A stretch of 64,000 nt of DNA, taken from assembly GCF_039522665.1 (NCBI RefSeq), contig NZ_BAAADV010000003.1, positions 288,124 through 352,123 on the forward strand. Direction: 5' to 3'. The notes below the pieces were generated by a model, which was not told the origin of the DNA, searched no databases, and worked only from the letters and a program-made list of their open reading frames with translations. Made by a program: the position numbers and the translations under genes. This stretch comes from Natronoarchaeum mannanilyticum. Its GTDB lineage: Archaea > Halobacteriota > Halobacteria > Halobacteriales > Natronoarchaeaceae. Shown here piece after piece: positions 1 through 64,000 of the stretch (positions within the stretch are counted from its first letter, which is position 1; each line of letters starts with the position of its first letter).

Positions 1-97
1 CCGCCGCGACGTCCGTCTCGTGGGTCGACCCGCAGATCTTCGCGCGAGTAGCGCGCCTGGCGCCGTCGCGGGTGACAGAACCGTCGTCGTCGCTCAT
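1..97 (-). CDS. trpF: Phosphoribosylanthranilate isomerase, N-terminal fragment (cut by window edge)
   Basis: The reading frame runs off the left edge, leaving 32 codons. After an acidic/basic N-terminal tail of about 19 residues comes KICGSTHETD, which matches the first beta strand of TrpF (family pattern KICG.T..ED); the Cys there is the catalytic base in the family. TrpF converts phosphoribosylanthranilate to CdRP in tryptophan synthesis. Its ATG overlaps the trpD stop as ATGA, so the two are probably translationally coupled. The call rests on a short stretch but is strengthened by the trpD neighbour. Confidence 0.82.
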   Translation of the reverse strand, partial: MSDDDGSVTRDGARRATRAKICGSTHETDVAA

Positions 98-1092
98 ACG
101 CCCCCGCGGAGGTCATCGAGCTTCTCGGCCGCGGCGCCGGAGTCGATCGCGCGCCGAGCGGCCTCGACGCCGGCTTCCAGCGACGCCGCTTCGCCGGCGA
201 TGTAGATCGCCGCGCCGGCGTTGGCCAGGATGATGTCGCGCTTCGCGCCCTCGATCTCGCCCTCGACGATCCCGCGCATGTCCGCGGCGTTCTCGGCGGG
301 CGTGCCGCCCGAGACGGCCTCGATGTCGTGAACCGATAGTCCGAGATCGGCGGGCGTCAACACGTACTCCTCGATCTCGCCGTCCTGCACTTCGGCGACG
401 ACGGTCTGATCGTGGACCGCGATCTCGTCCATGCCCGAGCCGTGGACGACCAGCGCGCTCTCGACGCCCATGTGCGCGAGCGCCTCCGCGAGCACGGGGA
501 CGAGATCGGGGTCGTACACGCCGACGATCTGGGCGTCGGCGCCGGCGGGGTTGGTCAGCGGGCCGAGCACGTTGAAGATCGTCCGCATGCCCAGCTCCTT
601 GCGCGGGCCGATCACGGCCTTCATCGCGGGGTGGAACACGGGCGCGAGCATGAACCCGATCCCGTCGTCCTCGATCGCCTCCTCGACCGCGGGCGGTTCG
701 GCCTCGACGTCGAGGCCGACCTCTTCGAGCACGTCCGCGCTACCCGAGTTCGAGGACACCGAGTAGTTGCCGTGCTTGGCGACCGGCACGCCGGCGCCGC
801 TGGCGACGATCGCGCTCGTCGTCGAGACGTTGATCGTGTCGTAGTCGTCGCCGCCGGTGCCGCAGGTGTCGACCAGCGGGCGCCGGTCGGGCTCGATCGT
901 CCGCGCGGCGTCGCGCATCCCCTCGGCGAAGCCGGCGATCTCGGTCTCGGTCTCGCCCTTCGCTCGCAGCCCCGTCAGCAGGGCGCCGATCTGGGCCTCC
1001 GTCGCGCCCTCGAACACGGCGCTGGCGGCCGCGCGCGCTTCGTCCTGTGTCAGATCCTCGCCCTCGGTCACGCGTTCGATGTAGTCCTTCAT
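94..1092 (-). CDS. trpD: Anthranilate phosphoribosyltransferase
   Basis: TrpD transfers the phosphoribosyl group of PRPP to anthranilate, the second committed step of tryptophan synthesis in the cytoplasm. The 332-residue length is normal. The PRPP site is clear: GTGGD at about residues 78-82, NVST at 88-91 and KHGN at 106-109, followed by SGSADVLE. The position after KHGN is Tyr, where many bacterial enzymes have Arg. The start at 1092 is the first Met and gives the usual alpha-helical N-terminal domain. trpF follows with an ATGA overlap. The upstream region holds TGTACA-type sites, described separately. Confidence 0.96.
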   Translation of the reverse strand: MKDYIERVTEGEDLTQDEARAAASAVFEGATEAQIGALLTGLRAKGETETEIAGFAEGMRDAARTIEPDRRPLVDTCGTGGDDYDTINVSTTSAIVASGAGVPVAKHGNYSVSSNSGSADVLEEVGLDVEAEPPAVEEAIEDDGIGFMLAPVFHPAMKAVIGPRKELGMRTIFNVLGPLTNPAGADAQIVGVYDPDLVPVLAEALAHMGVESALVVHGSGMDEIAVHDQTVVAEVQDGEIEEYVLTPADLGLSVHDIEAVSGGTPAENAADMRGIVEGEIEGAKRDIILANAGAAIYIAGEAASLEAGVEAARRAIDSGAAAEKLDDLRGGV

Positions 1093-1119
1093 GAGTAAGC
1101 ACCGATGAACGGTTTCGTC

Positions 1120-1151
1120 TTGTAGTGTACAAATCCGTACAATGTCTTAAA
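1120..1151 (-). promoter_or_regulatory. trpD promoter with TGTACA-type (TRP-box-like) repeats
   Basis: On the minus strand a CTTTAAGA TATA-like box (1144-1151) is followed by two GTACAA-type hexamers spaced 10 bases apart on the plus strand (1127-1132 and 1137-1142). The first lies in the dyad TTGTA-GTG-TACAA (1120-1132). TGTACA is the consensus TRP box bound by TrpY in Methanothermobacter. The sites fall between TATA box and start codon, as expected for a repressor. Identity of any haloarchaeal binding protein is inference. Confidence 0.5.
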
Positions 1152-1256
1152 GCTGTTGCACGGCGGCGTGCGGAGAACCCCCGCACGGCGTCGGAATCCG
1201 AAACCTTCAATTGTATCCCCGGGATACCTGTGAGTGCAGCAAGGAAGCGCCAGACA

Positions 1257-1331
1257 GGGTTTGTGGTCTAGTCTGGTTATGACACCTCCTTGACATGGAG
1301 GAGGCCGGCAGTTCAAATCTGCCCAAACCCA
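1257..1331 (+). tRNA. tRNA-Val (anticodon GAC)
   Basis: The 7-bp acceptor stem is GGGTTTG (1257-1263) with CAAACCC (1324-1330) and discriminator A1331. The anticodon stem CCTCC/GGAGG (1285-1289, 1297-1301) closes the 7-base loop TTGACAT, giving anticodon GAC at 1292-1294. The T arm is GGCAG/CTGCC around TTCAAAT (1307-1323). CCA is not encoded after the discriminator, and no intron is visible. A TTTT run at 1333-1336 could end transcription. The last 21 bases recur downstream with one mismatch. Confidence 0.97.
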
Positions 1332-1337
1332 CTTTTC

Positions 1338-1377
1338 CGAACGCTAACCGACGAGCGAAGCGAGTCGTCAGCGTTCG
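1338..1377. repeat. Hairpin after tRNA-Val with GAGCGAAGCGAG loop
   Basis: CGAACGCT (1338-1345) pairs with AGCGTTCG (1370-1377), and inside it GACGA (1350-1354) pairs with TCGTC (1365-1369). The loop carries GAGCGAAGCGAG, the loop sequence shared with other intergenic hairpins in this window. It may aid tRNA transcript release or be a dispersed repeat. Confidence 0.65.
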
Positions 1378-1451
1378 TTAAATGCGGTCGTAGATTTGAG
1401 CCAGGAGAGTCGCAGCCGCCGAGCGTACGTGAGGCGGACCGTCTCTCCGAG

Positions 1452-1472
1452 GTTCAACTCTGCCCAAACCCA
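1452..1472 (+). repeat. Partial copy of tRNA-Val 3' end (att-like)
   Basis: These 21 bases match the tRNA-Val 3' end (1311-1331), T-loop to discriminator, with one mismatch (C for A at 1458). The 75 bases upstream do not resemble the rest of the tRNA, so this is not a tandem tRNA copy. 3'-end tRNA duplications are the usual mark of tRNA-targeting integrases; here only 120 bases separate the copies, with no integrase. Confidence 0.6.
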
Positions 1473-1601
1473 TTTCGACTCTCTCGACGTTCACTCTCGG
1501 ACAGGGCACGCTGTACTGTGCCGAGCCTCTACGACTACGTTTTCGATACGAGCATTGGCGTCGCGCCGATAAAATAGCGGGGACGGGGCGGACAGCGATC
1601 G

Positions 1602-2099
1602 CTACGCGTCGACGTCGCGTTCCTCGATCGTGTACTCGCCGCTCTCGGCGACGTGGACGTACACGTCTTCGGCGTCGGCGTCGACCTCCCACTCGAAGGA
1701 GCGAGAGACGTCCTCGGCTTTCGTCGCCTCGACGGTGTACGTGCCGGCTTCCGACACGACGTCTTCGAGGCGCTGAGAGGTGTCGGTCTCCAGCGTGACT
1801 TCGTCCTCGAAGACGGTCTCGTCGGCGTCGTCGGTCACGGTGACCGAGACGGTGTAGGTCGCGTCGTAGTTGTTCTCGATCACGACGTCCAGCGGCTCGT
1901 CGAGCTGCTGATCCGTTTCGCCGTCAGACGAGTTGTTCCCCCCGTCGTCCGCCTCGTCGCCGTCGCTGACGTTACCGTCGGACTCCTCGTCGTCGTCCGC
2001 GGGATCGTCGGAGTCGTCGGTGTCGTCGCCGCCGGTGCAGCCGGCGACGGCGAGTGCGGTTCCGCTCGCTACCGTAGAGAGGTATGTGCGTCGTCGCAC
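1602..2099 (-). CDS. Tat-type lipoprotein with Asp-rich linker
   Basis: The predicted protein of 165 residues starts at a GTG and begins MRRRTYLSTVASG, a Tat-like twin-arginine signal, with lipobox AVAGC (Cys21). It is therefore probably exported folded and lipid-anchored outside the cell. Residues about 24-62 are an Asp/Ser/Gly-rich linker. The remaining part, with alternating VVIENNYDATYTV-type beta strands, looks like an immunoglobulin-like or CARDB-like beta sandwich. I chose the GTG at 2099 because the frame upstream is non-coding in composition and a TATTTAAC box lies 22-29 bases before it (leaderless). The ligand is unknown. Confidence 0.8.
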   Translation of the reverse strand: MRRRTYLSTVASGTALAVAGCTGGDDTDDSDDPADDDEESDGNVSDGDEADDGGNNSSDGETDQQLDEPLDVVIENNYDATYTVSVTVTDDADETVFEDEVTLETDTSQRLEDVVSEAGTYTVEATKAEDVSRSFEWEVDADAEDVYVHVAESGEYTIEERDVDA

Positions 2100-2400
2100 A
2101 GTTTGACGTCCGCGAGACGGGTTAAATACGTTACATGCGTCCGGGGCGTATCGGTAGCCACGCCGGTGCGAGTCGCAACCAGACGGGGAGACAGTCGCAA
2201 CCGTGTCTGACGGGCGTTGTCTGGTAATTCGGTCACCGAATCGGTCGCCAGATCGGTCGCCGATCCGATCACGACCGCGCCGAGCGAGCAATTCGCGGCG
2301 CGCGCGAGCGAAGCAACCGACTTGCAGGCGCAGGCAGCCGGCAACTACGCGCAGTCGAGGGGGATAGATTAATGTAGTATGCGTATCCACCGGGTGTACG
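2100..2400. other. Divergent intergenic region with tandem 12-base repeats
   Basis: This 301-base gap separates the lipoprotein gene from the small gene at 2401. Besides the TATA box it holds three head-to-tail 12-mers, TTCGGTCACCGA, ATCGGTCGCCAG and ATCGGTCGCCGA (2228-2263), the first almost a perfect dyad (ATTCGG-TCA-CCGAAT). It also has one CGTGTCTGAC (2202-2211). A TAGATTAAT stretch near 2365 may be the promoter for the rightward gene. No ORF here is convincing. Confidence 0.5.
2121..2128 (-). promoter_or_regulatory. TATA box for the lipoprotein gene
   Basis: TATTTAAC on the minus strand lies 22-29 bases before the GTG at 2099, the spacing of a leaderless haloarchaeal promoter. It supports that start. 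Confidence 0.6.
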
Positions 2401-2556
2401 ATGAGCATGGACGACGAGACGAGTTCCTGGCTCCACGGGTTCGCCTCCGGCGTCGCCGCGTGCTCGGTGGGCGCGTATCTGCTCGCCCGCCGCGCGCAGC
2501 GCGACCGCCAGCCGGCACTGATCGACGAGGACGGCACGGTCATCCCGCTGGAGTGA
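2401..2556 (+). CDS. Small hypothetical membrane protein (51 aa)
   Basis: ATG at 2401 opens a 51-residue frame. A hydrophilic acidic start (MSMDDETSSW) is followed by one hydrophobic segment of about 20 residues (GFASGVAACSVGAYLLA), then a basic patch RRAQRDR and an acidic tail ending DEDGTVIPLE. This is the layout of a single-pass membrane protein with the basic side facing the cytoplasm. The segment is followed by a stop, then a new promoter for the HalOD1 gene. I do not recognise the family. The acidic composition, unlike the Arg-rich frame that overlaps it, argues that it is real. Confidence 0.6.
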   Translation: MSMDDETSSWLHGFASGVAACSVGAYLLARRAQRDRQPALIDEDGTVIPLE

Positions 2557-2597
2557 GCCGGGCCTAAACTGCCCCGACACATAGTTATTTTCTGACG

Positions 2598-2650
2598 CGT
2601 GTCTGACGCCACGTAGCCGATCGCTGAAACGTGTCTGACAAATATATTTA
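2598..2650 (+). promoter_or_regulatory. Promoter of the HalOD1 gene with CGTGTCTGAC repeats
   Basis: AATATATTTA (2641-2650) is a strong TATA box 25-34 bases before the ATG at 2675. Two exact CGTGTCTGAC copies (2598-2607 and 2630-2639), 32 bases apart, lie just upstream; the second touches the TATA/BRE area. They are plausible operator or activator sites. Confidence 0.55.
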
Positions 2651-2674
2651 CTATCGTATCCTGACGCCTCTGGT

Positions 2675-2938
2675 ATGGCGACGACAGCTCGGGGGGACGT
2701 TGCCGTCGAACGTGCGATCGACAGTTCCTCCGTCAGCACCGCCGTGATCGAAGCGCTCGCGGACGTCGAGTCCGTCGAACCGACCGAACTGGACATGACG
2801 CTGTACGAGGCCGTCGATCTGGACGCCCTCGAACGGCTCTGCGAGGGTCCGGGGGAGGGTCTCGTGCTGGAGTTCACGGTCGAGGACTACCGCGTTCGAG
2901 TCCGGGGGTCGAGCTCGGTGATCGTCGAGCCGCGCTGA
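2675..2938 (+). CDS. HalOD1 output domain protein
   Basis: The 87-residue protein is a free-standing HalOD1 (halobacterial output domain 1). The family pattern is seen as STAVIEALADVESVEPTELD, then LYEAVDLDALERL and a C-terminal beta pair ending YRVRVRG...VIVE. HalOD1 is common at the ends of haloarchaeal response regulators and as single-domain proteins; its biochemical role is not established. The gene is monocistronic, with its own strong promoter and two upstream repeats. It faces the leftward membrane operon downstream. There is no receiver domain, so a partner in trans is possible but not shown. Confidence 0.85.
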   Translation: MATTARGDVAVERAIDSSSVSTAVIEALADVESVEPTELDMTLYEAVDLDALERLCEGPGEGLVLEFTVEDYRVRVRGSSSVIVEPR

Positions 2939-2972
2939 GCGCCGACTCGGCGTCACGGCACGACGCCCCGTC

Positions 2973-3278
2973 TCAGGACCGATACTCGTGGATCGTCTCG
3001 TGGATGCCGACGACGAGCGAGGGAACCACGACCATGAACAGGTGTTCCTCGACAGGGATGCCGAGCAGCTCCTGGCCGGTCCGCAGCTTGATGTCGAACA
3101 CGCCGACTTCCAGGGTGTACCAGTCCCAGACGTAGGCGATCGGGTACAGCGCCGCGACGGTCGCGGCCGCGCGACGAATCGCGCCGGCACGCGAGAGCAG
3201 CGCGAGCGCGACGGTTCCCCAGACGACCTCGGTCAGCAGGTAGGTGTACCGGCCGAACACTGAGATATCGGGTCGCAT
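2973..3278 (-). CDS. Lycopene cyclase domain protein, single (half-length) domain
   Basis: The 101-residue protein has about three membrane segments and the hallmark motif GIPVEEHLFM of the CrtYc/CrtYd-type lycopene cyclase domain, preceded by AYVWDWYTLEVGVFDI. In haloarchaea the true lycopene beta-cyclase is normally a fusion of two such domains (about 230-250 residues), and this is only one. It is the last gene of a leftward operon with two other small membrane proteins (3321-3689, 3686-4012). It may need a partner half to cyclise carotenoid or retinal precursors, or may have drifted to another role. The start at 3278 is the first Met. Confidence 0.8.
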   Translation of the reverse strand: MRPDISVFGRYTYLLTEVVWGTVALALLSRAGAIRRAAATVAALYPIAYVWDWYTLEVGVFDIKLRTGQELLGIPVEEHLFMVVVPSLVVGIHETIHEYRS

Positions 3279-3320
3279 AGCGGTGGGTACGATCGGTCGA
3301 TTCTTGAAACCTCGCTGCCG

Positions 3321-3689
3321 TCACTGCCCGTCGCGGCCGCCGAACCACTCTCGCGGCGGCGCCAGGACGCCGACGACGACGAGCCCGAGGAGACAGAGGT
3401 ACGTCGCGAGCGCGCCGACGGCGAAGCTCGCGATCGGACGGACGCCGAGGCGTCCCGCCGCCGTTGCGCCCGCGAACGCCGCCGCGAGCGCGATCGCCCG
3501 GACGATCGGACGGTCCCAGAGGGCTCGCACCCGCTCGTGATAGCGACCGGCGACGACCTCGAACGCGAGCGTGCCGAGCGCGCCGACGATCGTCGGGATC
3601 GGTGCGGGCGCGACGCCGCGCCGGGCGAGCGCGACGCCGAACGCCAACAGCGCGACCGCCGCGAGCGAGGCGTCGCCCCTGGCGGTCAT
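3321..3689 (-). CDS. Hypothetical membrane protein (122 aa)
   Basis: The protein has about four hydrophobic segments (residues 8-24, 30-48, 64-80 and 87-110) and a C-terminal hydrophilic tail rich in Gly/Arg/Asp. I do not recognise the family. Its ATG overlaps the stop of the upstream gene (ATGA at 3686-3689), and the lycopene cyclase domain gene lies 42 bases downstream, so the three are probably co-transcribed. It contains no PxEE motif, so it is not an obvious second cyclase half. Confidence 0.7.
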   Translation of the reverse strand: MTARGDASLAAVALLAFGVALARRGVAPAPIPTIVGALGTLAFEVVAGRYHERVRALWDRPIVRAIALAAAFAGATAAGRLGVRPIASFAVGALATYLCLLGLVVVGVLAPPREWFGGRDGQ

Positions 3690-4012
3690 CCGGACTCCCC
3701 GAAGATGCCGTCGATCAGCAGGCCGAGTCCCAGCAGCCAGCAGGCCGCCAGCAATCCGAGCGCGGCGGCGTACAAGGCGATCTCGACGCCGGAGAGCGTC
3801 GGCGGCGCGGCGCCGGCGATTTCGAGGAACCGCGCCGCGGTCGCCGGGATCGAACCGGCGGCGAGCAGGGGAGCCGAGCCCAGCAGCACGAGCAGCGACG
3901 GGGCGCCTAACAGGAGCCCGGCGCGGCCACAGAGGCGTCCGAACAGGCGGATCGGCGCCGTTCCGCGGGCGGCGCGTGCGCTGGTGAGCCAGTCAGGCTG
4001 GCGCCCGGCCAT
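3686..4012 (-). CDS. Hypothetical membrane protein (108 aa)
   Basis: After a basic N-terminus (GRQPDWLTSARAARG) there are about two to three hydrophobic stretches, around residues 31-52 and 76-100, and a short acidic end (IDGIFGESG). The family is not recognised. It is the first gene of the three-gene leftward operon and is coupled to the next by ATGA. The start at 4012 fits a TATA box at 4039-4046. It may form a small membrane complex with its two operon partners. Confidence 0.7.
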   Translation of the reverse strand: MAGRQPDWLTSARAARGTAPIRLFGRLCGRAGLLLGAPSLLVLLGSAPLLAAGSIPATAARFLEIAGAAPPTLSGVEIALYAAALGLLAACWLLGLGLLIDGIFGESG

Positions 4013-4038
4013 AGCGTGTCACTATATGCCACTCGAAA

Positions 4039-4046
4039 GTATAAAT
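4039..4046 (-). promoter_or_regulatory. TATA box for the three-gene membrane operon
   Basis: ATTTATAC on the minus strand lies 27-34 bases before the ATG at 4012. No other TATA-like sequence is closer. It implies a leaderless or nearly leaderless message. Confidence 0.6.
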
Positions 4047-4103
4047 CAGGGGGCAAGGAGCTCTGGCCGGAGAATTCGTCGGGGAGCGCGAGATCCCGTT
4101 CCG

Positions 4104-4979
4104 TCAGTGAATCGTCGCGCCGCCGCCGATCCGGGTCTGGTAGGCGCGGCTCTCGACGCCGACGTCGTCGAACGCGTCGAGCATCGCGCCGGCGATCTCG
4201 CGCCGGTCGGATTCGTAGCAGGCGGCGATCACGCCCGGTCCGGCGCCGCTGACGGTGACGCCCGTCGCACCCGCTTCCAGGGCGGCCTCGCGGACCCGGT
4301 CGTAGCCGTCGATCAGCTCCGCGCGGGCGGGCGTGACGATCCGGTCTTCCATGCCCTGCCCGACCAATTCGGGGTCGTCGCGGTGCATGCCGACCGTCAG
4401 CGTCGCCGCTCGGCCAACGGTGTCGACGACGTCCTCGACGGCCGCGGTGTCGGGCACCACGCGCCGGGCGTCCCGCGTCGAAACGACGATGTCGGGGAGA
4501 CAGACCACAAGCGGGAGCGAGGCGTCGACGCAGGTGACGCCGTCCTCGGCGGCGATCGTAAAGCCGCCCAGCAGCGCGGGCGCGACGTTGTCCTCGTGGG
4601 CCTCGCCGGAGACCAGCGCCTCGCCCTCGGCGGCGATCGGCACCAGCTCGGATCGGGAGAGCCCGCGGTCGTACAGTTCGTTGAGCGCGAGCGCGGCGCC
4701 CGCGGCGCTGGCGGCAGAGGAACCCAGCCCCGACGCCGGGCGGACGCCCTTGTCGATCTTGATGCGGGCGGGCGCGTCGAGCGCCTCCGCGACGGCGCCG
4801 GCGGTGTTCTTCTCGGGGTCCTCGGGGATGAACTCGCTGCCGGCGCCGGACATCTCGATCGTGGTCTCCTCGGCGCGTTCGACCCGGACCACGTCGGCGG
4901 GTCGTTCGAGTGCGGTCCCGAACACGTCGAACCCGCTGCCGAGGTTCGCGCTCGTCGCGGGCGCCCGCACTGTAAGCAT
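4104..4979 (-). CDS. thrB: Homoserine kinase
   Basis: ThrB phosphorylates L-homoserine with ATP, feeding threonine synthase. The 291-residue protein is a GHMP kinase: N-terminal MLTVRAPATSANLGSGFD, which is characteristic of homoserine kinases, ATP-binding PASGLGSSAASAAG at about 81-94, and the C-terminal glycine motif VTVSGAGPGVIA near 243-254. Length and motif order are normal. The gene stands alone, diverging from the FAD oxidoreductase with an 84-base gap to its ATG. No other threonine gene is adjacent, so regulation cannot be inferred from context. Confidence 0.95.
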   Translation of the reverse strand: MLTVRAPATSANLGSGFDVFGTALERPADVVRVERAEETTIEMSGAGSEFIPEDPEKNTAGAVAEALDAPARIKIDKGVRPASGLGSSAASAAGAALALNELYDRGLSRSELVPIAAEGEALVSGEAHEDNVAPALLGGFTIAAEDGVTCVDASLPLVVCLPDIVVSTRDARRVVPDTAAVEDVVDTVGRAATLTVGMHRDDPELVGQGMEDRIVTPARAELIDGYDRVREAALEAGATGVTVSGAGPGVIAACYESDRREIAGAMLDAFDDVGVESRAYQTRIGGGATIH

Positions 4980-5063
4980 ACCCGAGACGTAGCCGGACCG
5001 CGGCTAAAAACCCACGGATCCGCGATGGAAAAGCACATCCCGGCGCGAGCGCAACCCCGGTGC

Positions 5064-6566
5064 ATGATCGGGGTAGTCGGTGGCACGGTCGCCGGACTCG
5101 TCGCCGCTCGCGAGCTGCGCGAGCGCGGCCGCGAGGTCCGCGTGTTCGAGGCCGGCCGCGAGCTCGGCGGGCGAGCCGCGGTGACCGCGACCGACGGCGA
5201 CCCCATCGAACGGCTCCCGACGACGCTCTCGCCCGACGACGACGCCGTCGCCGACCTCGCCGCCGAACTGGGCATCGCGGACCGGGTTTCGGAGCGCGAC
5301 GTCCGAACGGGCTACTACGTCGACGGGATCGCTCACCCCCGAACTGGATTCGCAGAGAAGCTCGCCTTTCCTCGGCTGAGTCTGCAGGACAAGCTGTTCG
5401 AGAGCCTGCTGGCCCGCGGCGCCTCGCTCGGCCCGCTGGGACCGCCGGACGGGGCGTTCGCGGAGCCGGAAGCGTACGACGACGTCGCCGCCCGCGCGTT
5501 CGTCGACGAGCACGCGACGGCGTCGGTCCGCGAGCAGATCGTTGACCCGCGCCTGCGCGCCGCGTTCGGCGAGCGCGCCGCGGACGTCAGCGCCGCGTGG
5601 CTGCTCGGCGACCTCGCGCGCCGACGCGCCGGCCGCACCTGGCGAACGGACAGCAGAATCTACCCCGAAGGCGGCCTCGCGACGCTGATCGACGCGCTCG
5701 TCGCGGGCGTCGGCCGGGAGAACGTCTCGCCGGGCGCGCGGGTCGTCGGCGTCGAGACGGAAAGCGAGGATGACGCCGCGGGCGCCGCGGCGTCCGACGA
5801 GACCGACCTGCCCGGTGCCCGCGAACCGCCGAGCGACCCCGACGAGACGGGGTTCGTCTGGAACGACACCGAAGCCGACGGTGGAGTCGACGGTGATCGC
5901 GAATCGAGCGCCGGCGTCGACGACGACGACCAAGATGCCGCGCCGACCGAGCGCGTCGACCGCCTCGTCGTCGAGCGGGACGGCGAGCGCGCCGCGATCG
6001 ACGTCGACGCGGTCGTGTTCGCGACGCCGCCGCGCGCGCTGGAGCGGGCGACCGACTACGAGTGGGCGGGCGAAACGCGGAACGTGCTCTCGGTGCTGTT
6101 CGGCCTCTCGGAGTCGCTGCTGGACGCGTACGGACTCACGGTCGCCGACGACGCGCCGTTCGGCAGGCTCGTCGAGCACACGAACCTGGTCCCCGCGGAG
6201 AACTACGGCGGCGACCACCTGCTGTACGCCCTCGCGCCGGTCACGTCCCCGCGCGACGACCGTTGGCAGCGCGACGACGAGACGCTGGCCCGCCGCTGGG
6301 TCGAGGCGCTGGAGGGGCTGTTTCCGGCGTTCGACCGCAGGACGGTGCGCTGGTCGACGGTGACGCGAGCGCGCGACGCCGGGCCGGTCTACGAGACGGG
6401 GTATCGGGAGCGAACGATCTCACACGACCTGTCGGACGCCGTCGCCCAGGGCTGTTACTACGCCGGCGATGCGAGCGCAGCGCAGTACCCGACCCGGACG
6501 GTCGACGGCGCCGTGCGGGCCGGACGCCGCTGCGCGGACCTGATCGCGACGTCGAGCGACGACTGA
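5064..6566 (+). CDS. FAD-dependent amine oxidase / protoporphyrinogen oxidase-like protein
   Basis: The 500-residue protein has an N-terminal Rossmann beta-alpha-beta (GVVGGTVAGLVAARELRERG), an acidic end of beta-2 (VRVFEAG) and GGRA, as in PPOX/phytoene-desaturase-like flavoproteins. The C-terminal FAD motif is CYYAGDASAAQYPTRTVDGA. The second Gly of GxGxxG is Thr, which is unusual. Residues about 233-293 are an acidic, low-complexity insertion. Substrate is unknown; carotenoid or tetrapyrrole chemistry is possible. I start at 5064 because the Rossmann strand begins there; an in-frame ATG at 5025 would add 13 residues. Confidence 0.8.
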   Translation: MIGVVGGTVAGLVAARELRERGREVRVFEAGRELGGRAAVTATDGDPIERLPTTLSPDDDAVADLAAELGIADRVSERDVRTGYYVDGIAHPRTGFAEKLAFPRLSLQDKLFESLLARGASLGPLGPPDGAFAEPEAYDDVAARAFVDEHATASVREQIVDPRLRAAFGERAADVSAAWLLGDLARRRAGRTWRTDSRIYPEGGLATLIDALVAGVGRENVSPGARVVGVETESEDDAAGAAASDETDLPGAREPPSDPDETGFVWNDTEADGGVDGDRESSAGVDDDDQDAAPTERVDRLVVERDGERAAIDVDAVVFATPPRALERATDYEWAGETRNVLSVLFGLSESLLDAYGLTVADDAPFGRLVEHTNLVPAENYGGDHLLYALAPVTSPRDDRWQRDDETLARRWVEALEGLFPAFDRRTVRWSTVTRARDAGPVYETGYRERTISHDLSDAVAQGCYYAGDASAAQYPTRTVDGAVRAGRRCADLIATSSDD

Positions 6567-6693
6567 GACGACGCCGCGGCCCCTCGAACGAGTTCGAGAC
6601 GCCGCGGTGCGCCGGTCTCGGCGGCCGAAAGGAACATCCATATCGGTTGATAATGCCAAGCCGAGAGCGGCGTCTCCGGAGACAACGGCCAGC

Positions 6694-8121
6694 ATGACAG
6701 ACGATAAATCCCTCCCGGCGTCGGAAGGCCGACTGAAGCGGTTCGTCGAGAACCTCCCGGGGATCGCCTACCGGTGCCGGCCGACGGCGCCCTGGGAGAT
6801 GGAGTTCGTCGGCGGTCGCGTTCGAGCGACGACCGGCTACCCGGCGGCCGCGTTCGAGTCGGGGGAGATCGCGTACGGCGACATCGTCCTCGACGCCGAC
6901 GTCGAGGAGTTGCGACGGGAGATCCGAGACGGCGTCGAGTACCGGTCCCAGTTTTCGGCGAGCTACCGGATTCGGACCCGCGAGGGCGAGGTCAGGCACG
7001 TCTTCGAGCGCGGTGCGCCCGTCGTCGAGGACGACGACGTCGAGGCGCTGGAGGGGATCGTGATCGACGTCACCGACCGCAAGGAATCGAAGCGACGGCT
7101 CCGGCGCCAGAACGAGCTGTTCACGAACACGCAGCGGCTCGCCGACGTCGGCGGGTGGGAGCTGGACGTCCGAAACGACGAACTCCGGTGGACCGATCAG
7201 GTAAAGCGGATCCACGGCGTTTCGCGCGACTCGTCGCCGACGGTCGAAGACGCGATCGGGTTCTACCACCCGGAGGACCGGCCGGAGATTCGCTCCGCCG
7301 TCGAGCGCGCCATCGAGGACGGCGAGCCGTTCGACCGGACGCTCAGGATACAGACCGACGACGGCGAACAACGCTGGGTGCGAGTCAGGGGCAGCCCGAC
7401 GGCGATCGGCGGGCGAGTCGTCCGCCTCAGCGGCGCGATCCAGGACGTCACCGACTCGAAGCAGCGCGAGCAACTCCTCCGGCTGCTCCACCGGTTGCTG
7501 CGCCACAACCTCAGAAACGACCTGAACGTGATCAGGGGGTACACGGACACGCTCGGCGAGGAACTCCCCGGAGGCGAATCAACCGAGTACGCCGAGCGGA
7601 TCGAGACGGCGGCGACGAATCTGCTCAAAAAGAGCGAGACGGCAAAGGAGCTGCTCGACATCTCGCTGAACCGGCGGGAGACGCAGAGAACCGTCGATTT
7701 GAGGGAGTTGCTCGACCGGATCGCGGAGGAGCTTCGCGGGCGGTATCCCCGGGCCGAGATCCGAGTGCGGGCCGACGATTCGGCGGTTCTGGAAGGTGAT
7801 CGTCGGCTCGACGCGCTGTTCGAGCAGCTGCTCGAAAACGCGATCGAACACTCCGACTGTGACGCTCCGCGGGTCGAGGTGACGGCGAACGCGAGCGCGG
7901 ACGAGGTGCGCGTCGAGATCGCCGACGACGGGCCGGGGATCCCGCCGGAGGAGTGGTCGGTGGTCGTCGAGGAGGACGAAACGGACAGCACGCCGTTGCG
8001 ACACGGGAGCGGCGTCGGCCTCCTCCTGGCGTCGGTGGTCGTCGACGACTACGGCGGGGACTTGGAGTGCGACAACGCGAGCGAAGGCGGCGCCGCAGTC
8101 ACGGTTCGTCTCCCCCGGTAA
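6694..8121 (+). CDS. PAS-domain sensor histidine kinase
   Basis: The 475-residue soluble kinase has PAS/PAC domains at about 12-130 and 140-256, each closing on IDVTDRK or QDVTDSK. The phospho-acceptor region LRHNLRNDLN follows (His271). The ATPase shows N box ENAIEHS (381-387), G1 DDGPGIP (411-417) and G2 GSGVGLLLA (438-446). It has no membrane segment or receiver domain, so it senses an intracellular cue and signals to a regulator encoded elsewhere. The start at 6694 precedes the first PAS domain; an upstream frame extension is Arg-rich and was not used. The gene is alone on this strand. Confidence 0.92.
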   Translation: MTDDKSLPASEGRLKRFVENLPGIAYRCRPTAPWEMEFVGGRVRATTGYPAAAFESGEIAYGDIVLDADVEELRREIRDGVEYRSQFSASYRIRTREGEVRHVFERGAPVVEDDDVEALEGIVIDVTDRKESKRRLRRQNELFTNTQRLADVGGWELDVRNDELRWTDQVKRIHGVSRDSSPTVEDAIGFYHPEDRPEIRSAVERAIEDGEPFDRTLRIQTDDGEQRWVRVRGSPTAIGGRVVRLSGAIQDVTDSKQREQLLRLLHRLLRHNLRNDLNVIRGYTDTLGEELPGGESTEYAERIETAATNLLKKSETAKELLDISLNRRETQRTVDLRELLDRIAEELRGRYPRAEIRVRADDSAVLEGDRRLDALFEQLLENAIEHSDCDAPRVEVTANASADEVRVEIADDGPGIPPEEWSVVVEEDETDSTPLRHGSGVGLLLASVVVDDYGGDLECDNASEGGAAVTVRLPR

Positions 8122-8163
8122 CGATCGCGCCGGCGGCGATCGAAGTCACCGGTGTGGGCGCTG

Positions 8164-8760
8164 CTACTCTGACCTTTCGGTGGTCTCGTCGTCGACGCCG
8201 ACGGCCTTGCTCACGTCCACGTCCTCGGGCGCCTCGCCGCCGCCGACGTGGAGGTTGCCCTCCTCGTCCTCGACGTACACGTCGTCGGCGAACCCGCCCT
8301 CGGCGTGGGGGTGCTCGGGATTCTCCAGCTTCTCGGGCGTCGAGGGCGCGTCGGGGAGCTCCCCGCTCCGGAACTCGCCGAGCGGATCGTCGATGGAGAT
8401 GCCGTGGCGCTCGAAGAAGTCCTCGTAGCGCTCGTAGTGGGCTTCGAGTTCGTCGCCCGGGAACTCCATCATCTCGGTCCAGCCGTGGTTGTAGAAGTCG
8501 AAGTTGGCCTGAATGTGGGTAATCTCCCGGGCCTCGGCCTCCGAGTAGCCCGCCTCGAGCGCCGCGACGTAGGCATCCATCGTGGCGTCGAAGAAGGCGT
8601 CGAGGTGGTCGCGGCGCTCCTCGGCGCGGGCCTCGTCGGCCTTCCCGAGGAAGATCCGCGTGTGGAGCTTGATCAGCCCGTAGTTGACGACAGAGCCCAG
8701 ACCGGGCGTCGTCATGGCCTTCATCGTCGCCCAGTGGCGGGGGTTCTGGTGGATCTTCAT
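8164..8760 (-). CDS. Conserved haloarchaeal protein (DUF6149-like)
   Basis: The 198-residue protein begins MKIHQNPRHWATMKAMTTPG and contains NFDFYNHGWTEMMEFP, then a charged tail with HAEGGFADDVYVEDEEGNL and DVDVSKAVGVDDE. I recall this as a protein conserved throughout haloarchaea, listed as DUF6149; no biochemical function is known. It is soluble, Asp/Glu-rich, and helical in its first two thirds. The start is set at 8760 because the upstream in-frame stretch is Arg/Pro-rich and non-coding in character. The gene is convergent with the histidine kinase gene, 42 bases apart. Confidence 0.72.
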   Translation of the reverse strand: MKIHQNPRHWATMKAMTTPGLGSVVNYGLIKLHTRIFLGKADEARAEERRDHLDAFFDATMDAYVAALEAGYSEAEAREITHIQANFDFYNHGWTEMMEFPGDELEAHYERYEDFFERHGISIDDPLGEFRSGELPDAPSTPEKLENPEHPHAEGGFADDVYVEDEEGNLHVGGGEAPEDVDVSKAVGVDDETTERSE

Positions 8761-8943
8761 GCCGCGTTCGTAGGGACGCGTCGTCCTTGAACGTGTCCAC
8801 AGCGGACTCCGGCGGTCGAGAGGTCCGACGAGGGGGCCCGCCGGAGGAACCAGCCGACCTCGACGACGCGTTGTTGACATTGTTCGGAAATCCCTGAATA
8901 GTACCCGATCCCGTCATCCTGGCTGACGTATTTGCGGCACCCA

Positions 8944-8959
8944 CCTTACGAACGTAAGG
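8944..8959. promoter_or_regulatory. Perfect 16-base dyad, candidate operator
   Basis: CCTTACGAACGTAAGG is a palindrome of two 7-base arms around AA. It lies about 95-110 bases upstream of the FAD/NAD oxidoreductase ATG (9054) and 184 bases from the leftward gene. The size fits a dimeric winged-helix regulator. Confidence 0.45.
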
Positions 8960-9024
8960 AAGAACCGCCGAGGAGTTGCAAAAACTGCGAGACGCGGCAA
9001 AAAGACGCCAGAGATAGCAATCCA

Positions 9025-9032
9025 CTTTAACC
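9025..9032 (+). promoter_or_regulatory. TATA box for the 9054 oxidoreductase gene
   Basis: CTTTAACC lies 22-29 bases before the ATG at 9054, suggesting a leaderless transcript. Confidence 0.5.
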
Positions 9033-9053
9033 CGGGCTTCGAAGCGCCGGTAC

Positions 9054-10298
9054 ATGACCGAGTCGTACGTAATCATCGGTGACGGGATCGCCGGCAGTTC
9101 CGCGGCGGAGACGCTCCGCGAGGAGTCCCCGGACGCGGAGATCACCGTGGTCACCGATGAAGGAGAGGCGCTTTACAATCGGATTCTCATCAAGGAGTTC
9201 GCCAAGGGCAAGCTCCCCGAAGCGCCGATTTCGATCCACGAGGAAGACTGGTACGGCGAGCGCGACATCGACCTCTCGCTGAACACCTACGTCACCGACG
9301 TCGACGTCGACGCCCACGAGGTCCACACCCACGAGGGCGACACTCTGGCGTACGACAAGCTGCTGGTCGCGACCGGCGGGACGCCGGCCCAGCTGCCCGT
9401 CGACAACAGCGACGCCGACGGCGTCCACCACTTCTGGACGTTCCAGGACGCCCGAGCGATCCAGGAACACGCCAGCGAGGCCGACACCGGCGTCATCATC
9501 GGCGCCGGCCTGCTGGGAATCGACCTGGCGGCGATCTGCGGCGCCCAGGACGTCGACGCCAAGTACCTGATGCGCGGCGACAGCTGGTGGCGCTACGCGC
9601 TCAACGAGGAGGGCGCCGAGATCATCCACGACGGCCTGCGCGAGAAGGGCGTCGAGCCCGTCTTCCAGAGCGGCGCCGACGAGTTCGTCACCGACGACGA
9701 CGGCAGCGTCGTGGCGACGATCGACTCGAACGGCGAGCGCTACGAGAGCGACTTCGTCGGCGCGGCGATCGGGCTGGACTTCAACGTCGAGTTCATGCAG
9801 GGCACCGGCCTCGAGACCGACGACGGCGTCGTCGTCGACGAGTACATGCAGACGAACCTCGAGGACGTGTACGCCGCGGGCGACCTCACCCAGTTCTACG
9901 ACACCATCCTCGACGAGCAGGCACAGAACGGCTCGTGGGGTTCGGCGAAAGAGCAGGGCCAGGTCGCGGCGAAGAACATGGCGGCCGACGACGAGGTCGA
10001 GTCGTTCCGCTGGGTCTCCTCGTACTCGATCACGCACTTCGACTTCCCGTTTCTCTCCTTCGGCCACCCGACGATCGGCGACGACTCCGTCGAGCGCAAG
10101 TACAGCGACACGGAGTGGCGCCGCGTCGTGTTCAAGGACGGCAAGGTGATCGGCGGCGTCCTGATCGGCGATCTCGCGCCCCAGAGCAAACTCAAACAGC
10201 TCATTCGGGAGGAGCGCGACGTCTCCGGCCAGAAGGAACTGCTGCTCGAAGAGGAGATCGATCTCGACCAGCTGGACGCCCCCGCACAGGAGCAGTAA
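9054..10298 (+). CDS. NAD(P)/FAD-dependent oxidoreductase (Pyr_redox_2, NADH dehydrogenase-like)
   Basis: The 414-residue flavoprotein has an N-terminal FAD Rossmann motif (VIIGDGIAGSSAAE, about 7-20), ATGG closing the first FAD segment, a second Rossmann motif for NAD(P)H (VIIGAGLLGIDLA, about 148-160), and the FAD motif DVYAAGDLTQF near 275. The layout matches nitrite-reductase/ferredoxin-reductase-like and type II NADH dehydrogenase-like enzymes. No CxxC redox-active disulfide is seen, so it is not a thioredoxin- or dihydrolipoamide-type enzyme. The electron acceptor is unknown. The gene is monocistronic, with a leaderless promoter and an upstream dyad. Confidence 0.88.
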   Translation: MTESYVIIGDGIAGSSAAETLREESPDAEITVVTDEGEALYNRILIKEFAKGKLPEAPISIHEEDWYGERDIDLSLNTYVTDVDVDAHEVHTHEGDTLAYDKLLVATGGTPAQLPVDNSDADGVHHFWTFQDARAIQEHASEADTGVIIGAGLLGIDLAAICGAQDVDAKYLMRGDSWWRYALNEEGAEIIHDGLREKGVEPVFQSGADEFVTDDDGSVVATIDSNGERYESDFVGAAIGLDFNVEFMQGTGLETDDGVVVDEYMQTNLEDVYAAGDLTQFYDTILDEQAQNGSWGSAKEQGQVAAKNMAADDEVESFRWVSSYSITHFDFPFLSFGHPTIGDDSVERKYSDTEWRRVVFKDGKVIGGVLIGDLAPQSKLKQLIREERDVSGQKELLLEEEIDLDQLDAPAQEQ

Positions 10299-10367
10299 CC
10301 TCGCCGCCCGGTTCTCCCCGTTCCGTTCGGTTCTACTCGAAGATTCTATCTGTTAACTCACCCCACG

Positions 10368-10373
10368 TTTTTT
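10368..10373 (+). terminator. T6 tract after the oxidoreductase gene
   Basis: A run of six T residues 70 bases after the stop at 10298 is a typical archaeal intrinsic termination signal. Confidence 0.4.
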
Positions 10374-10398
10374 CGCGGTCGCCGCCGAACTAGCAGTG

Positions 10399-11310
10399 AT
10401 GGCCTCGACAGTCGCCGGCGAGCGCCTGCAACCGACCGGCGAGTACACCGTGCTCGTCGCGGTCGGCAACCCGGGCACCGCCGAGCAGTTGACGCGGACG
10501 GCGGTCGATCTCGCGCGGGCCAACGACGGCCGGGTCCACGTGGTGAGCGTCATCCACAAGCACCACACGTCGCCGTTCCTGCTGTTTTCCGACGAGCGTA
10601 TCAGGGAGGAGTTCGCCGGCGGGCGCGACGAGATCGTCGAACGAGCGGCCCGGGTCGCCGCCGAGGCGGACGTCCCGGTCGACGACAGTCTGCTGGTCGG
10701 CAGCGACGTCGCCGACGCGATCACGACGGCGATCGCCCGGCTGGGCGCCGATCTCGCGATTCTGGGCTGGCGGAGCGAGCGCCGGGCGTCCGACGTGGTA
10801 CTCGGAACCACGGTCGACCCGGTGGTCCGCAAGGCGTCCTGCGACGTGCTCGTCGAGAAGGTCGGGACGACCGCCGGCCGCGTCGACTCGGTACTGGTTC
10901 CGACGGTGGGCGGCGCGCACGCCGAACTGGCCGCCGAGGTCGCGGGGACGATCGCGGCGGCCAACGACGCCGAGGTCGCCGCGCTGTCGCTGGTCGATCC
11001 GGGCGCGTCCGACCGCGAGCGCGCGGACGCCGCGGCGTTCGTCGACGAGACGGCCGATCGGCTCGCCGGGACGGCACCCGTAACGACGACCGTCGGCGAA
11101 GCCGCCGATCCCGTCGCGGGGATCCTCGACGCGGCCGCCGAGCACGACCTGATCGTACTGGGGGCGACCCGCAAGGGGCTGTTGACCCGCCGCGTGGTCG
11201 GGACGACGCCGCGAGCCGTCGGGGCGCGGGCGGACTGCCCGGTGATCGTCGCCAGTCGACGCTCCCAGCTGTCGCGCGTGAGACGGCTGGTCGCCCGCAT
11301 CCGCGGATGA
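10399..11310 (+). CDS. Tandem universal stress protein (UspA x2)
   Basis: The 303-residue protein holds two UspA domains. Domain 1 (about 15-152) begins YTVLVAVGNPGTAEQ and ends LGTTVDPVVRKASCDVLVEK. Domain 2 (about 157-288) ends with ILGATRKGLLTRRVVGTT, close to the ATP-binding G-x2-G-x9-G pattern of nucleotide-binding Usps. A basic tail (SRVRRLVARIRG) follows. Its stop overlaps the start of the PiT-like permease (ATGA at 11307-11310), so it is likely co-translated and may regulate the transporter, as Usp domains often accompany haloarchaeal transporters. A GTG three bases upstream is an equally possible start. Confidence 0.9.
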   Translation: MASTVAGERLQPTGEYTVLVAVGNPGTAEQLTRTAVDLARANDGRVHVVSVIHKHHTSPFLLFSDERIREEFAGGRDEIVERAARVAAEADVPVDDSLLVGSDVADAITTAIARLGADLAILGWRSERRASDVVLGTTVDPVVRKASCDVLVEKVGTTAGRVDSVLVPTVGGAHAELAAEVAGTIAAANDAEVAALSLVDPGASDRERADAAAFVDETADRLAGTAPVTTTVGEAADPVAGILDAAAEHDLIVLGATRKGLLTRRVVGTTPRAVGARADCPVIVASRRSQLSRVRRLVARIRG

Positions 11311-12620
11311 GCGGCCCGGCGATCGTCCTCCCCTCACAGACGCGGATCGACGCTCTGCGGGCGCTGGTCCACCCCGGGATCGACGTTCCGCTCGCGCCGG
11401 CTCAGGCCGGGCTCGAACTCTCCTTCGTCGTGCTGGTCGGGATCGCCGTCGTCGCGTCGATGGTGACGGCGTGGACGCTCGGCGCCAACAGCAACTCGCC
11501 GCCGTTCGCGCCCGCGATCGGCGCCAACGCGATCCCGACGATGCGGGCGGCGTTCCTGATCGGCGTGCTGGCGGCGCTGGGCGCCGTCACCCAGGGCGGG
11601 AGCATCTCCGAAACCGTGGGCGCCGGGCTGATCCTCGGCGTCGACTTCACCGCGCTGGCCGCCGCGGCGGGACTCCTGACCGCCGCGACGTTCATGGGAA
11701 TCGGCATCTACTCGGGGTACCCGATTCCCGCGGCGTTCGCGACCACGGGCGCGATGGTCGGCGTCGGCCTCTCGCTGGGCGGCGACCCGGCGTACGCGAC
11801 CTACCGGCGGATCGGGACGTTCTGGGTCATGGTGCCGGTCATGTCGGGGAGCGTCGCCTACGGCACCGCGACGCTGCTGCGCCGCGACGACGTGCCCGAC
11901 CGCGTCGGCGTCCCGCTGCTCGCCGCGATCGTCGGCGCGATCCTCGCGAACGTCCGGATCGGCGTGATTCCCGATCCGACGGCCGAGCAGGGCACCCTCG
12001 CCCGCCTGGCGGCGCGGTGGACCTGGAGCGGCCCGCAGATCGCTGCGGGCTACGACCTGGGGATGGCGCTGGCGACCGTCGCGCTGGGCGTCGGAGCGTT
12101 CCTCTGGCTCCGCCGCCGGATGGAGCGGTCGGTCGAGCAGGGGATCCGCACGTTCCTGCTCGTGCTGGGCAGCGTGGTCGCGTACTCCAGCGGCGGCAGC
12201 CAGGTCGGGCTGGCGACCGGGCCGCTGGAGTTCCTGTTCAGCGAACAGTTGGGACTGCCGGGGATCGTCCTGCTGGTGATGGGCGGGACGGGCATCCTCG
12301 CGGGCGCCTGGATGGGCGCGCCGCGGCTCCTGCAGGCGACCGCCCGGGAGTACGCCCAGCTCGGGGTGCGCCGCTCGATCGCCGCGCTGGTGCCCGGCTT
12401 CATTATCGCGCAGCTGGCGATCGCGCTCGGCATCCCCATCTCGTTCAACAACATCATCCTCTCGGGGGTGATCGGCGGCGGCCTCTCGGCGGGATCGGCG
12501 GGCGTCTCCCGGCGGAAGATCGGCGTCACCCTGCTGTTCTGGGTGCTGACGCTCGTCAGCTCGATGTTGCTCGGATTCGGGCTCTACAGGGTGCTGTCGG
12601 CGGGGCTCGGCGTCGCCTGA
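11307..12620 (+). CDS. PiT-family inorganic phosphate transporter-like permease
   Basis: The 437-residue protein has about 10-12 membrane segments. The PiT signature occurs near residues 59-75 as GANSNSPPFAPAIGANA (a variant of GANDVANA), and a second half-repeat is visible around ISFNNIILSGVIGGGLSAG near 395. In the PiT family these repeats form the Pi and cation site, so phosphate uptake is the likely role; the deviating signature leaves the substrate open. It is coupled to the upstream double-UspA gene and converges with another UspA gene, whose 3' end overlaps it by 37 bases. Confidence 0.78.
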   Translation: MSGPAIVLPSQTRIDALRALVHPGIDVPLAPAQAGLELSFVVLVGIAVVASMVTAWTLGANSNSPPFAPAIGANAIPTMRAAFLIGVLAALGAVTQGGSISETVGAGLILGVDFTALAAAAGLLTAATFMGIGIYSGYPIPAAFATTGAMVGVGLSLGGDPAYATYRRIGTFWVMVPVMSGSVAYGTATLLRRDDVPDRVGVPLLAAIVGAILANVRIGVIPDPTAEQGTLARLAARWTWSGPQIAAGYDLGMALATVALGVGAFLWLRRRMERSVEQGIRTFLLVLGSVVAYSSGGSQVGLATGPLEFLFSEQLGLPGIVLLVMGGTGILAGAWMGAPRLLQATAREYAQLGVRRSIAALVPGFIIAQLAIALGIPISFNNIILSGVIGGGLSAGSAGVSRRKIGVTLLFWVLTLVSSMLLGFGLYRVLSAGLGVA

Positions 12621-13063
12621 TCGACCTCGACGACGGTGACCGGAACGGACGCCCGATCCGCGATCGCGTCGCCGACGCCGTCGCCCAGCAGGTAGTCCGC
12701 CAGCCGCGACTGGTCGCGAGCGCCGACGACGATCCGATCGGCGTCGAGACGCTCGGCCCGATTGGCGACGACCGGGGCGGGGCGGCCCTGCGCGACGGCG
12801 ATCTCGACGTCGTCGAGCGACGCATCACCGGCCCCCGAACTCTCCCGGACGCGCTCGACCAGGTTCTCGGCGCGGCGGCGCGCCTGCAGGAACCGATCGT
12901 CGGTCGGCGAGAGCAGTTGGCCCTCGCTGAAGGGAGCGTCCAGCGGCGTCACCACCGCGAGCACCACCAGCTCGGCGTCGGGGAACCGCTCGGTCGCTCG
13001 GGCGAGCGCGTCGGCGTCGAACGGGCGCCCGATCAGCGCGACGAGCACCGTGTCGTCGGTCAT
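12584..13063 (-). CDS. Universal stress protein (single UspA domain)
   Basis: The 159-residue protein is one UspA domain: N-terminal DTVLVALIGRPFDADALARA, central DRIVVGARDQSRLADYLLGD and C-terminal SVPVTVVEVD. The usual G-x2-G-x9-G(S/T) loop is degenerate (GARDQSRLADYLLGDG), so ATP binding is doubtful. Its last 37 bases overlap the 3' end of the convergent PiT-like permease gene. With the double UspA protein on the other side it suggests a Usp-regulated transporter locus. The start at 13063 is the Met immediately before the first beta strand. Confidence 0.85.
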   Translation of the reverse strand: MTDDTVLVALIGRPFDADALARATERFPDAELVVLAVVTPLDAPFSEGQLLSPTDDRFLQARRRAENLVERVRESSGAGDASLDDVEIAVAQGRPAPVVANRAERLDADRIVVGARDQSRLADYLLGDGVGDAIADRASVPVTVVEVDQATPSPADSTL

Positions 13064-13185
13064 ACGCGTGCTACGACACCGCGGCACAAACGACTGGCGG
13101 CGGCGTTCGACACCGCGTCGTCGGCAATCGGCGCGCCGAACCCCAGATCGAAGCGGTTTTCCACACCGCGAGCGGAGTGTGTGGC

Positions 13186-13602
13186 ATGAACGGCGGCGGA
13201 GACGGCGAGATGACGCTCGCCTTCGACCTTTCGGCGCTGCAGGAGCTGGCCGACCCCGAGCGCGTGTTCGACGACGCGCGACGGTGGAGCAAGTACGTCG
13301 GCGTCGTCTCGGAGAAGCCGACCTACGTCGTGACGAACTTCACCCGGAAGAACCGCATCCGCCAGGACTTCTTCTCGGGGCCGCGCGGCAAGGCCGAGAG
13401 CCTGGAGAGCGTCGGCGACCAGTTCGACACGCCCCGGCACGTCTACGTCGGCACGAATGACGAGGACCGCGAGCTCGCCGAGGCGGCCGGCTGGGAGTAC
13501 CTGCCGATCGAGGACGCCGCGGAAGCCGCCGAGTGGACGCTGGACGAGGACGCCGAACCCGAGCCGGCCGAACAGGACGAGCAGCGCGACGACTGGCCGT
13601 AG
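13186..13602 (+). CDS. Conserved haloarchaeal protein (possibly DUF7124)
   Basis: The 138-residue soluble protein has a compact domain with WSKYVGVVSEKPTYVVTNF, RKNRIRQDFFSGPRGKAES and DTPRHVYVGTNDEDRELAE, then an Asp/Glu-rich tail ending DEQRDDWP. I have seen very similar proteins across haloarchaea, annotated as a domain of unknown function (I believe DUF7124, not certain). The pattern of conserved aromatic and basic residues suggests nucleic acid or ligand contact, but this is inference. The ATG at 13186 is used; MTLAFD at 13210 is an alternative. A T6 tract follows the stop. Confidence 0.7.
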   Translation: MNGGGDGEMTLAFDLSALQELADPERVFDDARRWSKYVGVVSEKPTYVVTNFTRKNRIRQDFFSGPRGKAESLESVGDQFDTPRHVYVGTNDEDRELAEAAGWEYLPIEDAAEAAEWTLDEDAEPEPAEQDEQRDDWP

Positions 13603-13619
13603 CTCGGCGGACGAGGCGA

Positions 13620-13625
13620 TTTTTT
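13620..13625 (+). terminator. T6 tract after the 13186-13602 gene
   Basis: Six T residues 17 bases after the stop codon form a likely archaeal terminator. Confidence 0.45.
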
Positions 13626-13715
13626 AGAACGCGGATCGACGCCGAAGCGCTTTCACCTCCGACTCGCGCGCCCATCGAGACGCCGAACAGCGGCGTCGAC
13701 GCCGATCGCCGACGA

Positions 13716-15503
13716 TCAGGACAGTAGCTGCGGCCCGAACACGACGACCAGGAAGCTCGCCAGCATCGTCAGGCCGACGGTGGTCGTGACGGTCTTGGTG
13801 AGCTGGTAGGAGGCGTCGATCGGCAGCCGCGAGACGACCGCCTCCGTGCTGGTCCGGAGGATGTGCCCGCCGTCCAGCGGGAACGCCGGGACGCAGTTGA
13901 AGAACCCGACCTGGACGTTGATCCAGCCGATCCAGAACAACACGTTCGCGACCGCGAAGCCGACGCCGTCGACCGCGCCGAGCGGCCCGCCGATCTCGTA
14001 GAAGTTGGTGATCGGCCCCTTGAACCCCGCGAAGTTGAAGGGGAACAGCGCGCCCAGCGAGATCGTCGCGAACGGAAGGAACAGCGTCAGGAACGCCTTC
14101 CCGAGGAACGTGTCGGTCAGCGAGTCCAGCCCGCCGGCGATCTCGCCGCCGTCGCCGCCGAGCGCGGTCAGGTACTGGCCCGCGGGGTAGAACTGGATCC
14201 CGAAGTCGCTGACCGTCACGCCCGAGATTCCCGGCGCGATCCCGACGCCGACGACCGGCGAGCCGTCCGAACCCTCGGCGAGTTCGACGTCGTAGGTCGT
14301 CCGTTCGCCGCCCTCGTAGAGGGCCACGGACACCGAGTCGCCGACGGCGTGGCGATCGATCGCCGACGCGAGATCGTCGGTCGAGACGACCCGCTCGCCC
14401 TCGACCGCGACGATCACGACGCTGTCGCCGGGCTCGGCGCCCTCGGCGGCGAGCGGCCCGCCCTCGCTGATCCGGGCGAGCGAGCCGGCGGGCGCGGTCG
14501 TCTCGTAGGTTTCGTCCTCGCCCTCGACGGTGAACGTCGCCACCTCGCGGTCTTCGAGTGCCGACTCCAGGCCGGACTGGGTGTAGACGGCGGTGCCGTT
14601 GACGTCCGTGATCGTGTCACCCGTCGAGACGTTGACGGGGCCGGTCTCGGTGACGCCGCTGACCAGCAGCGACCGGTTCACCGTCCGCTCGGTGTCGCCG
14701 TCGATCGTGACGGACACCTCGCGGTCCGAGACGTTCGCGAGCCGGTCGCGCAGGTCGTCGTTGTCCTCGATCGGTTGGCCGCCGAGCGCGGTGATCCGAT
14801 CGCCCTCGCCGATGTCGGCGTCCTCGGCGCCCGACCCCGGCATCGCCGCGCCGACCGCGGCGCCCGGCGCGACGCTGATCGCGCCCGCGACCGGGCCGAA
14901 AAGCAGCGCGAACGCGACGAGCGTGATCGCGAAGTTGTTCGTGACGCCGGCGGCGAACATCCGCGTCTTCCCGCCGCGGCTGGCCGCCCGCTGGCTCTCC
15001 TCGTCGGGTTCGACGAACGCGCCGATCGGGATGACCGAGAGCGTCGCCAGCCCCATCGAGGAGATCTCGATGTCCTCGACGCGGCAGAGCAGGCCGTGGC
15101 CGCCCTCGTGGACGACCAGCGCGACCAGCAGACCGAACAGGATCTCGGGCGCCATCGAGAGGGGGAGGAAGTCGTTGACGCCGGGGATCACCAGCACGTT
15201 CCGGGGCTGGTTGACCGCGGTCGGCTGGGGCGACATGACGGCGGTGATCCCCACCAGGATCAGCATCACGAACGAGCCGACCATCACCACGAGAGCGACG
15301 CCGACGCCGAGGTTCGACCAGGCGCGCCAGAAGCGCTTGTACCGGGCGAGCCGGTTCAGGAGGATCTTTCCGCGCTGGGTGTGCAGCGTCGTGATCGGGC
15401 CCTGCAGCCCGACGTAGTCGGGCAGCCAGCCGCGATCGGCGAGCAGTTGGAGGAGGACCCAGTAGCCGAGGACCCCGGCGGCGATCCAGACCAGCGAAAC
15501 CAT
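13716..15503 (-). CDS. Site-2 protease-like membrane metalloprotease with two PDZ domains
   Basis: The 595-residue protein is an M50 intramembrane protease. The zinc motif HEGGH is at 132-136 in a membrane segment, and the second conserved motif NCVPAFPLDGGH lies near 537-548, supplying the third zinc ligand. Between them are two PDZ-like domains (about 205-300 and 320-420) in the extracellular part. Such proteases cut membrane-bound substrates, often anti-sigma or regulator anchors in bacteria; archaeal substrates are unknown. The length agrees with archaeal PDZ-containing S2Ps. It precedes the Get3 gene on the same strand but is separated by the 123-base gap downstream of that gene. Confidence 0.92.
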   Translation of the reverse strand: MVSLVWIAAGVLGYWVLLQLLADRGWLPDYVGLQGPITTLHTQRGKILLNRLARYKRFWRAWSNLGVGVALVVMVGSFVMLILVGITAVMSPQPTAVNQPRNVLVIPGVNDFLPLSMAPEILFGLLVALVVHEGGHGLLCRVEDIEISSMGLATLSVIPIGAFVEPDEESQRAASRGGKTRMFAAGVTNNFAITLVAFALLFGPVAGAISVAPGAAVGAAMPGSGAEDADIGEGDRITALGGQPIEDNDDLRDRLANVSDREVSVTIDGDTERTVNRSLLVSGVTETGPVNVSTGDTITDVNGTAVYTQSGLESALEDREVATFTVEGEDETYETTAPAGSLARISEGGPLAAEGAEPGDSVVIVAVEGERVVSTDDLASAIDRHAVGDSVSVALYEGGERTTYDVELAEGSDGSPVVGVGIAPGISGVTVSDFGIQFYPAGQYLTALGGDGGEIAGGLDSLTDTFLGKAFLTLFLPFATISLGALFPFNFAGFKGPITNFYEIGGPLGAVDGVGFAVANVLFWIGWINVQVGFFNCVPAFPLDGGHILRTSTEAVVSRLPIDASYQLTKTVTTTVGLTMLASFLVVVFGPQLLS

Positions 15504-15626
15504 TGGTGTAGGATCGGGGAGGCGCTCTGAAATGCGTTTGGTTTACCCCACCCGTCGGCCGGCGCGCCCTCGCCGACGTTTCCGGGACAGGAGAGCCTCG
15601 AGACGACAGTCCGGCCGGCGGGGTCG

Positions 15627-16583
15627 CTACGGCTCGCCGACGAGCCGATCCGACAGCTCGCGTAGCGCGGGACGCCCGCGCGCCTCGCCGTCGAGTTCGG
15701 GAAGCGTTCGGACATCGAGGCTCTCGAAGCGAGACCGGATCTCCGCGACCCGCTCGCGCTGGCGCTCTCGGCGGGAGCGGCACCGAGAACAGTCCTCGTC
15801 GATCTCCTCCAGAACGCGGTTGACGACGACCGACTGCACCGGGACGCCGATCTCGCCGAGGCGCTCGACCAGCCGGCGCGTCTCGTGGATCGCCATCGTC
15901 TCGGGGATCGTCACGACCCGGAACTCGGTCCTGTCGGGATCGCGGACGACCTCGCTGGCGCGGGCCATCCGAGCCGCGATGTCGTCGAACCCCTCGTCGC
16001 CGTTCTCACCCGCGCGGCCGTAGTAGTAGCCGGGGACGAACGTGCTGCGCACCGAATCTGACATCCGCTTAACGCGCTTGCGGACGCCGGAGGCCGTCTC
16101 GGCGCCCTTCGAGAGCACGTCGGGCAGTTCCAGGAGGCGCAGCGCGTGGCCCGTCGGCGCCGTGTCGAAGACGATCCGGTCGAAGCGGTCGTCGGACTCG
16201 TACTCCGCGAGCAGGTCCAGCGCCGCGACCTCGTCGCCGCCCGGCGCGAGTCCGGCGTCCAGCAGCGCGTCGACGTCGCGGTCGTCCAGCCCCAGCCCGA
16301 GCGTCGAGAGGTCGTCGAACAGCTCCTCGAACGCGCCGCGATACTTGTCGGCGCGCTCGTCGGGGTCGACCTCTGCGGCCCACAGTCCGGATTCGATTTC
16401 GCGGGGCTCGGCCCCGACGCGGGCTTCCAGCGAGTCCGCCAGCGAGTGGGCCGGATCGGTCGAAACGACCAGCGTCTCCGCGCCGCGGTCGGCGTAGCCC
16501 AGCGCCGTCGCGGCAGCGCAGGTCGTCTTGCCGACGCCGCCCTTGCCGCCGTAGAAGACGTGTCTCGGCACGGGCGAGCTCAC
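15627..16583 (-). CDS. Get3/ArsA/TRC40-family ATPase
   Basis: The 318-residue cytoplasmic ATPase has the deviant Walker A GGKGGVGKTT (12-21), switch I STDPAHSLADS, switch II FDTAPTGHALRLLELP and a CSRC motif near 263 that in Get3 forms the inter-subunit zinc site. It is a single-domain protein, unlike tandem ArsA arsenite pumps, so membrane targeting of tail-anchored or other hydrophobic proteins is more likely than arsenite efflux. It overlaps the upstream AlkP-fold gene by ATGA (16580-16583). No ars genes are nearby. Confidence 0.9.
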   Translation of the reverse strand: MSSPVPRHVFYGGKGGVGKTTCAAATALGYADRGAETLVVSTDPAHSLADSLEARVGAEPREIESGLWAAEVDPDERADKYRGAFEELFDDLSTLGLGLDDRDVDALLDAGLAPGGDEVAALDLLAEYESDDRFDRIVFDTAPTGHALRLLELPDVLSKGAETASGVRKRVKRMSDSVRSTFVPGYYYGRAGENGDEGFDDIAARMARASEVVRDPDRTEFRVVTIPETMAIHETRRLVERLGEIGVPVQSVVVNRVLEEIDEDCSRCRSRRERQRERVAEIRSRFESLDVRTLPELDGEARGRPALRELSDRLVGEP

Positions 16584-17971
16584 TCCTGGTACCCTAGATC
16601 GCGCAGCCGCTCCTTGACGTCCTCGTCCATCGAGACGGACGCCATCTCCCCGCCCGACGCCGCGAGTAGTTGCTCGTGATCGTCCAGCCGATCACAGAGC
16701 CGCGCTGCCGCCTCGGGCTCGTCCGTAACGAGGTTCGTGCGCTCGTCGGGATCCGCCGACAGGTCGAACAGCCGCTCGGTACCGTTCTCCAGCCGAGCGA
16801 GCTTCCAGTCCTCGGTGCGGACCGCGAACCGCCGGTCGTCAGAATCGTCGCTCGTGTCGGCCCACTCCGCGATCACGGCGTCGCGGTCGTGCTCGTCCAT
16901 CGACGCCAGGCTCTCCCCGCGGAACGCGTCGGGCCGGTCGGCGCCGGCGTAGTCGGCGAGGGTCGGCGCGAGATCCAGCAGTCCGACGAGGTCGTCGTGG
17001 TCGTCATTTCCCGAGCCATCGTCGACGAGCAGCGGCACGTGCAACACCTCGTCGTAGAACGTTGCACTGTGGCTGAACCCGCCGTGATCGCGGAACTCCT
17101 CGCCGTGGTCGGCGGTGACCGCGACGACGGCGTCGTCGCCCCAACGCGACTCGATGCCGTCGAGCAGCCGCCCGATCTCGGCGTCGACGTAGGCGATTTC
17201 GGCGTCGTACAGGTCGACGATCGTGTCGAGTTCCCGGTCGGTTACGTCGTCAGGTGCTTCCAGCATCTTCCGGCGCAGCTGGATCGCGTCCCGCTCGGAG
17301 ACGGGCTCGTCGCGGAAGCGCCGCTGGTGCTCGGCGGGCGGGACGTAGGGGTGGTGGACGTCCATGTAGTGGACCCAGAGAAATCGCGGGCCGTCGCGAT
17401 CCCCGGCGGCCTCCCCGACCCACTCCAAGGCGAGATCGGTCACGTCGGCGGCGTCGACGTACGCCGAGCCGATCTCGACGCCCGCGCGCTTCTCGGTGGC
17501 GTTGAACGCGCGCTGGAGCGTCCGGTAGACCAGCCCGTCGCTGTCGAGGTGGCGCTTGACGGCGTTGCGCGCCTTCGCCGCCGGCGAGGGGTCGGTCCGC
17601 GAGTCGTAGAACGCGTCGAACCCGCGGTCGTAGCCGAAGTCCGCCGAGAGGTAGAGGTTCGAGTGAAAGCCGGCGGTCCGGTAGCCCGCGCCCGATAGCA
17701 CCTCGGCCAGCGTCGTCCGGCCCTCGGAGAGGCGCTCGAACCCGCCGTGCTCCAGCGCGTACGAGGAGGTCAGGATGCTCGGGAACGACGGTCGCGTCGA
17801 GCAGGCGTGGGCGAACGCACTCGAAAAGGTCCGCGCGTCAGCGGCGCGCCGGTCGAGCGTCGGCGTCGTCTCGCGATCGTAGCCGTGCCAGCCGACGTGA
17901 TCGGCCCGGAGCGAGTCGATCGTCACGAGAACGATGTCGCGCATGTGGTAGGTGTCGACCGGGGCGCTCAT
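16580..17971 (-). CDS. Sulfatase / alkaline phosphatase-fold enzyme of the glycan cluster
   Basis: The 463-residue protein belongs to the AlkP superfamily: metal-binding VLVTIDSLRADHVG at the N-terminus, VTADHGEEFRDHG near 302, HSATFYDEVLHVP, and a C-terminal RTEDWKLARLENG strand typical of sulfatases. Where sulfatases have C/SxPSR, alignment puts TRPSF, suggesting a Thr nucleophile and transferase or phosphodiesterase chemistry; this is inference. No signal peptide is seen. Its ATG overlaps the GT4 stop as TAATG. The tail ERLRDLGYQE resembles the ends of two other AlkP-fold proteins in the cluster. A start at 17944 (MRDIVLV) is possible. Confidence 0.85.
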   Translation of the reverse strand: MSAPVDTYHMRDIVLVTIDSLRADHVGWHGYDRETTPTLDRRAADARTFSSAFAHACSTRPSFPSILTSSYALEHGGFERLSEGRTTLAEVLSGAGYRTAGFHSNLYLSADFGYDRGFDAFYDSRTDPSPAAKARNAVKRHLDSDGLVYRTLQRAFNATEKRAGVEIGSAYVDAADVTDLALEWVGEAAGDRDGPRFLWVHYMDVHHPYVPPAEHQRRFRDEPVSERDAIQLRRKMLEAPDDVTDRELDTIVDLYDAEIAYVDAEIGRLLDGIESRWGDDAVVAVTADHGEEFRDHGGFSHSATFYDEVLHVPLLVDDGSGNDDHDDLVGLLDLAPTLADYAGADRPDAFRGESLASMDEHDRDAVIAEWADTSDDSDDRRFAVRTEDWKLARLENGTERLFDLSADPDERTNLVTDEPEAAARLCDRLDDHEQLLAASGGEMASVSMDEDVKERLRDLGYQE

Positions 17972-18996
17972 TAATCGGCGGTGCCGTGCGGAGCCGTTCT
18001 CTCCGGCGTTCCGGCTACCCGCCGCAGCACGGACGCGTACGTCTCGGCGATCCGTGCCCAGTCGAACTGCCGGACGAACTCCCGAAACTCGTGGGAGGGG
18101 CCGCGCTCGTCGGCCCGCTCGATCGCCGCCGCGACGGCCTCGGGCGTGGTCTGGCAGTAGGTGACGGCGTCACCGAACCGCGCTTCCGCGCGGCCAGCAG
18201 CCTGCACGACGGCGATCCCGGCGGCCGCGTACTCCAGCACTTTTAGCGTGTGCGGGTCGTCGACGAGCGAGACGCCGACGTCCGCGACGCGCAGGTAGCC
18301 CGGCACCGCCTCGTGGGGGACGACGCCGAGGTGCTCGACGTCGTCGCGGCGTCGGTCGGCGCGTTCGACCGCCTCGTCCAGCGAGCCGGTGCCCAGCACC
18401 ACGAGCGTCCACTCCTCCAGCCGGGCGACGGCGTCGAGCAGCGTCTCGATGCCGTAGATCGGTTCGAGCCCGCCGACGTAGATCGCGACCGGGCCGTCGA
18501 CGCCGCGAGCGTCGAGTTCCTTGCGCGCTCGCTCGACCGCATCGGGTTCGGGCGAGGCGAACCGATCGTACTCCAGCCCGAGCGCCGTCTTCGTCGCGTC
18601 GGCGCGGCGCTCGACGCGCTCGCGCTCCTCGTCGTAGACGTACAGGAGGTGGTCGGCGAGCCGGAAGGACGCGTTCTCGGCGGCGCGGACGGGCGTCGAG
18701 AGCCACCGCGGGTGGGTCGTCTCGAACTGCCGGATCGGATCGACGTGATCGACGACGAGGGGTAGTCCGTGGACCTTCGCGAGGACGGTCGCCGCGAACG
18801 CGCCGGCGCGGGTCGTCCCCACGAGAACGTCGTACGAGTCCGCGGATCGGGCGCAGCGAGCGACGGTCCCGGGCGTCGTGCCGTGCAGGTCGACGTCGAA
18901 CCCCTCGTCTCGGAGATGGCGGGCGATCATCCGCCGGCCGACGCTGATGTCCTCGGGCTTGTCCGGCGTGAACCAGATCACCGACGCGTCGGTCAT
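17971..18996 (-). CDS. Glycosyltransferase family 4
   Basis: The 341-residue protein has a GT-B layout: an N-terminal acceptor domain beginning SVIWFTPDKPEDISVG and a C-terminal donor-binding domain with VAIYVGGLEPIYGIETLLDA, VVLGTGSLDEAVERA and HTLKVLEYAAAGIAVV, the region that holds the E-x7-E-like nucleotide-sugar site (here KVLEYAAAG). It likely adds a sugar to a dolichyl-linked glycan on the cytoplasmic face. Its ATG overlaps the aglG-like stop by ATGA. I cut the start to 18996, because the longer frame only mirrors the upstream gene. Confidence 0.87.
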   Translation of the reverse strand: MTDASVIWFTPDKPEDISVGRRMIARHLRDEGFDVDLHGTTPGTVARCARSADSYDVLVGTTRAGAFAATVLAKVHGLPLVVDHVDPIRQFETTHPRWLSTPVRAAENASFRLADHLLYVYDEERERVERRADATKTALGLEYDRFASPEPDAVERARKELDARGVDGPVAIYVGGLEPIYGIETLLDAVARLEEWTLVVLGTGSLDEAVERADRRRDDVEHLGVVPHEAVPGYLRVADVGVSLVDDPHTLKVLEYAAAGIAVVQAAGRAEARFGDAVTYCQTTPEAVAAAIERADERGPSHEFREFVRQFDWARIAETYASVLRRVAGTPERTAPHGTAD

Positions 18997-19982
18997 CGGT
19001 ATCGCAGCAGGCCGTAGACGTAGCCCATCCCGACGAGCCCGGTGAACGCGACGATCGAGACGATCTGGACCAGTTCGGACGCCGACGGCGAGCGGGCGAG
19101 CCGCCGGGCTCGCTCGGGGAGGTACTCGGTCACCAGCCGTCCCAGGAACTCGCCCTCCTCGTCGCCCGACTCCTCGACGAGCGTCTCCATCGCCCGCTTG
19201 GAGTAGCCCTGCCAGAACGCCCGTTCGACGAGCCAGAGAGGGTCGGTGCGGTACTCGAACACCTTGTGGCCCACCTCGGCGTCGGGGACGTACCAGACGC
19301 CCTCGCCGTACTCGGCCTGCAGGCGGGCGCAAAGCTCGGTTTCGCCACCCTGCAGGTTCCGGTCGCCCTTCCGGCCGCCGATCGCGCTGTCGAACCCGCC
19401 GAGCTCGAGGAAGGCGTCGCGCCGGAACGAGATGTTCGAGCCGAACGTGTTTCGGACCTCGCCCTCGCCGTCGGCGAAGCCGCGGTGGGTCACCCCGACG
19501 AGCCAGTAGAACTCAGCGGGCAGGTAGGCGGGCTGTTCGCCGACCCACAGCGGCGTCATCTTGCCGCCCGCAGCGACGGCGTCCTCCGACTCGTACGCGT
19601 CGACGAGCCGTTCCAGCCAGCGCTCGTCCGCGACTGCGTCGTCGTCGATGAACGCGACGACGTCGCCGCCCGCCAACTCTGCGCCGACGTTCCGGCTCTC
19701 CAGCAGCCCGCGGTTCCGGTCGTTACAGTGGGTCACGACCCGATCGTCGTCGCCGTAGTCGTCGTCGACCCGGCGGTACAGGTCCTCGTCGCCGTCGACG
19801 ACGAGAACAGCCTCGACCGGGTCGTGGGTCTGGTCGAGGACGCTCTCGACGGCCTCCGAGAAGTCGTCGTACCGGTCCTCGGAGTGAGTGCAGACGACGA
19901 CCGAGACCGCCAGCTGGCGGGACGCCGATTCCGAGTCGACGTCGGCAGTTACCGAGTCGCTCGTCAGGGAAGTTCCCGTCAC
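18993..19982 (-). CDS. aglG: AglG-like glycosyltransferase (GT2), glucuronosyltransferase family
   Basis: The 329-residue protein starts with a short acidic tail, then LAVSVVVCTHSEDRYDDFSE, the GT2 nucleotide-binding start, DxD-type FIDDDAV, GGKMTPLWVGEQPAYLP and TFGSNISFRRDAF, all as in Haloferax AglG, the dolichyl-phosphate-linked glucuronosyltransferase of N-glycosylation. It ends with a hydrophobic segment (IVSIVAFTGLVGMGYVYGLL) that would tether it to the membrane. The GTG start is chosen because it overlaps the upstream stop (GTGA at 19979-19982). AglG in H. volcanii adds GlcA as the second sugar; sugar specificity here is inferred. Confidence 0.85.
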   Translation of the reverse strand: MTGTSLTSDSVTADVDSESASRQLAVSVVVCTHSEDRYDDFSEAVESVLDQTHDPVEAVLVVDGDEDLYRRVDDDYGDDDRVVTHCNDRNRGLLESRNVGAELAGGDVVAFIDDDAVADERWLERLVDAYESEDAVAAGGKMTPLWVGEQPAYLPAEFYWLVGVTHRGFADGEGEVRNTFGSNISFRRDAFLELGGFDSAIGGRKGDRNLQGGETELCARLQAEYGEGVWYVPDAEVGHKVFEYRTDPLWLVERAFWQGYSKRAMETLVEESGDEEGEFLGRLVTEYLPERARRLARSPSASELVQIVSIVAFTGLVGMGYVYGLLRYR

Positions 19983-21022
19983 GGCGTCGCCCGCACCTCC
20001 TCGACCTTCTTCCGGATCAGGCGCCGGACCGACTCGTCGATCGTCCGGGTCGGCTCCCACCCGAGGTCGGCGCGCGTCCGCGAGCCGTCGATCGGGAACT
20101 CCTCGACCAGCGTCTCGTCGCTTCGGGGGTTCTCGACGAGTTCGACGTCGGTGTCGACGTCGGCTTCCTCGCGGGCGATCAGCTCGACGAGCCGGGCGAC
20201 CATCATCACGCCCGGGTCCTCTTCGCTGGCGATCGGGTACACCGTCGCGCCAGTCCGGCCGTCGGCGCGCTCGGCCAGCAGCCGCTCGACGCTCAGGACG
20301 TACGCCCGCGCCACGTCGTCGACGTGGACGTAGTTGCGCGCCTGCGTCCCCGGCTCGTAGACGGTCAACGGCTCGTCGGAGAACGCCCGGTTCACGAAGA
20401 AGTTGATCACCGTCGACTTGGTGACGGTCCGGCCGTCGACCTCGTGCTCGCCGTAGAGGTTGGACTTGAAGAAGAGGTGTGCGGGGAACGCGCCGTCCGC
20501 GAAGTCCCGCACGATGTCCTCGCCCAGCAGCTTGGTGCGCCCGTACCAGTTCATCGGGTCGCGCTCGTGGTCGGCCGGGATCGGGAACGTCTCGGGATCG
20601 CCGACGACCGCCATGCTGAACGGGAAGATCATCCCGGCGCCCGTCCGCCGGCAGAACCAGGCGACGTTGCTCGTCCCGGTGACGTTCACCTCGTACGCCA
20701 GGTCGGGGTGCTCGTCGCAGTCGTCGACGCCGCTGACCGCGGCGAGGTGGATCACGACGTCTGCGCCCTCCAGCGCGGCGTCGAGCCGGCGGCGGTCGCG
20801 CACGTCGACGTGCTCGATCGCCACGTCGCCGACGGCGTCGACCTTGCTGCGGAACCCGTTGTCCAGCGCGACGAGTTCCCAGTCGGGGTGGGCCTCTCGG
20901 AGTCGGACCAGCACGCGGCTGCCGATGTAGCCCGCCGCGCCGGTCACCGCGATCGTGGGCGGGTCCGCTCCGTCGTCGCTCGCCGCGGTCGTCGGCGAGG
21001 AGGAATCGGCGTCGCCGCTCAT
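19979..21022 (-). CDS. NAD-dependent epimerase/dehydratase (SDR)
   Basis: The 347-residue extended SDR has an acidic N-terminal tail, then TIAVTGAAGYIGSRVL with the GxxGxxG NAD motif, DVRD, HLAAVSG, and the catalytic YGRTK. C-terminal substrate-binding elements include VHVDDVARAYVLSVE. It probably converts one NDP-sugar to another for the adjacent transferases (4-epimerase, 4,6-dehydratase or UDP-glucuronate-type chemistry cannot be separated by sight). The Ser/Thr before YxxxK lies in FPFSMAVVG. It is translationally coupled to both neighbours (ATGA upstream, GTGA downstream). Confidence 0.85.
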   Translation of the reverse strand: MSGDADSSSPTTAASDDGADPPTIAVTGAAGYIGSRVLVRLREAHPDWELVALDNGFRSKVDAVGDVAIEHVDVRDRRRLDAALEGADVVIHLAAVSGVDDCDEHPDLAYEVNVTGTSNVAWFCRRTGAGMIFPFSMAVVGDPETFPIPADHERDPMNWYGRTKLLGEDIVRDFADGAFPAHLFFKSNLYGEHEVDGRTVTKSTVINFFVNRAFSDEPLTVYEPGTQARNYVHVDDVARAYVLSVERLLAERADGRTGATVYPIASEEDPGVMMVARLVELIAREEADVDTDVELVENPRSDETLVEEFPIDGSRTRADLGWEPTRTIDESVRRLIRKKVEEVRATP

Positions 21023-21978
21023 GCTGGCGTGGTGGCGCGCTCGGTCGGTCGATCGCGGAATCGCTCCGCGAGGTCGGCGACGCCGTCCCGCAGCGTCCAC
21101 TCGGGCTCGAATCCGGTGGTCGCGAGCCGCTCGAAGTCGACGTGGTACGACGGGCCGGGATGCTCGTCCTCCAGGTAGGTGATCTCGAGGTCGGTCCCCA
21201 GTTCGTCGCGGACGGTCTCGGCGACGTCGGCGATGCGGTAGTTCTCCGCGTCGGCGCCGACGTTGTACGCTCGCTCCGGCCAGTTGTCGGGCCGCAGGAC
21301 GGCGTGAGCGTAGGCCCGCGCGGCGTCCTCGACGTGGACGAACGGGCGCCAGTTGTCGCCGTCGCCGTAGACGGTCAGGGGCCGGTCGGTCAGCGCGCGG
21401 AACACGAAGTGGTTGACGACGAGATTGAACCGGACGCCGGGCGCGAAGCCGTAGTTGGTGCTCATCCGGAGCGCCGTCGCGTCGAAGCCGTACTCGTCGG
21501 CGGCGTCGTCGAGCAGCTTTTCGCCGGCGACCTTCGACTCGGCGTAGGGGTTCAGCGGCTTCTGCTCGGTTTCCTCGTCGATCTCCGTGCTCGCCGCGCG
21601 GCCGTAGTTGTTGCACGAGGAGGCGAACACGACCGTCTCGACGCCGAGCTTCCCCGCCGCCGTGAGCACGTTCTCGGTGCCGTCGCGGTTGACCGCGAAC
21701 GTCTCCTCGCGCCGGCCGTGCGTGCTCGCCGCGCCGGTGATCGCCGCGAGGTGGACCACCCGATCGGCGCCCCGCATCGCGCTCTCGACGTCGCCGTACT
21801 CGCGGACGTCGCCGCGACGGAAGGCGAGCCCGTCGCCGACGCAGCCCATCAGGGCCCGGGGCGACCCCCCGTCGAGCGAGTCGAGAACGACGACCTCGTC
21901 GACCCGCTCGTCGTCGACGAGGCGGGGCACGAGCGCGCTGCCGATGTAGCCGCAGCCGCCCGTAACGAGCACGCGCAC
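21019..21978 (-). CDS. NAD-dependent epimerase (UDP-sugar 4-epimerase-like SDR)
   Basis: The 319-residue protein begins MRVLVTGGCGYIGSALV with a complete GxxGxxG motif. The catalytic set is S in VFASSCNNYG and YAESK at about residues 143-147, as in UDP-glucose 4-epimerase and related C4-acting SDRs. DGDNWRPFVHVEDAARAYAHAV is the usual substrate-binding region. With the following SDR gene it forms a pair of nucleotide-sugar enzymes inside the glycan operon. Its stop overlaps the next ATG. The upstream gene ends only 28 bases away, consistent with one transcript. Confidence 0.87.
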   Translation of the reverse strand: MRVLVTGGCGYIGSALVPRLVDDERVDEVVVLDSLDGGSPRALMGCVGDGLAFRRGDVREYGDVESAMRGADRVVHLAAITGAASTHGRREETFAVNRDGTENVLTAAGKLGVETVVFASSCNNYGRAASTEIDEETEQKPLNPYAESKVAGEKLLDDAADEYGFDATALRMSTNYGFAPGVRFNLVVNHFVFRALTDRPLTVYGDGDNWRPFVHVEDAARAYAHAVLRPDNWPERAYNVGADAENYRIADVAETVRDELGTDLEITYLEDEHPGPSYHVDFERLATTGFEPEWTLRDGVADLAERFRDRPTERATTPA

Positions 21979-22005
21979 GCTACCACCCCCTCCTTGAGAT
22001 CAAAA

Positions 22006-23184
22006 TCAGTCACCCCCTTCCGTCAGCACGCCGGGGAGGAACCGATCCTCCCGGGCGGCGATCCGGTCCTCGTAGTCGACGAGGTCGTCGAGGATCGACC
22101 GGACGCCCTCCTCGAACGTCGTCGACTGTCCGCCGATCAGCTCGGCGTAGCGGTCGTTCTCGATCTCCATCGCGTGGGTCTCGTCCTCGTCGCGGGGGTT
22201 CTCGAAGTGCTCGACCTGCACGTCGAGGCCGAACTCCCCGGACACCTCGGCGATCGTCTCGGCGACCTCGACGATGCTGATCGGACGCGTGACCTGGTTG
22301 TAGACCGTGTGATCGTCGGGCCGGTCGTCCGGATCGGCGAGCGCGAGTTGGGCCAGCCCCTCGACGGCGTCCTCGAGCGCGATGAACGGTTTGCGCTGCT
22401 CGCCCTTCCCGTACACCGTCATCGGGTAGCCTGAGACCGCCTGCGCGCAGAATCGGTGGGCGACGACGCCGAAGTAGTAGTCGAAGTCGAAGCGGGTGCG
22501 CAGCCGCAGATCGGCGTCGGTCTCGGGCGTCGCGGTGCCGTACGTGATCGCGGTGCGGACGTCCGAGATCGGAATGTCGAACTGGTCGTGGGCCAGCCGC
22601 ATGTTCGCGGCGTCGTGGCTCTTGGTGAGGTGGTACCACGAGCCGGCCATCGCGGGGAACGGCACCTCGTCTCGCTCCTCCTGATTTTCCATGACGGCGC
22701 CGCCCTCGGGGATCGGGAACTCGGGGGCGCCGTAGACGCCGGTCGTCGTGGTCTCGACGAAGTGGGTATCCGAGAGGTCGTTCTCGGCCAGCCCCCACAG
22801 CAGGTTCCGGGTCGCCTGCATGTTGTTGTGCTGGGTGTAGTTGGCCCGTTCGCCGTTGATCTGGGAGTACGGCGCCGAGGGCTGGGCCGCCGCGTGGACG
22901 ACGGCGTCGGGCTCGTGGACCGAGAGGATCCGATCGACGAACGATCGGTCGGTCAGGTCGCCCTCGACGAGCGAGAGGTTGTCCAGGCCGTGGACCTCCT
23001 CGGCGGCCGCGACGCGCTCGTCGGGGTCGGCGACCGGGACGGCGCTGACCGACCCGACCGACTCGACCCACTCCCGGCGGGCGAAGTTGTCGACGCCGAC
23101 GACGCGGTCGTCGGTTCGCGAGGCGACTCGTAACGCGGTGGGCCAGCCGACGTACCCGTCGGCGCCCGTGACGAGGAGGGTCAC
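22006..23184 (-). CDS. UDP-sulfoquinovose synthase-like SDR (SQD1/Agl3 type)
   Basis: The 392-residue protein matches SQD1-type enzymes at their distinctive sites: TGADGYVGWPTALRVA, APYSQINGERANYTQHNN, TTTGVYG, and the catalytic YHLTKSHD (YHxxK, with the family-specific His after Tyr). SQD1 and archaeal Agl3 make UDP-sulfoquinovose from UDP-glucose and sulfite. In Sulfolobus the product goes into the N-glycan. Placement at the head of a glycan operon supports the same role. The GTG at 23184 is the only start that leaves the first beta strand intact. The family match is strong; the exact product is inferred. Confidence 0.8.
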   Translation of the reverse strand: MTLLVTGADGYVGWPTALRVASRTDDRVVGVDNFARREWVESVGSVSAVPVADPDERVAAAEEVHGLDNLSLVEGDLTDRSFVDRILSVHEPDAVVHAAAQPSAPYSQINGERANYTQHNNMQATRNLLWGLAENDLSDTHFVETTTTGVYGAPEFPIPEGGAVMENQEERDEVPFPAMAGSWYHLTKSHDAANMRLAHDQFDIPISDVRTAITYGTATPETDADLRLRTRFDFDYYFGVVAHRFCAQAVSGYPMTVYGKGEQRKPFIALEDAVEGLAQLALADPDDRPDDHTVYNQVTRPISIVEVAETIAEVSGEFGLDVQVEHFENPRDEDETHAMEIENDRYAELIGGQSTTFEEGVRSILDDLVDYEDRIAAREDRFLPGVLTEGGD

Positions 23185-23301
23185 AGTAACTCGTGTCGGG
23201 AGTGGCGAGAAATTGTCAGTAAAGTGTTGTTGCGGGTCGATTCTGATTGGTTGCCGCCGCCGGGTCGCACGCATTTCTGCCAGTTTCTCGTACCGTCCCG
23301 T

Positions 23302-24318
23302 ATGGACACGCAGCTGCTCGTCGTCGGGTGGGACGCCGCCACGCGGTCGCACCTGGACTCGATGGACCTGGCCTTCTTCGACGACCTCGACCACGGCGGC
23401 CGGCTCCTGCCCGAGCCGTACTGGCAGTCCCGCGAAGTCGACAGCGGCACCGCGTGGACGACGCTGACGACCGGGCTGCCGATGCGGGAGCACGGCGTGG
23501 CGATGCTAGGCGGGATAATCGAGAACGAGCGCGCGTTCGAGTGGTTCTCGAAGATCGACCGCCTGATCCCCCGGAACCTGTCTGGACGCCCCGCTCGAAT
23601 CTGGGCCCGGACGAAGATGCTCGGACGCCAGCCCACCAACGAGGACGTGCCCTACAAGCGCGCCTGGCACTACGTCCCCGACTCGCTGGCGTTCGCAGTC
23701 CCGCTGACCTACCCGCCGAAGCCGACCAGCGGCGTCACGGTCAGCGGCTTCCCGAGCCCAGAAGTCAGCGTCGAGCCACCGGAGCTCCAGGAGCGGGTGC
23801 GGGAGCGCTACGACGGCGAGCCAAAGAAATTCGACGAGGACGGCGAGCTTCGCGACGACTACGTCGAAGACCTCTTCCGGACTCACGAGGCCGAGCGCGA
23901 ACTGGTGCTCGAGCTGGCCGAGGAGCGGGAGTTCTCGCTACAGTTCGTCGTGTTCACACTGCTCGATCGGCTCCTGCACGTCACCGACGACCGCGAGACG
24001 ATCGAGCGCGCGTACCGGACGATCGACGAGACGACCCGGACGCTCGTCGACGCGATCGATCCCGACGATACCATGATCCTCAGCGACCACGGCATGAAGC
24101 GCGATCCGCGGGGCAAGTGGATCCACGTCCACGACGAGACCACGGGGATCTGGGCCGGGACGCGCGACTGGGGTCTCGAAACCCACCTCGACGTGACGCC
24201 GGCGATCGTCGACTACTTCGGCCGGTCGATGGACGACCCGGCGTACGAGCCGCCCGAGGAGACGGTCGACAAAGCCGACATGGAGGCGAAGCTACGGGAT
24301 CTCGGCTACCTGTCGTGA
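23302..24318 (+). CDS. Type I phosphodiesterase/nucleotide pyrophosphatase-like protein (AlkP fold)
   Basis: The 338-residue protein has QLLVVGWDAATRSHLDSM (first metal Asp), a Thr in DSGTAWTTLTTGLPM at the nucleophile position, and ILSDHGMKRDPRGKW as the second metal site. These are features of Thr-using phosphodiesterases in the AlkP superfamily. No membrane segment or signal is visible, so it would act in the cytoplasm. It diverges from the SQD1-like gene across a 117-base promoter region. It ends KLRDLGYLS, like the two other AlkP-fold proteins nearby. The substrate, perhaps a lipid- or nucleotide-linked sugar, is unknown. Confidence 0.82.
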   Translation: MDTQLLVVGWDAATRSHLDSMDLAFFDDLDHGGRLLPEPYWQSREVDSGTAWTTLTTGLPMREHGVAMLGGIIENERAFEWFSKIDRLIPRNLSGRPARIWARTKMLGRQPTNEDVPYKRAWHYVPDSLAFAVPLTYPPKPTSGVTVSGFPSPEVSVEPPELQERVRERYDGEPKKFDEDGELRDDYVEDLFRTHEAERELVLELAEEREFSLQFVVFTLLDRLLHVTDDRETIERAYRTIDETTRTLVDAIDPDDTMILSDHGMKRDPRGKWIHVHDETTGIWAGTRDWGLETHLDVTPAIVDYFGRSMDDPAYEPPEETVDKADMEAKLRDLGYLS

Positions 24319-24464
24319 CGCCGAGCGTCGGCGTCCGACGGCGGCTCGGCGTCCAGCGACGGCACGGCGTCTGGCGGCGTGAGCATCGAGTGAAGGTCAG
24401 ACCGTGCCACCCCGTGCCGACCCGACGTATTTGTACGGGAATCCTGAATCTACGCGTGTGAGTC

Positions 24465-24483
24465 GCGCCTCCGGGGGAGGCGC
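24465..24483. repeat. Perfect 8-bp hairpin between AlkP-fold genes
   Basis: GCGCCTCC and GGAGGCGC (24465-24472, 24476-24483) flank a GGG loop. It lies between the two AlkP-fold genes, 147 bases after the first stop. A structural or termination role is possible. The rest of this 249-base gap holds GTATTTGTAC-like AT-rich sequence that may contain a promoter for the 24568 gene. Confidence 0.5.
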
Positions 24484-24567
24484 TCGCGATCGAGGCTGCG
24501 GGGGAGCGGTCGGGACGACCGGCCGACGCCGCCTCGATCCGCAGTAGACAGCGCGCGGGATCTGGAC

Positions 24568-25473
24568 ATGCTCGACAAGGTACGCTACGCGGCGGACGAG
24601 ATTCGGGAGAACGGTACGTCGAGGACGTGGTGGAAGAACAGATTTCTCCACCGCGTCGTCGGCGACGTCTGGTTCCGGCACGTCGTCGGCAACCGGGGGG
24701 AGTACGTCGTCGAGAAGGACTGGGACAACCTCCTCGTGCTCGACGCGTGCCGGCTGGACCTGTACCGGGCGGTGGCGAACGAGGACTCCGGCGCGGTTCG
24801 CTCGCGCGGCGCCGCGACGCCGGAGTGGGTCGCCGAGAACTTCGAGGAGCGGTCGTTCCCCGAGATCGTGTACGTCACCGCCAACCCCTACGTCTCGATC
24901 CTCACCGACGACGAGTTCCACGCCAGGATCGACCTCTGGGAGGACGCGTGGGACGACGAGGAGGCGACGGTCCTCCCGGAAGACCTCGCCGAGCGAACGC
25001 GGGAAGTCGCCGAGGAGTACCCCGAGAAGCGCCTGATCGTCCACTTCATGCAGCCCCACCAGCCCTTTATCGACTGGGACCTGCCGGGCAGTTTCTGGAA
25101 CGTCTCCGAGTCGCCCTGGGACGCGCTGAAAGACGGGACCGTCGACGGGGAGACCATCCTCGAGGGGTACGCCGACAACCTCCGGATCGCCTACCCGGTC
25201 GCGCGGGACCTCGGACTGGAACTCCCCGGGAAGTCGGTCATCACGGCCGACCACGGCAACATGCTCGGCGAGCGGGTGACGCCGTTCCCGGTCCGGGACT
25301 ACGGCCACCGGAAGGGGCTGTACACCGACGAGAACGTCCTCGTCCCGTGGGACGAGCTGCCCTACAACGCCCGGAAAGAGATCACGGCCGAGGGAACCGG
25401 ACAGAGCGACGACCGGCGCGAGATCGACGCGGACGTGACCGAACGGCTCGCGGACCTGGGGTACGCGGAATGA
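24568..25473 (+). CDS. AlkP-superfamily (sulfatase-like) protein, haloarchaeal glycan-cluster type
   Basis: The 301-residue protein is a short AlkP-fold enzyme. DNLLVLDACRLDLYR supplies the first metal Asp, AATPEWVAENF fits the nucleophile region (Thr), HFMQPHQPFIDWD and SVITADHGNMLGER supply the remaining metal ligands, and YGHRKGLYTDENVLVPW follows. Such short forms are common in haloarchaeal polysaccharide loci, with unknown substrates. It ends ERLADLGYAE. The GT4 gene follows after 25 bases, with no terminator, so an operon with GT4, methyltransferase and flippase is likely. Confidence 0.8.
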   Translation: MLDKVRYAADEIRENGTSRTWWKNRFLHRVVGDVWFRHVVGNRGEYVVEKDWDNLLVLDACRLDLYRAVANEDSGAVRSRGAATPEWVAENFEERSFPEIVYVTANPYVSILTDDEFHARIDLWEDAWDDEEATVLPEDLAERTREVAEEYPEKRLIVHFMQPHQPFIDWDLPGSFWNVSESPWDALKDGTVDGETILEGYADNLRIAYPVARDLGLELPGKSVITADHGNMLGERVTPFPVRDYGHRKGLYTDENVLVPWDELPYNARKEITAEGTGQSDDRREIDADVTERLADLGYAE

Positions 25474-25498
25474 CGGAACGACACTCGGGGGGTTCGAG

Positions 25499-26542
25499 AT
25501 GACGCTCAGCCGACCGACGAAAATCTGGTTCGACACCCACTACGACAGCCAGAGCAGCGGCCTGTACTGCATCGAGCAGATCAAAGAACGGGTGCTGGAC
25601 GACGACAACGCGACTGAGGTCCGGGACTGGCGGGACGCCGATCTGGTCCACCTCAACACGATCCCGTTCCGGCGACGAGACCTCGGCGTTTGGTGGTCCT
25701 CGAAGCCGATGGTCGTCACCCAGCACGGCGGCTACCACTGGTGGCGCTCGCGGCACGAGTTGCTGGCCCGCCCCGACCACCGGATCTTCGCGCTGATGCG
25801 GGCGATCTTCCGGGTGACGTCGCGGCGCCCGCAGCGAATCGGCTTCAGCACCGAGTACACCCGAAAACTCGCCGTCGAGCGCGGCGGCGTCCCGGCCGAG
25901 CTGACGCAGGTGATCCCGCTCGGGCGGAACGAGAGCTACCGCGATCGGGAGCCGACCGCCACCGAGGACCCGTTCGTGCTCGTCGTCGTCAACAACCGAA
26001 ATCCGAGAAAGAACGTCCCGACGATCGTCGAGACGATGGCCGAGATGCCCGACGTGCGGTTCGTCCTGCCGGGGAAGATGTGGGGCGAGTACCCCGGCGA
26101 GTTGCCGGACAACGCCGAGGTGACCGGCTACGTCTCCGAGGAGGAGCTGATCGGGTACTACAACCGCGCCGCCGCGCTGTACCTCCCGACGCTGTACGAG
26201 GGGTTCGGACTCCCCTTCGTGGAGGCGATGGCCTGCGGGACCGCGGTCGTGACGACCGAGCGCGGATCGCCGCTGGAGGTCTGTGGCGACGCCGCCGCGT
26301 ACGTCGAGGATCCGATGGACGCTCACGAGCACGCCGCCTTGCTCCGGCGGCTGATCATGGACGACGAGTACCGGCAAGAGCTCGAAGCGCGGGGAATCGA
26401 GCGGGCGGGGCGGTTCTCCTGGCAGCGGACCGCGGACGCGTACCTCGACGCGTACGACGAGGTGCTGTACGGAAGCGAGGGAACCGAGCGCGAGGACAGC
26501 GCCGAGCCGCTCGCCGACCGCTCGCGGGCGCGATCCGAATGA
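25499..26542 (+). CDS. Glycosyltransferase family 4
   Basis: The 347-residue GT-B enzyme shows VLVVVNNRNPRKNVPTIVE at the start of the donor domain, then VTGYVSEEELIGYYNRAAAL and the E-x7-E signature EGFGLPFVEAMACG near 240, which binds the nucleotide sugar in retaining GT4 enzymes. The N-terminal half (IWFDTHYDSQSSGLY) recognises the acceptor. The acidic C-terminal tail is typical of halophiles. Its stop overlaps the methyltransferase ATG (ATGA at 26539-26542). Probably it extends the same lipid-linked glycan as the leftward operon. Confidence 0.9.
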   Translation: MTLSRPTKIWFDTHYDSQSSGLYCIEQIKERVLDDDNATEVRDWRDADLVHLNTIPFRRRDLGVWWSSKPMVVTQHGGYHWWRSRHELLARPDHRIFALMRAIFRVTSRRPQRIGFSTEYTRKLAVERGGVPAELTQVIPLGRNESYRDREPTATEDPFVLVVVNNRNPRKNVPTIVETMAEMPDVRFVLPGKMWGEYPGELPDNAEVTGYVSEEELIGYYNRAAALYLPTLYEGFGLPFVEAMACGTAVVTTERGSPLEVCGDAAAYVEDPMDAHEHAALLRRLIMDDEYRQELEARGIERAGRFSWQRTADAYLDAYDEVLYGSEGTEREDSAEPLADRSRARSE

Positions 26543-27150
26543 CCGGGGAGCGTACGGTCGCGGACCGGACCGACGGCCGCGCGACGACCGATCGGCGGCT
26601 GGCGGGGCGCCGAATCCTGGAACTCGGCGGCGGGCGCGATCCGGTCCCCGGCGCCGTGAACATGGATATCGCCGACGTGCCGGAGGTCGACATCATCGCG
26701 GACGTCACCGGCGAGTGGCCCGTCGAACCGGCGTCGTTCGACCGCATCGAGGCCCACCACGTCCTCGAACACGTCTCCCACGACGACCTGCCGGGCGTGT
26801 TCCGCCGAGCGAGCGAGACGCTGCGTCCCGGCGGCCGGTTCCACGTCGAGGTGCCGCTGGCCCACAGCCGCAGCGCGAAGAACGATCCCACCCACAGGTC
26901 CGAGTGGTACTGGCGGACGCCGAGCTACTACGCGGGCGGCGACGAGCTGGCCTACGAGGTCGACGCCGATCTCGAATTCGCGCTCGAACGCCGGGAGATC
27001 CGACTCTTCCTGACCTCCGGCGAGTGGTTCGCGCGGCCGCCGTCCTGGCTGCTCAAGCAGCTCTCGCTCCGGAATCCGTCGCTGATAGAACTCGTGAAGC
27101 TGCCGTACGTGACCGGATTCATGGAGTTCACGATGCGAAAGCGGGGGTAA
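26539..27150 (+). CDS. SAM-dependent methyltransferase (glycan-associated)
   Basis: The 203-residue protein has the class I methyltransferase motif I as ILELGGGRDPVPGAVNMDI, motif II/III region ADVTGEWPVEPASFDRIEAH and post-motif LRPGGRFHVEVPL. It lacks any membrane segment. Such enzymes in glycan loci methylate sugar hydroxyls or carboxyls, and H. volcanii AglP methylates hexuronic acid, which is a possible analogy; I cannot show orthology. It is coupled to the GT4 upstream and lies four bases before the flippase start. Confidence 0.85.
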   Translation: MTGERTVADRTDGRATTDRRLAGRRILELGGGRDPVPGAVNMDIADVPEVDIIADVTGEWPVEPASFDRIEAHHVLEHVSHDDLPGVFRRASETLRPGGRFHVEVPLAHSRSAKNDPTHRSEWYWRTPSYYAGGDELAYEVDADLEFALERREIRLFLTSGEWFARPPSWLLKQLSLRNPSLIELVKLPYVTGFMEFTMRKRG

Positions 27151-27154
27151 CGGA

Positions 27155-28693
27155 GTGGGGGAGAACAGCTCGGCGGACCGATTTCGGACCGTGTTCAAGG
27201 GCGCCGGCGTCGTCTTCGCCGGCACGATCCTGGAGCTGGGCATCTCGTTTATCGCACAGCTCCTGATCGCGCGCTACCTCGGCCCGACGGGGTTCGGCGC
27301 CGTCTCGATCGGCGTGACGATCATGACCGCCAGCTCGATCGTCGTGCTGGTGGGTCTCGACAGCGGCATCGGGAGGTTCCTCCCGCGGTACGAGGATGCG
27401 GCGTCGCGCCGGGGCGTGCTCGTCTCCGGCTTCCAGATCGCGATCCCGCTCAGTCTCCTCGCGGCGGGCGGGATCTTCCTCGCAGCCGGCCCGATCTCCG
27501 TCCGGATCTTCAGCGACCCCTCGGTCGCCCCGGTGATCCGGGTGTTCGCCGTCGCGCTGCCGTTCGCCGCGCTCGTGCGGCTGACCGTCGGGAGCGTCCA
27601 GGGGATGCAGCAGTCGCTCCCGAAAGTCGCCGTCCAGAACGTCGCGCTGCCGACGACGCGGTTCCTGCTGATCGCGGGCGTGCTCGCCTTCGGGCTGGGG
27701 GCGGTGGCGGCCGCGTGGGCGTACGGTCTCGCGTACGTCGTCGCGGCGTCGATCGGCGCGTACTACCTGATTCGGCACACGCCGCTGCTCGCGGACGTCG
27801 AGCCGGTGCCGATGCGCCGCGAACTGCTCGCCTTTTCGGCGCCGCTGGTCGTCACCGCCGCGATGCTGCAGGTGCTCTCTCACATCGACACGTTCATCGT
27901 CGGCTACTTCGCCACGACCGGCGACGTCGGCGTCTATAACGTCGTCTACCGGCTCGCTCAGCTCCTGACGGTCGTGCTCTCGGCCTTTGGCTTCATCGTG
28001 ATGCCGACGATCTCGTCGCTGGACGCCGACGACGCGACGGCCGAGATCCGTCGCACCTACCAGGTCGCCGCGAAGTGGATCCTTCTGGCGACGCTCCCGG
28101 TGTTCCTGGTGATCGCGCTGTTCCCCGAGATGGTGATCAAGCTCACGTTCGGCAACGAGTACGTGCCGGGCGCCGCCGCGCTGTCGGTGCTCGCGGTCGG
28201 CTTCTTCACCCACGCGATCGTCGGGCCGAACGGCAACGCGCTGACCTCGGTGGGGCGAACGCGGCTCATCATGTACGACAACGTCGCCGTCGCGATCACG
28301 AACGTCGCGCTGAATTTTGCGCTGGTTCCCCGCTACGGAATCCTCGGCGCCGCCGTCGCGACGTCGATGTCGTACGGACTGCTGAACGCGCTGTACACCT
28401 ACCAGCTCTACCGCGAGACGGGGATTCAGCCGTTCACGAGGGGGATGGTCCGGCCCTTCGGCGTCGCGCTGGCGCTGGTCGGGCTGATCTACTGGGTGAC
28501 GACGACGTTCTTTACGGTGACGCTCCCGCTGCTGGTGGCGATGTTCGGCGTGTTCCTCGGTCTCTACGGGCTCATCATCCTGCGGTTCGGCGGCATCGAG
28601 GAGGAAGAGATCCTGCTGCTGTGGAGCTTCGAGGAGCGCTTCGGCGTCGATCTGGGGCCGCTCAAGCGGATCGCCGAGAAGCTACACGGGTGA
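27155..28693 (+). CDS. Oligosaccharide flippase (Wzx/AglR-like, MVF superfamily)
   Basis: The 512-residue protein has about 12-14 membrane segments, starting FKGAGVVFAGTILELGISFIA and QLLIARYLGPTGFGAVSI, the usual opening of Wzx and MurJ-type flippases. VYNVVYRLAQLLTVVLSAFGF lies near the middle. It would move the lipid-linked glycan across the membrane for transfer by an AglB-type oligosaccharyltransferase, which is not in this window. The start is GTG at 27155, four bases after the methyltransferase stop. It is the last gene of the rightward glycan operon and ends 20 bases before the convergent lysS. Confidence 0.9.
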   Translation: MGENSSADRFRTVFKGAGVVFAGTILELGISFIAQLLIARYLGPTGFGAVSIGVTIMTASSIVVLVGLDSGIGRFLPRYEDAASRRGVLVSGFQIAIPLSLLAAGGIFLAAGPISVRIFSDPSVAPVIRVFAVALPFAALVRLTVGSVQGMQQSLPKVAVQNVALPTTRFLLIAGVLAFGLGAVAAAWAYGLAYVVAASIGAYYLIRHTPLLADVEPVPMRRELLAFSAPLVVTAAMLQVLSHIDTFIVGYFATTGDVGVYNVVYRLAQLLTVVLSAFGFIVMPTISSLDADDATAEIRRTYQVAAKWILLATLPVFLVIALFPEMVIKLTFGNEYVPGAAALSVLAVGFFTHAIVGPNGNALTSVGRTRLIMYDNVAVAITNVALNFALVPRYGILGAAVATSMSYGLLNALYTYQLYRETGIQPFTRGMVRPFGVALALVGLIYWVTTTFFTVTLPLLVAMFGVFLGLYGLIILRFGGIEEEEILLLWSFEERFGVDLGPLKRIAEKLHG

Positions 28694-28702
28694 ACGCGGG
28701 AG

Positions 28703-28707
28703 AAAAA
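28703..28707 (-). terminator. T5 tract after lysS (minus strand)
   Basis: Five T residues on the minus strand lie 7-11 bases after the lysS stop, in the 20-base gap between the convergent genes. Confidence 0.35.
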
Positions 28708-28713
28708 GGGCGG

Positions 28714-30447
28714 TTACCGTTCGCGGCGCAGCCGCGCCAGCACGAACTCCTCGTCGAGTTTAGCGAGGAAGGGGCCGAGCTTCGGGCCGTCATCCTGATC
28801 GAATAGCAGCCGGTAGCCTGCGGCGAAGAAGTCGCCGACGTCGACGTCGTGACGCCGTGCGGTCTCGAAGATCTCGCCCTGGATCTCGTCGGGGTCCTCC
28901 GTGACCTCGACGAAGTCCGCGAGCTCGTCGAGCGCCGCCTCGACGTTCTCGTCGAAGTCGACCGCCGGCAGTTCGTCGCGCTTGAGGTCGTAGTTGTACG
29001 CGTTGTCGGTCCTGCGGGCCCACTCGCGGGCGCGCTCGACTCGCGCGAGGGCTTCCTCGACGGCCCACTCGGGCGTGTCGTCGTCGATGTGGCCCTCGCG
29101 GCGGGCGATCTCCTCGCGCAGCTCGGGGTCGTCGGTCATCCCCAGCACCGCGGCGAAGGAGTAGGGGATGCGGACGCGTTCCTCGTCGACGTCCTCGACC
29201 AAGAACGGGTAGACGCGCTCGGCGAACTCGGCTTCGGCGTCGTCGGCCTCGATCTCGCCGAAGTAGACCCGTTCGAGCCGGTCGAACTCGTTGACGAGCT
29301 GGTCGAGCCGCTCGATCGAGAAGTCCTGGGCCTTGGAGGGGTCGGTGGCGAAGAAGTACCGCAGCACCTCGGGCTCGATCAGCTCGAGGACGTCCGAGAC
29401 CAGCGCAACGTGGCCCTCCGAGGAAGAGAACGGCTGGCCGTCGAGCGTGAACCACTCGTAGACCATCGGCACCGGCGGCTCGACGTCCATCACGTTCAGC
29501 GCGACGTCGACGCCGCTGGGCCAGGAGCCTTCGGCGTGGTCCTTGCCGAACGGCTCGAAGTCGACGCCCAGGTGGTCCCACTGGGCGACCCACTCGAAGC
29601 GCCAGGGGAGCTTGCCCTCGCCGAAGCCGGCCTCGCCCTCGTGGCCGCAGCCCTCGATGGTGCGGTCGCCGGCCTCCATGTCGGTACAGCGGTACGAGAC
29701 GGTTCCGGCCTCGACGTCGACGCCGGTCACCGTCTCGGTGATCTTACCGCAGTTCTCGCAGATCGGGTTGAACGGGTAGTAGTCCTCGTCGACCTTGTCC
29801 TGATACTCAGAGAGCACCTCGCGGGCGCGGTCGGCGTCCGCGAGCAGATCGGCGACGGTGTCGTCGAGCTCGCCGCGCTCGTACAGGTCGGTGTTCGAGA
29901 CGACGTCCATCGGAACATCGAGCTGCTCGGCGATGCCGGCGATCAGCGTCGAGAAGTGCTCGCCGTAGGAGTCACAGCAACCGAAGGGGTCCGGGATGTC
30001 GGTGTAGGGGCGTCCGAGGTTCTTCCCCAGGGCGCCGGCGTTTACGTCGCCCAGATCGACGATATCGCCGTCGAGATCCGCGAGCTTCCGGGGAAGCTTC
30101 CGGAGCGGGTCGCGGTCGTCGGTGGTGAACACCTGCCGGACGTCGCGGCCGCGCTCGCGGAGCACTTCGGCGACAAAGTAGCCCAGCACGATCTCGTTGG
30201 CGTTGCCGAGATGCGGGATGCCCGACGGCGAGATGCCGCCCTTGATGACGATCGGCTCGTCGGGCTCGCTGGATTCGATTTCGTCCGCGACGCGATCCGC
30301 CCAGAAAACGTGGCGGTCGCTCGCCCCATCGTCGGCGTCGCCCTCGCGGAGGACGTATGGGTCGTACTCCGGCGGGACGCCGTGGTCAGGGCGGTCGTCT
30401 ACGGCGTCCTCGTCGCCGTTCGCGTCGGCGTCGCCCCCTGCGCTCAT
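28714..30447 (-). CDS. lysS: Lysyl-tRNA synthetase, class I
   Basis: The 577-residue protein is a class I LysRS, as in most euryarchaea. After a 55-residue acidic tail come IKGGISPSGIPHLGNANE (HIGH-like PHLG) and, later, the KMSKS-region sequence DGQPFSSSEGHV, in which the lysines of the classic motif are lost. A zinc-finger-like pair, ICENCGK and CTDMEAGDRTIEGCGHEG, lies in between. It charges tRNA-Lys. The gene is coupled to the upstream pyrH (ATGA at 30444-30447). The N-terminal tail is unusually long, but I see no better start, since the overlap supports 30447. Confidence 0.95.
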   Translation of the reverse strand: MSAGGDADANGDEDAVDDRPDHGVPPEYDPYVLREGDADDGASDRHVFWADRVADEIESSEPDEPIVIKGGISPSGIPHLGNANEIVLGYFVAEVLRERGRDVRQVFTTDDRDPLRKLPRKLADLDGDIVDLGDVNAGALGKNLGRPYTDIPDPFGCCDSYGEHFSTLIAGIAEQLDVPMDVVSNTDLYERGELDDTVADLLADADRAREVLSEYQDKVDEDYYPFNPICENCGKITETVTGVDVEAGTVSYRCTDMEAGDRTIEGCGHEGEAGFGEGKLPWRFEWVAQWDHLGVDFEPFGKDHAEGSWPSGVDVALNVMDVEPPVPMVYEWFTLDGQPFSSSEGHVALVSDVLELIEPEVLRYFFATDPSKAQDFSIERLDQLVNEFDRLERVYFGEIEADDAEAEFAERVYPFLVEDVDEERVRIPYSFAAVLGMTDDPELREEIARREGHIDDDTPEWAVEEALARVERAREWARRTDNAYNYDLKRDELPAVDFDENVEAALDELADFVEVTEDPDEIQGEIFETARRHDVDVGDFFAAGYRLLFDQDDGPKLGPFLAKLDEEFVLARLRRER

Positions 30448-31169
30448 AGCTCGCCGTCGGCCCAGTAGGTCGGCTCGTCGTCGGCGCCCTCGGGGATCAC
30501 GTCGGTGCCCTCGTGGTCGCCGTACTTCACGGCGTCGAGGATGCGCTCCGGCTCGGTGCCGTCGAGGACGACCGTGCGCATGCCCGAGCGCTGGATCACC
30601 TTCGCGGCCAGCAGGTCGACCGGCGCCGAGCTGCCGGCGTTCATCTCGATGCCGGCGATCACGTCGACCAGCTCGGCGGCCGACAGCTCGCCGTACTTCG
30701 TCGCGTCGTCGGTCTCGTTGGGGTCGTCGCTGAACACGCCGGGGACGCTGGTGGCGTACACCAGCAGGTCGGCGTTGACGTACTCCGCGAGCGCGGCGCC
30801 GACCGCGTCGGTGGTCTGGGCCGGTGCGACGCCGCCCATCACGCAGACGTCGCCGCGCTTGAGCGCCGCGCCGGCGGCCTCGTAGTCCTCGGGCGGGGAG
30901 GGCGTCGCTTCCTCGCCCAACGCCGAGATCAGCAGCCGGGCGTTCAGCCGCGTGACGTCGATGCCGATCTCGTCGAGTTTCATCTCGTTTGCGCCCAGGT
31001 CCCGCGCCGTGCCGATGTAATCCCGGGCGACGGTGCCGCCGCCGACGACCGCGCCGACGGTGCAGCCGTCCTCGACGAGCTGCTCGATGACGGCCGCGTG
31101 CTCCCGGATCCGCTCGGCCCCCAGATCCGGAGCGAGCACGCTTCCGCCGATAGAAACGACGACTTTCAT
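30444..31169 (-). CDS. pyrH: UMP kinase
   Basis: The 241-residue protein is an amino acid kinase-fold UMP kinase of the archaeal type. It starts MKVVVSIGGSVLAPDLGAER, followed by GAVVGGGTVARDYI, the glycine-rich phosphate site, and SVPGVFSDDPNETDDATKYGE near the C-terminal nucleotide site. It phosphorylates UMP to UDP in pyrimidine nucleotide synthesis. The start at 31169 matches a CTTAAG box at 31197-31202 (28-33 bases upstream); an in-frame codon at 31211 is rejected. It is co-transcribed with lysS. Confidence 0.95.
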   Translation of the reverse strand: MKVVVSIGGSVLAPDLGAERIREHAAVIEQLVEDGCTVGAVVGGGTVARDYIGTARDLGANEMKLDEIGIDVTRLNARLLISALGEEATPSPPEDYEAAGAALKRGDVCVMGGVAPAQTTDAVGAALAEYVNADLLVYATSVPGVFSDDPNETDDATKYGELSAAELVDVIAGIEMNAGSSAPVDLLAAKVIQRSGMRTVVLDGTEPERILDAVKYGDHEGTDVIPEGADDEPTYWADGEL

Positions 31170-31196
31170 GCTACCCCGTCGTAACCCGGTTGCGCT

Positions 31197-31202
31197 CTTA
31201 AG
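31197..31202 (-). promoter_or_regulatory. TATA-like box for pyrH-lysS
   Basis: CTTAAG on the minus strand lies 28-33 bases before the pyrH ATG at 31169, in keeping with a leaderless transcript. Confidence 0.45.
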
Positions 31203-31321
31203 GGTTGTCAAGTCGCGACTGTGCGCGCCTTCTACGGCTGCAGACAGCCCGGACCGGGGTTGGGATACTCACTCATTAACAAACCGTCCGGACCCTCCCG
31301 ATCCGATCGAGCTGACACACA

Positions 31322-32077
31322 GTGCTTCGATCGAACTGGAGAGCCGGGCTCGTGGTCGGCGTCGCGCTGGCGGTCGCGGCGGCAGTCGCGACGCCGATCG
31401 CCGGGGCAGCCCTCTTACAGGAAGACGATCCGGGACCGCCCGACGACGCCGGTCCGCCCGACGATGCAGGACCGCCCGACGACGATGACGACGAGAGCGA
31501 CGGAGACGATGAGGACGAGGATGACGGCGACGATGACGATGATGAGGATGAAGAAGACGAGGATGACGACGAAGAGGAGAACGACGGTAACGAAGATGAC
31601 GGGGAGGACGAGGAGGGCGACGATACGGACGACGAGAGCGATGACGAGACGCCGGCGATCGTCGCGAGACACCCGGAGGCCCCATCCGTCGGCGTCGTCG
31701 ACGTCTCCGCCAGAGACGACTCGGTGCGAGCCGGCGAGCCCGCCAGGATCGATGCGACGCTGGTTAACCGGGCCCAGAGCGACCGAACCGTCGCCGTTCG
31801 GTTGCGAATGTTCGGCGAAGTGGCGAACCAGGCAGAGACGACGATACCCGCGGGCGAGACGCGCACGGTGACGTTCACTCACGAGGTCGTCCAACCCGGA
31901 ACGTACGAGCCGTCGGTGTACGGCGCGAGCGACGAGTTCGTCGTCGAACCCGCGGACACCGTCGACCCCGATCGCGACGGCGACGAGCCGAACGATGATT
32001 CCTTGCCGGGGCCGGGCGTGGTCGGAGCCGTCGTAGCCCTCGTCGCAGTCTCGATACGACGTCGAAGCGCGTCCTGA
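31322..32077 (+). CDS. Acidic surface protein with PGF-CTERM-like anchor
   Basis: The 251-residue protein has a Sec-type signal (WRAGLVVGVALAVAAAVATP, residues 6-25), then three GPPDDA-type repeats and about 55 almost purely Asp/Glu residues (about 51-107). A CARDB-like beta domain follows (VDVSARDDSVRAGEPARI to YGASDEFVVEP). The tail SLPGPGVVGAVVALVAVSIR with terminal RRR resembles PGF-CTERM, the archaeosortase A anchor, but reads PGP rather than PGF. It is probably a cell-surface protein. The start is GTG at 31322; no RBS is needed if leaderless. The function of the charged domain is unknown. Confidence 0.8.
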   Translation: MLRSNWRAGLVVGVALAVAAAVATPIAGAALLQEDDPGPPDDAGPPDDAGPPDDDDDESDGDDEDEDDGDDDDDEDEEDEDDDEEENDGNEDDGEDEEGDDTDDESDDETPAIVARHPEAPSVGVVDVSARDDSVRAGEPARIDATLVNRAQSDRTVAVRLRMFGEVANQAETTIPAGETRTVTFTHEVVQPGTYEPSVYGASDEFVVEPADTVDPDRDGDEPNDDSLPGPGVVGAVVALVAVSIRRRSAS

Positions 32078-32503
32078 CGCCGCCACGCGTCGTTCTGGCT
32101 GCACGAGATGCTCGAGCGCGACCGAGCGGGACGATCCCGCCATCTGAGCGAGCGAACGCGAAGCCTATCTGGTCGGCCTGTGAGTAACGCGACCCTACCT
32201 CCGAACCGCGCGCACCGGGCAGGTATCGTTCTGACCGCGCACTCATCCGGCAACATCTGCCCCAGATTTTCCCGTGGTACGAAGTGACACAGTGCTGATG
32301 GAGATGGGCAACTGCCTTTCGAATAAAACGATTCTACAGCCGTTATAAAATTTCTACACCGATCTAAGCCGTTCGTGAAACGTCGAACCTCCACCGTGAA
32401 AGGTCTCGAAAAACCGCCACTCTCGATAAACGCAGTCGAAAGCGACCGAAGCATCCTCGCTTTATAACATAATCCCCCGGATAAGACGAATCAGGTGGTA
32501 TCA
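32078..32503. other. 426-base intergenic region with two TATA-like boxes
   Basis: No ORF in this gap looks real. GTTATAAAATT near 32340-32351 is a strong TATA-like box far (over 150 bases) from the next ATG, so it could drive a small RNA or a long leader. GTTCG/CGAAC arms near 32373-32390 could form a weak hairpin. A second box (TTTATAAC, 32461-32468) is at promoter distance from the 32504 gene. The left part resembles degraded coding sequence in GC content only. Confidence 0.4.
32461..32468 (+). promoter_or_regulatory. TATA box for the 32504 gene
   Basis: TTTATAAC lies 36-43 bases before the ATG at 32504, giving a short leader of about 10-18 bases. Confidence 0.5.
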
Positions 32504-32764
32504 ATGAGCGCCACATCACAACCCTCCACGGACGGCGAGCAGCCCACGACCGAGAGCAAGGAACAGCGTCTCCGCGGCTTCCTCGCCGAGAAGGCGACCG
32601 ACGGCGAGCTCTACTTCAAGAGCAAGTTCATCGCCGACGAGGTCGGTCTCTCCCCCAAGGAGATCGGCGCCCTGATGGTGAAGCTGAGCGACTCCTGCAC
32701 TGACCTCGAGATCGAGAAGTGGTCGTACACGAGCGCGACGACCTGGCGCGTCGAGCCCGCGTAA
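32504..32764 (+). CDS. Small winged-helix-like haloarchaeal protein (DUF7123-like)
   Basis: The 86-residue protein has a disordered acidic/Thr-rich start, then KEQRLRGFLAEKATDGELYF, KSKFIADEVGLSPKEIGALM and LEIEKWSYTSATTWRVEP. The helix-turn-helix-like middle and two C-terminal beta strands suggest a small winged helix. I recall it as a widely conserved haloarchaeal family (DUF7123). DNA binding is likely but unproven. The ATG at 32504 is preferred over GTG at 32495. The gene is monocistronic, with a TATA box upstream. Confidence 0.75.
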   Translation: MSATSQPSTDGEQPTTESKEQRLRGFLAEKATDGELYFKSKFIADEVGLSPKEIGALMVKLSDSCTDLEIEKWSYTSATTWRVEPA

Positions 32765-32957
32765 GCCGCTCCTATCCCCTGAATCAATCCCCGAACAGGC
32801 GCGCGCCGCGGCGACGCCGCACCGCACTGCGGCTGGTCCCCGCCGCGGCGGTACTCCTTTCTCGCGACGAGTAAATCCGACCAGCAGCGTCCGGACCCCG
32901 CCGCGCGGTCGCCGCGTGCGTGGCCTCTTTAACGGTGGCCGGACTAGCGTGTCGTAG

Positions 32958-34064
32958 ATGTCCGAGCCGGAGTGGGACGATCGGGGACCGTCAGTGGAGG
33001 CGTTCGCCGAAATCTTTTACGTCTACGAGGTACGCTCGAGCGGCGACCGCATCGAGTACTACGGGACACCGCTGGTGCCCCGACAGCGCGTGATCGAGGA
33101 GCTCTGGCCGGCGTTTCGGGACGCGGGCTACGAGCTACAGTTCGTGCGCGACGGCGGCGAGACCGTGCTGGTGGCGGAGCCCGCGGACGGCGGGACCGCG
33201 GGCGTCCCGTGGACCAACGTCGTGTTGTTTCTCGCGACGGCCGCATCGACGCTGCTGGTCGGGGCGGCGTGGTACCGGATCGACCTGGCGAGCGATCCTC
33301 TCGCAGTCCTTCGGGCGTGGCCGTTCGCGGCCGCCGTGCTGGGCGTGTTCGGCGTCCACGAGATGGGTCACTACGTCATGAGCCGGTACCACGGCGTGCG
33401 CGCGTCGCTACCGTACTTCATCCCGGTGCCGACGCTGTTCGGCACGATGGGCGCTGTGATCAAGATGAAAGGGCGGATGCCGGACCGGAAGGCGCTGTTC
33501 GACATCGGCGTCGCCGGGCCGCTGGCGGGGCTGGTCGCGACGGTCGTCGTCACCGTCGTCGGACTCCAGTTAGATCCCGTGACGACGGTCGATCCGGCCG
33601 CCCGGAGCGGCGAGGGGGTGGTGCTCCGCCTGAACCACCCGCCGCTGCTGGATGCCCTCGCCGCCCTGACGGGCCACGCCGACCGTTCGTCGTTCCACCC
33701 CGTCGTCGTCGGCGGCTGGCTCGGGATGTTCATCACGTTCCTCAACATGATCCCCGTCGGCCAGCTCGACGGCGGCCACATCTCCCGCGCGATGTTCGGC
33801 GAGTACCAGGAGACGATCGCCGCGGCCGTCCCCGGCGCGCTGATCGCGCTGGGCGCGTACCTCCACTTCGTCCGGGACGTGGGACTCAACAGTGTCGGCA
33901 TCTGGTTCTTCTGGGGCGCTATCGCGGTGTTCATGTCGCTCGTCGGCGCCGTCCGGCCGATCGACGACTCGCCGCTGGACCGTAAGCGGTTCGTCGTCGG
34001 CGCGGTCACGTTCGTCCTCGCGGGCCTGTGTTTCACGCCGGTTCCGATCGAGATGCTCGGGTAG
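32958..34064 (+). CDS. Site-2 protease family membrane metalloprotease
   Basis: The 368-residue protein has a soluble N-terminal domain (about 1-82) ending AEPADGGTAG, then membrane segments with HEMGH at 134-138 and the second M50 motif NMIPVGQLDGGH at about 257-268. Between them is a conserved loop, ASLPYFIPVPTLFGTMGAVI. This is the EGY1-like or archaeal S2P without a PDZ domain, distinct from the two-PDZ protease at 13716. Substrates are unknown. It is monocistronic. About seven to eight hydrophobic segments are visible. Confidence 0.93.
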   Translation: MSEPEWDDRGPSVEAFAEIFYVYEVRSSGDRIEYYGTPLVPRQRVIEELWPAFRDAGYELQFVRDGGETVLVAEPADGGTAGVPWTNVVLFLATAASTLLVGAAWYRIDLASDPLAVLRAWPFAAAVLGVFGVHEMGHYVMSRYHGVRASLPYFIPVPTLFGTMGAVIKMKGRMPDRKALFDIGVAGPLAGLVATVVVTVVGLQLDPVTTVDPAARSGEGVVLRLNHPPLLDALAALTGHADRSSFHPVVVGGWLGMFITFLNMIPVGQLDGGHISRAMFGEYQETIAAAVPGALIALGAYLHFVRDVGLNSVGIWFFWGAIAVFMSLVGAVRPIDDSPLDRKRFVVGAVTFVLAGLCFTPVPIEMLG

Positions 34065-34133
34065 GCGGCGAGTCGTCGCGTCCGACTTGCTTTCGAGGAA
34101 AGGTATTTGAATCGTAACGGCGAACGGAGGAGT

Positions 34134-34556
34134 ATGCCCGTCGGTGCCATCACCGAATTACCCGCGAGATATCAGGCGCTGATCGGCATTTGGGTGGTGC
34201 TGATCGCCGGGCTGATTCTTGCGGTCGGGTACTGGGTGTACCGGGACGCCGCATTCAGGGAGAGCACGAACCCGCTCGGCTGGGCGATCGCCAGCGTCGT
34301 CGGTTTTCAAATCGTTCCCGTGATCTACACGCTGGTACGGGGGCGAATCGGTCCGCGGAGGGAGCCGCCCTCGCGCTTCGACCGCACACTGAGCGCCGCG
34401 GCGGTCGGAATCGCCGCGACGTTCGTGATCGGCGCACTCGTCACGCCGCCGGACCCGTTCTCGCAGGTCGCGTTTGCCACGCCCGCAGTTCTCGTGGTGA
34501 TTCCCGCGGCCTACGCGTACGCCACCTACCGCGATCGTACCGCGGGCGTGAACTGA
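34134..34556 (+). CDS. Hypothetical membrane protein (140 aa)
   Basis: About four membrane segments are visible (residues 14-35, 50-66, 84-104 and 113-130), with a basic loop RGRIGPRREPPSRFDR in the middle. I do not recognise the family. The ATG at 34134 is preceded by a Shine-Dalgarno-like GGAGG, which is worth noting because most starts here look leaderless. TATTTGAA near 34103 may be the promoter. The gene lies between a protease and thiL with no operon partner. Confidence 0.68.
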   Translation: MPVGAITELPARYQALIGIWVVLIAGLILAVGYWVYRDAAFRESTNPLGWAIASVVGFQIVPVIYTLVRGRIGPRREPPSRFDRTLSAAAVGIAATFVIGALVTPPDPFSQVAFATPAVLVVIPAAYAYATYRDRTAGVN

Positions 34557-34575
34557 CGCCGTCACCAGGGTCGCC

Positions 34576-35454
34576 CTACTCCTTGCCGTGCGTGAAGCCG
34601 CGATCCGGTAGCGGCTCGCCGTCGATTTCGACGCCCGCCCCGGTGACCGTTCCGACGCGCGAGAGCGGCGTCGGACAGCGCTCGATTGCGGCGTCCAGCC
34701 GATCCTCGGGAATCGCCACCACGAGCTCGAAGTCCTCGCCGAAGAACAGGCCCATCTCTCGCCGTTCGGCGTCGTCCGTAGCGACCTCGGCGACGGCGTC
34801 GTCGATCGGCACGGCGTCGCCGTCGATCTCGACGCCGCAGTCGCTGGCTTCCGCGAGCTGGTGGAGCGACCGCGCGAGGCCGTCGCTGGAGTCCATCATC
34901 GCGGTGGCGTCGGGCGCCAGCGCGCGACCGGCCGCGACGCGGGGCTCGAATCGAAAGAGGTCGTTCGCGCGCTCCGGTTTGCCGTCATCGAACAGTTCGA
35001 GCGCGGCGGCGCTGCGACCGAGCGTTCCCGTGACGCAGACGGCGTCGCCCGGCTGGGCACCGGATCGGCGCACCGGGTCGTCGGCGTCGCCCAGCGCGGT
35101 CGTCGCGACGGTGAACTCCTCGTGGCCGTCGAGATCGCCGCCGACGTAGGCCGCGTCGACCGCCTCGCAGACGTCGCTCGCGCCCGCGACGAACGCTTCG
35201 ATCTCCTCGCGGTCGAGTTCTGGAGCGCCGTACGCCGCGACGGCAGCGGTCGCCCGGGCGCCCATCGCGGCGACGTCCGACAGCGACGCGCCGACCGCGC
35301 GCCAGCCCGCGGTGTAGCGGGTCGTCCCCGCCGGGAAGTCCGTCGTCTCGTGGAGCATGTCGGTCGTGACGACCTGGTCGCCGATCACGGCAGCGTCGTC
35401 GCCGGCGCCCGGAAGCTCCGACGCCAGCATCGCCAGCGCCTCGCGCTCGTCCAT
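34576..35454 (-). CDS. thiL: Thiamine-monophosphate kinase
   Basis: ThiL phosphorylates thiamine monophosphate to the cofactor. The 292-residue protein has GAGDDAAVIGDQVVTTDML with the metal-binding Asp residues, GWRAVGASLSDVAAMGA, a signature of the ThiL/PurM/SelD fold, and DSSDGLARSLHQLAE and GEDFELVVAIP in the C-terminal half. The length is a little shorter than bacterial ThiL because the N-terminal tail is short. It faces the SDR gene across a 141-base divergent region. No other thiamine gene is present. Confidence 0.93.
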   Translation of the reverse strand: MDEREALAMLASELPGAGDDAAVIGDQVVTTDMLHETTDFPAGTTRYTAGWRAVGASLSDVAAMGARATAAVAAYGAPELDREEIEAFVAGASDVCEAVDAAYVGGDLDGHEEFTVATTALGDADDPVRRSGAQPGDAVCVTGTLGRSAAALELFDDGKPERANDLFRFEPRVAAGRALAPDATAMMDSSDGLARSLHQLAEASDCGVEIDGDAVPIDDAVAEVATDDAERREMGLFFGEDFELVVAIPEDRLDAAIERCPTPLSRVGTVTGAGVEIDGEPLPDRGFTHGKE

Positions 35455-35595
35455 TGTCGCGGGGTTCGGACGGATGGGGCAAAAACCGCCCGGTCGGCTG
35501 GCGGGTCCGAAGCGACCGCCGGGCCCCGGAACGCCGATCGGCGGGGGATGAACGAACCCCTACGATTTAGCGGATGGGCCGCTTACGGGTGAGCA

Positions 35596-36573
35596 ATGTC
35601 GGACGACCAGTGGACGAGCGAGCGGATGCCCGACCTCTCGGGCGACACCGTCGTCGTGACGGGCGCCAACAGCGGGCTCGGCTTCGCGGCGACCCGCGAG
35701 TTCGCCCGCAAGGGCGCCCGCGTCGTGATGGCCTGCCGAACCGTCGACCGCGGAGAGGATGCCAGAGCGGAGATCGAGGCGGCGGTTCCGGCGGCGTCGC
35801 TGTCGGTCGTGGAGTGCGACCTCGGCGACCGCTCGTCGATCCGGGCGTTCGCCGAGAAGTTCCGGGACCGCCACGACGCGCTCGATATTCTGTGTAACAA
35901 CGCCGGCGTGATGGCGATCCCCTACCGGGAAACCGCGGACGGGATCGAGCGCCAGTTCGGCGTCAACCACCTGGGCCACTTCGCGCTGACGGGCTACTTG
36001 CTCCACTCGCTCCGACAGTCGGAGGGGCAGTCCCGCGTCGTTACCCAGAGCAGCGGCCTCCACGAGCGGGGCGAACTCGACGTCGAGCGCGTGCGACGAC
36101 GCGCACGGCGGGACGGCGACCCCGACGACTACGACCGCTGGGACGCCTACGCCCGCAGCAAGCTCGCGAACGTGCTGTTCGCCTACGAGCTCGACCGGCG
36201 GCTCGACGCCACCGGCGCGGACGTGGTGAGCGCGGCGTGTCACCCCGGCTACGCGGCGACCAATCTGCAGACTCGCGGCGCGGAGATGTCCGGCTCGACG
36301 GTCAAGCGTTGGCTCCAGACCGCGGCCAACCGCCTGTTCGCCCAGAGCGCCGACGACGGCGCCCTGCCGATGCTGTACGCCGCGACCGCCGAGGACGTGC
36401 AGGGCGGCGAGTACGTCGGGCCCGGCGGGTTCATGAACATGCGAGGCGCGCCCGAGCGCCAGCGCTCCAGCGAACTGTCCTACGACCGGGCGCTGGCCGC
36501 CGAGCTGTGGGCGGCCTCCGAGGAGCTCACCGGCGTCACGTACGATCTCGAACGGCCCGCGTCGACGCCGTGA
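35596..36573 (+). CDS. Short-chain dehydrogenase/reductase (retinol dehydrogenase-like)
   Basis: The 325-residue SDR has TVVVTGANSGLGFAATREFA, the TGxxxGxG NADP-binding motif, NNAGVMAIPYRETADGIERQ, FGVNHLGHFALTG, catalytic Ser region VVTQSSGLHERG, and YARSKLAN (YxxxK). This layout matches the retinol dehydrogenase/protochlorophyllide reductase-like branch widespread in haloarchaea, for which substrates are unproven. A basic residue after the first beta strand (RVVMACRTVDRGE) suggests NADP(H). The gene is single, facing away from thiL. Confidence 0.88.
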   Translation: MSDDQWTSERMPDLSGDTVVVTGANSGLGFAATREFARKGARVVMACRTVDRGEDARAEIEAAVPAASLSVVECDLGDRSSIRAFAEKFRDRHDALDILCNNAGVMAIPYRETADGIERQFGVNHLGHFALTGYLLHSLRQSEGQSRVVTQSSGLHERGELDVERVRRRARRDGDPDDYDRWDAYARSKLANVLFAYELDRRLDATGADVVSAACHPGYAATNLQTRGAEMSGSTVKRWLQTAANRLFAQSADDGALPMLYAATAEDVQGGEYVGPGGFMNMRGAPERQRSSELSYDRALAAELWAASEELTGVTYDLERPASTP

Positions 36574-36623
36574 ACGGCCGCGGCTCCGGCGGAGCCGGCC
36601 GTGCGCGAGTCCGATACGATGGT

Positions 36624-36630
36624 CTTAAAT
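36624..36630 (+). promoter_or_regulatory. TATA box for rps19e
   Basis: CTTAAAT lies 24-30 bases before the ATG at 36654. Confidence 0.5.
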
Positions 36631-36653
36631 GCCGCCGCAGGGAACGGAACCCT

Positions 36654-37109
36654 ATGACGACGCTCTACGACGTTCCCGCGGAAGCGCTCATCGACGCGCT
36701 CGCGGAGGACCTCGCGGACAGCATCGAGGAACCCGACTGGGCCGAGTTCGCCGCCACCGGCGTCGAGGCCGAACTGCCACCCGAACAGGACGACTTCTGG
36801 GAGACCCGCGCGGCCAGCCTGCTCCGCAAGGTCGCCGTCGACGGCCCCGTCGGCGTCGAGCGCCTCTCGACGCAGTACGGCGGCTCGAAGAACGGTTCGA
36901 ACCGCTACCGCGTCGCCCCTGACAAGCGCGTCGACGGCAGCAAGAAGATCATCCGGACGATCCTCCAGCAGCTCGAGGAGGAGGACCTGATCCAGACCGC
37001 CGAGGGCGAGGGCCGCCGCGTCACCCCCGAGGGCCAGAGCCTGCTCGACGAGACGGCCGAGGAAGTCCTCGAGGACCTCGACCGCCCCGAGCTCGAGAAG
37101 TACGCCTGA
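36654..37109 (+). CDS. rps19e: Ribosomal protein eS19
   Basis: This 151-residue small-subunit protein has the eS19 features YDVPAEALIDALAEDL, PEQDDFWETRAASLLRKVAV, YGGSKNGSNRYRVAPDK, and a C-terminal winged-helix segment with IIRTILQQLEEEDLIQ and EGRRVTPEGQSLLDE. eS19 is archaeal and eukaryotic and binds near the head of the small subunit. The start at 36654 fits the upstream TATA box. PDCD5 and a PP-loop ATPase follow. A T6 tract after the stop may separate transcripts in part. Confidence 0.96.
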   Translation: MTTLYDVPAEALIDALAEDLADSIEEPDWAEFAATGVEAELPPEQDDFWETRAASLLRKVAVDGPVGVERLSTQYGGSKNGSNRYRVAPDKRVDGSKKIIRTILQQLEEEDLIQTAEGEGRRVTPEGQSLLDETAEEVLEDLDRPELEKYA

Positions 37110-37127
37110 GTTCGGCGTCCCGCCGCA

Positions 37128-37133
37128 TTTTTT
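37128..37133 (+). terminator. T6 tract after rps19e
   Basis: Six T residues 19-24 bases after the rps19e stop could terminate part of its transcripts before the PDCD5 gene. Confidence 0.4.
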
Positions 37134-37213
37134 CTCGCCGGTAGCTGTCCGGCGAGGCCGATCGATCAGCGTCCGTAATGATTTTCCCGCCAGCGGAGGA
37201 ACGTGCAAACACC

Positions 37214-37564
37214 ATGAGCGGCAGCCCCGACGACGACGAGATCGAGGAGATCCGACAGAAGAAGATGGAACAGCTCAAAGAACAGCAGGGCGGCGAGGGC
37301 GCCCAGGAGGCCCAGCAAGCCCGCCAGGAGCAGGCCGACGCCCAGAAGAAGGCGATCCTCCGCCAGAACCTCACCGACGGCGCGCGCAAGCGGCTCAACA
37401 CCGTCAAGATGTCCAAGCCCGACTTCGGCGAGCAGGTCGAGCGTCAGGTGATCGCGCTGGCCCAGAGCGGCCGCGTCCAGGGGCAGATCGACGAGGACCA
37501 GATGAAAGACCTCCTCCGGGAACTCAAGCCCGACTCCCAGAGTTTCAACATCAGCCGACGCTGA
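37214..37564 (+). CDS. DNA-binding protein of the PDCD5/TFAR19 family
   Basis: The 116-residue protein has the PDCD5 features: an acidic, charged N-terminal helix ([20 protein letters not shown]), a Gln/Ala-rich segment, and the compact three-helix core with [19 protein letters not shown] and [19 protein letters not shown]. It ends QSFNISRR. Archaeal members bind DNA in vitro, but their role is unclear. eS19 followed by PDCD5 is a conserved archaeal gene order. The start at 37214 is chosen over the GTG-type start at 37178. The next gene starts two bases after its stop. Confidence 0.92.
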
Positions 37565-37565
37565 G

Positions 37566-38171
37566 ATGCGGCTCGGGCTGCTCTACAGCGGGGGGAAGGA
37601 CTCGACGCTGGCGGCGCTGCTCCTCGACGAGTTCTACGACGTGACGCTGGTCACCGCCCACTTCGGCGTCACCGACGACTGGGAACACGCCGAGGAAACC
37701 GCCCGGCGCCTGGGATACGAGTTCGAGCGCGTCGAGCTCGACGCCGACGTCGCCGCGGAGGCCGTCGAGCAGATGTTCGAGGACGGCTACCCCCGCAACG
37801 CCATCCAGTCGGTGCACATGCACGCGCTGGAAACCGTCGCGGACATGGAGTTCGCGGCGGTCGCGGACGGCACCCGGCGCGACGATCGAGTCCCATCAGT
37901 ATCGCGGGCACAGGCCCAGAGCCTCGAAGACCGCCACGGCGTCGACTACATCGCGCCGCTGTCGGGGTTCGGCCGCGGCGCCGTCGACCGCCTCGTCGAC
38001 GCGACGCTCGACGTCACGGTCGGGCCGAGCGAGGAGATCCCCCGCTCGGACTACGAGGCCGAACTTCGGGCGCTGCTGGCGGAGGAACACGGCGCCGATG
38101 CGATCGGCGAGGTGTTCCCCGACCACGAGCAGACGTACGTGACCGACGTGCGATCGGCGGGCGACGAATAA
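37566..38171 (+). CDS. PP-loop (ATP pyrophosphatase) family protein
   Basis: The 201-residue protein begins MRLGLLYSGGKDSTLAALLL, with the SGGKDS PP-loop for ATP adenylation of a substrate. It then has HFGVTDDWEHAEETARRLGY and, near the centre, EFAAVADGTRRDDRVPS, which resembles the substrate site of tRNA-modifying or asparagine-synthetase-like PP-loop enzymes. No CxxC motif is present, so sulfur transfer to tRNA is less likely. It is close to the archaeal family next to eS19-PDCD5. It is translated directly after PDCD5 and ends before a strong hairpin. Confidence 0.82.
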   Translation: MRLGLLYSGGKDSTLAALLLDEFYDVTLVTAHFGVTDDWEHAEETARRLGYEFERVELDADVAAEAVEQMFEDGYPRNAIQSVHMHALETVADMEFAAVADGTRRDDRVPSVSRAQAQSLEDRHGVDYIAPLSGFGRGAVDRLVDATLDVTVGPSEEIPRSDYEAELRALLAEEHGADAIGEVFPDHEQTYVTDVRSAGDE

Positions 38172-38188
38172 CGACGACGCTACGACCT

Positions 38189-38230
38189 TTTTGCCGTTCG
38201 GGTCGCCTACGGCGACCGCTCACGGCAAAA
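38189..38230. terminator. Intergenic hairpin between convergent genes
   Basis: TTTTGCCG/CGGCAAAA (38189-38196, 38223-38230) enclose GGTCGCC-TAC-GGCGACC (38201-38217). It lies between the PP-loop and radical SAM genes, both of which end here, so it may stop both transcripts. Next to it CTCACTGCGTTC (38254-38265) is the reverse form of the loop motif GAACGCAGTGAG. Confidence 0.5.
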
Positions 38231-38288
38231 GAGCTCGGCCAAAAAGCCGCTCGCTCACTGCGTTCGCTCGCGGTACTACTTCCTATTG

Positions 38289-39284
38289 CTACGCCAGCGG
38301 CGTCCGCTCGACCACGGTCCCGTCGACGGTTGGGTACTGTTCGACGATCTCGCCCTCGGGCACGTCGCCGTCCTCGACCATCTCTTCGAGGAGCCACCAG
38401 GCGAGCTCGACGTGGTCGGACTTGACGGTGTAGAACTCCTCGGGGACGCCCAGCTCGTCGAGACGCCGTTCCGTGACCCAGGTCTTCCCGTAGACGATCG
38501 TGCCGTCGTCGGTGACGTCGTCGAACTCTCGGCGGATATTTTTGGCCATCCGCTTCAGGCGGCGGCGGTGCTGGGCGGCGTCCTTGAACACGCTCGTGCA
38601 GAAGTACACCTTCTCGTGGTCGCCCATCACGTCGAGGATCTCGTCGCGCGAGCCCTCGACGGCGCTCATGTGGCCCTCCTTGAGTTCGAAGCCCTGCTCC
38701 TGCATCCGGCGGTAGTTGCCGTCGCTCATCTCGAACTCGTTGACGTTGCAGAAGTCGGCGGCGCCCTCGTCGAGGAACTCGAGGAACTCCTCTTCGGCGC
38801 GGATGCCGGGAATCTCGAAGGCGGGCGTGAGACCCTCCTCGCGGGCGACGTAGAGAATGTCCTCCCACTCGGTGCCGTGGAGGTCGCCCCACTGTTCGAA
38901 CGGCGGGTGGAAGCGAATTTCGTCGAGGCCCGCCTCCGAGAGGCGACGCATATTCTCGCGACCGCCCGTGATACCGGTGTAGAGGTGGGTGTGGTGGTCC
39001 TCGCCGTACTCGTCTTTCAGCAGTTCGAGGTAGTGGCAGGTCCGGTCCAGCGCCTCCTGGGGCTCCCCGCCGGTGATCGAGGTGCCGAGCGCGTCCATCC
39101 GCTCGGCCTCCGCGATGACGTCCTCGTCGGACTCGACTTTGCGCTCGTTGGCGTACACGTCGGTGACGTTCTTGCGGTTCTCGCCGAGCGGGCAGTAAAA
39201 GCAGTCGCGCTGGTCGCAGTATCCGTAGACGAACAGCACCATCTTCCCCCCGTTGGCGCACTGCTCGCAGCCCTTCGAGATCAT
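38289..39284 (-). CDS. Radical SAM protein with CX4CX2C motif
   Basis: The 331-residue protein has CEQCANGGKM near the N-terminus (a CxxC pair), then FVYGYCDQRDCFYCPLG, in which the cluster cysteines are spaced CX4CX2C rather than the usual CX3CX2C. ITGGEP and DEIRFHPPFEQ follow, as in radical SAM barrels. Similar haloarchaeal proteins are annotated only as radical SAM. The substrate and product are unknown. The first CxxC pair could hold a zinc or an auxiliary Fe-S cluster. The gene is alone on the minus strand, convergent with the PP-loop gene. Confidence 0.87.
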   Translation of the reverse strand: MISKGCEQCANGGKMVLFVYGYCDQRDCFYCPLGENRKNVTDVYANERKVESDEDVIAEAERMDALGTSITGGEPQEALDRTCHYLELLKDEYGEDHHTHLYTGITGGRENMRRLSEAGLDEIRFHPPFEQWGDLHGTEWEDILYVAREEGLTPAFEIPGIRAEEEFLEFLDEGAADFCNVNEFEMSDGNYRRMQEQGFELKEGHMSAVEGSRDEILDVMGDHEKVYFCTSVFKDAAQHRRRLKRMAKNIRREFDDVTDDGTIVYGKTWVTERRLDELGVPEEFYTVKSDHVELAWWLLEEMVEDGDVPEGEIVEQYPTVDGTVVERTPLA

Positions 39285-39520
39285 TCGTTGAACGTCGTTG
39301 GGGCCGGGGACGCAAAAAGCGTGCGAAAGCCGGCGCGACCGATCCGCGGGTGGCTCAAGAAGCCAGTCCGCCGGCGCCGTACGACAGGCTCGCCGACGCC
39401 CGACGGGATAGCGCGCCGAAACGAACGTGCACCCGCGCCGAACCTGTCTGCCAAAAGTATAATCGTATCGAGTGAATTCCCCAGTAAGGAAGCCTTACGA
39501 CAGCGATTCGAAGCCATAGC

Positions 39521-39528
39521 ATATACAA
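39521..39528 (+). promoter_or_regulatory. TATA box for the 39552 lipoprotein gene
   Basis: ATATACAA lies 24-31 bases before the ATG at 39552, supporting a leaderless start there. Confidence 0.55.
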
Positions 39529-39551
39529 ACCCGTGGACACTCCCCACGGGT

Positions 39552-40214
39552 ATGTCACAAAATCGTCGACGGTTTCTCGCCGCCTCCGGGACGGCGCTGG
39601 CCGGCTCGCTCGCGGGCTGTGTCGGTTTCATTCTCGGAAACGAGGCGCTGGAGGTCTCGGCGAGCGAGGCGACGGTCTCCCAGAGCGCGCGCGACGACAC
39701 CGGGTACGAGGAGAACACCGTCGAGGAGGTCGAGATCGAACGGACCTTCGAGGCCGGCGGGCAGGAGCGGACGGTCGTGGCGACCAACTGGCAGGCCGAG
39801 TACGACCGCGCAGTCGAGGTCGGGGGGTTCGATAGCTTCGAGGGCGCGAAGTTCATCGCCTTCTCGACGCCGAAGGTCGAGATCGCGAACAAGACGTTCA
39901 ACCCCGTCGGCGACAGAGACCACCGGGACCTCGTGCGACTGGTCCAGGATAGCTACGAGGGGCTCGAAAGCGTCACCGGCGTCGGCGAGTACACCGCCGG
40001 TATCCTCGGTAGCCAAGCGACTGTCGGCGAGTACGAGGGCGAGGCGACGTTCGCCGGGACGGGCCAGACCGTCGACCTCTCCTTGCACGTCACGAACCCG
40101 ATCGAACACGACGAGGACTTCATCGTCTGCGTCGGCGCGTACCCGAACTACCCGCCGCTGACCGACGGCGAGGCCGACAACGTCGAGACGTTGTTCGCCG
40201 GCGTCGAGCACTGA
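39552..40214 (+). CDS. Tat-type lipoprotein (DUF6517-like)
   Basis: The 220-residue protein starts MSQNRRRFLAASGTALAGSL, a Tat signal with twin arginines, and has a lipobox LAGC (Cys23). After it comes FEAGGQERTVVATNWQAEYD, AKFIAFSTPKVEIANKTFNP and CVGAYPNYPPLTDGEADN, features of a haloarchaeal lipoprotein family that I recall as DUF6517. It should be exported folded and lipid-anchored outside the cell. The function is unknown. The shorter start at 39552 is used because the TATA box fits it and the upstream frame has no signal. Confidence 0.82.
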   Translation: MSQNRRRFLAASGTALAGSLAGCVGFILGNEALEVSASEATVSQSARDDTGYEENTVEEVEIERTFEAGGQERTVVATNWQAEYDRAVEVGGFDSFEGAKFIAFSTPKVEIANKTFNPVGDRDHRDLVRLVQDSYEGLESVTGVGEYTAGILGSQATVGEYEGEATFAGTGQTVDLSLHVTNPIEHDEDFIVCVGAYPNYPPLTDGEADNVETLFAGVEH

Positions 40215-40241
40215 GCACGACCCGAAACGACGGTCGAGCGC

Positions 40242-40802
40242 TCAGAGCGGGAATCGATCGACGGTCGAGTAAACGGGACCCTCGCTCGTCAGTTCGCTCT
40301 CGGTCAACCGCACGTCCTCGACGGTCGTCTCGCCGACGGCGGCGTCCCACTCGCGGACGCCGCGCTGGACGAGTTCTTTGCCGCCCGCGTGTTCCATCCG
40401 CGCGAGCGTGACGTGGGGCGTGAACTCGTGGTCCTCCGGGTCGAACCCCATCGCGGTCGTCCGGTCCTCGATCGCCTCGTGCAGGCGGGTTAGCTCGTCG
40501 CCGCCCTCGGCGACGCCCAGCCAGAGGACGCTGATGTACTCCATCGACGGGAATACGCCGAGCCCCTCGTAGCGGGCGGTGAACGGCTCAATGTCGGCGT
40601 CATCGACCGCCTCAGAGACGGCGTCCTCGACCGCTCCGACGCGATCGTCGGCGACGTCGCCGAGGAATTTCAGCGTGACGTGCGCCTGCTCGGGATCAGT
40701 GAAGTTCAGCCCGCTCGCGTCCTCGAAGCGCTCCTGCAACTGGGCGACGTCGTCCGCGAGTTCGTCGGGCAGATCGACGCTGACGAACAGTCGTCTGCTC
40801 AT
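40242..40802 (-). CDS. thpR: RNA 2',3'-cyclic phosphodiesterase (LigT/2H family)
   Basis: The 186-residue protein carries the two H-x-T-x motifs of the 2H phosphoesterases: HVTLKFLG at about 41-48 and HVTLARM near 128-134. The first segment SRRLFVSVDLPDELADDVAQ is typical of ThpR. It hydrolyses 2',3'-cyclic ends of RNA to 2'-phosphate, a reaction that may also be run in reverse as ligation. The start at 40802 gives a normal-length protein. An Arg-rich frame that overlaps its ATG from upstream was rejected as coding. Confidence 0.93.
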   Translation of the reverse strand: MSRRLFVSVDLPDELADDVAQLQERFEDASGLNFTDPEQAHVTLKFLGDVADDRVGAVEDAVSEAVDDADIEPFTARYEGLGVFPSMEYISVLWLGVAEGGDELTRLHEAIEDRTTAMGFDPEDHEFTPHVTLARMEHAGGKELVQRGVREWDAAVGETTVEDVRLTESELTSEGPVYSTVDRFPL

Positions 40803-41177
40803 GGCGGTCGGTCGGCGTCGCGACGAATAACGGTGGCGCCGCGATCGATCCGCACGTGGAGGCCCACACGCCACAGGTTCAAGTGCGATCCCGCGGCGAG
40901 CGCCGACGTGCGCTGAGTTGCGCCCGGAGCGGCTTCGTTGTGGTCGCGCCACCACGCGCGGCCCCGAGCGGATCGTCGAACCGACGGCGATGCCGAACCG
41001 ACGGCGATCCGCGACGAGCGCGACGCCCCGCTTCGGACTCCAGTTCGCGTCGCCTGCTCGCCACAGATCGGCATCCGAGCGGTCGCTCCGTCGCGCAATC
41101 CCGTTTTCACCCCGGGGAGACGCCACGGCGCGGCCGCCAACGCAGGCCTTAACACTCGCGCAGCCGTACCGCTGGGC
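40803..41177. other. 375-base divergent intergenic region
   Basis: This gap lies between thpR (left) and the TPR gene (right). GAACCGACGGCGAT occurs twice, 17 bases apart, near 40978-41010. CCTTAACA at 41148-41155 is the TATA-like box for the TPR gene. The open frames on both strands are Arg-rich and short of acidic residues, unlike the neighbouring genes, so I see no protein here. Confidence 0.4.
41148..41155 (+). promoter_or_regulatory. TATA-like box for the TPR-DUF424 operon
   Basis: CCTTAACA lies 23-30 bases before the ATG at 41178. Confidence 0.45.
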
Positions 41178-41918
41178 ATGACTAACTCCGACGACGATCG
41201 ACCCGAGGAGCACCAGTTCTCCGAGGGGCAGGGGTTCGGCGACGCTCACGACGCGTTCGACCTGGACCCGCCGGAGCTCGAGGTCGATCCCGATCAGGTC
41301 GACCCCGTCGACTCCCGGGCGATCCCGGACATGCTGGACGAGTCGACGATTCAGGACGACGCCATCGACGCCGACGCGCTGATCGACGTCGGGCTCAACT
41401 ACATGAGCATCAACCGCTACGAACAGGCCACCGAGACGTTCGAGCGGACCGCTCGTCACGCCGACGACGAGCGCGTCGAGCAGGAGGCGTGGGTGAACAA
41501 GGGCGTGGCCCACGCCGAGCTCGAGGAGTGGGACGCCGCGATCGGCGCCCACCGCGAGGCGCTGTCGATCGACGAGGACAGCGACCACGCCGCGACGGCC
41601 GAGACGAATCTCGCGTACGCGCTCTGGGAGGCGGGCCGCACCGAGCAGGCGCTGGACCACTCCGAGCGCGCCGTCGAGATCGACAGCCGGTTCGCGCAGG
41701 GCTGGTACAACCGCGGCTTCTTCCTGCTGGAGCGCGGCCTCGCCGAGGACGCGGTGAACTGCTTCGACAACGCGATCCGCCTGGGGCTTCGCAACTCGAA
41801 CATCCTCGAGGAGAAGGCCCGCGCGCTCGAAGAGCTCGGCAAGTACGACGAGGCCGAGGAGATCGTCGAGGAAGCCGAGGAGCTTCGCGAAGAGGCCGAA
41901 CAGGAGCTGATAGAGTGA
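41178..41918 (+). CDS. Tetratricopeptide repeat protein
   Basis: The 246-residue protein has an acidic, unstructured first 65 residues (PDQVDPVDSRAIPDMLDEST), then about four TPR units: ADALIDVGLNYMSINRYEQA, QEAWVNKGVAHAELEEWDAA, AETNLAYALWEAGRTEQALD and AQGWYNRGFFLLERGLAEDA, with a partial fifth before the Glu-rich end. TPR arrays form scaffolds for protein binding; the partner is unknown. Its stop overlaps the DUF424 start (GTGA at 41915-41918), so the two are co-translated. Confidence 0.9.
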   Translation: MTNSDDDRPEEHQFSEGQGFGDAHDAFDLDPPELEVDPDQVDPVDSRAIPDMLDESTIQDDAIDADALIDVGLNYMSINRYEQATETFERTARHADDERVEQEAWVNKGVAHAELEEWDAAIGAHREALSIDEDSDHAATAETNLAYALWEAGRTEQALDHSERAVEIDSRFAQGWYNRGFFLLERGLAEDAVNCFDNAIRLGLRNSNILEEKARALEELGKYDEAEEIVEEAEELREEAEQELIE

Positions 41919-42208
41919 TCGTCAACGAGCGCGAGACCGACGAGGGGTTGCTCGTCGCGGTCTGCGACCGGGACGCGCTCGGCGAAACCTACGAGAGCGG
42001 CGACGTGTCGCTGACCGTCGACGAGGAGTTCTACGGCGGCGAGCGGGTCGACGCGGAGGACGTCGTCGACAGCCTCGCGCGGGCGACCGTCGCGAACATC
42101 GTCGGCACCGAATCGGTCGAACTCGCGATCGAACACGGGTTCGTCGAGGAGGCGAACGTCCTCGAAGTCGGTTCGACGCTGCACGCCCAGGTGCTCCGGG
42201 TCGCCTGA
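41915..42208 (+). CDS. DUF424 domain protein
   Basis: The 97-residue protein matches the archaeal DUF424 family, with VNERETDEGLLVAVCDRDAL at the start, EFYGGERVDAEDVVDSLARA, and IEHGFVEEANVLEV near the end. The family is widespread in archaea and has no established function. It starts at a GTG that overlaps the TPR stop, hence a two-gene operon. The whole domain is present and no extra segments are seen. It converges on a small membrane protein gene eight bases further on. Confidence 0.9.
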   Translation: MIVNERETDEGLLVAVCDRDALGETYESGDVSLTVDEEFYGGERVDAEDVVDSLARATVANIVGTESVELAIEHGFVEEANVLEVGSTLHAQVLRVA

Positions 42209-42215
42209 GCGGTTC

Positions 42216-42479
42216 TCACTCGGTATTTTCGTCGCCGCCGTTCGGAACGGCGGCGTCCGCGTCGTTCGCCGCGGCGTCGGGGCCAGCCGAATCGTCCGGC
42301 GACGACTCGTCGGCGGGGATGTTCACGAGCACGATACCCAAAAGCGACAGCGCCGCGATCACGGCGCCGATGTAGAACAGCCCGCTGTCGAACGCGATCG
42401 CGAGGATCGCGTGGAAGATGCCGACGAAGGCCAACCCCAGCAACAGCAGGCTGGCGGCCAGCGAGCGCTTCGTGACCAT
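42216..42479 (-). CDS. Small hypothetical membrane protein (87 aa)
   Basis: Two hydrophobic segments are visible, ASLLLLGLAFVGIFHAILAI (about 8-27) and LFYIGAVIAALSLLGIVLVN (about 34-53), followed by a 34-residue acidic/Ala tail (DESSPDDSAGPDAAANDADA). This is a two-pass protein with a halophilic cytoplasmic or external tail. The family is not recognised. It lies downstream of the ABC permease on the same strand, 56 bases away, and may be read from the same transcript. Confidence 0.65.
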   Translation of the reverse strand: MVTKRSLAASLLLLGLAFVGIFHAILAIAFDSGLFYIGAVIAALSLLGIVLVNIPADESSPDDSAGPDAAANDADAAVPNGGDENTE

Positions 42480-42535
42480 ACTCGACCCAGGGGGCGGTCG
42501 GCCTTAACGGTCCGGGCGAGATCGTCCGGCGCGGT

Positions 42536-43432
42536 TCATCCGAGGTCGACGCCGCGGAACCGAACGTACCCCAGCACGACGGGCACGACGAACCACGCCA
42601 GCAGGACGACCCCGGCGAACCAGTCGTTCAGGTAGAACGGCGCCTCGCCCGCGACCAGATCGGCCGTCGCGACGTTCGGGTTCGCCGTCGGATTGATCCC
42701 GATCGGGAACTGCAGCGTCAGGGGGAACACCCGCGTGTCGATCAGGGCGCTCGCGACGATGCCGTAGGCCTCCATCGGGTTGAGCCGCTGGAGGAGCAGC
42801 GCCCACGGTTCGACGGGGTTCTGCGGGACGATCGGCGACGGGGGGAACGCGCCCGTAACGAGCCGGTAGAGTCCGCCGATCAGGACGTCCCAGAAGCCCA
42901 GAAACAGCAGGTACGTGCCGACGACGGCGGCCATCGCCCGGCCGCGGGAGGACACCGCCGCGGAGACGCCGACGGCGATCCCGACGAAGGCCAGCCCGAG
43001 CAGAATCGAGGCCAGCAGCAGGCCGCCGAGCTCGACGAGCGGGACGCCGCCGATCAGTAAGCCGCTCAGGACGGTCGCGACGACGAACGCCGTCAGGACC
43101 GCCGTGGCGACGACGCCGCTGCGACCCAGCAGCTTTCCGAACACGACGTCGCTTCGGGTCGGCGGCAGGCCGAGCAGCACCTTGATGCTGCCCGATCGTC
43201 GCTCGCCGACGATCGACATGTACCCAGCGATCAGGGCCGCGAGAGGAACGATCACCTGCATCGGCAGCGCGAGCCCCTGGACGAGCTGGGTCGCCCCCGG
43301 ATCGTCGGCGAAGTACCAGGCGGCGACGTAGAAGACGCCGATGAGCAGGACCAGCAGGCTCGTCAGCGACCAGAGCATCTTCGACCGGGCGGCGTCCTCG
43401 AAGTCCTTCTGGGCGACCGCGGCGAGGCTCAT
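42536..43432 (-). CDS. ABC-2 type transporter permease
   Basis: The 298-residue membrane protein has six hydrophobic segments typical of ABC-2 permeases. It starts MSLAAVAQKDFEDAARSKML, and SIVGERRSGSIKVLLGLPPT lies in the conserved cytoplasmic loop that couples to the ATPase. It belongs to the export branch (drug, lipid or Cu-type permeases such as NosY). The substrate is unknown. The ATPase gene upstream overlaps it by ATGA (43429-43432). The two should form a homodimer-type exporter. Confidence 0.9.
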   Translation of the reverse strand: MSLAAVAQKDFEDAARSKMLWSLTSLLVLLIGVFYVAAWYFADDPGATQLVQGLALPMQVIVPLAALIAGYMSIVGERRSGSIKVLLGLPPTRSDVVFGKLLGRSGVVATAVLTAFVVATVLSGLLIGGVPLVELGGLLLASILLGLAFVGIAVGVSAAVSSRGRAMAAVVGTYLLFLGFWDVLIGGLYRLVTGAFPPSPIVPQNPVEPWALLLQRLNPMEAYGIVASALIDTRVFPLTLQFPIGINPTANPNVATADLVAGEAPFYLNDWFAGVVLLAWFVVPVVLGYVRFRGVDLG

Positions 43433-44394
43433 GCGGTCACCTCCGTTTCGAGCGCATCGCCGTCAGCTGTTTCGGACGCTGGCTCGCCGGCTCCGGTCAG
43501 CTGCTCGAACAGCTCGTCGATCGACTGATCTTCGACCCGGATGTCCAACACCGTCGCACCGGCCGCCTCGACGCGGTTGATCGCCTCGGCCTTGGCGGTC
43601 GGGGCGGCACAGCGAACCTCGACAGTGCCATCGCGGCGCTCGGCGCCGGTGACGCCGTCGATCGACGGCAGGTCGTCGACCGCGCGCTGGGGCACGTCGT
43701 CGAGATCGAGCTCCAGCGTGGCGTCGCCGCCGATCCGGTCGTGAAGCTCGTCGAGCGTCCCGATCGCGACGAGTTCGCCGCGGTTCATGATCCCGACCCG
43801 GTCGCAGATCTCCTCGACGTGTTCGAGGATGTGGCTGGAGAAAAACACCGTCGTGCCGCGCTCGGTCTCCTCGCGGACGAGCTCCTGCATCTCGTTGATC
43901 CCGGTCGGGTCGAGCCCGCTGGAGGGCTCGTCCATGATCAGCAGGTCCGGATCGCCGACCAGCGCCATCCCGAAGGCGAGGCGTTGGCGCATCCCCTTCG
44001 AGTAGTCGCCGGCGGGCCGCCGGGCGTCCTCGTCGCTCAAGCCGACGCGGCGCAGGATCGCGTCGGGGTCGCCGTCGATATTCTTGGTTTTCATGGCGAA
44101 GGCGACGTGCTTGCGGCCCGAGAGGCGCTCGTAGAGGTCGAACCCCTCCGGGAGGACGCCGACGCGGCGGTGGATCTGCTCGGATTCGTCCTGAGCGTCG
44201 TACCCGAGGACGGTCGCGGAGCCCTCGGTCGGTCGCGCGAAGTCGAGCAGCATGTTGATCGTCGTCGACTTCCCGGCGCCGTTCGGGCCCAGAAAGCCGA
44301 ACACCTCGCCCTCCTCGACCTGTAAGTTCACGTCGTCGACGGCCACCACGTCGCCGAACCGCTTGGTGAGGCCGTCCGTCTCGATTGCTGTCAT
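43429..44394 (-). CDS. ABC transporter ATP-binding protein (exporter type)
   Basis: The 321-residue ATPase has Walker A GPNGAGKST (about 35-43), the signature loop DYSKGMRQRLA near 130-140, Walker B LLIMDEPSSGLDP, and the switch His in SSHILEHVEEI. The extra C-terminal domain (LELDLDDVPQRAVDDLPSID to VEDQSIDELFEQLT) is typical of ABC-2 ATPases like CcmA/NatA. With the permease it makes an exporter of unknown substrate. The gene diverges from an ArsR-like regulator, 102 bases away, which could regulate it. Confidence 0.93.
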   Translation of the reverse strand: MTAIETDGLTKRFGDVVAVDDVNLQVEEGEVFGFLGPNGAGKSTTINMLLDFARPTEGSATVLGYDAQDESEQIHRRVGVLPEGFDLYERLSGRKHVAFAMKTKNIDGDPDAILRRVGLSDEDARRPAGDYSKGMRQRLAFGMALVGDPDLLIMDEPSSGLDPTGINEMQELVREETERGTTVFFSSHILEHVEEICDRVGIMNRGELVAIGTLDELHDRIGGDATLELDLDDVPQRAVDDLPSIDGVTGAERRDGTVEVRCAAPTAKAEAINRVEAAGATVLDIRVEDQSIDELFEQLTGAGEPASETADGDALETEVTA

Positions 44395-44465
44395 CTCGAC
44401 TTCGGCTTGCGTCCCGAGGCCATTAACTCCGGTGCGGCATTTTCTCGCTCTGAAACTGCGGGGTC

Positions 44466-44473
44466 TTTTATAT
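44466..44473 (+). promoter_or_regulatory. TATA box for the 44497 regulator gene
   Basis: TTTTATAT lies 24-31 bases before the ATG at 44497, a clear leaderless promoter. It shares the 102-base divergent region with the ABC ATPase promoter. Confidence 0.6.
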
Positions 44474-44496
44474 CACGTCGTGCAACAAACGGTCGA

Positions 44497-44838
44497 ATGA
44501 CCGACGATGAGGACGCGGAGCTGCTCTCGCTGCTCGACGACGAGTACGCGCGAGCGATCCTCATCGAGACCAGCAAGGAACCGATGTCCGCCGACGCGCT
44601 CACCGAGCGCTGCGACGCCTCGCCCCCGACGGTGTACCGCCGGATCGACCGGCTCGACGAGCACGACCTGGTCGAGGCCGAACAGGAGCTCGATCCCGAC
44701 GGCCACCACTACAAGACCTACCGCGCCCGGCTCGAACGCGTCTCCGTCGAGCTCTCGGACGGCGAGATGGAGGTCCGCGTCGACAGAACCGACGAAAACG
44801 CCGCGGACCGGTTCACCCGGCTGTACGAGGAGCTCTGA
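44497..44838 (+). CDS. Winged helix-turn-helix (ArsR-like) regulator
   Basis: The 113-residue protein is a single winged-helix domain: LLSLLDDEYARAILIETSKE, the helix-turn-helix MSADALTERCDASPPTVYRR, and the wing HDLVEAEQELDPDGHHYKTY. The C-terminal part, VSVELSDGEMEVRVDRTDEN, may dimerise. No Cys or His metal sites are seen, so a metal sensor is unlikely. The next two genes are small membrane proteins that I recall often accompany such regulators in haloarchaea. Regulation of the divergent ABC operon is possible. Confidence 0.88.
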   Translation: MTDDEDAELLSLLDDEYARAILIETSKEPMSADALTERCDASPPTVYRRIDRLDEHDLVEAEQELDPDGHHYKTYRARLERVSVELSDGEMEVRVDRTDENAADRFTRLYEEL

Positions 44839-44843
44839 TACCG

Positions 44844-45161
44844 ATGCCGGACCTGCTACTCCAGTCGGCGACGGGCGGCTCGGTGCCGGTGGTGGCCGCG
44901 GCGCTGATCGGCCAGACGATCGCGTTCGCGCTGGCGTGCTGGATCGTCTACCGCGCCGCGTCCGGGTACCGCGCCTCGCGGGCGCCGGCGCTGCTGTGGC
45001 TGGCCGTCGGCGTCGCGCTGCTGAGTGCCGCGCCGACGGCCGCCAGAGTTCTGCTGCCGACGTTCACGTCGGCGCCGGTCGTCACGGTCAGGGGCGTCGC
45101 ACTGGTCGGCGAGGTGCTCGGGCTGACGGCGATACTGTACGCGATCTACGGGAAACCATGA
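44844..45161 (+). CDS. Small membrane protein (DUF7521-like)
   Basis: The 105-residue protein has three membrane segments (about 16-35, 49-66 and 80-100). Between them are SGYRASRAPALLWLAVGVAL and RGVALVGEVLGLTAILYAIY, features of a family I recall as DUF7521, which typically sits next to an ArsR-like regulator. The function is unknown; it may be a sensor or membrane partner of the regulator. It starts five bases after the regulator stop, so the genes form an operon. A related protein follows at 45205. Confidence 0.75.
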   Translation: MPDLLLQSATGGSVPVVAAALIGQTIAFALACWIVYRAASGYRASRAPALLWLAVGVALLSAAPTAARVLLPTFTSAPVVTVRGVALVGEVLGLTAILYAIYGKP

Positions 45162-45204
45162 AAGAGGCGAACGACGGGACGGCGGCGAACGCGAGGTGGA
45201 GGGC

Positions 45205-45534
45205 ATGAGCGGCGCGGCGCCGGCGCCGCCTGTAGCGGCTGCCGCGCTGGGGCTCGACGCCGGCGGCACCATCTTCCTGATGGGGCTGGTCAGCGCCGCG
45301 CTCGGGGCGTTCGTCGCGGCGCTGGCGTACCGCGGCTACGCCCGCAACGACAGCGGACCGATGCTGTACCTGGCGGTCGGCGTCGCCTTCGTCACCGCGA
45401 TCCCGTTCGTCCTGTCCTACGGCGTCGAGTGGCTGACGTCGGCGTCCGACGGCATCGTCGTGCTGGTGATCACGACGTGCAACATCGTCGGGCTGACGGC
45501 GATCGCGTACTCACTGCGGAGGCCGGGGCGATGA
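45205..45534 (+). CDS. Small membrane protein (DUF7521-like), second copy
   Basis: The 109-residue protein has three membrane segments and shares with its neighbour the pattern short loop - RGY - LYLAVGVAF - NIVGLTAIAYSL, so the two are probably an old tandem duplication. The start at 45205 (MSGAAPAPP) is preferred; a GTG nine bases upstream is possible. It is the third gene of the regulator operon. The function is unknown. The gap to the previous gene (43 bases) contains no terminator. Confidence 0.74.
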   Translation: MSGAAPAPPVAAAALGLDAGGTIFLMGLVSAALGAFVAALAYRGYARNDSGPMLYLAVGVAFVTAIPFVLSYGVEWLTSASDGIVVLVITTCNIVGLTAIAYSLRRPGR

Positions 45535-45586
45535 CCGCGCTCGACGGGTGCGAACGACTGGCAAGCTCCGAAACCATCAACGCAAC

Positions 45587-45594
45587 AATATTTA
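45587..45594 (+). promoter_or_regulatory. TATA box for the 45689 sensor-domain gene
   Basis: AATATTTA lies about 95-102 bases before the ATG at 45689, so the message would have a leader of about 70 bases, with AGGAGG just before the start. Confidence 0.45.
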
Positions 45595-45688
45595 TGCCGG
45601 AGGATTTCGAAGCCGGACACGAACCGCGCTTGCGACCGGCGGCGGGAGAGACGCCGCAACGGAACGTCACCGACAGGAGGCCACGGCG

Positions 45689-46513
45689 ATGAACGAACGG
45701 ATCACAACTGCGAGCGAAGCGACGAGCGACTGGACCGCGGCGCGCGCCGCGCGATGGTTCTTCGGCGTCCCGCTGCGGCCCAGAACGTACGCGAACCTCG
45801 CCTACCTCGCGTTCGCGTTCCCGCTCGGGCTCGCGTACTTCGTGTTCCTGGTGGTCGGCTTCTCGGTCGGCGCCAGCCTGCTGATCCTGCTGGTCGGGCT
45901 GCCGATCCTCCTGTTCGTCGTGTTCGTCGCGAGCCAGATCGCGGCGGTCGAGCGCACGCTCGCGGAAGTGCTGCTGGACGCCGATATTCCCGCCGACGAG
46001 GCCGAACCGGCCGAAGGCCCGATCGAGTGGCTCACGGGATTACTCCTGAATCTGGGCACCTGGAAGGGCATCGCGTTCCTCTTTAGCAAGTTCGTCATCG
46101 GCATCGCCACGTTCGTCGCGCTGGTCACCGGCGCGTCGTTCGCGCTGACGCTACTGCTCGCGCCGCTGCACTACGGAAACGAGCACGTCGGGATTCACTT
46201 CGGCCGACCCGTCCACGTCGAGATCCCGGATCTCATCTACCAGCACGACGGCTGGACTGTCGGGCTCGCGATGCCGTTCGATGCGACGATTCAGGCCGGC
46301 GAGGTGATCTCGACGCTCGCCGACACGGTCTGGGGCGCCCTGCTGATATCCGCGGTGGGCGTGCTCGTTGCGCTGGTCGTCCTGCACCTGTTCAACGCGC
46401 TTGCGTGGCTCTGTGCCCGCTATACTGAGCTGATGCTCAGCCGGACGCCGCCGTCGCTGCTCGCGGAGTGGCGGGCGCGGCAGGCGGACGCTCAGACCGC
46501 GGGGGACCGATAG
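45689..46513 (+). CDS. Putative sensor-domain membrane protein
   Basis: The 274-residue protein has four membrane segments in two pairs: FAFPLGLAYFVFLVVGFSVG and SLLILLVGLPILLFVVFVAS (about 47-86), then FVIGIATFVALVTGASFALT and LLISAVGVLVALVVLHLFNA. This layout matches the 'putative sensor' domain (Pfam PF13796) usually found in front of kinases, here as a stand-alone protein. It has a Shine-Dalgarno-like AGGAGG eight bases before the ATG, which is unusual here. A partner kinase is not adjacent. Confidence 0.78.
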   Translation: MNERITTASEATSDWTAARAARWFFGVPLRPRTYANLAYLAFAFPLGLAYFVFLVVGFSVGASLLILLVGLPILLFVVFVASQIAAVERTLAEVLLDADIPADEAEPAEGPIEWLTGLLLNLGTWKGIAFLFSKFVIGIATFVALVTGASFALTLLLAPLHYGNEHVGIHFGRPVHVEIPDLIYQHDGWTVGLAMPFDATIQAGEVISTLADTVWGALLISAVGVLVALVVLHLFNALAWLCARYTELMLSRTPPSLLAEWRARQADAQTAGDR

Positions 46514-46600
46514 CGCGAAGTCGGCCTCCTCGGGTGTGCGATGCGGTAACGGCCCGTCGGACCGAAGGAGTGTTTTGCCTGCAGTTCCTCCCTACACGTA

Positions 46601-47851
46601 ATGGAAACGACACAGTCCGCGCCGCTCGACGTCGAGCGCATCCGCGAGGACTTCCCGATCCTCCAGCGGCGGGTCGGCGACGACGTCCAACTCGTCTACC
46701 TAGACAACGCCGCGACGACCCAGACGCCGAATCAGGTCATCGACGTGTTCGGCGACTACTACCGCGGCTACAACGCCAACGTCCACCGGGGGATCCACCA
46801 CCTCAGCCAGGAGGCCTCGATCGCCTACGAGGAGGCCCACGACCGTCTGGCGGAGTTCGTCGGCGCCTCGGGCGGCCGCGAGGAGATGATCTTCACCAAA
46901 AACACCACCGAGAGCATCAACCTCGTCGCCTACGCCTGGGGACTCAACGAGCTCGGACCCGGTGACCGGGTCGTGCTCACGGAGATGGAGCACCACGCCT
47001 CGCTGGTCACCTGGCAGCAGATCGCCAAGCGCACCGGCGCCGACGTCGAGTACATCCGCGTCGACGAGGACGGCCGACTGGACATGGACCACGCCGCCGA
47101 ACTCATCGACGAGGACACGCAGATGGTCGGTGCGGTCCACGTCTCGAACACGCTCGGCACCGTGAACCCGGTCGCCGACCTCGCGGAGCTGGCCCACGAC
47201 AACGACGCCTACATCTTCGTCGACGGCGCCCAGGCCGTCCCGACGCGGCCGGTCGACGTCGAGGCGATCGACGCCGACTTCTACGCGTTCTCGGGCCACA
47301 AGATGGCCGGTCCAACCGGCGTCGGCGGCCTCTACGGCAAGAAGGAGATTCTCGAAGACATGGAGCCGTTCCTCTACGGCGGCGACATGATCACGAAGGT
47401 CACCTACGAGGACTCGACCTGGAACGAACTCCCCTGGAAGTACGAGGCCGGCACACCCCTGATCGCGGAAGGCATCGCGATGGCGGAAGCCGCCGACTAC
47501 CTCGACGAGCTCGGGATGGAGAACATTCGGAAGCACGAACAGGAGCTCGCCGAGTACGCCTACGACCGGCTCTCGGAGTTCGACGACATCGAGATCTACG
47601 GCCCCGAACCGGGACCGGACCGCGGCGGGCTCGTCTCGTTTAATCTCGACAGCGTCCACGCCCACGACCTGGCCTCGATCATGAACGACTCGGCGGTGGC
47701 GATCCGGGCGGGCGACCACTGCACGCAGCCGCTCCACGACAAGCTCGGCGTCGCCGCCTCCGCGCGGGCGTCGTTCTACGTCTACAACACCCGCGAGGAG
47801 ATCGACGTGCTGATCGACGCGATCGACGACGCCCGGGAGCTCTTCTCGTAG
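46601..47851 (+). CDS. sufS: Cysteine desulfurase SufS
   Basis: The 416-residue class V PLP enzyme removes sulfur from cysteine for Fe-S cluster assembly. HHASLVTWQQIA, VDGAQAVPTRPVDV and SGHKMAGPTGVG (PLP lysine about 234) are present, as is the catalytic Cys in RAGDHCTQPL near 374. The short lobe and Cys context mark it as group II (SufS). The partner SufU is at 51159. The gene is monocistronic, with a T6 tract at 48001. Its last 24 bases are duplicated downstream. Confidence 0.95.
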   Translation: METTQSAPLDVERIREDFPILQRRVGDDVQLVYLDNAATTQTPNQVIDVFGDYYRGYNANVHRGIHHLSQEASIAYEEAHDRLAEFVGASGGREEMIFTKNTTESINLVAYAWGLNELGPGDRVVLTEMEHHASLVTWQQIAKRTGADVEYIRVDEDGRLDMDHAAELIDEDTQMVGAVHVSNTLGTVNPVADLAELAHDNDAYIFVDGAQAVPTRPVDVEAIDADFYAFSGHKMAGPTGVGGLYGKKEILEDMEPFLYGGDMITKVTYEDSTWNELPWKYEAGTPLIAEGIAMAEAADYLDELGMENIRKHEQELAEYAYDRLSEFDDIEIYGPEPGPDRGGLVSFNLDSVHAHDLASIMNDSAVAIRAGDHCTQPLHDKLGVAASARASFYVYNTREEIDVLIDAIDDARELFS

Positions 47852-47953
47852 AGCGACCGGCGTCGTCGATCGATCGACGGTCTCGCGAGCGTAGCGAGCG
47901 AGACCTCGGAGCGGCTGCGCCGCTTCGGTGACGCCCGGGAGCTCTTCTCGTAG
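47828..47953. repeat. 24-base direct repeat of the sufS 3' end flanking two hairpins
   Basis: The last bases of sufS (47828-47851, ending GGGAGCTCTTCTCGTAG) recur exactly at 47930-47953, 102 bases on. Between them GGTCTCGC/GCGAGACC (47879-47886, 47898-47905) closes a loop carrying GAGCGTAGCGAG, and a second stem AGCGGC/GCCGCT follows. The structure could be an inserted hairpin element or a slippage product. Confidence 0.7.
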
Positions 47954-48000
47954 CGTTCTCTCGCGGGAGAAGGTGACTCTCGAAGCCCGAAGCTAGCGCA

Positions 48001-48006
48001 TTTTTT
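48001..48006 (+). terminator. T6 tract after sufS
   Basis: Six T residues lie about 150 bases after the sufS stop and 25 bases before the next ATG. They could terminate sufS transcripts or sit in the promoter of the TRAM gene. Confidence 0.35.
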
Positions 48007-48030
48007 ACCCCCGGGGCCTAGCCGACCGAC

Positions 48031-48396
48031 ATGAACCTGCCGCTGGAGACGAACTACCTCCTTGCCATCGGCGTCGTGGTGCTCGGGCTGCTGGTCGCGG
48101 CGTTGGCGTGGCGCCTCCGGTCGCTCAGCTCCTCTGGGGCGTCGAAACGCGCCCACGAGGCCGCACAGGAGCGCGAACCGCCGGTCGAGAAGGGCGACGT
48201 GATCGAGGCCGGCGTCGAGGAACTGACCGATCACCACAGCGGCCGCGAGGACGCCCTCGTGAAGGTCGAGGGGTTCGTCGTGTTCGTCACCGACATCCCC
48301 GACGACGTCGAACCGGGCGATATGCTACGGGCGAAAGTGCTCTCGTTCAACCGCGAGGGCACGTCGGCGAGCGCGAAGCTACTCGAACGGCTGTAG
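48031..48396 (+). CDS. TRAM-domain protein with membrane anchor
   Basis: The 121-residue protein has one membrane segment (YLLAIGVVVLGLLVAALAWR, about 9-28) and a C-terminal TRAM-like OB fold: PPVEKGDVIEAGVEELTDHH, EGFVVFVTDIPDDVEPGDML and RAKVLSFNREGTSASAKLLE. TRAM domains bind RNA, and archaeal TRAM proteins include RNA chaperones. A membrane-bound form could attach to ribosomes or RNA at the membrane, which is inference. The gene is alone, between sufS and convergent corA. Confidence 0.82.
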   Translation: MNLPLETNYLLAIGVVVLGLLVAALAWRLRSLSSSGASKRAHEAAQEREPPVEKGDVIEAGVEELTDHHSGREDALVKVEGFVVFVTDIPDDVEPGDMLRAKVLSFNREGTSASAKLLERL

Positions 48397-48439
48397 CGCG
48401 AGACGCACGTGACGCCCGCGTTCCCGAGGGCGGCGTAGC

Positions 48440-49429
48440 TCAGAGCCACCCTTCCTGTCGGAAGTACGCCAGCATCACCGCGGTGACGCCGAGCATCCCC
48501 AGCATCACGGCGGGGTAGGCGTAGGTCCAGCCGAGTTCGGGCATGTTGTAGGGGCTCCCCTCGAAGTTCATCCCGTAGATACCGGCGACGAACGTCAGCG
48601 GGAGGATGATCGTCGCGACGACGGTCAGGCGCTTCATCACCTCGTTGGTGGAGGTCGACAGCGCGTTGAGGTAGATGTCCCGCGAGCCGCTGGCGAGTTC
48701 GCGGTACGTCTCGATGAGCTCGACCAGTTCGACCAGCTGGTCGTACGTGCTCCGGAAGTACTTGCGGTTGGCCTCGCGGACGTAGGTGCCCTCGTCCCAC
48801 GCCAGCGCGGCGACGGCGTCCCGCGCGGGCCACAGCAGCTTCCGGAGCGCGAGCAGGTCCGCCCGGACCTCGTTGATCGTCGCCAGCGTCTCGGGCGAGG
48901 GATCCTCGACGACGGCGTCCTCGATCGCCTCGATGTGGTCCTCGACGTCGTCGATCACCCGGTAGTACTCCTCCATCAGCCGGCGGATGACGCGGTAGGC
49001 CGTGAAGTCGGGACCGCGATCGGTGAACTGCGCGGGCGAGTCGGCCGCCGCCGACCAGATCTGGTCGACGGCCGCGATCGGCTCGACCGCGTAGGTGACC
49101 AGCCAGTCCTCGCCGACGAACAGGCCGACGGTCCGGGCCTCGATCTGTTCGACCAGCGCCCCGGCGTCCGGCCCGAATCCGGGCTCGCTCAGCAGCGCGA
49201 ACGTGTAGGACTCGAACGTCTCGACCTTCGCGCGCAGGTCCGAGCGGACGTCCTCGGCCGACAGCGGGTGGATGTCGAACACGTCGACGAGCTCGCCGAG
49301 CGCGTCCGGATCGGCGCCGGTGGCGTCGACCCACGACAGGCCGGGCGTGTCCCTGACCGCCGCCAGGCTCTCGCGGTCCTCGGGCGACCTGACGGTCGTT
49401 GCACCGTCGGAGACGACGAGCGCCCTCAC
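48440..49429 (-). CDS. corA: CorA-type magnesium/cobalt channel
   Basis: The 329-residue protein has a large acidic cytoplasmic domain (about 1-270) and two C-terminal membrane segments, with the CorA signature YGMNFEGSPYNMPEL (GMN) at the pore mouth. RALVVSDGATTVRSPEDRE is the start. It is a pentameric Mg2+ channel in the family. The start is GTG at 49429, which overlaps the stop of the upstream small gene (GTGA at 49426-49429); the annotated longer frame would add Arg-rich non-coding sequence. Confidence 0.93.
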   Translation of the reverse strand: MRALVVSDGATTVRSPEDRESLAAVRDTPGLSWVDATGADPDALGELVDVFDIHPLSAEDVRSDLRAKVETFESYTFALLSEPGFGPDAGALVEQIEARTVGLFVGEDWLVTYAVEPIAAVDQIWSAAADSPAQFTDRGPDFTAYRVIRRLMEEYYRVIDDVEDHIEAIEDAVVEDPSPETLATINEVRADLLALRKLLWPARDAVAALAWDEGTYVREANRKYFRSTYDQLVELVELIETYRELASGSRDIYLNALSTSTNEVMKRLTVVATIILPLTFVAGIYGMNFEGSPYNMPELGWTYAYPAVMLGMLGVTAVMLAYFRQEGWL

Positions 49430-49590
49430 GCTTCGACCCCCTCTCGGCCGGAGACGGCCAGCAGCGAGATGCCGATCATCACTGCCGCGACGGAAAAGGA
49501 CCGGCCCGGAAACGGCCGAGCGACGCCGACGACGTACGCCGCGACGCCGCCGACCGTCAGCGCGGCGCCGGCCGCGAATGTCGCGTTCAT
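49426..49590 (-). CDS. Small hypothetical membrane protein (54 aa) before corA
   Basis: The 54-residue protein has two hydrophobic segments (AAGAALTVGGVAAYVVGVAR and FSVAAVMIGISLLAVSG) joined by PFPGRS and an acidic end. I do not recognise it. Its stop overlaps the corA GTG, so the two are translationally coupled and it may modulate the channel. The ATG at 49590 is chosen, since the longer frame up to 49683 has a Cys/Arg-rich extension unlike a membrane protein. Confidence 0.65.
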   Translation of the reverse strand: MNATFAAGAALTVGGVAAYVVGVARPFPGRSFSVAAVMIGISLLAVSGREGVEA

Positions 49591-49718
49591 AGCGGTCGCT
49601 CGCACGCCGGGTACAAAAACGTCGGCCGCGCGGTGGCGTTCTGCCGGGCAGGATGCCGTAGTTGCCCCGCAAGCGAGCCGCAAGAATCACCACGGTCGAT
49701 CACGAAGAACGTCGGCGC

Positions 49719-50699
49719 ATGGGAGAGAAACGCGATCCGCTGCAGGAGACCGCCGACGGGGAGCAGGACCTCTACGACGTCGCCACCTGGGAGCCCAGGT
49801 CCGCGCTCGATCGCGCGGCCGTCGGGATCCACCGGGGAATAAAGCTCGTCGCGATCTACGTCGTGATCGCGCTGGCGCTCGGGTTGCTGGTAGCGCAGCT
49901 CGCCGCGAGCGGCTACGCGATCATCGGGAATCCCTCGCTGGGCGTGCTGACGCTGCTGTCGGCCGTCCCGGCGCTGGCGCTGGTCGGGTTCCTCTGGCGC
50001 GCGGACCCGACCGTCAAGGAGCCGCTGGGACCGCTCGCCGCGACGTTCTTGCTGGCCGTGCTGTTCGCGAGCTTCGCCGCCGTCCTCAACACGATCCTCC
50101 GTATTCCCTTCTCGGCGGTGCCGGTCGTCGGTACCGTACTGTTCTTCTTCCTGATCGTCGGGCCGGTCGAGGAGACGGTCAAGCTGCTGGCGGTCCGGCT
50201 GTTCGCCTACCGGGGCGACGCGTTCCGAACGGTCGTCGACGGCGCGGTGTACGGCGCCGTCGCCGGGCTGGGCTTCGCGACGATCGAGAACTCGCTGTAC
50301 ATCACGCGGGAGTTCCTCGCGGCCGCGAGCGCCGGCGGGGTGGGCCAGCAACTGGAGGTGGCCGCCGGGACGGCCACCCAGCGCGCGTTCGTCGGCCCGG
50401 GCCACGTCATCTACTCGGGCTTCGCGGGCTACTACCTCGGACTGGCGAAGTTCAACCCAGACGACGCCGGCCCGATCGTCGTCAAGGGGCTTGTGATCGC
50501 GGCGCTGATCCACGCCACGTACAACACGCTCGTCGGGTTCCTGGGGCTGTCGTTCGCGGCGCTGCTCGTGTTCATCGTCGTGTACGACGGGCTGTTCGGC
50601 TACCTGCTGTACCGGAAGCTCGCCCGCTACCGCGCCGAGTACGGCCGCGCGAGCGGCGGTCAGTCGCCGCGGCGCGCCGAGGCGACGCCCGATAACTGA
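49719..50699 (+). CDS. PrsW-family intramembrane protease
   Basis: The 326-residue protein has about eight membrane segments. The PrsW signature is present: PVEETVKLLAVR (EExxK) near 152-163, then FATIENSLYI, GPGHVIYSGFAGYYLG with a conserved His and LIHATYNTL with a second His. Together these are the family's catalytic or metal-binding set. B. subtilis PrsW cuts an anti-sigma factor, but archaeal substrates are unknown. The start at 49719 skips an upstream frame. The gene is monocistronic, with a 459-base gap downstream. Confidence 0.9.
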   Translation: MGEKRDPLQETADGEQDLYDVATWEPRSALDRAAVGIHRGIKLVAIYVVIALALGLLVAQLAASGYAIIGNPSLGVLTLLSAVPALALVGFLWRADPTVKEPLGPLAATFLLAVLFASFAAVLNTILRIPFSAVPVVGTVLFFFLIVGPVEETVKLLAVRLFAYRGDAFRTVVDGAVYGAVAGLGFATIENSLYITREFLAAASAGGVGQQLEVAAGTATQRAFVGPGHVIYSGFAGYYLGLAKFNPDDAGPIVVKGLVIAALIHATYNTLVGFLGLSFAALLVFIVVYDGLFGYLLYRKLARYRAEYGRASGGQSPRRAEATPDN

Positions 50700-51158
50700 C
50701 CGGACGCTGGATCGCAGGTGGGAGAACGAAGCTCGGCGACGCACAGATCGCGATGAGATACTCGACAAACGACCAGATATTCAACCTATATACCGACATT
50801 CTAGGAAAAATACTTTGCCGATAGTGGCGAACGACCCGACGGAGGTGTTCGATCGAGCGAAGTGACCACTCCACGACCGACGTGCGGACGCCACTGCGGG
50901 CGCACTCTCCAGATCCACTCGTCCGAACGACGCCCGCGGTTCGCGGTTCTTCCTGCCTCTCCCGGCGGAGCGGGCTGATCGACGCGGCGCGCCGATGGCT
51001 TCGGCCTCGATCCGCGCGATCCCCGACCCGCCGCGGCTTCGGATGCCACGGAGCGTGCCGGGTCGCCGCTCGTCGCCCGGGGAAACCGGCGACAGTCGAG
51101 CGGCCGAAATCCGGCGCCGGAACCCTTTTCCGCCGAAACCACCTACCCAGAACCAATC
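50700..51158. other. 459-base intergenic region with an AT-rich patch
   Basis: The gap lies between the prsW-like gene and sufU. The stretch 50756-50818 is much more AT-rich than its surroundings and holds CCTATATACCG, a TATA-like sequence about 360 bases before sufU. An RNA starting there would make a long sufU leader or a separate small RNA. The ORFs in this gap are Arg-rich shadows, except a 23-codon frame from 50753 that I cannot support. Confidence 0.4.
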
Positions 51159-51578
<420 letters not shown>

Positions 51579-51587
51579 CGACGTCGC

Positions 51588-51593
51588 TTTTTT
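51588..51593 (+). terminator. T6 tract after sufU
   Basis: Six T residues 10-15 bases after the sufU stop make a likely archaeal terminator. Confidence 0.5.
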
Positions 51594-51621
51594 GGTCGCG
51601 ATCGGCGGTTCGGTCCGCGGC

Positions 51622-52434
51622 TCAGAGCATCACTTCGCCGTCCCTGAGTAGATCGTTCTCGGTCCGCCTGGCCTCCGCGCCGGCGTCGACGAGCCGGGGC
51701 GTCTCGATCGATTCCGAGAACCTGTCGGGGTCCGGCTCGACGCGCCGGAGCATCGTCGAGAACGTCGAGTCGCGGCGCCCGCCCGCCATGACGATACCGC
51801 CGTATTTTCGCTCCTCGAACGCACTCTCGTCGGGGTCGGGAAACTCGTCGCGGATGATCTGGGCGGTCTCCCGGAGGTACTTCGCGGCCTGTTTCTGCGA
51901 GTATCGACTCTCCTCGTAGTAGGTCTCGACGTGATCGTCGTCCAGCTCCTCCGAGAGGTGGGCCGGCGACTCGTAGAGCACCGACTCCGTCGTCGCGTGC
52001 CCGCTGGCGAACCGGATGTTCACGGTGAAGCTGTTGGGATACCGGACGATGACCGGGAAAAACAGCATCTCCGTGACGGTGGCACGCTGCTGAATCCGCC
52101 AGAGTCCCTCGAGATAGTACGACGCCAGTCGCCCGACCCGGTCGTCGCGCTCGCCGCGCTGGGCGGCTCTCGCGACCGTCTCGTAGTCCTCGCCCGCGAA
52201 TCGTTCGAGGCGCCGCTCGAAGCTCTCGGCGACGCGTTCCAGTTCCCGCTCGTAGGCTTCGAGGAGAGGAACGTCCGGATCCGCGAGCAGTTCGGCCTTC
52301 CGCTCCCGCCCCTCCGCGACCGCCATCATGTTCTCGTGGAACAGCCGCTCGGCGTCGGCGTCGGGCAGCGGCGTCCTGACGGCGTTGTGGTGCAGGACGG
52401 AGGCGTCGCCGTTGAACCGCTGCCGCTCTTCCAT
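51622..52434 (-). CDS. Hypothetical haloarchaeal protein (270 aa)
   Basis: The 270-residue protein is soluble, charged and largely helical in its first half (LFHENMMAVAEGRERKAELL to RRLERFAGEDYETVARAAQR), with a beta-rich middle (LFFPVIVRYPNSFTVNIRFA) and a long charged tail (ARRTENDLLRDGEVML). I do not recognise a family. The ATG at 52434 is used; the frame also runs from a TTG at 52461. It converges with sufU. Base composition and codon use match its neighbours. Confidence 0.65.
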   Translation of the reverse strand: MEERQRFNGDASVLHHNAVRTPLPDADAERLFHENMMAVAEGRERKAELLADPDVPLLEAYERELERVAESFERRLERFAGEDYETVARAAQRGERDDRVGRLASYYLEGLWRIQQRATVTEMLFFPVIVRYPNSFTVNIRFASGHATTESVLYESPAHLSEELDDDHVETYYEESRYSQKQAAKYLRETAQIIRDEFPDPDESAFEERKYGGIVMAGGRRDSTFSTMLRRVEPDPDRFSESIETPRLVDAGAEARRTENDLLRDGEVML

Positions 52435-52496
52435 GCGAGAGCCTTGTAACCGAGGCGTCAAGAATCGGACGGGACGTGTGTTACCAGTCGTCGGAG

Positions 52497-52548
52497 TCGC
52501 GCTACGGCTCGAGGAGCGGGGATCGCGCTACGGCTCGACGAGCGGCGA
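52497..52548. repeat. Tandem 26-base repeat
   Basis: Two 26-base units (52497-52522 and 52523-52548) of the form TCGCGCTACGGCTCGA-G follow each other with two differences. They sit between the hypothetical gene and the winged-helix gene. Confidence 0.5.
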
Positions 52549-52572
52549 TCGAGACCCCGCCTTCGCGCCGGA

Positions 52573-52797
52573 TCAGCGCGGCCGACAGCGGAACGCGTTG
52601 CCGCGGCGCTCGACGTGCTCGCGGCTGTGGAGCGTGTCGAGGATGCTCATGAGCGCGATCTTCTTGAGCCCGAGCGCGTGCTGGATGTCCGCGACGGTGC
52701 TCCACCCCGCCGTCGAGAGGTGGAGGTACACCAGCTTCGCGCGGGGCGAGTCCAGCTCGTCGGGAACGCGCGCGGCGGTGGCTCCGGGCTGTTGCAT
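52573..52797 (-). CDS. Small winged-helix (MarR-like) protein
   Basis: The 74-residue protein is a compact winged helix: LDSPRAKLVYLHLSTAGWST, the recognition segment VADIQHALGLKKIALMSILD and the wing SREHVERRGNAFRCRPR. The LGLKKIALMSILDTL helix fits the second helix of MarR/ArsR-like domains. There is no dimerisation extension. Similar short haloarchaeal proteins are presumed DNA-binding. It lies between two minus-strand genes of unrelated role. The start is the Met of MQQPGATAARVP. Confidence 0.78.
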   Translation of the reverse strand: MQQPGATAARVPDELDSPRAKLVYLHLSTAGWSTVADIQHALGLKKIALMSILDTLHSREHVERRGNAFRCRPR

Positions 52798-52896
52798 GGT
52801 TCGTGTGAAACTACCGAGGGATCGAGCTAAAAACGTATGTGGGCGTTTGGGCCGATCCGGTTTCCGAATGGTTGCGTCGCCGAGCGCGCAGGACGG

Positions 52897-54018
52897 TCAG
52901 ATGAACTCGACGCCGCTGGTGATCGCGACGTACAGCGCGGCGTACTGAAAGGCGTTGAACGCGCCGTGGATCAGCGCCGGGATGACGACGTTTTCGGTGC
53001 GAGCGAAGGCGAAGCCCAGCACGATCGACAGCGGAACGATCAGCAGGAGACTGCCGATCGTCTCGAGCAAGCCGCCGGTGGCGTACGCCGGGAAGTGAAC
53101 CAGGGCGAACAGCGCGCTGGTCACCAGCACCGCGCCGGTCCGAGAGAACGAGTCGTACAGCGACTTCTGGATCACGTTGCGGTACAGCAGTTCCTCGCCG
53201 GGGCCGACCAGCAGCACCGAGGGGAGGATCAGCCACAGCAGGATTGCGGGGTCGTTCTCGCGGGCGGTCTGGACGATCCCGTGCTCGGCCGATGAGAAAC
53301 CCAGTACGTCGATCAACTCGGCGCCGACGAGCAACACGAGCAGCAGGACGACGAACCCGCCGACGCCGTAGACGACGTCGCGAGTGTCGGGCCAGTCGAC
53401 GTCGAGAAAGCCGAGGCCGCGGTCGGTGCCGTCCAGATAGCCCAGCACGACGGTTGCGCTACCCAGCCCGGTCGCGACCGTGCTGAGCAGGATTCGCGTG
53501 CCGGGAGTCGTCGAGCCGGCGACGCCCGCGGCGATCGAGACCAGCAGCGTGTTCCAGAGCGTGATCCCCAGCAGCCCGAGGACGCCGACGATCGTCCCCG
53601 TGACGGTCAGCTGCACGCGGTCGAGCACGTCGTCGGCGTCGAAGCCGAGTCCGTCGACGAGCGCGGCGAGACCGGCGACGGCGCCGGCGGCGACTGCGAC
53701 GGTGGGCCAGACGCCCGGATCGTCGCCAGCGCCGACCGTCCGGACGGCGACGCCGAGGGCGTACAGGGCGACGGCGACGCTCGCGACGCCGGCGGCGAGG
53801 CTCACCTCTATCCGGCCGAGGAGCTCGTACCGGCGGGCGAGAAACGCCGCGATCGCGGCCAGCGCCAGCGCCGCCGCGATCGGCGTCAGGCTGGCCGATT
53901 CACCGGCGATGGGGATTTCGGCGGTCAGCGTCCCCGAATCCGGCCACGGCTGGAGCGCCGCGACGAGCGCGAGCCCGGAGAGGACGAGGCCGACGCCGGA
54001 GGCGTACCGTTCGCTCAT
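52897..54018 (-). CDS. CPBP family intramembrane metalloprotease (CAAX protease-like)
   Basis: The 373-residue protein has about ten membrane segments. The CPBP motifs lie in the C-terminal third: GPGEELLYRNVIQK (EExxxR), ALFALVHFPAYATG and PALIHGAFNAFQYA, supplying the Glu and His residues of the active site. The N-terminal half is a separate membrane region with no motif. CPBP proteins are linked to CAAX processing or bacteriocin immunity, but in archaea the role is unknown. The start at 54018 is the first Met of MSERYASGVG. Confidence 0.9.
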   Translation of the reverse strand: MSERYASGVGLVLSGLALVAALQPWPDSGTLTAEIPIAGESASLTPIAAALALAAIAAFLARRYELLGRIEVSLAAGVASVAVALYALGVAVRTVGAGDDPGVWPTVAVAAGAVAGLAALVDGLGFDADDVLDRVQLTVTGTIVGVLGLLGITLWNTLLVSIAAGVAGSTTPGTRILLSTVATGLGSATVVLGYLDGTDRGLGFLDVDWPDTRDVVYGVGGFVVLLLVLLVGAELIDVLGFSSAEHGIVQTARENDPAILLWLILPSVLLVGPGEELLYRNVIQKSLYDSFSRTGAVLVTSALFALVHFPAYATGGLLETIGSLLLIVPLSIVLGFAFARTENVVIPALIHGAFNAFQYAALYVAITSGVEFI

Positions 54019-54140
54019 GCTCCAACGCAGAGGCGTCGCTACCAAAGAACCAGCGTTATCGGATCCGCGAGGTGACGCCGTCGCACGGGACGACGCCTGT
54101 AGTCGTCACGACGACGCGGGCGGCCGTCACGACGACGCCG

Positions 54141-55436
54141 TCACTCCACGAGCAGTTGCTCTTTGTCCTCGACGGCGTCGGCTTCGGGGTACTCGCCCTC
54201 GGCGCCGAGCAGCCCGCGCGCGGCGTTTTTACCCCACTCGACGGCGGGCTGGACGAACGTGTCGACGCCGTGGAGCTCGCCCGCCAGCACGCAGGCGGCT
54301 TCCATGCCGTAGAGCAACTGGCCCAGTCCGCGCTCGTCGACGCGGTCGAGCTCGACGCGGACGTTCGGGCGCCCCGCCGCGGCGAGGCTGGCCTCGGTCG
54401 CCTCGAACTCGGCGTCGAGCAGCTCGCCCAGCGTGGCGTCGCCCAGATACGACAGTCCCTCGACGTCCGTCTCGGGGATCGTCCGGTCGGCGCGCTCGCG
54501 CGGCCGGACGAACGTGACCATCGTGTTGCGCGGGCCCGCCCGGTAGAGCTGGAGCTGAGAGTGCTGATCGGTCGCGCCCAGCGCGCGCACCGGCGTCTGT
54601 CCCAGCCCGTCCTTGCCGAGACTCTCGGCCCACAGCTGCGCGTACCACTCGGCGTACGTCTCCAGCCCCTCGGCGTAGGGCAGCATCGCGTTGATCGAGG
54701 CGCCCCGGTTGTCCAGCGCGTAGGTCGTGGCGCCGTAGGCGTACGCCGGCGATTCGAACAGCGAGCCCGACAGGTTCCGGGCGACGTCGCGGCCGCCCGC
54801 CAGCAGCGCCTCGACGTCGTCGCCGCGGATCGCCGCCGCGGCGAGGCCCACCGTCGATAACACCGAGAATCGGCCCGGGACACCATCAGGAACCTTCAGC
54901 ACGGGCAGGTCGTGGGTGTCGGCCAGATCCCGCAGCGGCCCCGCCTCGCCGGTCGTGACGACTGTGCGCTCCGTCCAGTCGACGCCCGCGTCCTCGAACG
55001 CCTCGCGGACGACCAGAAAGTTCGCCAGCGTCTCGGCCGTGGTCCCCGAGCGCGAGACGACGTTGATCGCGGTGTCGGCGAGCGGAAGCCCCTCGAGGAG
55101 GTCGTTCGTGTGCTCGGGATCGACGTTGTCGAGCACGTGCGTCTCGACGTCGCTGTCGAGCGCGTCGGCCAGCGTGGCGGCACCCAGCGCGGAGCCGCCG
55201 ATACCGACGATCACCAGCGCCTCGGCGTCCGCGACCGGCTCGACGGTCGCCGTGATCGCGTCGGGATCGGCCGTCTCGGGCAGGTTCAGCGCCGCGTAGC
55301 CGTGCTCGTCGTTCGCTCGTCCCCGCTCGATGCGCTCGTGGGCCGCCGCCACGTCCTCGTCGAGGCGTTCCAGCGACGCCCGCGAGACGCCCGGCGAGGC
55401 GACCGACGACAGCGCGTTACCCAGATCGACGTACAT
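54141..55436 (-). CDS. pgi: Glucose-6-phosphate isomerase
   Basis: Pgi interconverts glucose 6-phosphate and fructose 6-phosphate. The 431-residue protein has the SIS-type motifs: ALVIVGIGGSALGAATLADA, INVVSRSGTTAETLANF and, further on, GLETYAEWYAQLWAESLGKD and ALGATDQHSQLQLYRAGP, and ends VEDKEQLLVE. The length fits haloarchaeal PGI (shorter than bacterial enzymes). The start at 55436 is the Met of MYVDLGNALSS. An acidic region between domains is small. The gene is monocistronic, between the CPBP gene and a divergent membrane gene. Confidence 0.95.
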   Translation of the reverse strand: MYVDLGNALSSVASPGVSRASLERLDEDVAAAHERIERGRANDEHGYAALNLPETADPDAITATVEPVADAEALVIVGIGGSALGAATLADALDSDVETHVLDNVDPEHTNDLLEGLPLADTAINVVSRSGTTAETLANFLVVREAFEDAGVDWTERTVVTTGEAGPLRDLADTHDLPVLKVPDGVPGRFSVLSTVGLAAAAIRGDDVEALLAGGRDVARNLSGSLFESPAYAYGATTYALDNRGASINAMLPYAEGLETYAEWYAQLWAESLGKDGLGQTPVRALGATDQHSQLQLYRAGPRNTMVTFVRPRERADRTIPETDVEGLSYLGDATLGELLDAEFEATEASLAAAGRPNVRVELDRVDERGLGQLLYGMEAACVLAGELHGVDTFVQPAVEWGKNAARGLLGAEGEYPEADAVEDKEQLLVE

Positions 55437-55585
55437 ACGCGAACCCTGAGCGCCGGGAGAGAAAAACCCGCCGGGGTGAGTTTGCGGAGGGCGTCGCAGG
55501 CCAACCGGTCGGACCGACCCCCGAGAGCGGTCTCCGGCGACCGACACCGCGGCGTTTAACCCCGGTCCGCCCCAAGTTTCGCGGA

Positions 55586-56239
55586 ATGACCGACGGCGAC
55601 GTCAGTAACGGGGCGGACGGCGATGCCGCGGCCGCGGACGGCGGTACCGGAGACGCCGCGACGCCGGACGGCGGAGCTGCAGGCGCCACGGCCGCGGACG
55701 GCGGGACGGTCGACGCCGACGCCGCGGACGACGACCGGTCGGCGTCGTACAGCGCGCTCCGCCGGGCGCTCGGACGGTCGCGACGGGAGAGCGAGTCGCT
55801 GACGCTGCGGACGTACGTATGGGTCAGCGCGCTGGTCGGCCTGCTGTTGGTGCTGACGGTCCTGCTGGCGCTGCCGGTCTGGATCGCCGAGACGGTGGGT
55901 CACACCGCACTCAACAAGATTTCTCGGGGCGTGTTGCCAGTGGTAGTGCTGGGCCTGCTCGTGCCGCTGTTCGCGCCCGCCGTCTACGTCGCCCGGAACC
56001 ACCGGCGAGGAACCGCAACGCGGCGTCGCGACGCCGCGCTGGGGGTGGCGGGCTACTTGTACGTGTTCTCGATCTACCTCGCGCTGGTCGTCTCGGCGCC
56101 CGCGGAGTTCCGATCGGAACCGTCCGGCGCGCTCGCGCCGGCGATCGAACTCGCCTACTCGCTGCCGCCGCTGTACAGCCTGGCGGTGCCGATCCTGGGC
56201 GCGCTGGTGATCGCTCTGGTCCAGCGGGTCGTCCGGTAG
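55586..56239 (+). CDS. Hypothetical membrane protein with Asp/Ala-rich N-terminus (217 aa)
   Basis: The protein has a low-complexity start of about 55 residues (Ala/Asp/Gly repeats: ADGGTGDAATPDGGAAGATA), then about four membrane segments (YVWVSALVGLLLVLTVLLAL, PVVVLGLLVPLFAPAVYVAR, GVAGYLYVFSIYLALVVSAP and SLAVPILGALVIALVQRVVR). I do not recognise the family. It diverges from pgi with a 149-base gap. The DGG/ADGG repeats of the tail come from short GGACGGCGG-type DNA repeats at 55612-55720. Confidence 0.65.
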   Translation: MTDGDVSNGADGDAAAADGGTGDAATPDGGAAGATAADGGTVDADAADDDRSASYSALRRALGRSRRESESLTLRTYVWVSALVGLLLVLTVLLALPVWIAETVGHTALNKISRGVLPVVVLGLLVPLFAPAVYVARNHRRGTATRRRDAALGVAGYLYVFSIYLALVVSAPAEFRSEPSGALAPAIELAYSLPPLYSLAVPILGALVIALVQRVVR

Positions 56240-56351
56240 CGGCGCCGGGACCGGCCGACGCCGGCGTCGGCGCGCCCGGCGGGACGCCGCAACCGATCCG
56301 GCCGACGCCGCCTCGAAAGCCCGAAGTGTGCGCCGGCGCCTACACGACCGT

Positions 56352-56825
56352 ATGACCGAGAAGACCGGAACCTTCCTCGTCACGCACGCCGACGAGGGGT
56401 CGGCGGTGTTGCGCGACGTGAGCGACGGGCAGGTCCACACGATGGCGTCGAACCCGGACGTGGAAGAACGGGACGTCCTCGAGGCGACGATCCGTCCCCA
56501 GCCGCCGATGGAGGTCGCCTGGGAGGTCGTCGAGGTCGAGGAGCGGCGCGCCGTCGAACTCGTCGACACCGACCTCTCGCCGACGACGCAGGCGATGGAG
56601 ATCGCCGCCGAACAGGCCGTCGGCGAGGTCGAGCGCGTCGATCGCGCCGGCGACGGCGAGATTCACGTGCTGTCGGTGCCGCCCGAGCGCACCGCCGACG
56701 CCGCCGCGGACGTGCTCGACGATACGGGAACTCTCGAACGCGCCGCGCGGCTCGGCGCCGTCCGCGTCGAGGTCAGGGCCGACGACGACGAGGGCGTCGT
56801 GAACGTGCGCTACCTGCCGGACTGA
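56352..56825 (+). CDS. Conserved haloarchaeal protein (DUF5812-like)
   Basis: The 157-residue protein begins MTEKTGTFLVTHADEGSAVL, with LRDVSDGQVHTMASNPDVEE, DVLEATIRPQPPMEVAWEVV and QAMEIAAEQAVGEVERVDRA. I recall this as DUF5812, a conserved haloarchaeal family of unknown function; the beta-rich first half resembles an OB-like or S1-like fold. No membrane segment is present. It faces the next gene (56831) end to end with a five-base gap. Confidence 0.78.
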   Translation: MTEKTGTFLVTHADEGSAVLRDVSDGQVHTMASNPDVEERDVLEATIRPQPPMEVAWEVVEVEERRAVELVDTDLSPTTQAMEIAAEQAVGEVERVDRAGDGEIHVLSVPPERTADAAADVLDDTGTLERAARLGAVRVEVRADDDEGVVNVRYLPD

Positions 56826-56830
56826 CTCGG

Positions 56831-57184
56831 TCAGTCCGACCCCGGCGGTTCGTTCGCCGTCGACGGGCCGCCGGCGCTCTGGACGCGCCAGCTCCCCTCG
56901 ATCCCGCAGGCCTCGCGCACCTCGAAGTCGAACGCGGTGTCGGCGTCGACCGTCGAACCTCCCTCGACGCGCTCGACCCGAAGCGGGACGTCCAGCGTGT
57001 TGCCACAGCAGCCCACGCCGACGAACTCCTCCCAGACGTCGCCCTCCTGGGCAGTCTCACGGGTGCGCCGGAGGAACGCCCGGAACGACGAGCGGTCGAC
57101 CTGGCGGCGGCCCCAGTCGCTGAGGTCGGCTGGGTAGGAGACGACCACGCGCGTCGCGGCGTCGGTGCGAGGTTCTGTGCTCAT
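56831..57184 (-). CDS. Hypothetical haloarchaeal protein with GCCGN motif (117 aa)
   Basis: The 117-residue protein is a compact soluble domain: TRVVVSYPADLSDWGRRQVD, SSFRAFLRRTRETAQEGDVW, FVGVGCCGNTLDVPLRVERV and FEVREACGIEGSWRVQSAGG. The pair Cys-Cys and the nearby Cys near the end could bind a metal or form a redox site, but this is inference. I do not recognise the family. The start is the Met at 57184. It ends five bases from the convergent DUF5812-like gene. Confidence 0.68.
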   Translation of the reverse strand: MSTEPRTDAATRVVVSYPADLSDWGRRQVDRSSFRAFLRRTRETAQEGDVWEEFVGVGCCGNTLDVPLRVERVEGGSTVDADTAFDFEVREACGIEGSWRVQSAGGPSTANEPPGSD

Positions 57185-57257
57185 ACGCGCGCTACGGTCC
57201 CGACCGGCATAGGTTCGACGCCCGACGCCTTTTGCCCCGTCTCTCGAACTGGGGACC

Positions 57258-58289
57258 ATGGGGGACGACGGGACGGAGCGTCGATTCGAAGCGCTCGACG
57301 ACGGGGCGGGAGTCAGGACCGACGGCTGCGACGCCGAGCGCGTGCTCGTGTTGAACCCGGCTGCCGGAACCGGCGACCACGTCGCCGAGGTGCGCTCGCG
57401 CGCCGCCGAACACGGGTTCGACGTCCGCGAGACCGAGGGCGAGGGCGACGCCGTCGAGTTCGCCCGCGAGGCCGCGGCGGCGGGCGCGTCAGTCGTGGCG
57501 GCGGCGGGCGGCGACGGGACGCTCAACGAGGTCGTCCGCGGTATCCAGGCGGCGGAGAAACTCGGCGAGGTCGCGTTCGCGGTCGTTCCCGCCGGGACGG
57601 GCAACAACTTCGCGTCGAACGTCGGCATCGGCGGGATCGCCGACGCGTTCCGGGCGATAGAGCGGGGCGAAGTCAGGGAGATCGATGTCGGGACGGCCAA
57701 CGACGGGCTCTTCCTGAACTCCTGCGTGGCCGGGCTGACCGCCGACGCCAGCGCGGCGACCGACAGCGAGATGAAAGAGCGGCTGGGCGTGCTCGCGTAC
57801 GTGCTGACGACGATCCGGCACCTGCCGGACTACGACGGGCTGCCGCTGCGCGTCCGGACCGACGAGGTGGTCGACGAGGCGATCGAACCGGCCGACGCCG
57901 AGCCCGACGCCGACGCGACGGCGCGCGATCCCGACTGGGAGGGCCGGGCGCTGATGGTGCTGATCGGCAACGCCCGGCGGTTCCCCGGGCAGGGATGGCC
58001 CGCGCCGGGAAACGCCGAAGACGGGCTGCTGGACGTGACCGTCGTCGCCGGCCAGCCCTCCGGCGACCTGCTCGGAGACGGCGCGCTCGGCCGGCTGCTC
58101 GCCGGCGAGGAGACGGCGATGCACCGGCTCCGGGCGCCCGCGCTCTCGATCGAGTCGCTCGACGACGAGCCGATCCAGTTCAGCCTCGACGGCGAGATGG
58201 TGTCGACGCCGTCGCTCGACGTTTCGATCGAGCGGCGACGGCTCCCGCTGTTCGTCGGCGAGGGGTACGATCCGGAGCCGACCTCGTGA
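57258..58289 (+). CDS. Diacylglycerol kinase-like lipid kinase
   Basis: The 343-residue protein begins with an acidic tail, then VLVLNPAAGTGDHVAEVRSR (nucleotide region), VVAAAGGDGTLNEVVRGIQA (GGDGT) and AVVPAGTGNNFASNVGI. The C-terminal half ends in the conserved FSLDGEMVSTPSLDVSIERR. This is the DagK/YegS family, which phosphorylates lipids such as diacylglycerol or, in archaea, possibly archaetidyl-type polar lipids; the substrate here is unknown. An acidic insertion (about 215-231) is visible. The gene lies before idi, 64 bases away. Confidence 0.9.
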   Translation: MGDDGTERRFEALDDGAGVRTDGCDAERVLVLNPAAGTGDHVAEVRSRAAEHGFDVRETEGEGDAVEFAREAAAAGASVVAAAGGDGTLNEVVRGIQAAEKLGEVAFAVVPAGTGNNFASNVGIGGIADAFRAIERGEVREIDVGTANDGLFLNSCVAGLTADASAATDSEMKERLGVLAYVLTTIRHLPDYDGLPLRVRTDEVVDEAIEPADAEPDADATARDPDWEGRALMVLIGNARRFPGQGWPAPGNAEDGLLDVTVVAGQPSGDLLGDGALGRLLAGEETAMHRLRAPALSIESLDDEPIQFSLDGEMVSTPSLDVSIERRRLPLFVGEGYDPEPTS

Positions 58290-58353
58290 ATCCGTCACAG
58301 TGAGCCACGAAGAACCGAAGGGAGTTTCAATCCGGTCGGAGATGATAGCCGTA

Positions 58354-58917
58354 ATGAGCACGCAGAACGCCGACGAGCCGGCACACGAGAACGCCGAGCA
58401 GGACGTGATCGCCGTCGACGCCGACGACAACCCCGAGGGACTGGTGAACCGACTGGACGCCCACACCGGCGACGGGATCCGCCACCGCGCCTTTACCTCG
58501 CTGGTGTTCGACGGCGAGGGCAACATCCTGCTGGCCCAGCGCGCCGCCAACAAGCGCCTCTGGGACACCCACTGGGACGGCACAGTCGCCTCCCACCCCG
58601 TCGAGGGCCAGACCCAGAAGGAGGCCACCCGCCAGCGCCTCGACGAAGAGTTGGGGATCTCGCCCGACCAGTACGACGATCTGCGCGTGACCGACCGGTT
58701 CGAGTACAAGCGCTACTACGAGAACGCGGGCGTCGAGCACGAGGTTTGCGCGGTGCTCAAACTCACGCTCGACGACACCTCTCTCGACCCCGACGAGGAG
58801 GAGGTCGCCGGCCTGATGTGGGTCCCCTACGAGCGTCTGCACGAACACCCCGAGTGGTACCGCCAGCTCCGCCTCTGCCCCTGGTTCGAGATCGCGATGC
58901 GCCGCGACGTCCGGTAA
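58354..58917 (+). CDS. idi: Isopentenyl-diphosphate isomerase type I-like (Nudix) protein
   Basis: The 187-residue Nudix protein has EGLVNRLDAHTGDGIRHRAF, a metal-binding Glu/His pattern and the IDI-type Nudix helix EATRQRLDEELGI. EHEVCAVLKL supplies the second catalytic Glu. At the place of the catalytic Cys (E. coli IDI Cys67, in the sequence NSVCGHP) this protein has DGTVASHP, so the Cys is Ala. Haloarchaeal IDI-like proteins appear to share this. Family assignment is good; the exact activity is less certain. The ATG at 58354 is used. Confidence 0.8.
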   Translation: MSTQNADEPAHENAEQDVIAVDADDNPEGLVNRLDAHTGDGIRHRAFTSLVFDGEGNILLAQRAANKRLWDTHWDGTVASHPVEGQTQKEATRQRLDEELGISPDQYDDLRVTDRFEYKRYYENAGVEHEVCAVLKLTLDDTSLDPDEEEVAGLMWVPYERLHEHPEWYRQLRLCPWFEIAMRRDVR

Positions 58918-59014
58918 GTAACGCGCGCGACGATCACTTTCTCGCGAGGCACCCTGTTCCCGCAGTCGAAGCGCCAGCCGTAACGCTGATAAGGTATGTT
59001 AACACGTGGCAAGG

Positions 59015-59022
59015 ATTTATAA
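59015..59022 (+). promoter_or_regulatory. TATA box for the 59076 gene
   Basis: ATTTATAA lies 54-61 bases before the ATG, giving a leader of about 30 bases. Confidence 0.5.
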
Positions 59023-59075
59023 CCCGTCCCGACTAACTCGTACGTAGGGGCAGGTGAACGGCCCCGCGACAGACC

Positions 59076-59426
59076 ATGAGTACCACCGCACGACGGCGTG
59101 ACGCGACCCGAGTCGACATGAGCCGCGCAGAACAGTGGGTCGTCCACCACGTCATGCTGCAGCAGGTCGAAGCGCACCGGGAGGACGGCGAGTCCCCGCC
59201 CTGGTGGGCGATCAACGCGATCGAAAAGCTCGAAGACCGGCCGGTAGAGGAGTCGACGGCCGGCACCGACCGACCGTTCACCTGCTATGAGGCCTGGCGC
59301 CTCCGCCGTGCGCTCTCCGAGTACGCCGAACAGCCGGAAACGCCGGAGGACGACGTCGCCGCCGCGGTGGGGCTCGTCCGACGGCTCGACGAGACGTTCG
59401 TCGAACCGCCGACCGCGCTGAACTGA
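59076..59426 (+). CDS. Hypothetical small helical protein (116 aa)
   Basis: The 116-residue protein is Arg-rich at the N-terminus (TTARRRDATRVDMSRAEQWV) and then helical: VHHVMLQQVEAHREDGESPP, WWAINAIEKLEDRPVEESTA, CYEAWRLRRALSEYAEQPET and AAAVGLVRRLDETFVEPPTA. I do not recognise the family but the charge pattern is typically haloarchaeal. It has its own TATA box and a short leader. Downstream is the large palindromic element. A T5 tract at 59452-59456 may terminate it. Confidence 0.68.
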   Translation: MSTTARRRDATRVDMSRAEQWVVHHVMLQQVEAHREDGESPPWWAINAIEKLEDRPVEESTAGTDRPFTCYEAWRLRRALSEYAEQPETPEDDVAAAVGLVRRLDETFVEPPTALN

Positions 59427-60218
59427 TCGACTGGCGGATATTCTCGGCTCGTTTTTCGGTGTGGTCGCCTCGATAACGGCTACTGCCGAGCTGGTGGTCT
59501 TGAATTACCCGCTGGATACGCTCCGAAAGTCGCCGCCGCGCTCTCTGGGACAGCACTAGACGATAACGCCCTGAAAGCCCCCGCCACGCTCGACCGGTTG
59601 CGACTCGCTGCGCTCCTCGCTCCTTTCAGTCGCTGTGGTGCTTGCGTCGTCTCACCGGATCGAGCCCGACGGCCCCTTTCATTCCCACCCAACCGCAGCC
59701 TCGTCCTCCCCAACCGACTCCTTCGGTCGCGCTGCTCCCTCAGTCGTCCCTCGCGCGCCGCTGTCTCGTCACAGGGACTCGACAGCGCGCGCCACCGCAG
59801 CCGCGGGGCCGGGCGCGACCTTGTGTCGCGCCCCGGGGGAGGGCCGGGGTTGCGCGTGGTCGCAACGCGACCCGCGCACTGCGGTGGCTGTTCCTGGCGT
59901 CCTGCCGAGCGCAGCGAGGCAGGGCTCGGAAGACGAGCGTAGCGAGTCTTCCGGCGGAATGAAAGGGCGAGGGCCGGTGGCCCGTTCTCAGGGGGCTCTA
60001 TCCGAACGCAGTGAGGATATCTCCCTGAGAACGGGCGAGCGGACCGAGGGCTTTCAAGATGTTATCGTCGGTAGCTGTTGCAATTGATAGGAGCCGCCCG
60101 AGAGCTTTCGAGGAGGTCCTGTTAGCAGAACAAGAAATTATACCAGGGGCGGTACAAGAGCTCTCAGAGCCGGATTGACCGGCGCGATTCCGGCAGTCGC
60201 AAGGAATACGTCGACAGT
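59427..60218. other. 792-base intergenic region dominated by a palindromic element
   Basis: Apart from the T5 tract near 59452, this gap contains the nested inverted-repeat element at 59562-60066. Outside it are possible weaker outer repeats: CTCCGAAAG (about 59521) to the left and GAGCTTTCGAGGAG (about 60101) to the right. The open frames through this region are on both strands, rich in Arg/Pro, and follow the palindromes, so none is accepted as a gene. Confidence 0.5.
59562..60066. mobile_element. 505-base nested palindromic element with imperfect terminal inverted repeats
   Basis: The ends GATAAC...TGAAAGCCC (59562-59583) and GGGCTTTCA...GTTATC (60045-60066) match as inverted repeats over 22 bases with four mismatches. 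Inside, CCCTTTCATTCC (59674-59685) pairs with GGAATGAAAGGG (59956-59967). GCCCGTTCTCAGGG (59980-59993) pairs with CCCTGAGAACGGGC (60023-60036). Further hairpins carry GGGCGCGAC/GTCGCGCCC and GCCACCGCAG/CTGCGGTGGC. Loops contain GAGCGNAGCGAG. No transposase is encoded. It may be a MITE-like or structural element. Confidence 0.7.
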
Positions 60219-60590
60219 TCAAGGCCGCGTCGTCGCCCACACCGCCACGACGCCGAGGAACAGCGCCGGAAGTAGCGGGAACACGATCAGCGTCGGAATG
60301 TACGGCAGTTGGGGCGGGCGCAGGTACGTGACGATCGGCGCCACGACGAACGAAAAGAAGATGACGCCGACGAGCGTCCAGCCGCGCCAGTCGAACTCGC
60401 GGTCGGCGTCGTCCGGGTGGGGTCGATCGGCAGCGTCGCCGGACTCCGCGCCGTCCTCGACCCGCTCGCCGTCGGCGTTGAACGCGGACGGATCGTGGGT
60501 GTACGCGTCGCTCGACGATCCGGCGGCGTCCCGCGCGTCAGCATCGCCCACCGATCCGGCGTCGCCCGCGCCGTCTCCCTCAGAGTTCAC
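60219..60590 (-). CDS. Hypothetical membrane protein (123 aa)
   Basis: The 123-residue protein has a hydrophilic Asp/Ala/Gly-rich start of about 60 residues (GDADARDAAGSSSDAYTHDP) and two membrane segments (TLVGVIFFSFVVAPIVTYLR and IVFPLLPALFLGVVAVWATT). I do not recognise the family. It starts at a GTG and overlaps the end of the upstream dehydrogenase gene by 11 bases, so it is probably co-transcribed with it. The downstream side is the palindromic element. Confidence 0.65.
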   Translation of the reverse strand: MNSEGDGAGDAGSVGDADARDAAGSSSDAYTHDPSAFNADGERVEDGAESGDAADRPHPDDADREFDWRGWTLVGVIFFSFVVAPIVTYLRPPQLPYIPTLIVFPLLPALFLGVVAVWATTRP

Positions 60591-61671
60591 TGTCGGGTCT
60601 TACGACCACTTTGCCAAAGCCCTCACGGTTCTCCAGTAGCTCGTGAGCCCTGGCCGTCTCGCTCATCGGCAGCGTCTCGCGGATCCGCACCTCGAAGGTG
60701 CCGTCCCAGACGCGTTCGAGAACGTCGTCGATCTCGCCGGGCGTCGCCATCGTCGAGCCGAGCACGCTGAGCTGGTTCCAGAAGATGCGGTTGATGTTGG
60801 TCTCGGGCGCGTGGCCCGTCGTCGCGCCGCAGGTGACCAGCCGGCCGCCCTTCGCGAGGCTGGCCAGCGAGTCGGACCACGTGTCGGCGCCGACGTGGTC
60901 GACGACGACGTCGACGCCGTCGTCAGAACGCCTGCGTTCTGACGGCCCATCAGACGTAGTCTGATGACCGCGCTTCCCGGTGATGGCGCGGATCTCGTCG
61001 GCGAAGTCGTCTTCCTCGTAGTTGATCGCCGCCTCGGCGCCGAGTTCCTCGGCGTACCGGCACTTCTCGTCGGAGCCGCCGGTCGCGTACACCGTCGCGC
61101 CGGCGTAGTCGGCGATCTGGACCGCGGCGTGGCCGACGCCGCCGCTGGCCCCGAGCACGAGCACCGTCTCGCCCGGCTCGACGTCGGCGCGCGTCATCAG
61201 CATGCGCCAAGCGGTCTGGAAGACGAGCGGCGCGGCCGCCGCGGTCTCCCAGTCGACGCCCTCGGGCACCGCGACCAGAGTCTCCTCGGGGATCGCCGCG
61301 AGTTCGGAGTGGACGCCGCGAACGTGCTCGCCGACGATGTGGTAGTTGACGCACTGGGGCTCTTCGCCGTGGCGGCAGTACTCGCACTCGCCGCAGTACC
61401 GGCCCGCCGTGAGCGCGACCCGATCGCCCGGTTCGAACCGCGAGACGTGCTCGCCGACAGCCTCGACGACGCCGGCGCCGTCGCTGCCCGGAACGTGGGG
61501 CATCTCCAGGTCCAGCCCCGGCATCCCGCGGCGCGTCCAGACGTCGAGGTGGTTGAGCGCGCCCGCCTTCACGTCGACGAGCACGTCGTCGGCGCCGATC
61601 TCCGGGTCGGGGAACTCGCCGTACTCGACGACGTCGGTACCGCCGTGGTCGGTGAATTTGACTGCGTCCAT
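60580..61671 (-). CDS. Zinc-lobe alcohol dehydrogenase / quinone oxidoreductase-like (MDR) protein
   Basis: The 363-residue MDR enzyme has the structural zinc lobe CGECEYCRHGEEPQC (CX2CX2CX7C, 93-107) and a Rossmann motif GASGGVGHAAV near 174-184. The catalytic zinc ligands look lost: the usual GHE reads GSD and the first Cys region reads NHLDVW. So it is an NAD(P)H-dependent oxidoreductase whose active centre may not use catalytic zinc. Residues 236-251 are an insertion encoded by a 48-base double hairpin. The gene overlaps the next by 11 bases. Confidence 0.86.
   Translation of the reverse strand: MDAVKFTDHGGTDVVEYGEFPDPEIGADDVLVDVKAGALNHLDVWTRRGMPGLDLEMPHVPGSDGAGVVEAVGEHVSRFEPGDRVALTAGRYCGECEYCRHGEEPQCVNYHIVGEHVRGVHSELAAIPEETLVAVPEGVDWETAAAAPLVFQTAWRMLMTRADVEPGETVLVLGASGGVGHAAVQIADYAGATVYATGGSDEKCRYAEELGAEAAINYEEDDFADEIRAITGKRGHQTTSDGPSERRRSDDGVDVVVDHVGADTWSDSLASLAKGGRLVTCGATTGHAPETNINRIFWNQLSVLGSTMATPGEIDDVLERVWDGTFEVRIRETLPMSETARAHELLENREGFGKVVVRPDSEL
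60919..60966. repeat. In-frame 48-base palindromic insertion inside the dehydrogenase gene
   Basis: CGTCAGAACG/CGTTCTGACG (60921-60930, 60935-60944; loop CCTG) and CATCAGAC/GTCTGATG (60948-60955, 60959-60966; loop GTA) form two adjacent perfect hairpins. The 48 bases code for HQTTSDGPSERRRSDD between TGKRG and GVDVVVDH, where family members are expected to run on directly. Frame is kept and there is no stop. Confidence 0.8.
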
Positions 61672-61803
61672 GCGCGAGTGGTCGTCCGGCGCGGTGAAAA
61701 CAGTACGCGACGGGGACGGCGTCGCCGGTTTCGGATCGGCCGGCGGCGCGGCTCCCCGGAGCGCGGCGCAAGGGGTTTCAGGACCTCGTCCGAAACGCCG
61801 CCC

Positions 61804-62487
61804 ATGGTCGACTTCCAGCAGCGCGACACCCGGCGGGATCTGCGGGACGAGGAGGACGAGTCGGGAGAGGAGCCGGCGACCGATCGGGACACGTCGAGCG
61901 ACGCCGAGCCCGACCCGGAGGTCGGAGAGGGCGACCCCGACGTCGAGGGCGACGAACTTCACGACACCGAGGAGTACGACGAGTTCGATCCCGACGAGCT
62001 CTGCACCGCGGTCGTGACCGTCTCCTCGGAGCGATCGCTCTCGGACGACCCCGCGGGCGACGCCGTCGTCGCCGGGATGGAGGACGCGGGCCACGAGATC
62101 GTCACCCGGGAGCTGATCGAAGCCAAGTACGACAACATCCAGCAGACGATCAACCGGCTGGCGGATCGGGGCGACGTCGACGTCGTGGTGATGACCGGCG
62201 GCACGGGAATCACGGCGGACGACGTGACGATCGAGGCCGTCGAGCCGCTGTTCGACAAGGAGCTGCCGGGCTTCGGCGAGCTGTTTCGCCTGCTGTCGTA
62301 CGACGAGGTCGCGACGAAAGTCGTCGCGACGCGCGCGACCGCCGGGATCGTCACCGACGTGCCGGTGTTTTGCATGCCGGGCAGCGAGCGGGCCGCCCGC
62401 CTCGGGACCGAGGGGATCGTCGTCGAGGAAGCAGGTCACGTCGCCGGGCTGGCGCGGACGGGCGACCCCGAGAAACATCCGCGGTGA
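61804..62487 (+). CDS. moaB: MoaB-like molybdenum cofactor biosynthesis protein
   Basis: The 227-residue protein has an acidic N-terminal tail of about 65 residues, then LCTAVVTVSSERSLSDDPAG, VVMTGGTGITADDVTIEAVE, LPGFGELFRLLSYDEV and VFCMPGSERAARLGTEGIV, which are the MoaB/MogA motifs (TGGTG and, in place of LPG, MPGS). The family makes adenylylated molybdopterin or a similar step. The tail is unusually long. The start is the ATG at 61804. It diverges from the dehydrogenase with a 132-base gap. Confidence 0.92.
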   Translation: MVDFQQRDTRRDLRDEEDESGEEPATDRDTSSDAEPDPEVGEGDPDVEGDELHDTEEYDEFDPDELCTAVVTVSSERSLSDDPAGDAVVAGMEDAGHEIVTRELIEAKYDNIQQTINRLADRGDVDVVVMTGGTGITADDVTIEAVEPLFDKELPGFGELFRLLSYDEVATKVVATRATAGIVTDVPVFCMPGSERAARLGTEGIVVEEAGHVAGLARTGDPEKHPR

Positions 62488-62750
62488 CCGGGAAGTCACG
62501 GCCGTTTTAGGACCGTTTACGCGCCCCGAATCGCCGCTTTCGACGGATATCCTCGCATGTGAGCGACCGAGGAGTGTCGAACGGAGCCGCCGGGCGCGTC
62601 ACACTATCGGTACGATCATCGAGACGCTGAATTGACCGTTCAAATCGGGGCGAAACCACCGGTTCTGAGCGGGCGCAAATCCGATCGTTCGGCCGGGTGT
62701 TAGCCGGTTTTGAAGCGTCGTGAACGCCGTCAAACGTCGCCGGGCCTTAC

Positions 62751-63725
62751 ATGACAAGCGCGGAAAGCAACGATCGCGTCATGTCAGAGCGCACCCGACG
62801 TTCGGTGCTGAAAGCCGCAGGCGCATCGCTTGCCGCGACGACCGTCGCCGCGGGCGTCGGCGCAGCGACGTCCGACAGCGGGTGGACGGTGGCCGAATCC
62901 CCCGTCGACGGAACCCTCCACGACGTGCAGTACACCGCGCGCGACGCCCACGCGGTGGGCGGCGGCGGGGTCGTGATCCGCCGGACTGACGAGGGGTGGC
63001 GCAAGCTGCTCGACGGCGGCCCCACCGGCAACGGGAACAACCTCTACGGCGCGGCCGCGACCGACGACGGGAAGCGCCTCTGGTTCGTCGGTTCCAGCGG
63101 CGCGATCGGCGAGTACGACGTCGAGACGGGCAACCTCGAGGACCGCTCGGCTCCGATGGACGTCACGAACAACTTCAACGACGTCGCGGTCGTCGGATCG
63201 GCCGGCGACGCCGAGGTGTACGTCGCCGGCGACTCGGGCAAGATCTACTACAGTTTCGCGAACGGCGAGGAGGGCACCTGGGACTACGTCACGCCCGGGA
63301 GCGGGTCGGCCCTCCCCGCGATCGAGACGTTCGGCGCGCGCTCGGCCCACGCCATCGACACGAACGGGCGCGTGTTCGAGACGACCGACGGCGTCACCTG
63401 GGAACCGATCGGCATCGAGGACGCCGACGTCACGTTCTACGGGCTCGACAGCGACGGGCGCGACGACGTGACCGTCAGCGGCGGCAACGCCAGCGTGTTC
63501 GAGTGGAACGGCTCACAGTGGACCCCCGAGAGCCTCGGCGACGCCGACCTGCTGGACGTCGAGACCGAGGACGGCGACGGCGTCGCGGTCGGCGGCGGCG
63601 GAACGATCTTCGAGCGGGCCGGCGGGCGCTGGTCGCAGGTCGACACGCCGACCGGCGCGAACCTGAAGGCGGGCGCCGGAGACGACCTCGCGGTCGGAGC
63701 CAGCGGCATCGTGCTGGAGCGGTGA
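62751..63725 (+). CDS. Tat-exported beta-propeller-like protein
   Basis: The 324-residue protein has a Tat signal (SERTRRSVLKAAGASLAATT, residues 12-31) and a possible AGVGAAT cleavage region. The rest repeats beta-strand units of about 40 residues such as LYGAAATDDGKRLWFVGSSG, AEVYVAGDSGKIYYSFANGE and VAVGGGGTIFERAGGRWSQV, as in YCF48-like and WD40-like beta-propellers. It probably sits outside the cell; the function is unknown. The ATG at 62751 is used; MSERTRR at 62781 would give a more typical N-region. Confidence 0.82.
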   Translation: MTSAESNDRVMSERTRRSVLKAAGASLAATTVAAGVGAATSDSGWTVAESPVDGTLHDVQYTARDAHAVGGGGVVIRRTDEGWRKLLDGGPTGNGNNLYGAAATDDGKRLWFVGSSGAIGEYDVETGNLEDRSAPMDVTNNFNDVAVVGSAGDAEVYVAGDSGKIYYSFANGEEGTWDYVTPGSGSALPAIETFGARSAHAIDTNGRVFETTDGVTWEPIGIEDADVTFYGLDSDGRDDVTVSGGNASVFEWNGSQWTPESLGDADLLDVETEDGDGVAVGGGGTIFERAGGRWSQVDTPTGANLKAGAGDDLAVGASGIVLER

Positions 63726-63802
63726 GCGCCCAATGGATGAAACGGCGAGCGTCCGACGGGAACCGGATCGCTGACGCGGACCTAATCGTTTAGACCGGGA
63801 GC

Positions 63803-63808
63803 TTTTTT
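63803..63808 (+). terminator. T6 tract after the 62751-63725 gene
   Basis: Six T residues 78 bases after the stop and 26 bases before the next ATG. They may end the upstream transcript or sit in the promoter of the small ORF. Confidence 0.4.
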
Positions 63809-63833
63809 GAGGTACTGACGTACTCCGGGGCAG

Positions 63834-63911
63834 ATGTACGTCGACGACGAGGCTCCGGAGGGGAGCGCAGGGGGACCGAATCGGCAGACGACGGGGGGTG
63901 ATCGGCGATGA
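63834..63911 (+). CDS. Possible 25-codon ORF overlapping the next gene
   Basis: ATG at 63834 opens a 25-codon frame (begins MYVDDEAPEGSAGG, ends TTGGDRR) whose stop overlaps the next ATG as ATGA at 63908-63911. This is the same start/stop coupling used by many real operons in this window. It is too short to be judged by composition. It could be a leader peptide or a chance frame. Confidence 0.3.
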   Translation: MYVDDEAPEGSAGGPNRQTTGGDRR

Positions 63912-64000
63912 GCGACCCCGGACTGTCGGACGAGGACCGCGAGCGGATCGAACAGTTCCTGGAAACGCCGCCCTACGAGCGCGACCCCGAGCAGCTGACG
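63908..64000 (+). CDS. Partial hypothetical protein (cut by window edge)
   Basis: Only the first 31 codons are present: an acidic helix LSDEDRERIEQFLETPPYER, then DPEQLT. No family can be assigned. The composition (Asp/Glu-rich) agrees with a haloarchaeal protein. The ATG overlaps the stop of the preceding 25-codon frame. It could also be read from the promoter region near 63780. Confidence 0.5.
   Translation, partial: MSDPGLSDEDRERIEQFLETPPYERDPEQLT

Follow-up and report, generated by a model that had tools for sequence, protein, structure and literature searches.

The catalytic Cys of the type I IPP isomerase is replaced by Ala in the haloarchaea, where the change is a fixed, clade-wide trait, and in 170 of the 242 genomes sampled from this clade no IPP isomerase other than the Cys-less protein was detected. 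The protein described here (P0001, 187 amino acids), from Natronoarchaeum mannanilyticum, is encoded on the forward strand of the window, i.e. the whole stretch of 64,000 nucleotides that was analysed. Its gene is intact and runs from 58354 to 58917, with an ATG at 58354 and a stop codon ending at 58917, and an alternative in-frame GTG start is possible at 58300. We infer that the enzyme is active, and consider it highly likely that the gene codes for a working type I IPP:DMAPP isomerase, in which the Cys was lost once, in the haloarchaeal ancestor, and replaced by Ala, with another group serving as base. The protein very probably performs the job of IDI1, and the best name for it is a Cys-less type I-like IPP isomerase; it was not filed as an ordinary IDI1 because the catalytic Cys, a defining feature, is replaced. 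In descriptions of the type I mechanism, the two proton transfers require both a Cys and a Glu, and a clade without the Cys makes this assumption directly testable.

The initial annotation had read the Cys of the motif as Ala, and had described the region of the catalytic Glu as kept. Both readings held. Ala79, at the position where the E. coli, human and yeast enzymes carry the catalytic Cys (Cys67 in E. coli), is encoded by GCC at 58588-58590, within tgg gac ggc aca gtc GCC tcc cac ccc gtc (58573-58602, W D G T V A S H P V), and all 115 haloarchaeal genomes that were read directly have Ala at this position together with both E128 and E130. A type II enzyme scores over its cut-off in 16 of these genomes and not in the other 99; 113 of the 115 belong to our sample of 242 haloarchaeal genomes, and two (G001 and G005) lie outside it. 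The DNA pattern for GTVA[S/T]HP is present in 240 of the 242, though a reversed control pattern also matches some genomes by chance, and a rare exception could hide among the genomes that were not read directly. The two genomes without a match are the same two that have no type I hit. This census rules out that the Ala is due to faulty sequencing or to a mutation confined to this genome. Its codon varies synonymously among 55 distinct stretches, being GCC in 45, GCG in 5, GCT in 4 and GCA in one. A shifted alignment, which the initial annotation had named as a possible refutation, is ruled out by phmmer: VASHP of the window protein pairs gap-free with the VCGHP found in the IDI of both E. coli and Salmonella, and EHEVC pairs with ENEVC. 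The same motif also aligns gap-free with VAGHP of PDB 1ow2, which we take to be the C67A mutant. With a single type I match in the organism's own genome, a second, Cys-bearing type I gene is ruled out as well. Bacterial relatives were gathered with an N-terminal query that excludes the motif, and from plasmid sequences; all 87 readable rows out of 88 have the Cys, in a sample that is mostly Bacteroidota and Chromatiaceae and in which rare Cys-less bacteria could have been missed. Two rows were dropped, L155 being unreadable at the motif and L080 being a chance place of the pattern without an idi gene. We found no report of the Cys loss in the open-access papers that were searched; subscription papers may differ.

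Eleven other IDI residues (H25, H32, R51, K55, H69, R83, E87, Y104, E114, E116 and W161 in E. coli numbering) are each kept in 115/115 genomes. Five of them, H25, H32, H69, E114 and E116, are the metal ligands of IDI1, and in the window, on the forward strand throughout, they are found in the stretch His37 to His44 (HTGDGIRH, 58462-58485, for H25 and H32), as His81 (58594-58596, for H69) and in Glu128-x-Glu130 (58735-58743, for E114 and E116), which holds both a metal ligand and the catalytic acid/base. The catalytic E116 is accompanied by Y104 and W161 in every genome read. Among the residues that bind the diphosphate in IDI1, K21, R51, K55, R83 and E87, only the first is altered, to Arg in 115/115. 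This is one of two further positions, fixed in bacteria, that change together with Cys67: Lys21 (88/88 bacterial rows) has become Arg33 (58450-58452), and Asn64 (87/87 readable rows) has become Gly76 (58579-58581), the latter also in all 115 haloarchaea. Small inserts are present at residues 106-107 and 170-172 as compared to the bacterial homologues, 35 of which are 23-37% identical to the window protein. Exactly two cysteines are invariant across the haloarchaea. Cys132 (58747-58749) is the C118 of E. coli, present in 115/115 haloarchaea and in 2 of 87 bacterial rows. Cys175 (58876-58878) is specific to the haloarchaea, and sits two residues before the active-site Trp177 (W161 in E. coli), immediately ahead of the final helix in the model (176-183); of the 87 bacterial rows, 80 have Thr here, 6 have Ser and one has a gap, with the residue-level equivalence in this region based on sequence alignment.

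It had been left open by the initial annotation whether the haloarchaeal IDI uses another base or the protein is a Nudix hydrolase with a different role. Family scores bear on both readings. The protein falls just below both curated IDI cut-offs, with 125 bits against 127 for NF002995 and 99.3 bits against 105.8 for TIGR02150, which speaks against a working enzyme and, like the absence of the Cys, would suit a Nudix hydrolase, or some different enzyme that binds diphosphates, resembling YfcD or DR0079. In none of the 242 haloarchaea sampled does a protein pass the TIGR02150 cut-off, a point of relevance to automatic annotation. In Pfam the protein matches NUDIX only, and in NCBIfam only IDI1 and Nudix models, with the type II model (TIGR02151, FMN barrel) not among them; the 13 matches among Protein Data Bank sequences at E<=0.001 are all named IPP isomerases. 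An AlphaFold2 model (pLDDT 90.4, pTM 0.85, from an alignment of 36 rows) matches E. coli IDI best (1hx3_B, Z 23.0, rmsd 1.9 A over 166 residues; Foldseek E 2.0e-15), followed by human IDI1 (Z 22.7), human IDI2 (21.9), YfcD (2fkb, 20.9) and DR0079 (2o5f, 18.9), and other Nudix proteins reach Z 16.6 or below. The window protein has the Nudix fold in common with YfcD and DR0079, including the N-terminal extension, and in these two a catalytic Cys is not expected. The predicted fold by itself would hardly separate IDI from YfcD; the residues do so. The Nudix hydrolase box, GX5EX7REUXEEXGU (PMC5389931), is broken in the haloarchaeal proteins, with S80 at its G (115/115), Q86 at its first E (112/115) and R95 at the E of REU (115/115), and the YfcD model gives 27.8 bits against a cut-off of 152. 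The haloarchaeal proteins retain the IDI metal ligands together with Glu116, Tyr104 and Trp161, most of which are lost in five weak Nudix relatives from other archaea (L068-L072). A hydrolase would furthermore require that an unknown enzyme makes DMAPP in the haloarchaea that have no type II, 170 of 242 genomes, and we regard this reading as improbable. An isomerase with another base is favoured instead, the other active-site residues being kept and no other isomerase being detectable in those genomes.

The distribution of isomerases among genomes points in the same direction. A search for a type II Idi in the organism's own genome (95.75% complete), which had been proposed as a check, gave none over the cut-off; a divergent type II was also rejected, the sole match being a 47-position, 22-bit fragment in a frame of 569 codons. 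In the family of the source organism the type I protein is present in 9/9 genomes and type II in 3/9. Across the class, the sample of 242 genomes has type I in 240 and type II over the cut-off in 72, so that 170 genomes, including that of the source organism, have type I only, 70 have both, two have type II only and none has neither. The phylum sample for type II held 146 genomes of Halobacteriota, 33 of them Halobacteria, and here type II was found in all 113 genomes outside the Halobacteria but only in 12 of those inside. The type II enzyme (FMN-dependent, TIGR02151) presumably catalyses the same reaction in the same slot of the pathway, but has an unrelated fold and cofactor. A phylum sample of 294 genomes contains close relatives of the window protein, 69-100% identical, in 52 genomes, all of them Halobacteria; nine further genomes give weak matches of 25-33% identity, and the five of these that were read have lost most IDI residues. 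IspH, the other known source of DMAPP, was found in 0/242 haloarchaeal genomes, which rules out DMAPP from the MEP route, and the mevalonate-type decarboxylase family is present in 242/242 at E<=0.001, with 62 over the family cut-off. With the mevalonate route present and IspH missing from the sample, DMAPP should come from IPP by way of an isomerase, and since DMAPP begins every isoprenoid chain and archaeal membranes are isoprenoid, this step should be essential. An unrelated isomerase of another kind in haloarchaea is conceivable.

It counts against a working enzyme of any kind that the Cys is described as central to proton transfer (PMC11415240 and PMC5925831, where papers by Street in 1994 and Wouters in 2003 are listed), so that an enzyme with Ala is not expected to work. 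The 70 genomes with both proteins could suggest that the Cys-less protein has only feeble or vestigial isomerase activity, or binds IPP or DMAPP as a regulatory pseudo-isomerase, and is kept alongside the type II Idi; Cys67 mutants of the model enzymes are severely impaired. However, no type II is left in the 170 genomes mentioned, and among the genomes read the active site varies no more in the 99 without type II than in the 16 with it; such a leftover role is very unlikely. It is more unlikely still, to the point of being hardly credible, that the substrate is isopentenyl phosphate and not IPP, with IP converted to DMAP ahead of the kinase reaction in the haloarchaeal mevalonate route. The haloarchaeal pathway is described as passing through IP (PMC9385802), but the diphosphate-binding R51, K55, R83 and E87 are kept and Lys21 is changed only to Arg.

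The two genomes with type II only, G029 and G220, are 1.9 and 2.1 Mb in size, and may branch before the gain of the type I gene. As an exception they are statistically weak alone, the chance being about 0.09 (from 72/242). Partial type II matches were seen at G017:C1:1792146-1792382 (73.6 bits), G233:C19:99508-99783 (113.1 bits) and G047:C2:5963-6226 (74.9 bits), and could be what is left of type II genes in decay. In one genome, G216, full-length type II Idi genes lie on each of three contigs, C13, C9 and C7, in addition to the Cys-less type I gene.

For a working type I isomerase without Cys67, we propose the following mechanism. The diphosphate of IPP would be bound by the metal site (H37, H44, H81, E128 and E130) and by a cationic pocket of R33, R63, K67 and R95, with E99. 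Glu130 together with Tyr118 would act on one face of the substrate, as in E. coli, in the metal-dependent protonation and deprotonation of the type I enzymes. The proton movement in human type I isomerase is described as antarafacial (PMC11415240), and therefore two groups are needed; the residues of proton transfer are given as Cys67, Tyr104 and Glu116 in E. coli (PMC11415240) and as Cys139 and Glu207 in yeast (PMC5925831). The transfer at the opposite face, performed by Cys67 in E. coli, would be taken over by another group, either the clade-specific Cys175 beside Trp177 or a bound water. For this putative second base, Cys175, an invariant residue and candidate replacement thiol, would be the first choice. 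As the sole substitute Cys132 is less likely, because E. coli also has a Cys there (C118, in ENEVC) and still depends on Cys67. In yeast IDI, a higher activity was reported for W256C, which a homology model places close to the hydrocarbon part of IPP, and W256F, L and I likewise raised lycopene (PMC5925831). Yeast W256 would correspond to W161 of E. coli, and by this analogy the W256C result may weakly support Cys175. We suggest, tentatively, that haloarchaeal lipid synthesis could run entirely on a type I isomerase that has lost the Cys of its N-x-x-C-x-H-P motif and has its thiol relocated to Cys175, where the helix with the active-site Trp begins, or on a thiol-free one that uses water. If true, the enzyme would have reinvented its chemistry of proton transfer while changing little in other respects.

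Compared with known type I enzymes (E. coli Idi and human IDI1; TIGR02150 and NF002995), the window protein is alike in length and fold (Z 23.0 and 22.7), has an intact set of metal-site residues and of the catalytic Glu, Tyr and Trp, and retains the diphosphate site for the most part. It differs in Cys67 to Ala, Asn64 to Gly, Lys21 to Arg, the extra Cys175, the small inserts and the low identity to bacterial homologues given above. It represents an archaeal class in which the Cys was lost and nearly all else was kept, with no type II seen in most of the sampled genomes. This qualifies the claim, made in a review, that archaea use IDI2 instead of IDI1 (PMC8677530). Haloarchaeal proteins have been named as isomerases by annotation, IdiA HVO_2506 in Hfx. 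volcanii (PMC13358004) and IdI HFX_2519, 32% identical to E. coli idi (PMC6282799); according to the latter source, only crtB among the overexpressed candidate genes raised lycopene in Hfx. mediterranei, which would speak against a working isomerase if idi was one of those genes.

The haloarchaeal IDI1 has been seen as acquired from bacteria (PMC3533463). Our trees were built from chosen rows, 55 in the first and 53 in the second, leaving out the weak Nudix relatives L068-L072. In the tree of 53 rows the haloarchaea form one clade with support 100/99, and a single change between Cys and Ala suffices. The place of this clade among the bacteria is unreliable, and as long branches meet there, no bacterial donor is named. 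The row left out of the second tree, L062 (CP030828.1, Neorhizobium), has an idi CDS annotated from 526, with IDI homology continuous over 301-711 (row 301-819); the start in this record is probably wrong.

The surroundings of the gene were compared in 46 haloarchaeal loci with flanks. Directly upstream, on the same strand, lies a YegS/DAGK-type lipid kinase gene (57258-58289, forward strand; Pfam PF00781/PF19279), which adjoins idi on the same strand in 20 of the 46 loci, and the two are possibly a lipid-related gene pair. Downstream, at 59076-59426, is a gene for a small DUF7853 protein of unknown function, which is also near idi in 16 of the 46 loci, and another small protein of unknown function, with DUF5812, is encoded at 56328-56825.

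Follow-up and report, generated by a model that had tools for sequence, protein, structure and literature searches.

How does a stretch of DNA made of two hairpins come to lie in the middle of an enzyme gene without breaking its reading frame, and is it an isolated accident? The question arose in a 64,000-nucleotide stretch of the Natronoarchaeum mannanilyticum genome (assembly GCF_039522665.1, contig NZ_BAAADV010000003.1, positions 288,124 to 352,123), hereafter the window, in which a preliminary description had noted a 48-base, in-frame module of two perfect hairpins within an MDR enzyme gene. Both hairpins are present and perfect, and neither is expected by chance. For hairpin A, 0 of 100 shuffles had a match at up to 3 mismatches, and for hairpin B the mean was 0.14 matches at up to 3 mismatches. 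The region folds with z = -4.0 as single-stranded DNA and -3.95 as RNA. The features of the locus are collected in Table 1.

Table 1. Features of the MDR gene, the double-hairpin module and other noted genes of the window.
Feature	Coordinates in window	Strand	Details
Zinc-type MDR dehydrogenase gene	60580-61671	-	363 aa; ADH_N + ADH_zinc_N (PF08240, PF00107); closest PDB sequence 2eih_A aligns end to end with a gap at the insert
Double-hairpin module	60920-60967	-	48 nt, TCATCAGACTACGTCTGATGGGCCGTCAGAACGCAGGCGTTCTGACGA (coding strand); covariance-model match 76.4 bits, E 4.8e-19 in the window (this copy was in the training set)
Hairpin 1	60949-60965	-	ATCAGAC-TAC-GTCTGAT; the conserved half of the family (RTCAGACTNCGTCTGAY)
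8-bp stem	60948-60966		Perfect
Linker	60945-60948	-	GGGC, between the hairpins; conserved at most sites
Hairpin 2	60921-60944	-	CGTCAGAACGC-AG-GCGTTCTGACG; the variable half, palindromic in most copies
10-bp stem	60922-60943		Perfect
Upstream copy (in coding direction) of the direct repeat	60968-60970	-	CGG, 3 nt
Downstream copy (in coding direction) of the direct repeat	60917-60919	-	CGG, 3 nt
Insertion target, with the module inside it	60910-60977	-	GGAAGCG-CGG-CGTCGAC; nearly the same target in trpB (GAGCG-CGG-CGTCGAC; site L203) and the NAD-kinase-like gene (site L216)
Propeller-like gene	62751-63725	+	Uninterrupted in the window
tRNA gene	1257-1331	+	The only Rfam match in the window

Comparison with relatives showed that the module is an insertion. 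On the coding strand the gene reads AAGCG-CGG-[TCATCAGACTACGTCTGATGGGCCGTCAGAACGCAGGCGTTCTGACGA]-CGG-CGTCGAC, whereas the orthologue from the same genus, whose protein is 93% identical, has the empty site AAGCG-CGG. The net insertion is therefore 51 nt (17 codons) rather than 48, with the 48 bases of the preliminary description (placed there at 60919-60966, one base off) being the module itself and the remaining three a repeated CGG. The frame is kept and no stop is introduced. All 52 orthologues tabulated in 59 genomes, as well as 31 other aligned sequences, lack the insertion, and so its residues are not ordinary in homologues.

The module is also not unique. Its exact sequence is single-copy in its own genome, with one weaker relative in another gene, that for the nitrite/sulfite reductase, at the same place as in the congener. 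However, a search for the terminal motif found a second copy in another family, with hairpin 1 identical and hairpin 2 different but still palindromic. Hairpin 1 plus GGGC then matched about 95 sites in 69 of 293 genomes of the order Halobacteriales with up to 3 mismatches, against one match for the reversed pattern. A strong second hairpin follows at 76 of 92 sites, compared with 4 of 1840 shuffled and 7 of 365 neighboring windows. In an alignment of 26 copies, 96% of pair cells are standard pairs, with 73 two-sided and 4 one-sided changes; these copies were chosen for clean hairpins, which inflates the percentage, but the compensation is real. A covariance model built on the family matched 87 of 117 sampled genomes of the order, with up to 25 matches per genome, although only 48 candidates per genome were scored. 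In a draw of 120 genomes from the phylum, all 13 positives belong to the same order. Viral contigs gave no exact match to either hairpin pattern.

We scored the reading frame of each flank independently with a haloarchaeal codon model, and 44 of 164 sites had clearly coding flanks on both sides. All 44 keep strand and frame, in 32 distinct flank clusters, and in silico deletion of one or two bases was detected at every one of them, so the test is not biased to zero. Frame conservation is partly intrinsic in the 45-nt subtype, and the sites are not fully independent, as the acetyl-CoA synthetase (ACS), valS, and some TnpB copies look inherited or co-transferred. Ten hosts were identified by Pfam and the others by our reading of the sequence, and they include valS, purC, birA, a nitrite/sulfite reductase, formate dehydrogenase alpha, SAM hydroxide adenosyltransferase, an NAD-kinase-like protein, an epimerase, thiI, trpE, gatD (at two different positions), ABC transporters, acetyl-CoA synthetases, and S9 peptidases. 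Two further full-length examples are named merA in plasmid records of Halorubrum trapanicum (WP_096396473.1, DDVDERSSSAHQTQSDDVD) and Halomarina, where the gene with its insert is annotated as an intact reductase of about 500 aa. The neighboring propeller-like gene, while uninterrupted in the window, carries an antisense 45-nt module in its orthologues from two relatives (FYG[VVSRSVTAHQTESDD]VDSD).

Copies elsewhere are not so constrained, and lengths of 46, 52, 58, and 61 nt were found among them. Nine IS1341-type TnpB copies in one genome carry the same 46-nt frame-shifting module near their C-terminus, apparently multiplied with the transposon, and many TnpB copies carry 52 nt. At the 3' end of a gene with a dnaK-like C-terminus (VDADFEDV), a 58-61-nt module supplies a new acidic tail and stop, with a second hairpin that varies between species with both arms changing together.

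Other observations are consistent with translation of the in-frame inserts, although this remains an inference. Hairpin 1 read in its common frames gives QTxSD on either strand. The loop TAC, common in the family, would create a TAG stop in the usual antisense frame, and antisense coding copies almost never have it (about 1 of 29, against 51 of ~115 in other copies). The MDR gene outside the insert is under purifying selection, with a dN/dS of 0.11 against the congener. AlphaFold gives the predicted fold a mean pLDDT of 89, with only residues 234-249 forming a stretch below 50, between helix 223-235 and strand 253-258, which supports the surface-loop location proposed in the preliminary description. 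In Rossmann folds this end of the sheet generally lies opposite the cofactor, and so tolerance of the insert is plausible.

How the module arrived is suggested by its edges. At 45 distinct sites, the CGN triplet is identical at both edges in 36 (binomial P about 8e-10 for an assumed chance match of 0.35), and the flanks form an imperfect palindrome, TCGA.CG-CGN-CGTCGA, around it. Nine sites lack an identical triplet, and CG is common in these genomes. Empty sites in MDR, trpB, and the propeller-like gene are consistent with a duplication of three bases. A symmetric target centered on a short duplication is what a DDE-type integrase would be expected to leave. No transposase or autonomous parent was found, although candidate parents were not systematically sought. 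Several copies, including those in ACS (six genomes of three families) and valS (two genomes), are shared between genera with hairpins partly decayed but frame kept, as expected if the DNA structure matters for movement and only the frame matters afterwards.

We therefore consider it very likely that this is one copy of a small, non-autonomous mobile palindrome of haloarchaea, in which two DNA hairpins joined by GGGC (about 42-48 nt) inserted into a palindromic CG-rich target with duplication of three bases. Movement by an unidentified trans-acting transposase is inferred, and mobility itself is inferred from distribution and site structure rather than from strains of one species with and without a copy. 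Because many copies add a multiple of three bases (45, 48, 51), and their palindromes can be read without stops in favorable frames of either strand, insertions into genes are often survivable. Those that persist are in frame and code for a hydrophilic acidic peptide of about 15-17 residues ([RH]QTTSDG.SER..SDD, or VDERSSSARQTESDD on the other strand). In the window, the insert lengthens a predicted surface loop of an MDR enzyme that is probably still functional, its neutrality for the enzyme being inferred. More tentatively, gene interiors may be a normal niche for the element rather than an accident, its length steps and its readability in either orientation giving acidic disordered loops that suit haloarchaeal proteins.

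The preliminary description had likened the module to the palindromic elements that enter Rickettsia genes, and this comparison is supported. Rickettsia palindromic elements (RPEs; Ogata et al. 2000 and 2002, reviewed in PMC10969869) are likewise small palindromes inserted in frame in many unrelated protein genes, encoding a conserved peptide and apparently tolerated. RPEs, however, are about 100-150 bp and bacterial, from one genus, while the insertion unit here is 45-61 nt including the repeat (mostly 45-52), occurs across an archaeal order in both orientations with a 3-nt repeat at a palindromic target, and has one hairpin of freely varying sequence. GTAG- and CGTC-tagged REPs (PMC3733652) also form hairpin dimers within genes, encoding 20-30 aa, and the CGTC class has no dedicated transposase. 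A CGTC or CGGTC motif also borders hairpin 1 here, with CGTC directly preceding it mainly in the 45-nt subtype, but the 7-bp stem, 3-nt loop, and GGGC differ from the 8-9 bp, 4-5 nt, and CCA of those REPs, and no word beginning with "Halo" occurs in the main text of that paper. The preliminary description knew of no haloarchaeal equivalent, yet very short palindromic mobile elements without transposases, PATEs and small mobile repeats (SMRs), are known from Haloquadratum (PMC3119063). Some are as short as 52-80 bp, with palindromes or inverted repeats, and they are often tied to IS605-type transposons. PATEs and SMRs (the latter 80-110 bp with terminal inverted repeats) cause no target duplication, and in-frame carriage in host genes is not part of the description we consulted. 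In a broad sense the module fits a MITE, as a short element with inverted repeats and an apparent target duplication but no transposase gene. Protein-coding palindromes have been treated as a peculiarity of Rickettsia (Ogata et al.), and we found no description of this haloarchaeal system in the open-access papers searched, which did not extend to subscription literature. If mobility is correctly inferred, annotators should be aware that such 15-17-residue inserts in haloarchaeal proteins are mobile-DNA scars.

Among the alternatives, the least unlikely is that the module is a degenerate end of an IS200/IS605 (IS1341-type) element, a terminal-only PATE moved as single-stranded DNA by a Y1 transposase. 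Haloquadratum has terminal-only PATEs of 52 bp with palindromes, and many copies lie in IS1341-type TnpB genes. Within TnpB, however, the module interrupts the coding sequence at three separate places (before RuvC-I, after DRDANA, and near the C-terminus) rather than forming the ends of the element. The 3-nt target repeat also conflicts with IS605/PATE insertion, which makes no duplication, and the hairpins are terminal, without the 20-50 bp described beyond PATE palindromes.

A functional RNA element, such as a processing or stability signal that happens to lie in coding regions, appears still less probable. The strong paired structure with compensatory changes would suit it, as would the copy at the 3' end of the dnaK-like gene, where second-hairpin changes are matched on both arms across genera. 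Nevertheless, the rarity of one-sided changes, albeit among clean copies, fits DNA palindromes, and the module is present in scattered unrelated genes and absent from the orthologues tested. The hairpins decay in shared ACS copies while the frame stays, and the module has no Rfam match.

It is similarly doubtful that the insert is removed or skipped during expression, by RNA splicing or ribosome bypass. Four contexts keep frame but contain a stop inside the module while the flanking gene is otherwise intact: trpB at the same position in two families (sites L199 and L203, counted once per flank cluster), an aldo/keto reductase between FFD and TANVYS (site L306), and an unnamed protein (sites L207 and L223, the latter judged by eye because it fell just under the clarity threshold). 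The trpB at L203 also has a second, different insert of about 20 aa (VRKTPEESSAAHQKPEVSED). Both genomes with an interrupted trpB have a second trpB, making simple loss of function possible, and these contexts may be recent gene losses. Removal or bypass is not excluded for them, but skipping would not require a multiple of three and does not explain frame conservation elsewhere, nor the avoidance of the stop-forming loop by antisense copies. On reading the sequence, without computation, we saw no room for a bulge-helix-bulge motif.

Ordinary loop-length variation or a local duplication with chance palindromy, although the insert does lie in a predicted loop, is contradicted by the recurrence of the same hairpin and GGGC linker in unrelated genes and genera, with shuffled and reversed controls near zero.

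Histidine kinases at three sites (L157, L158, and L183) carry tandem palindromic inserts with repeated NAVEHGST...VHQTESDAAHQ peptides at the ATPase N-box, possibly a related multi-hairpin system.
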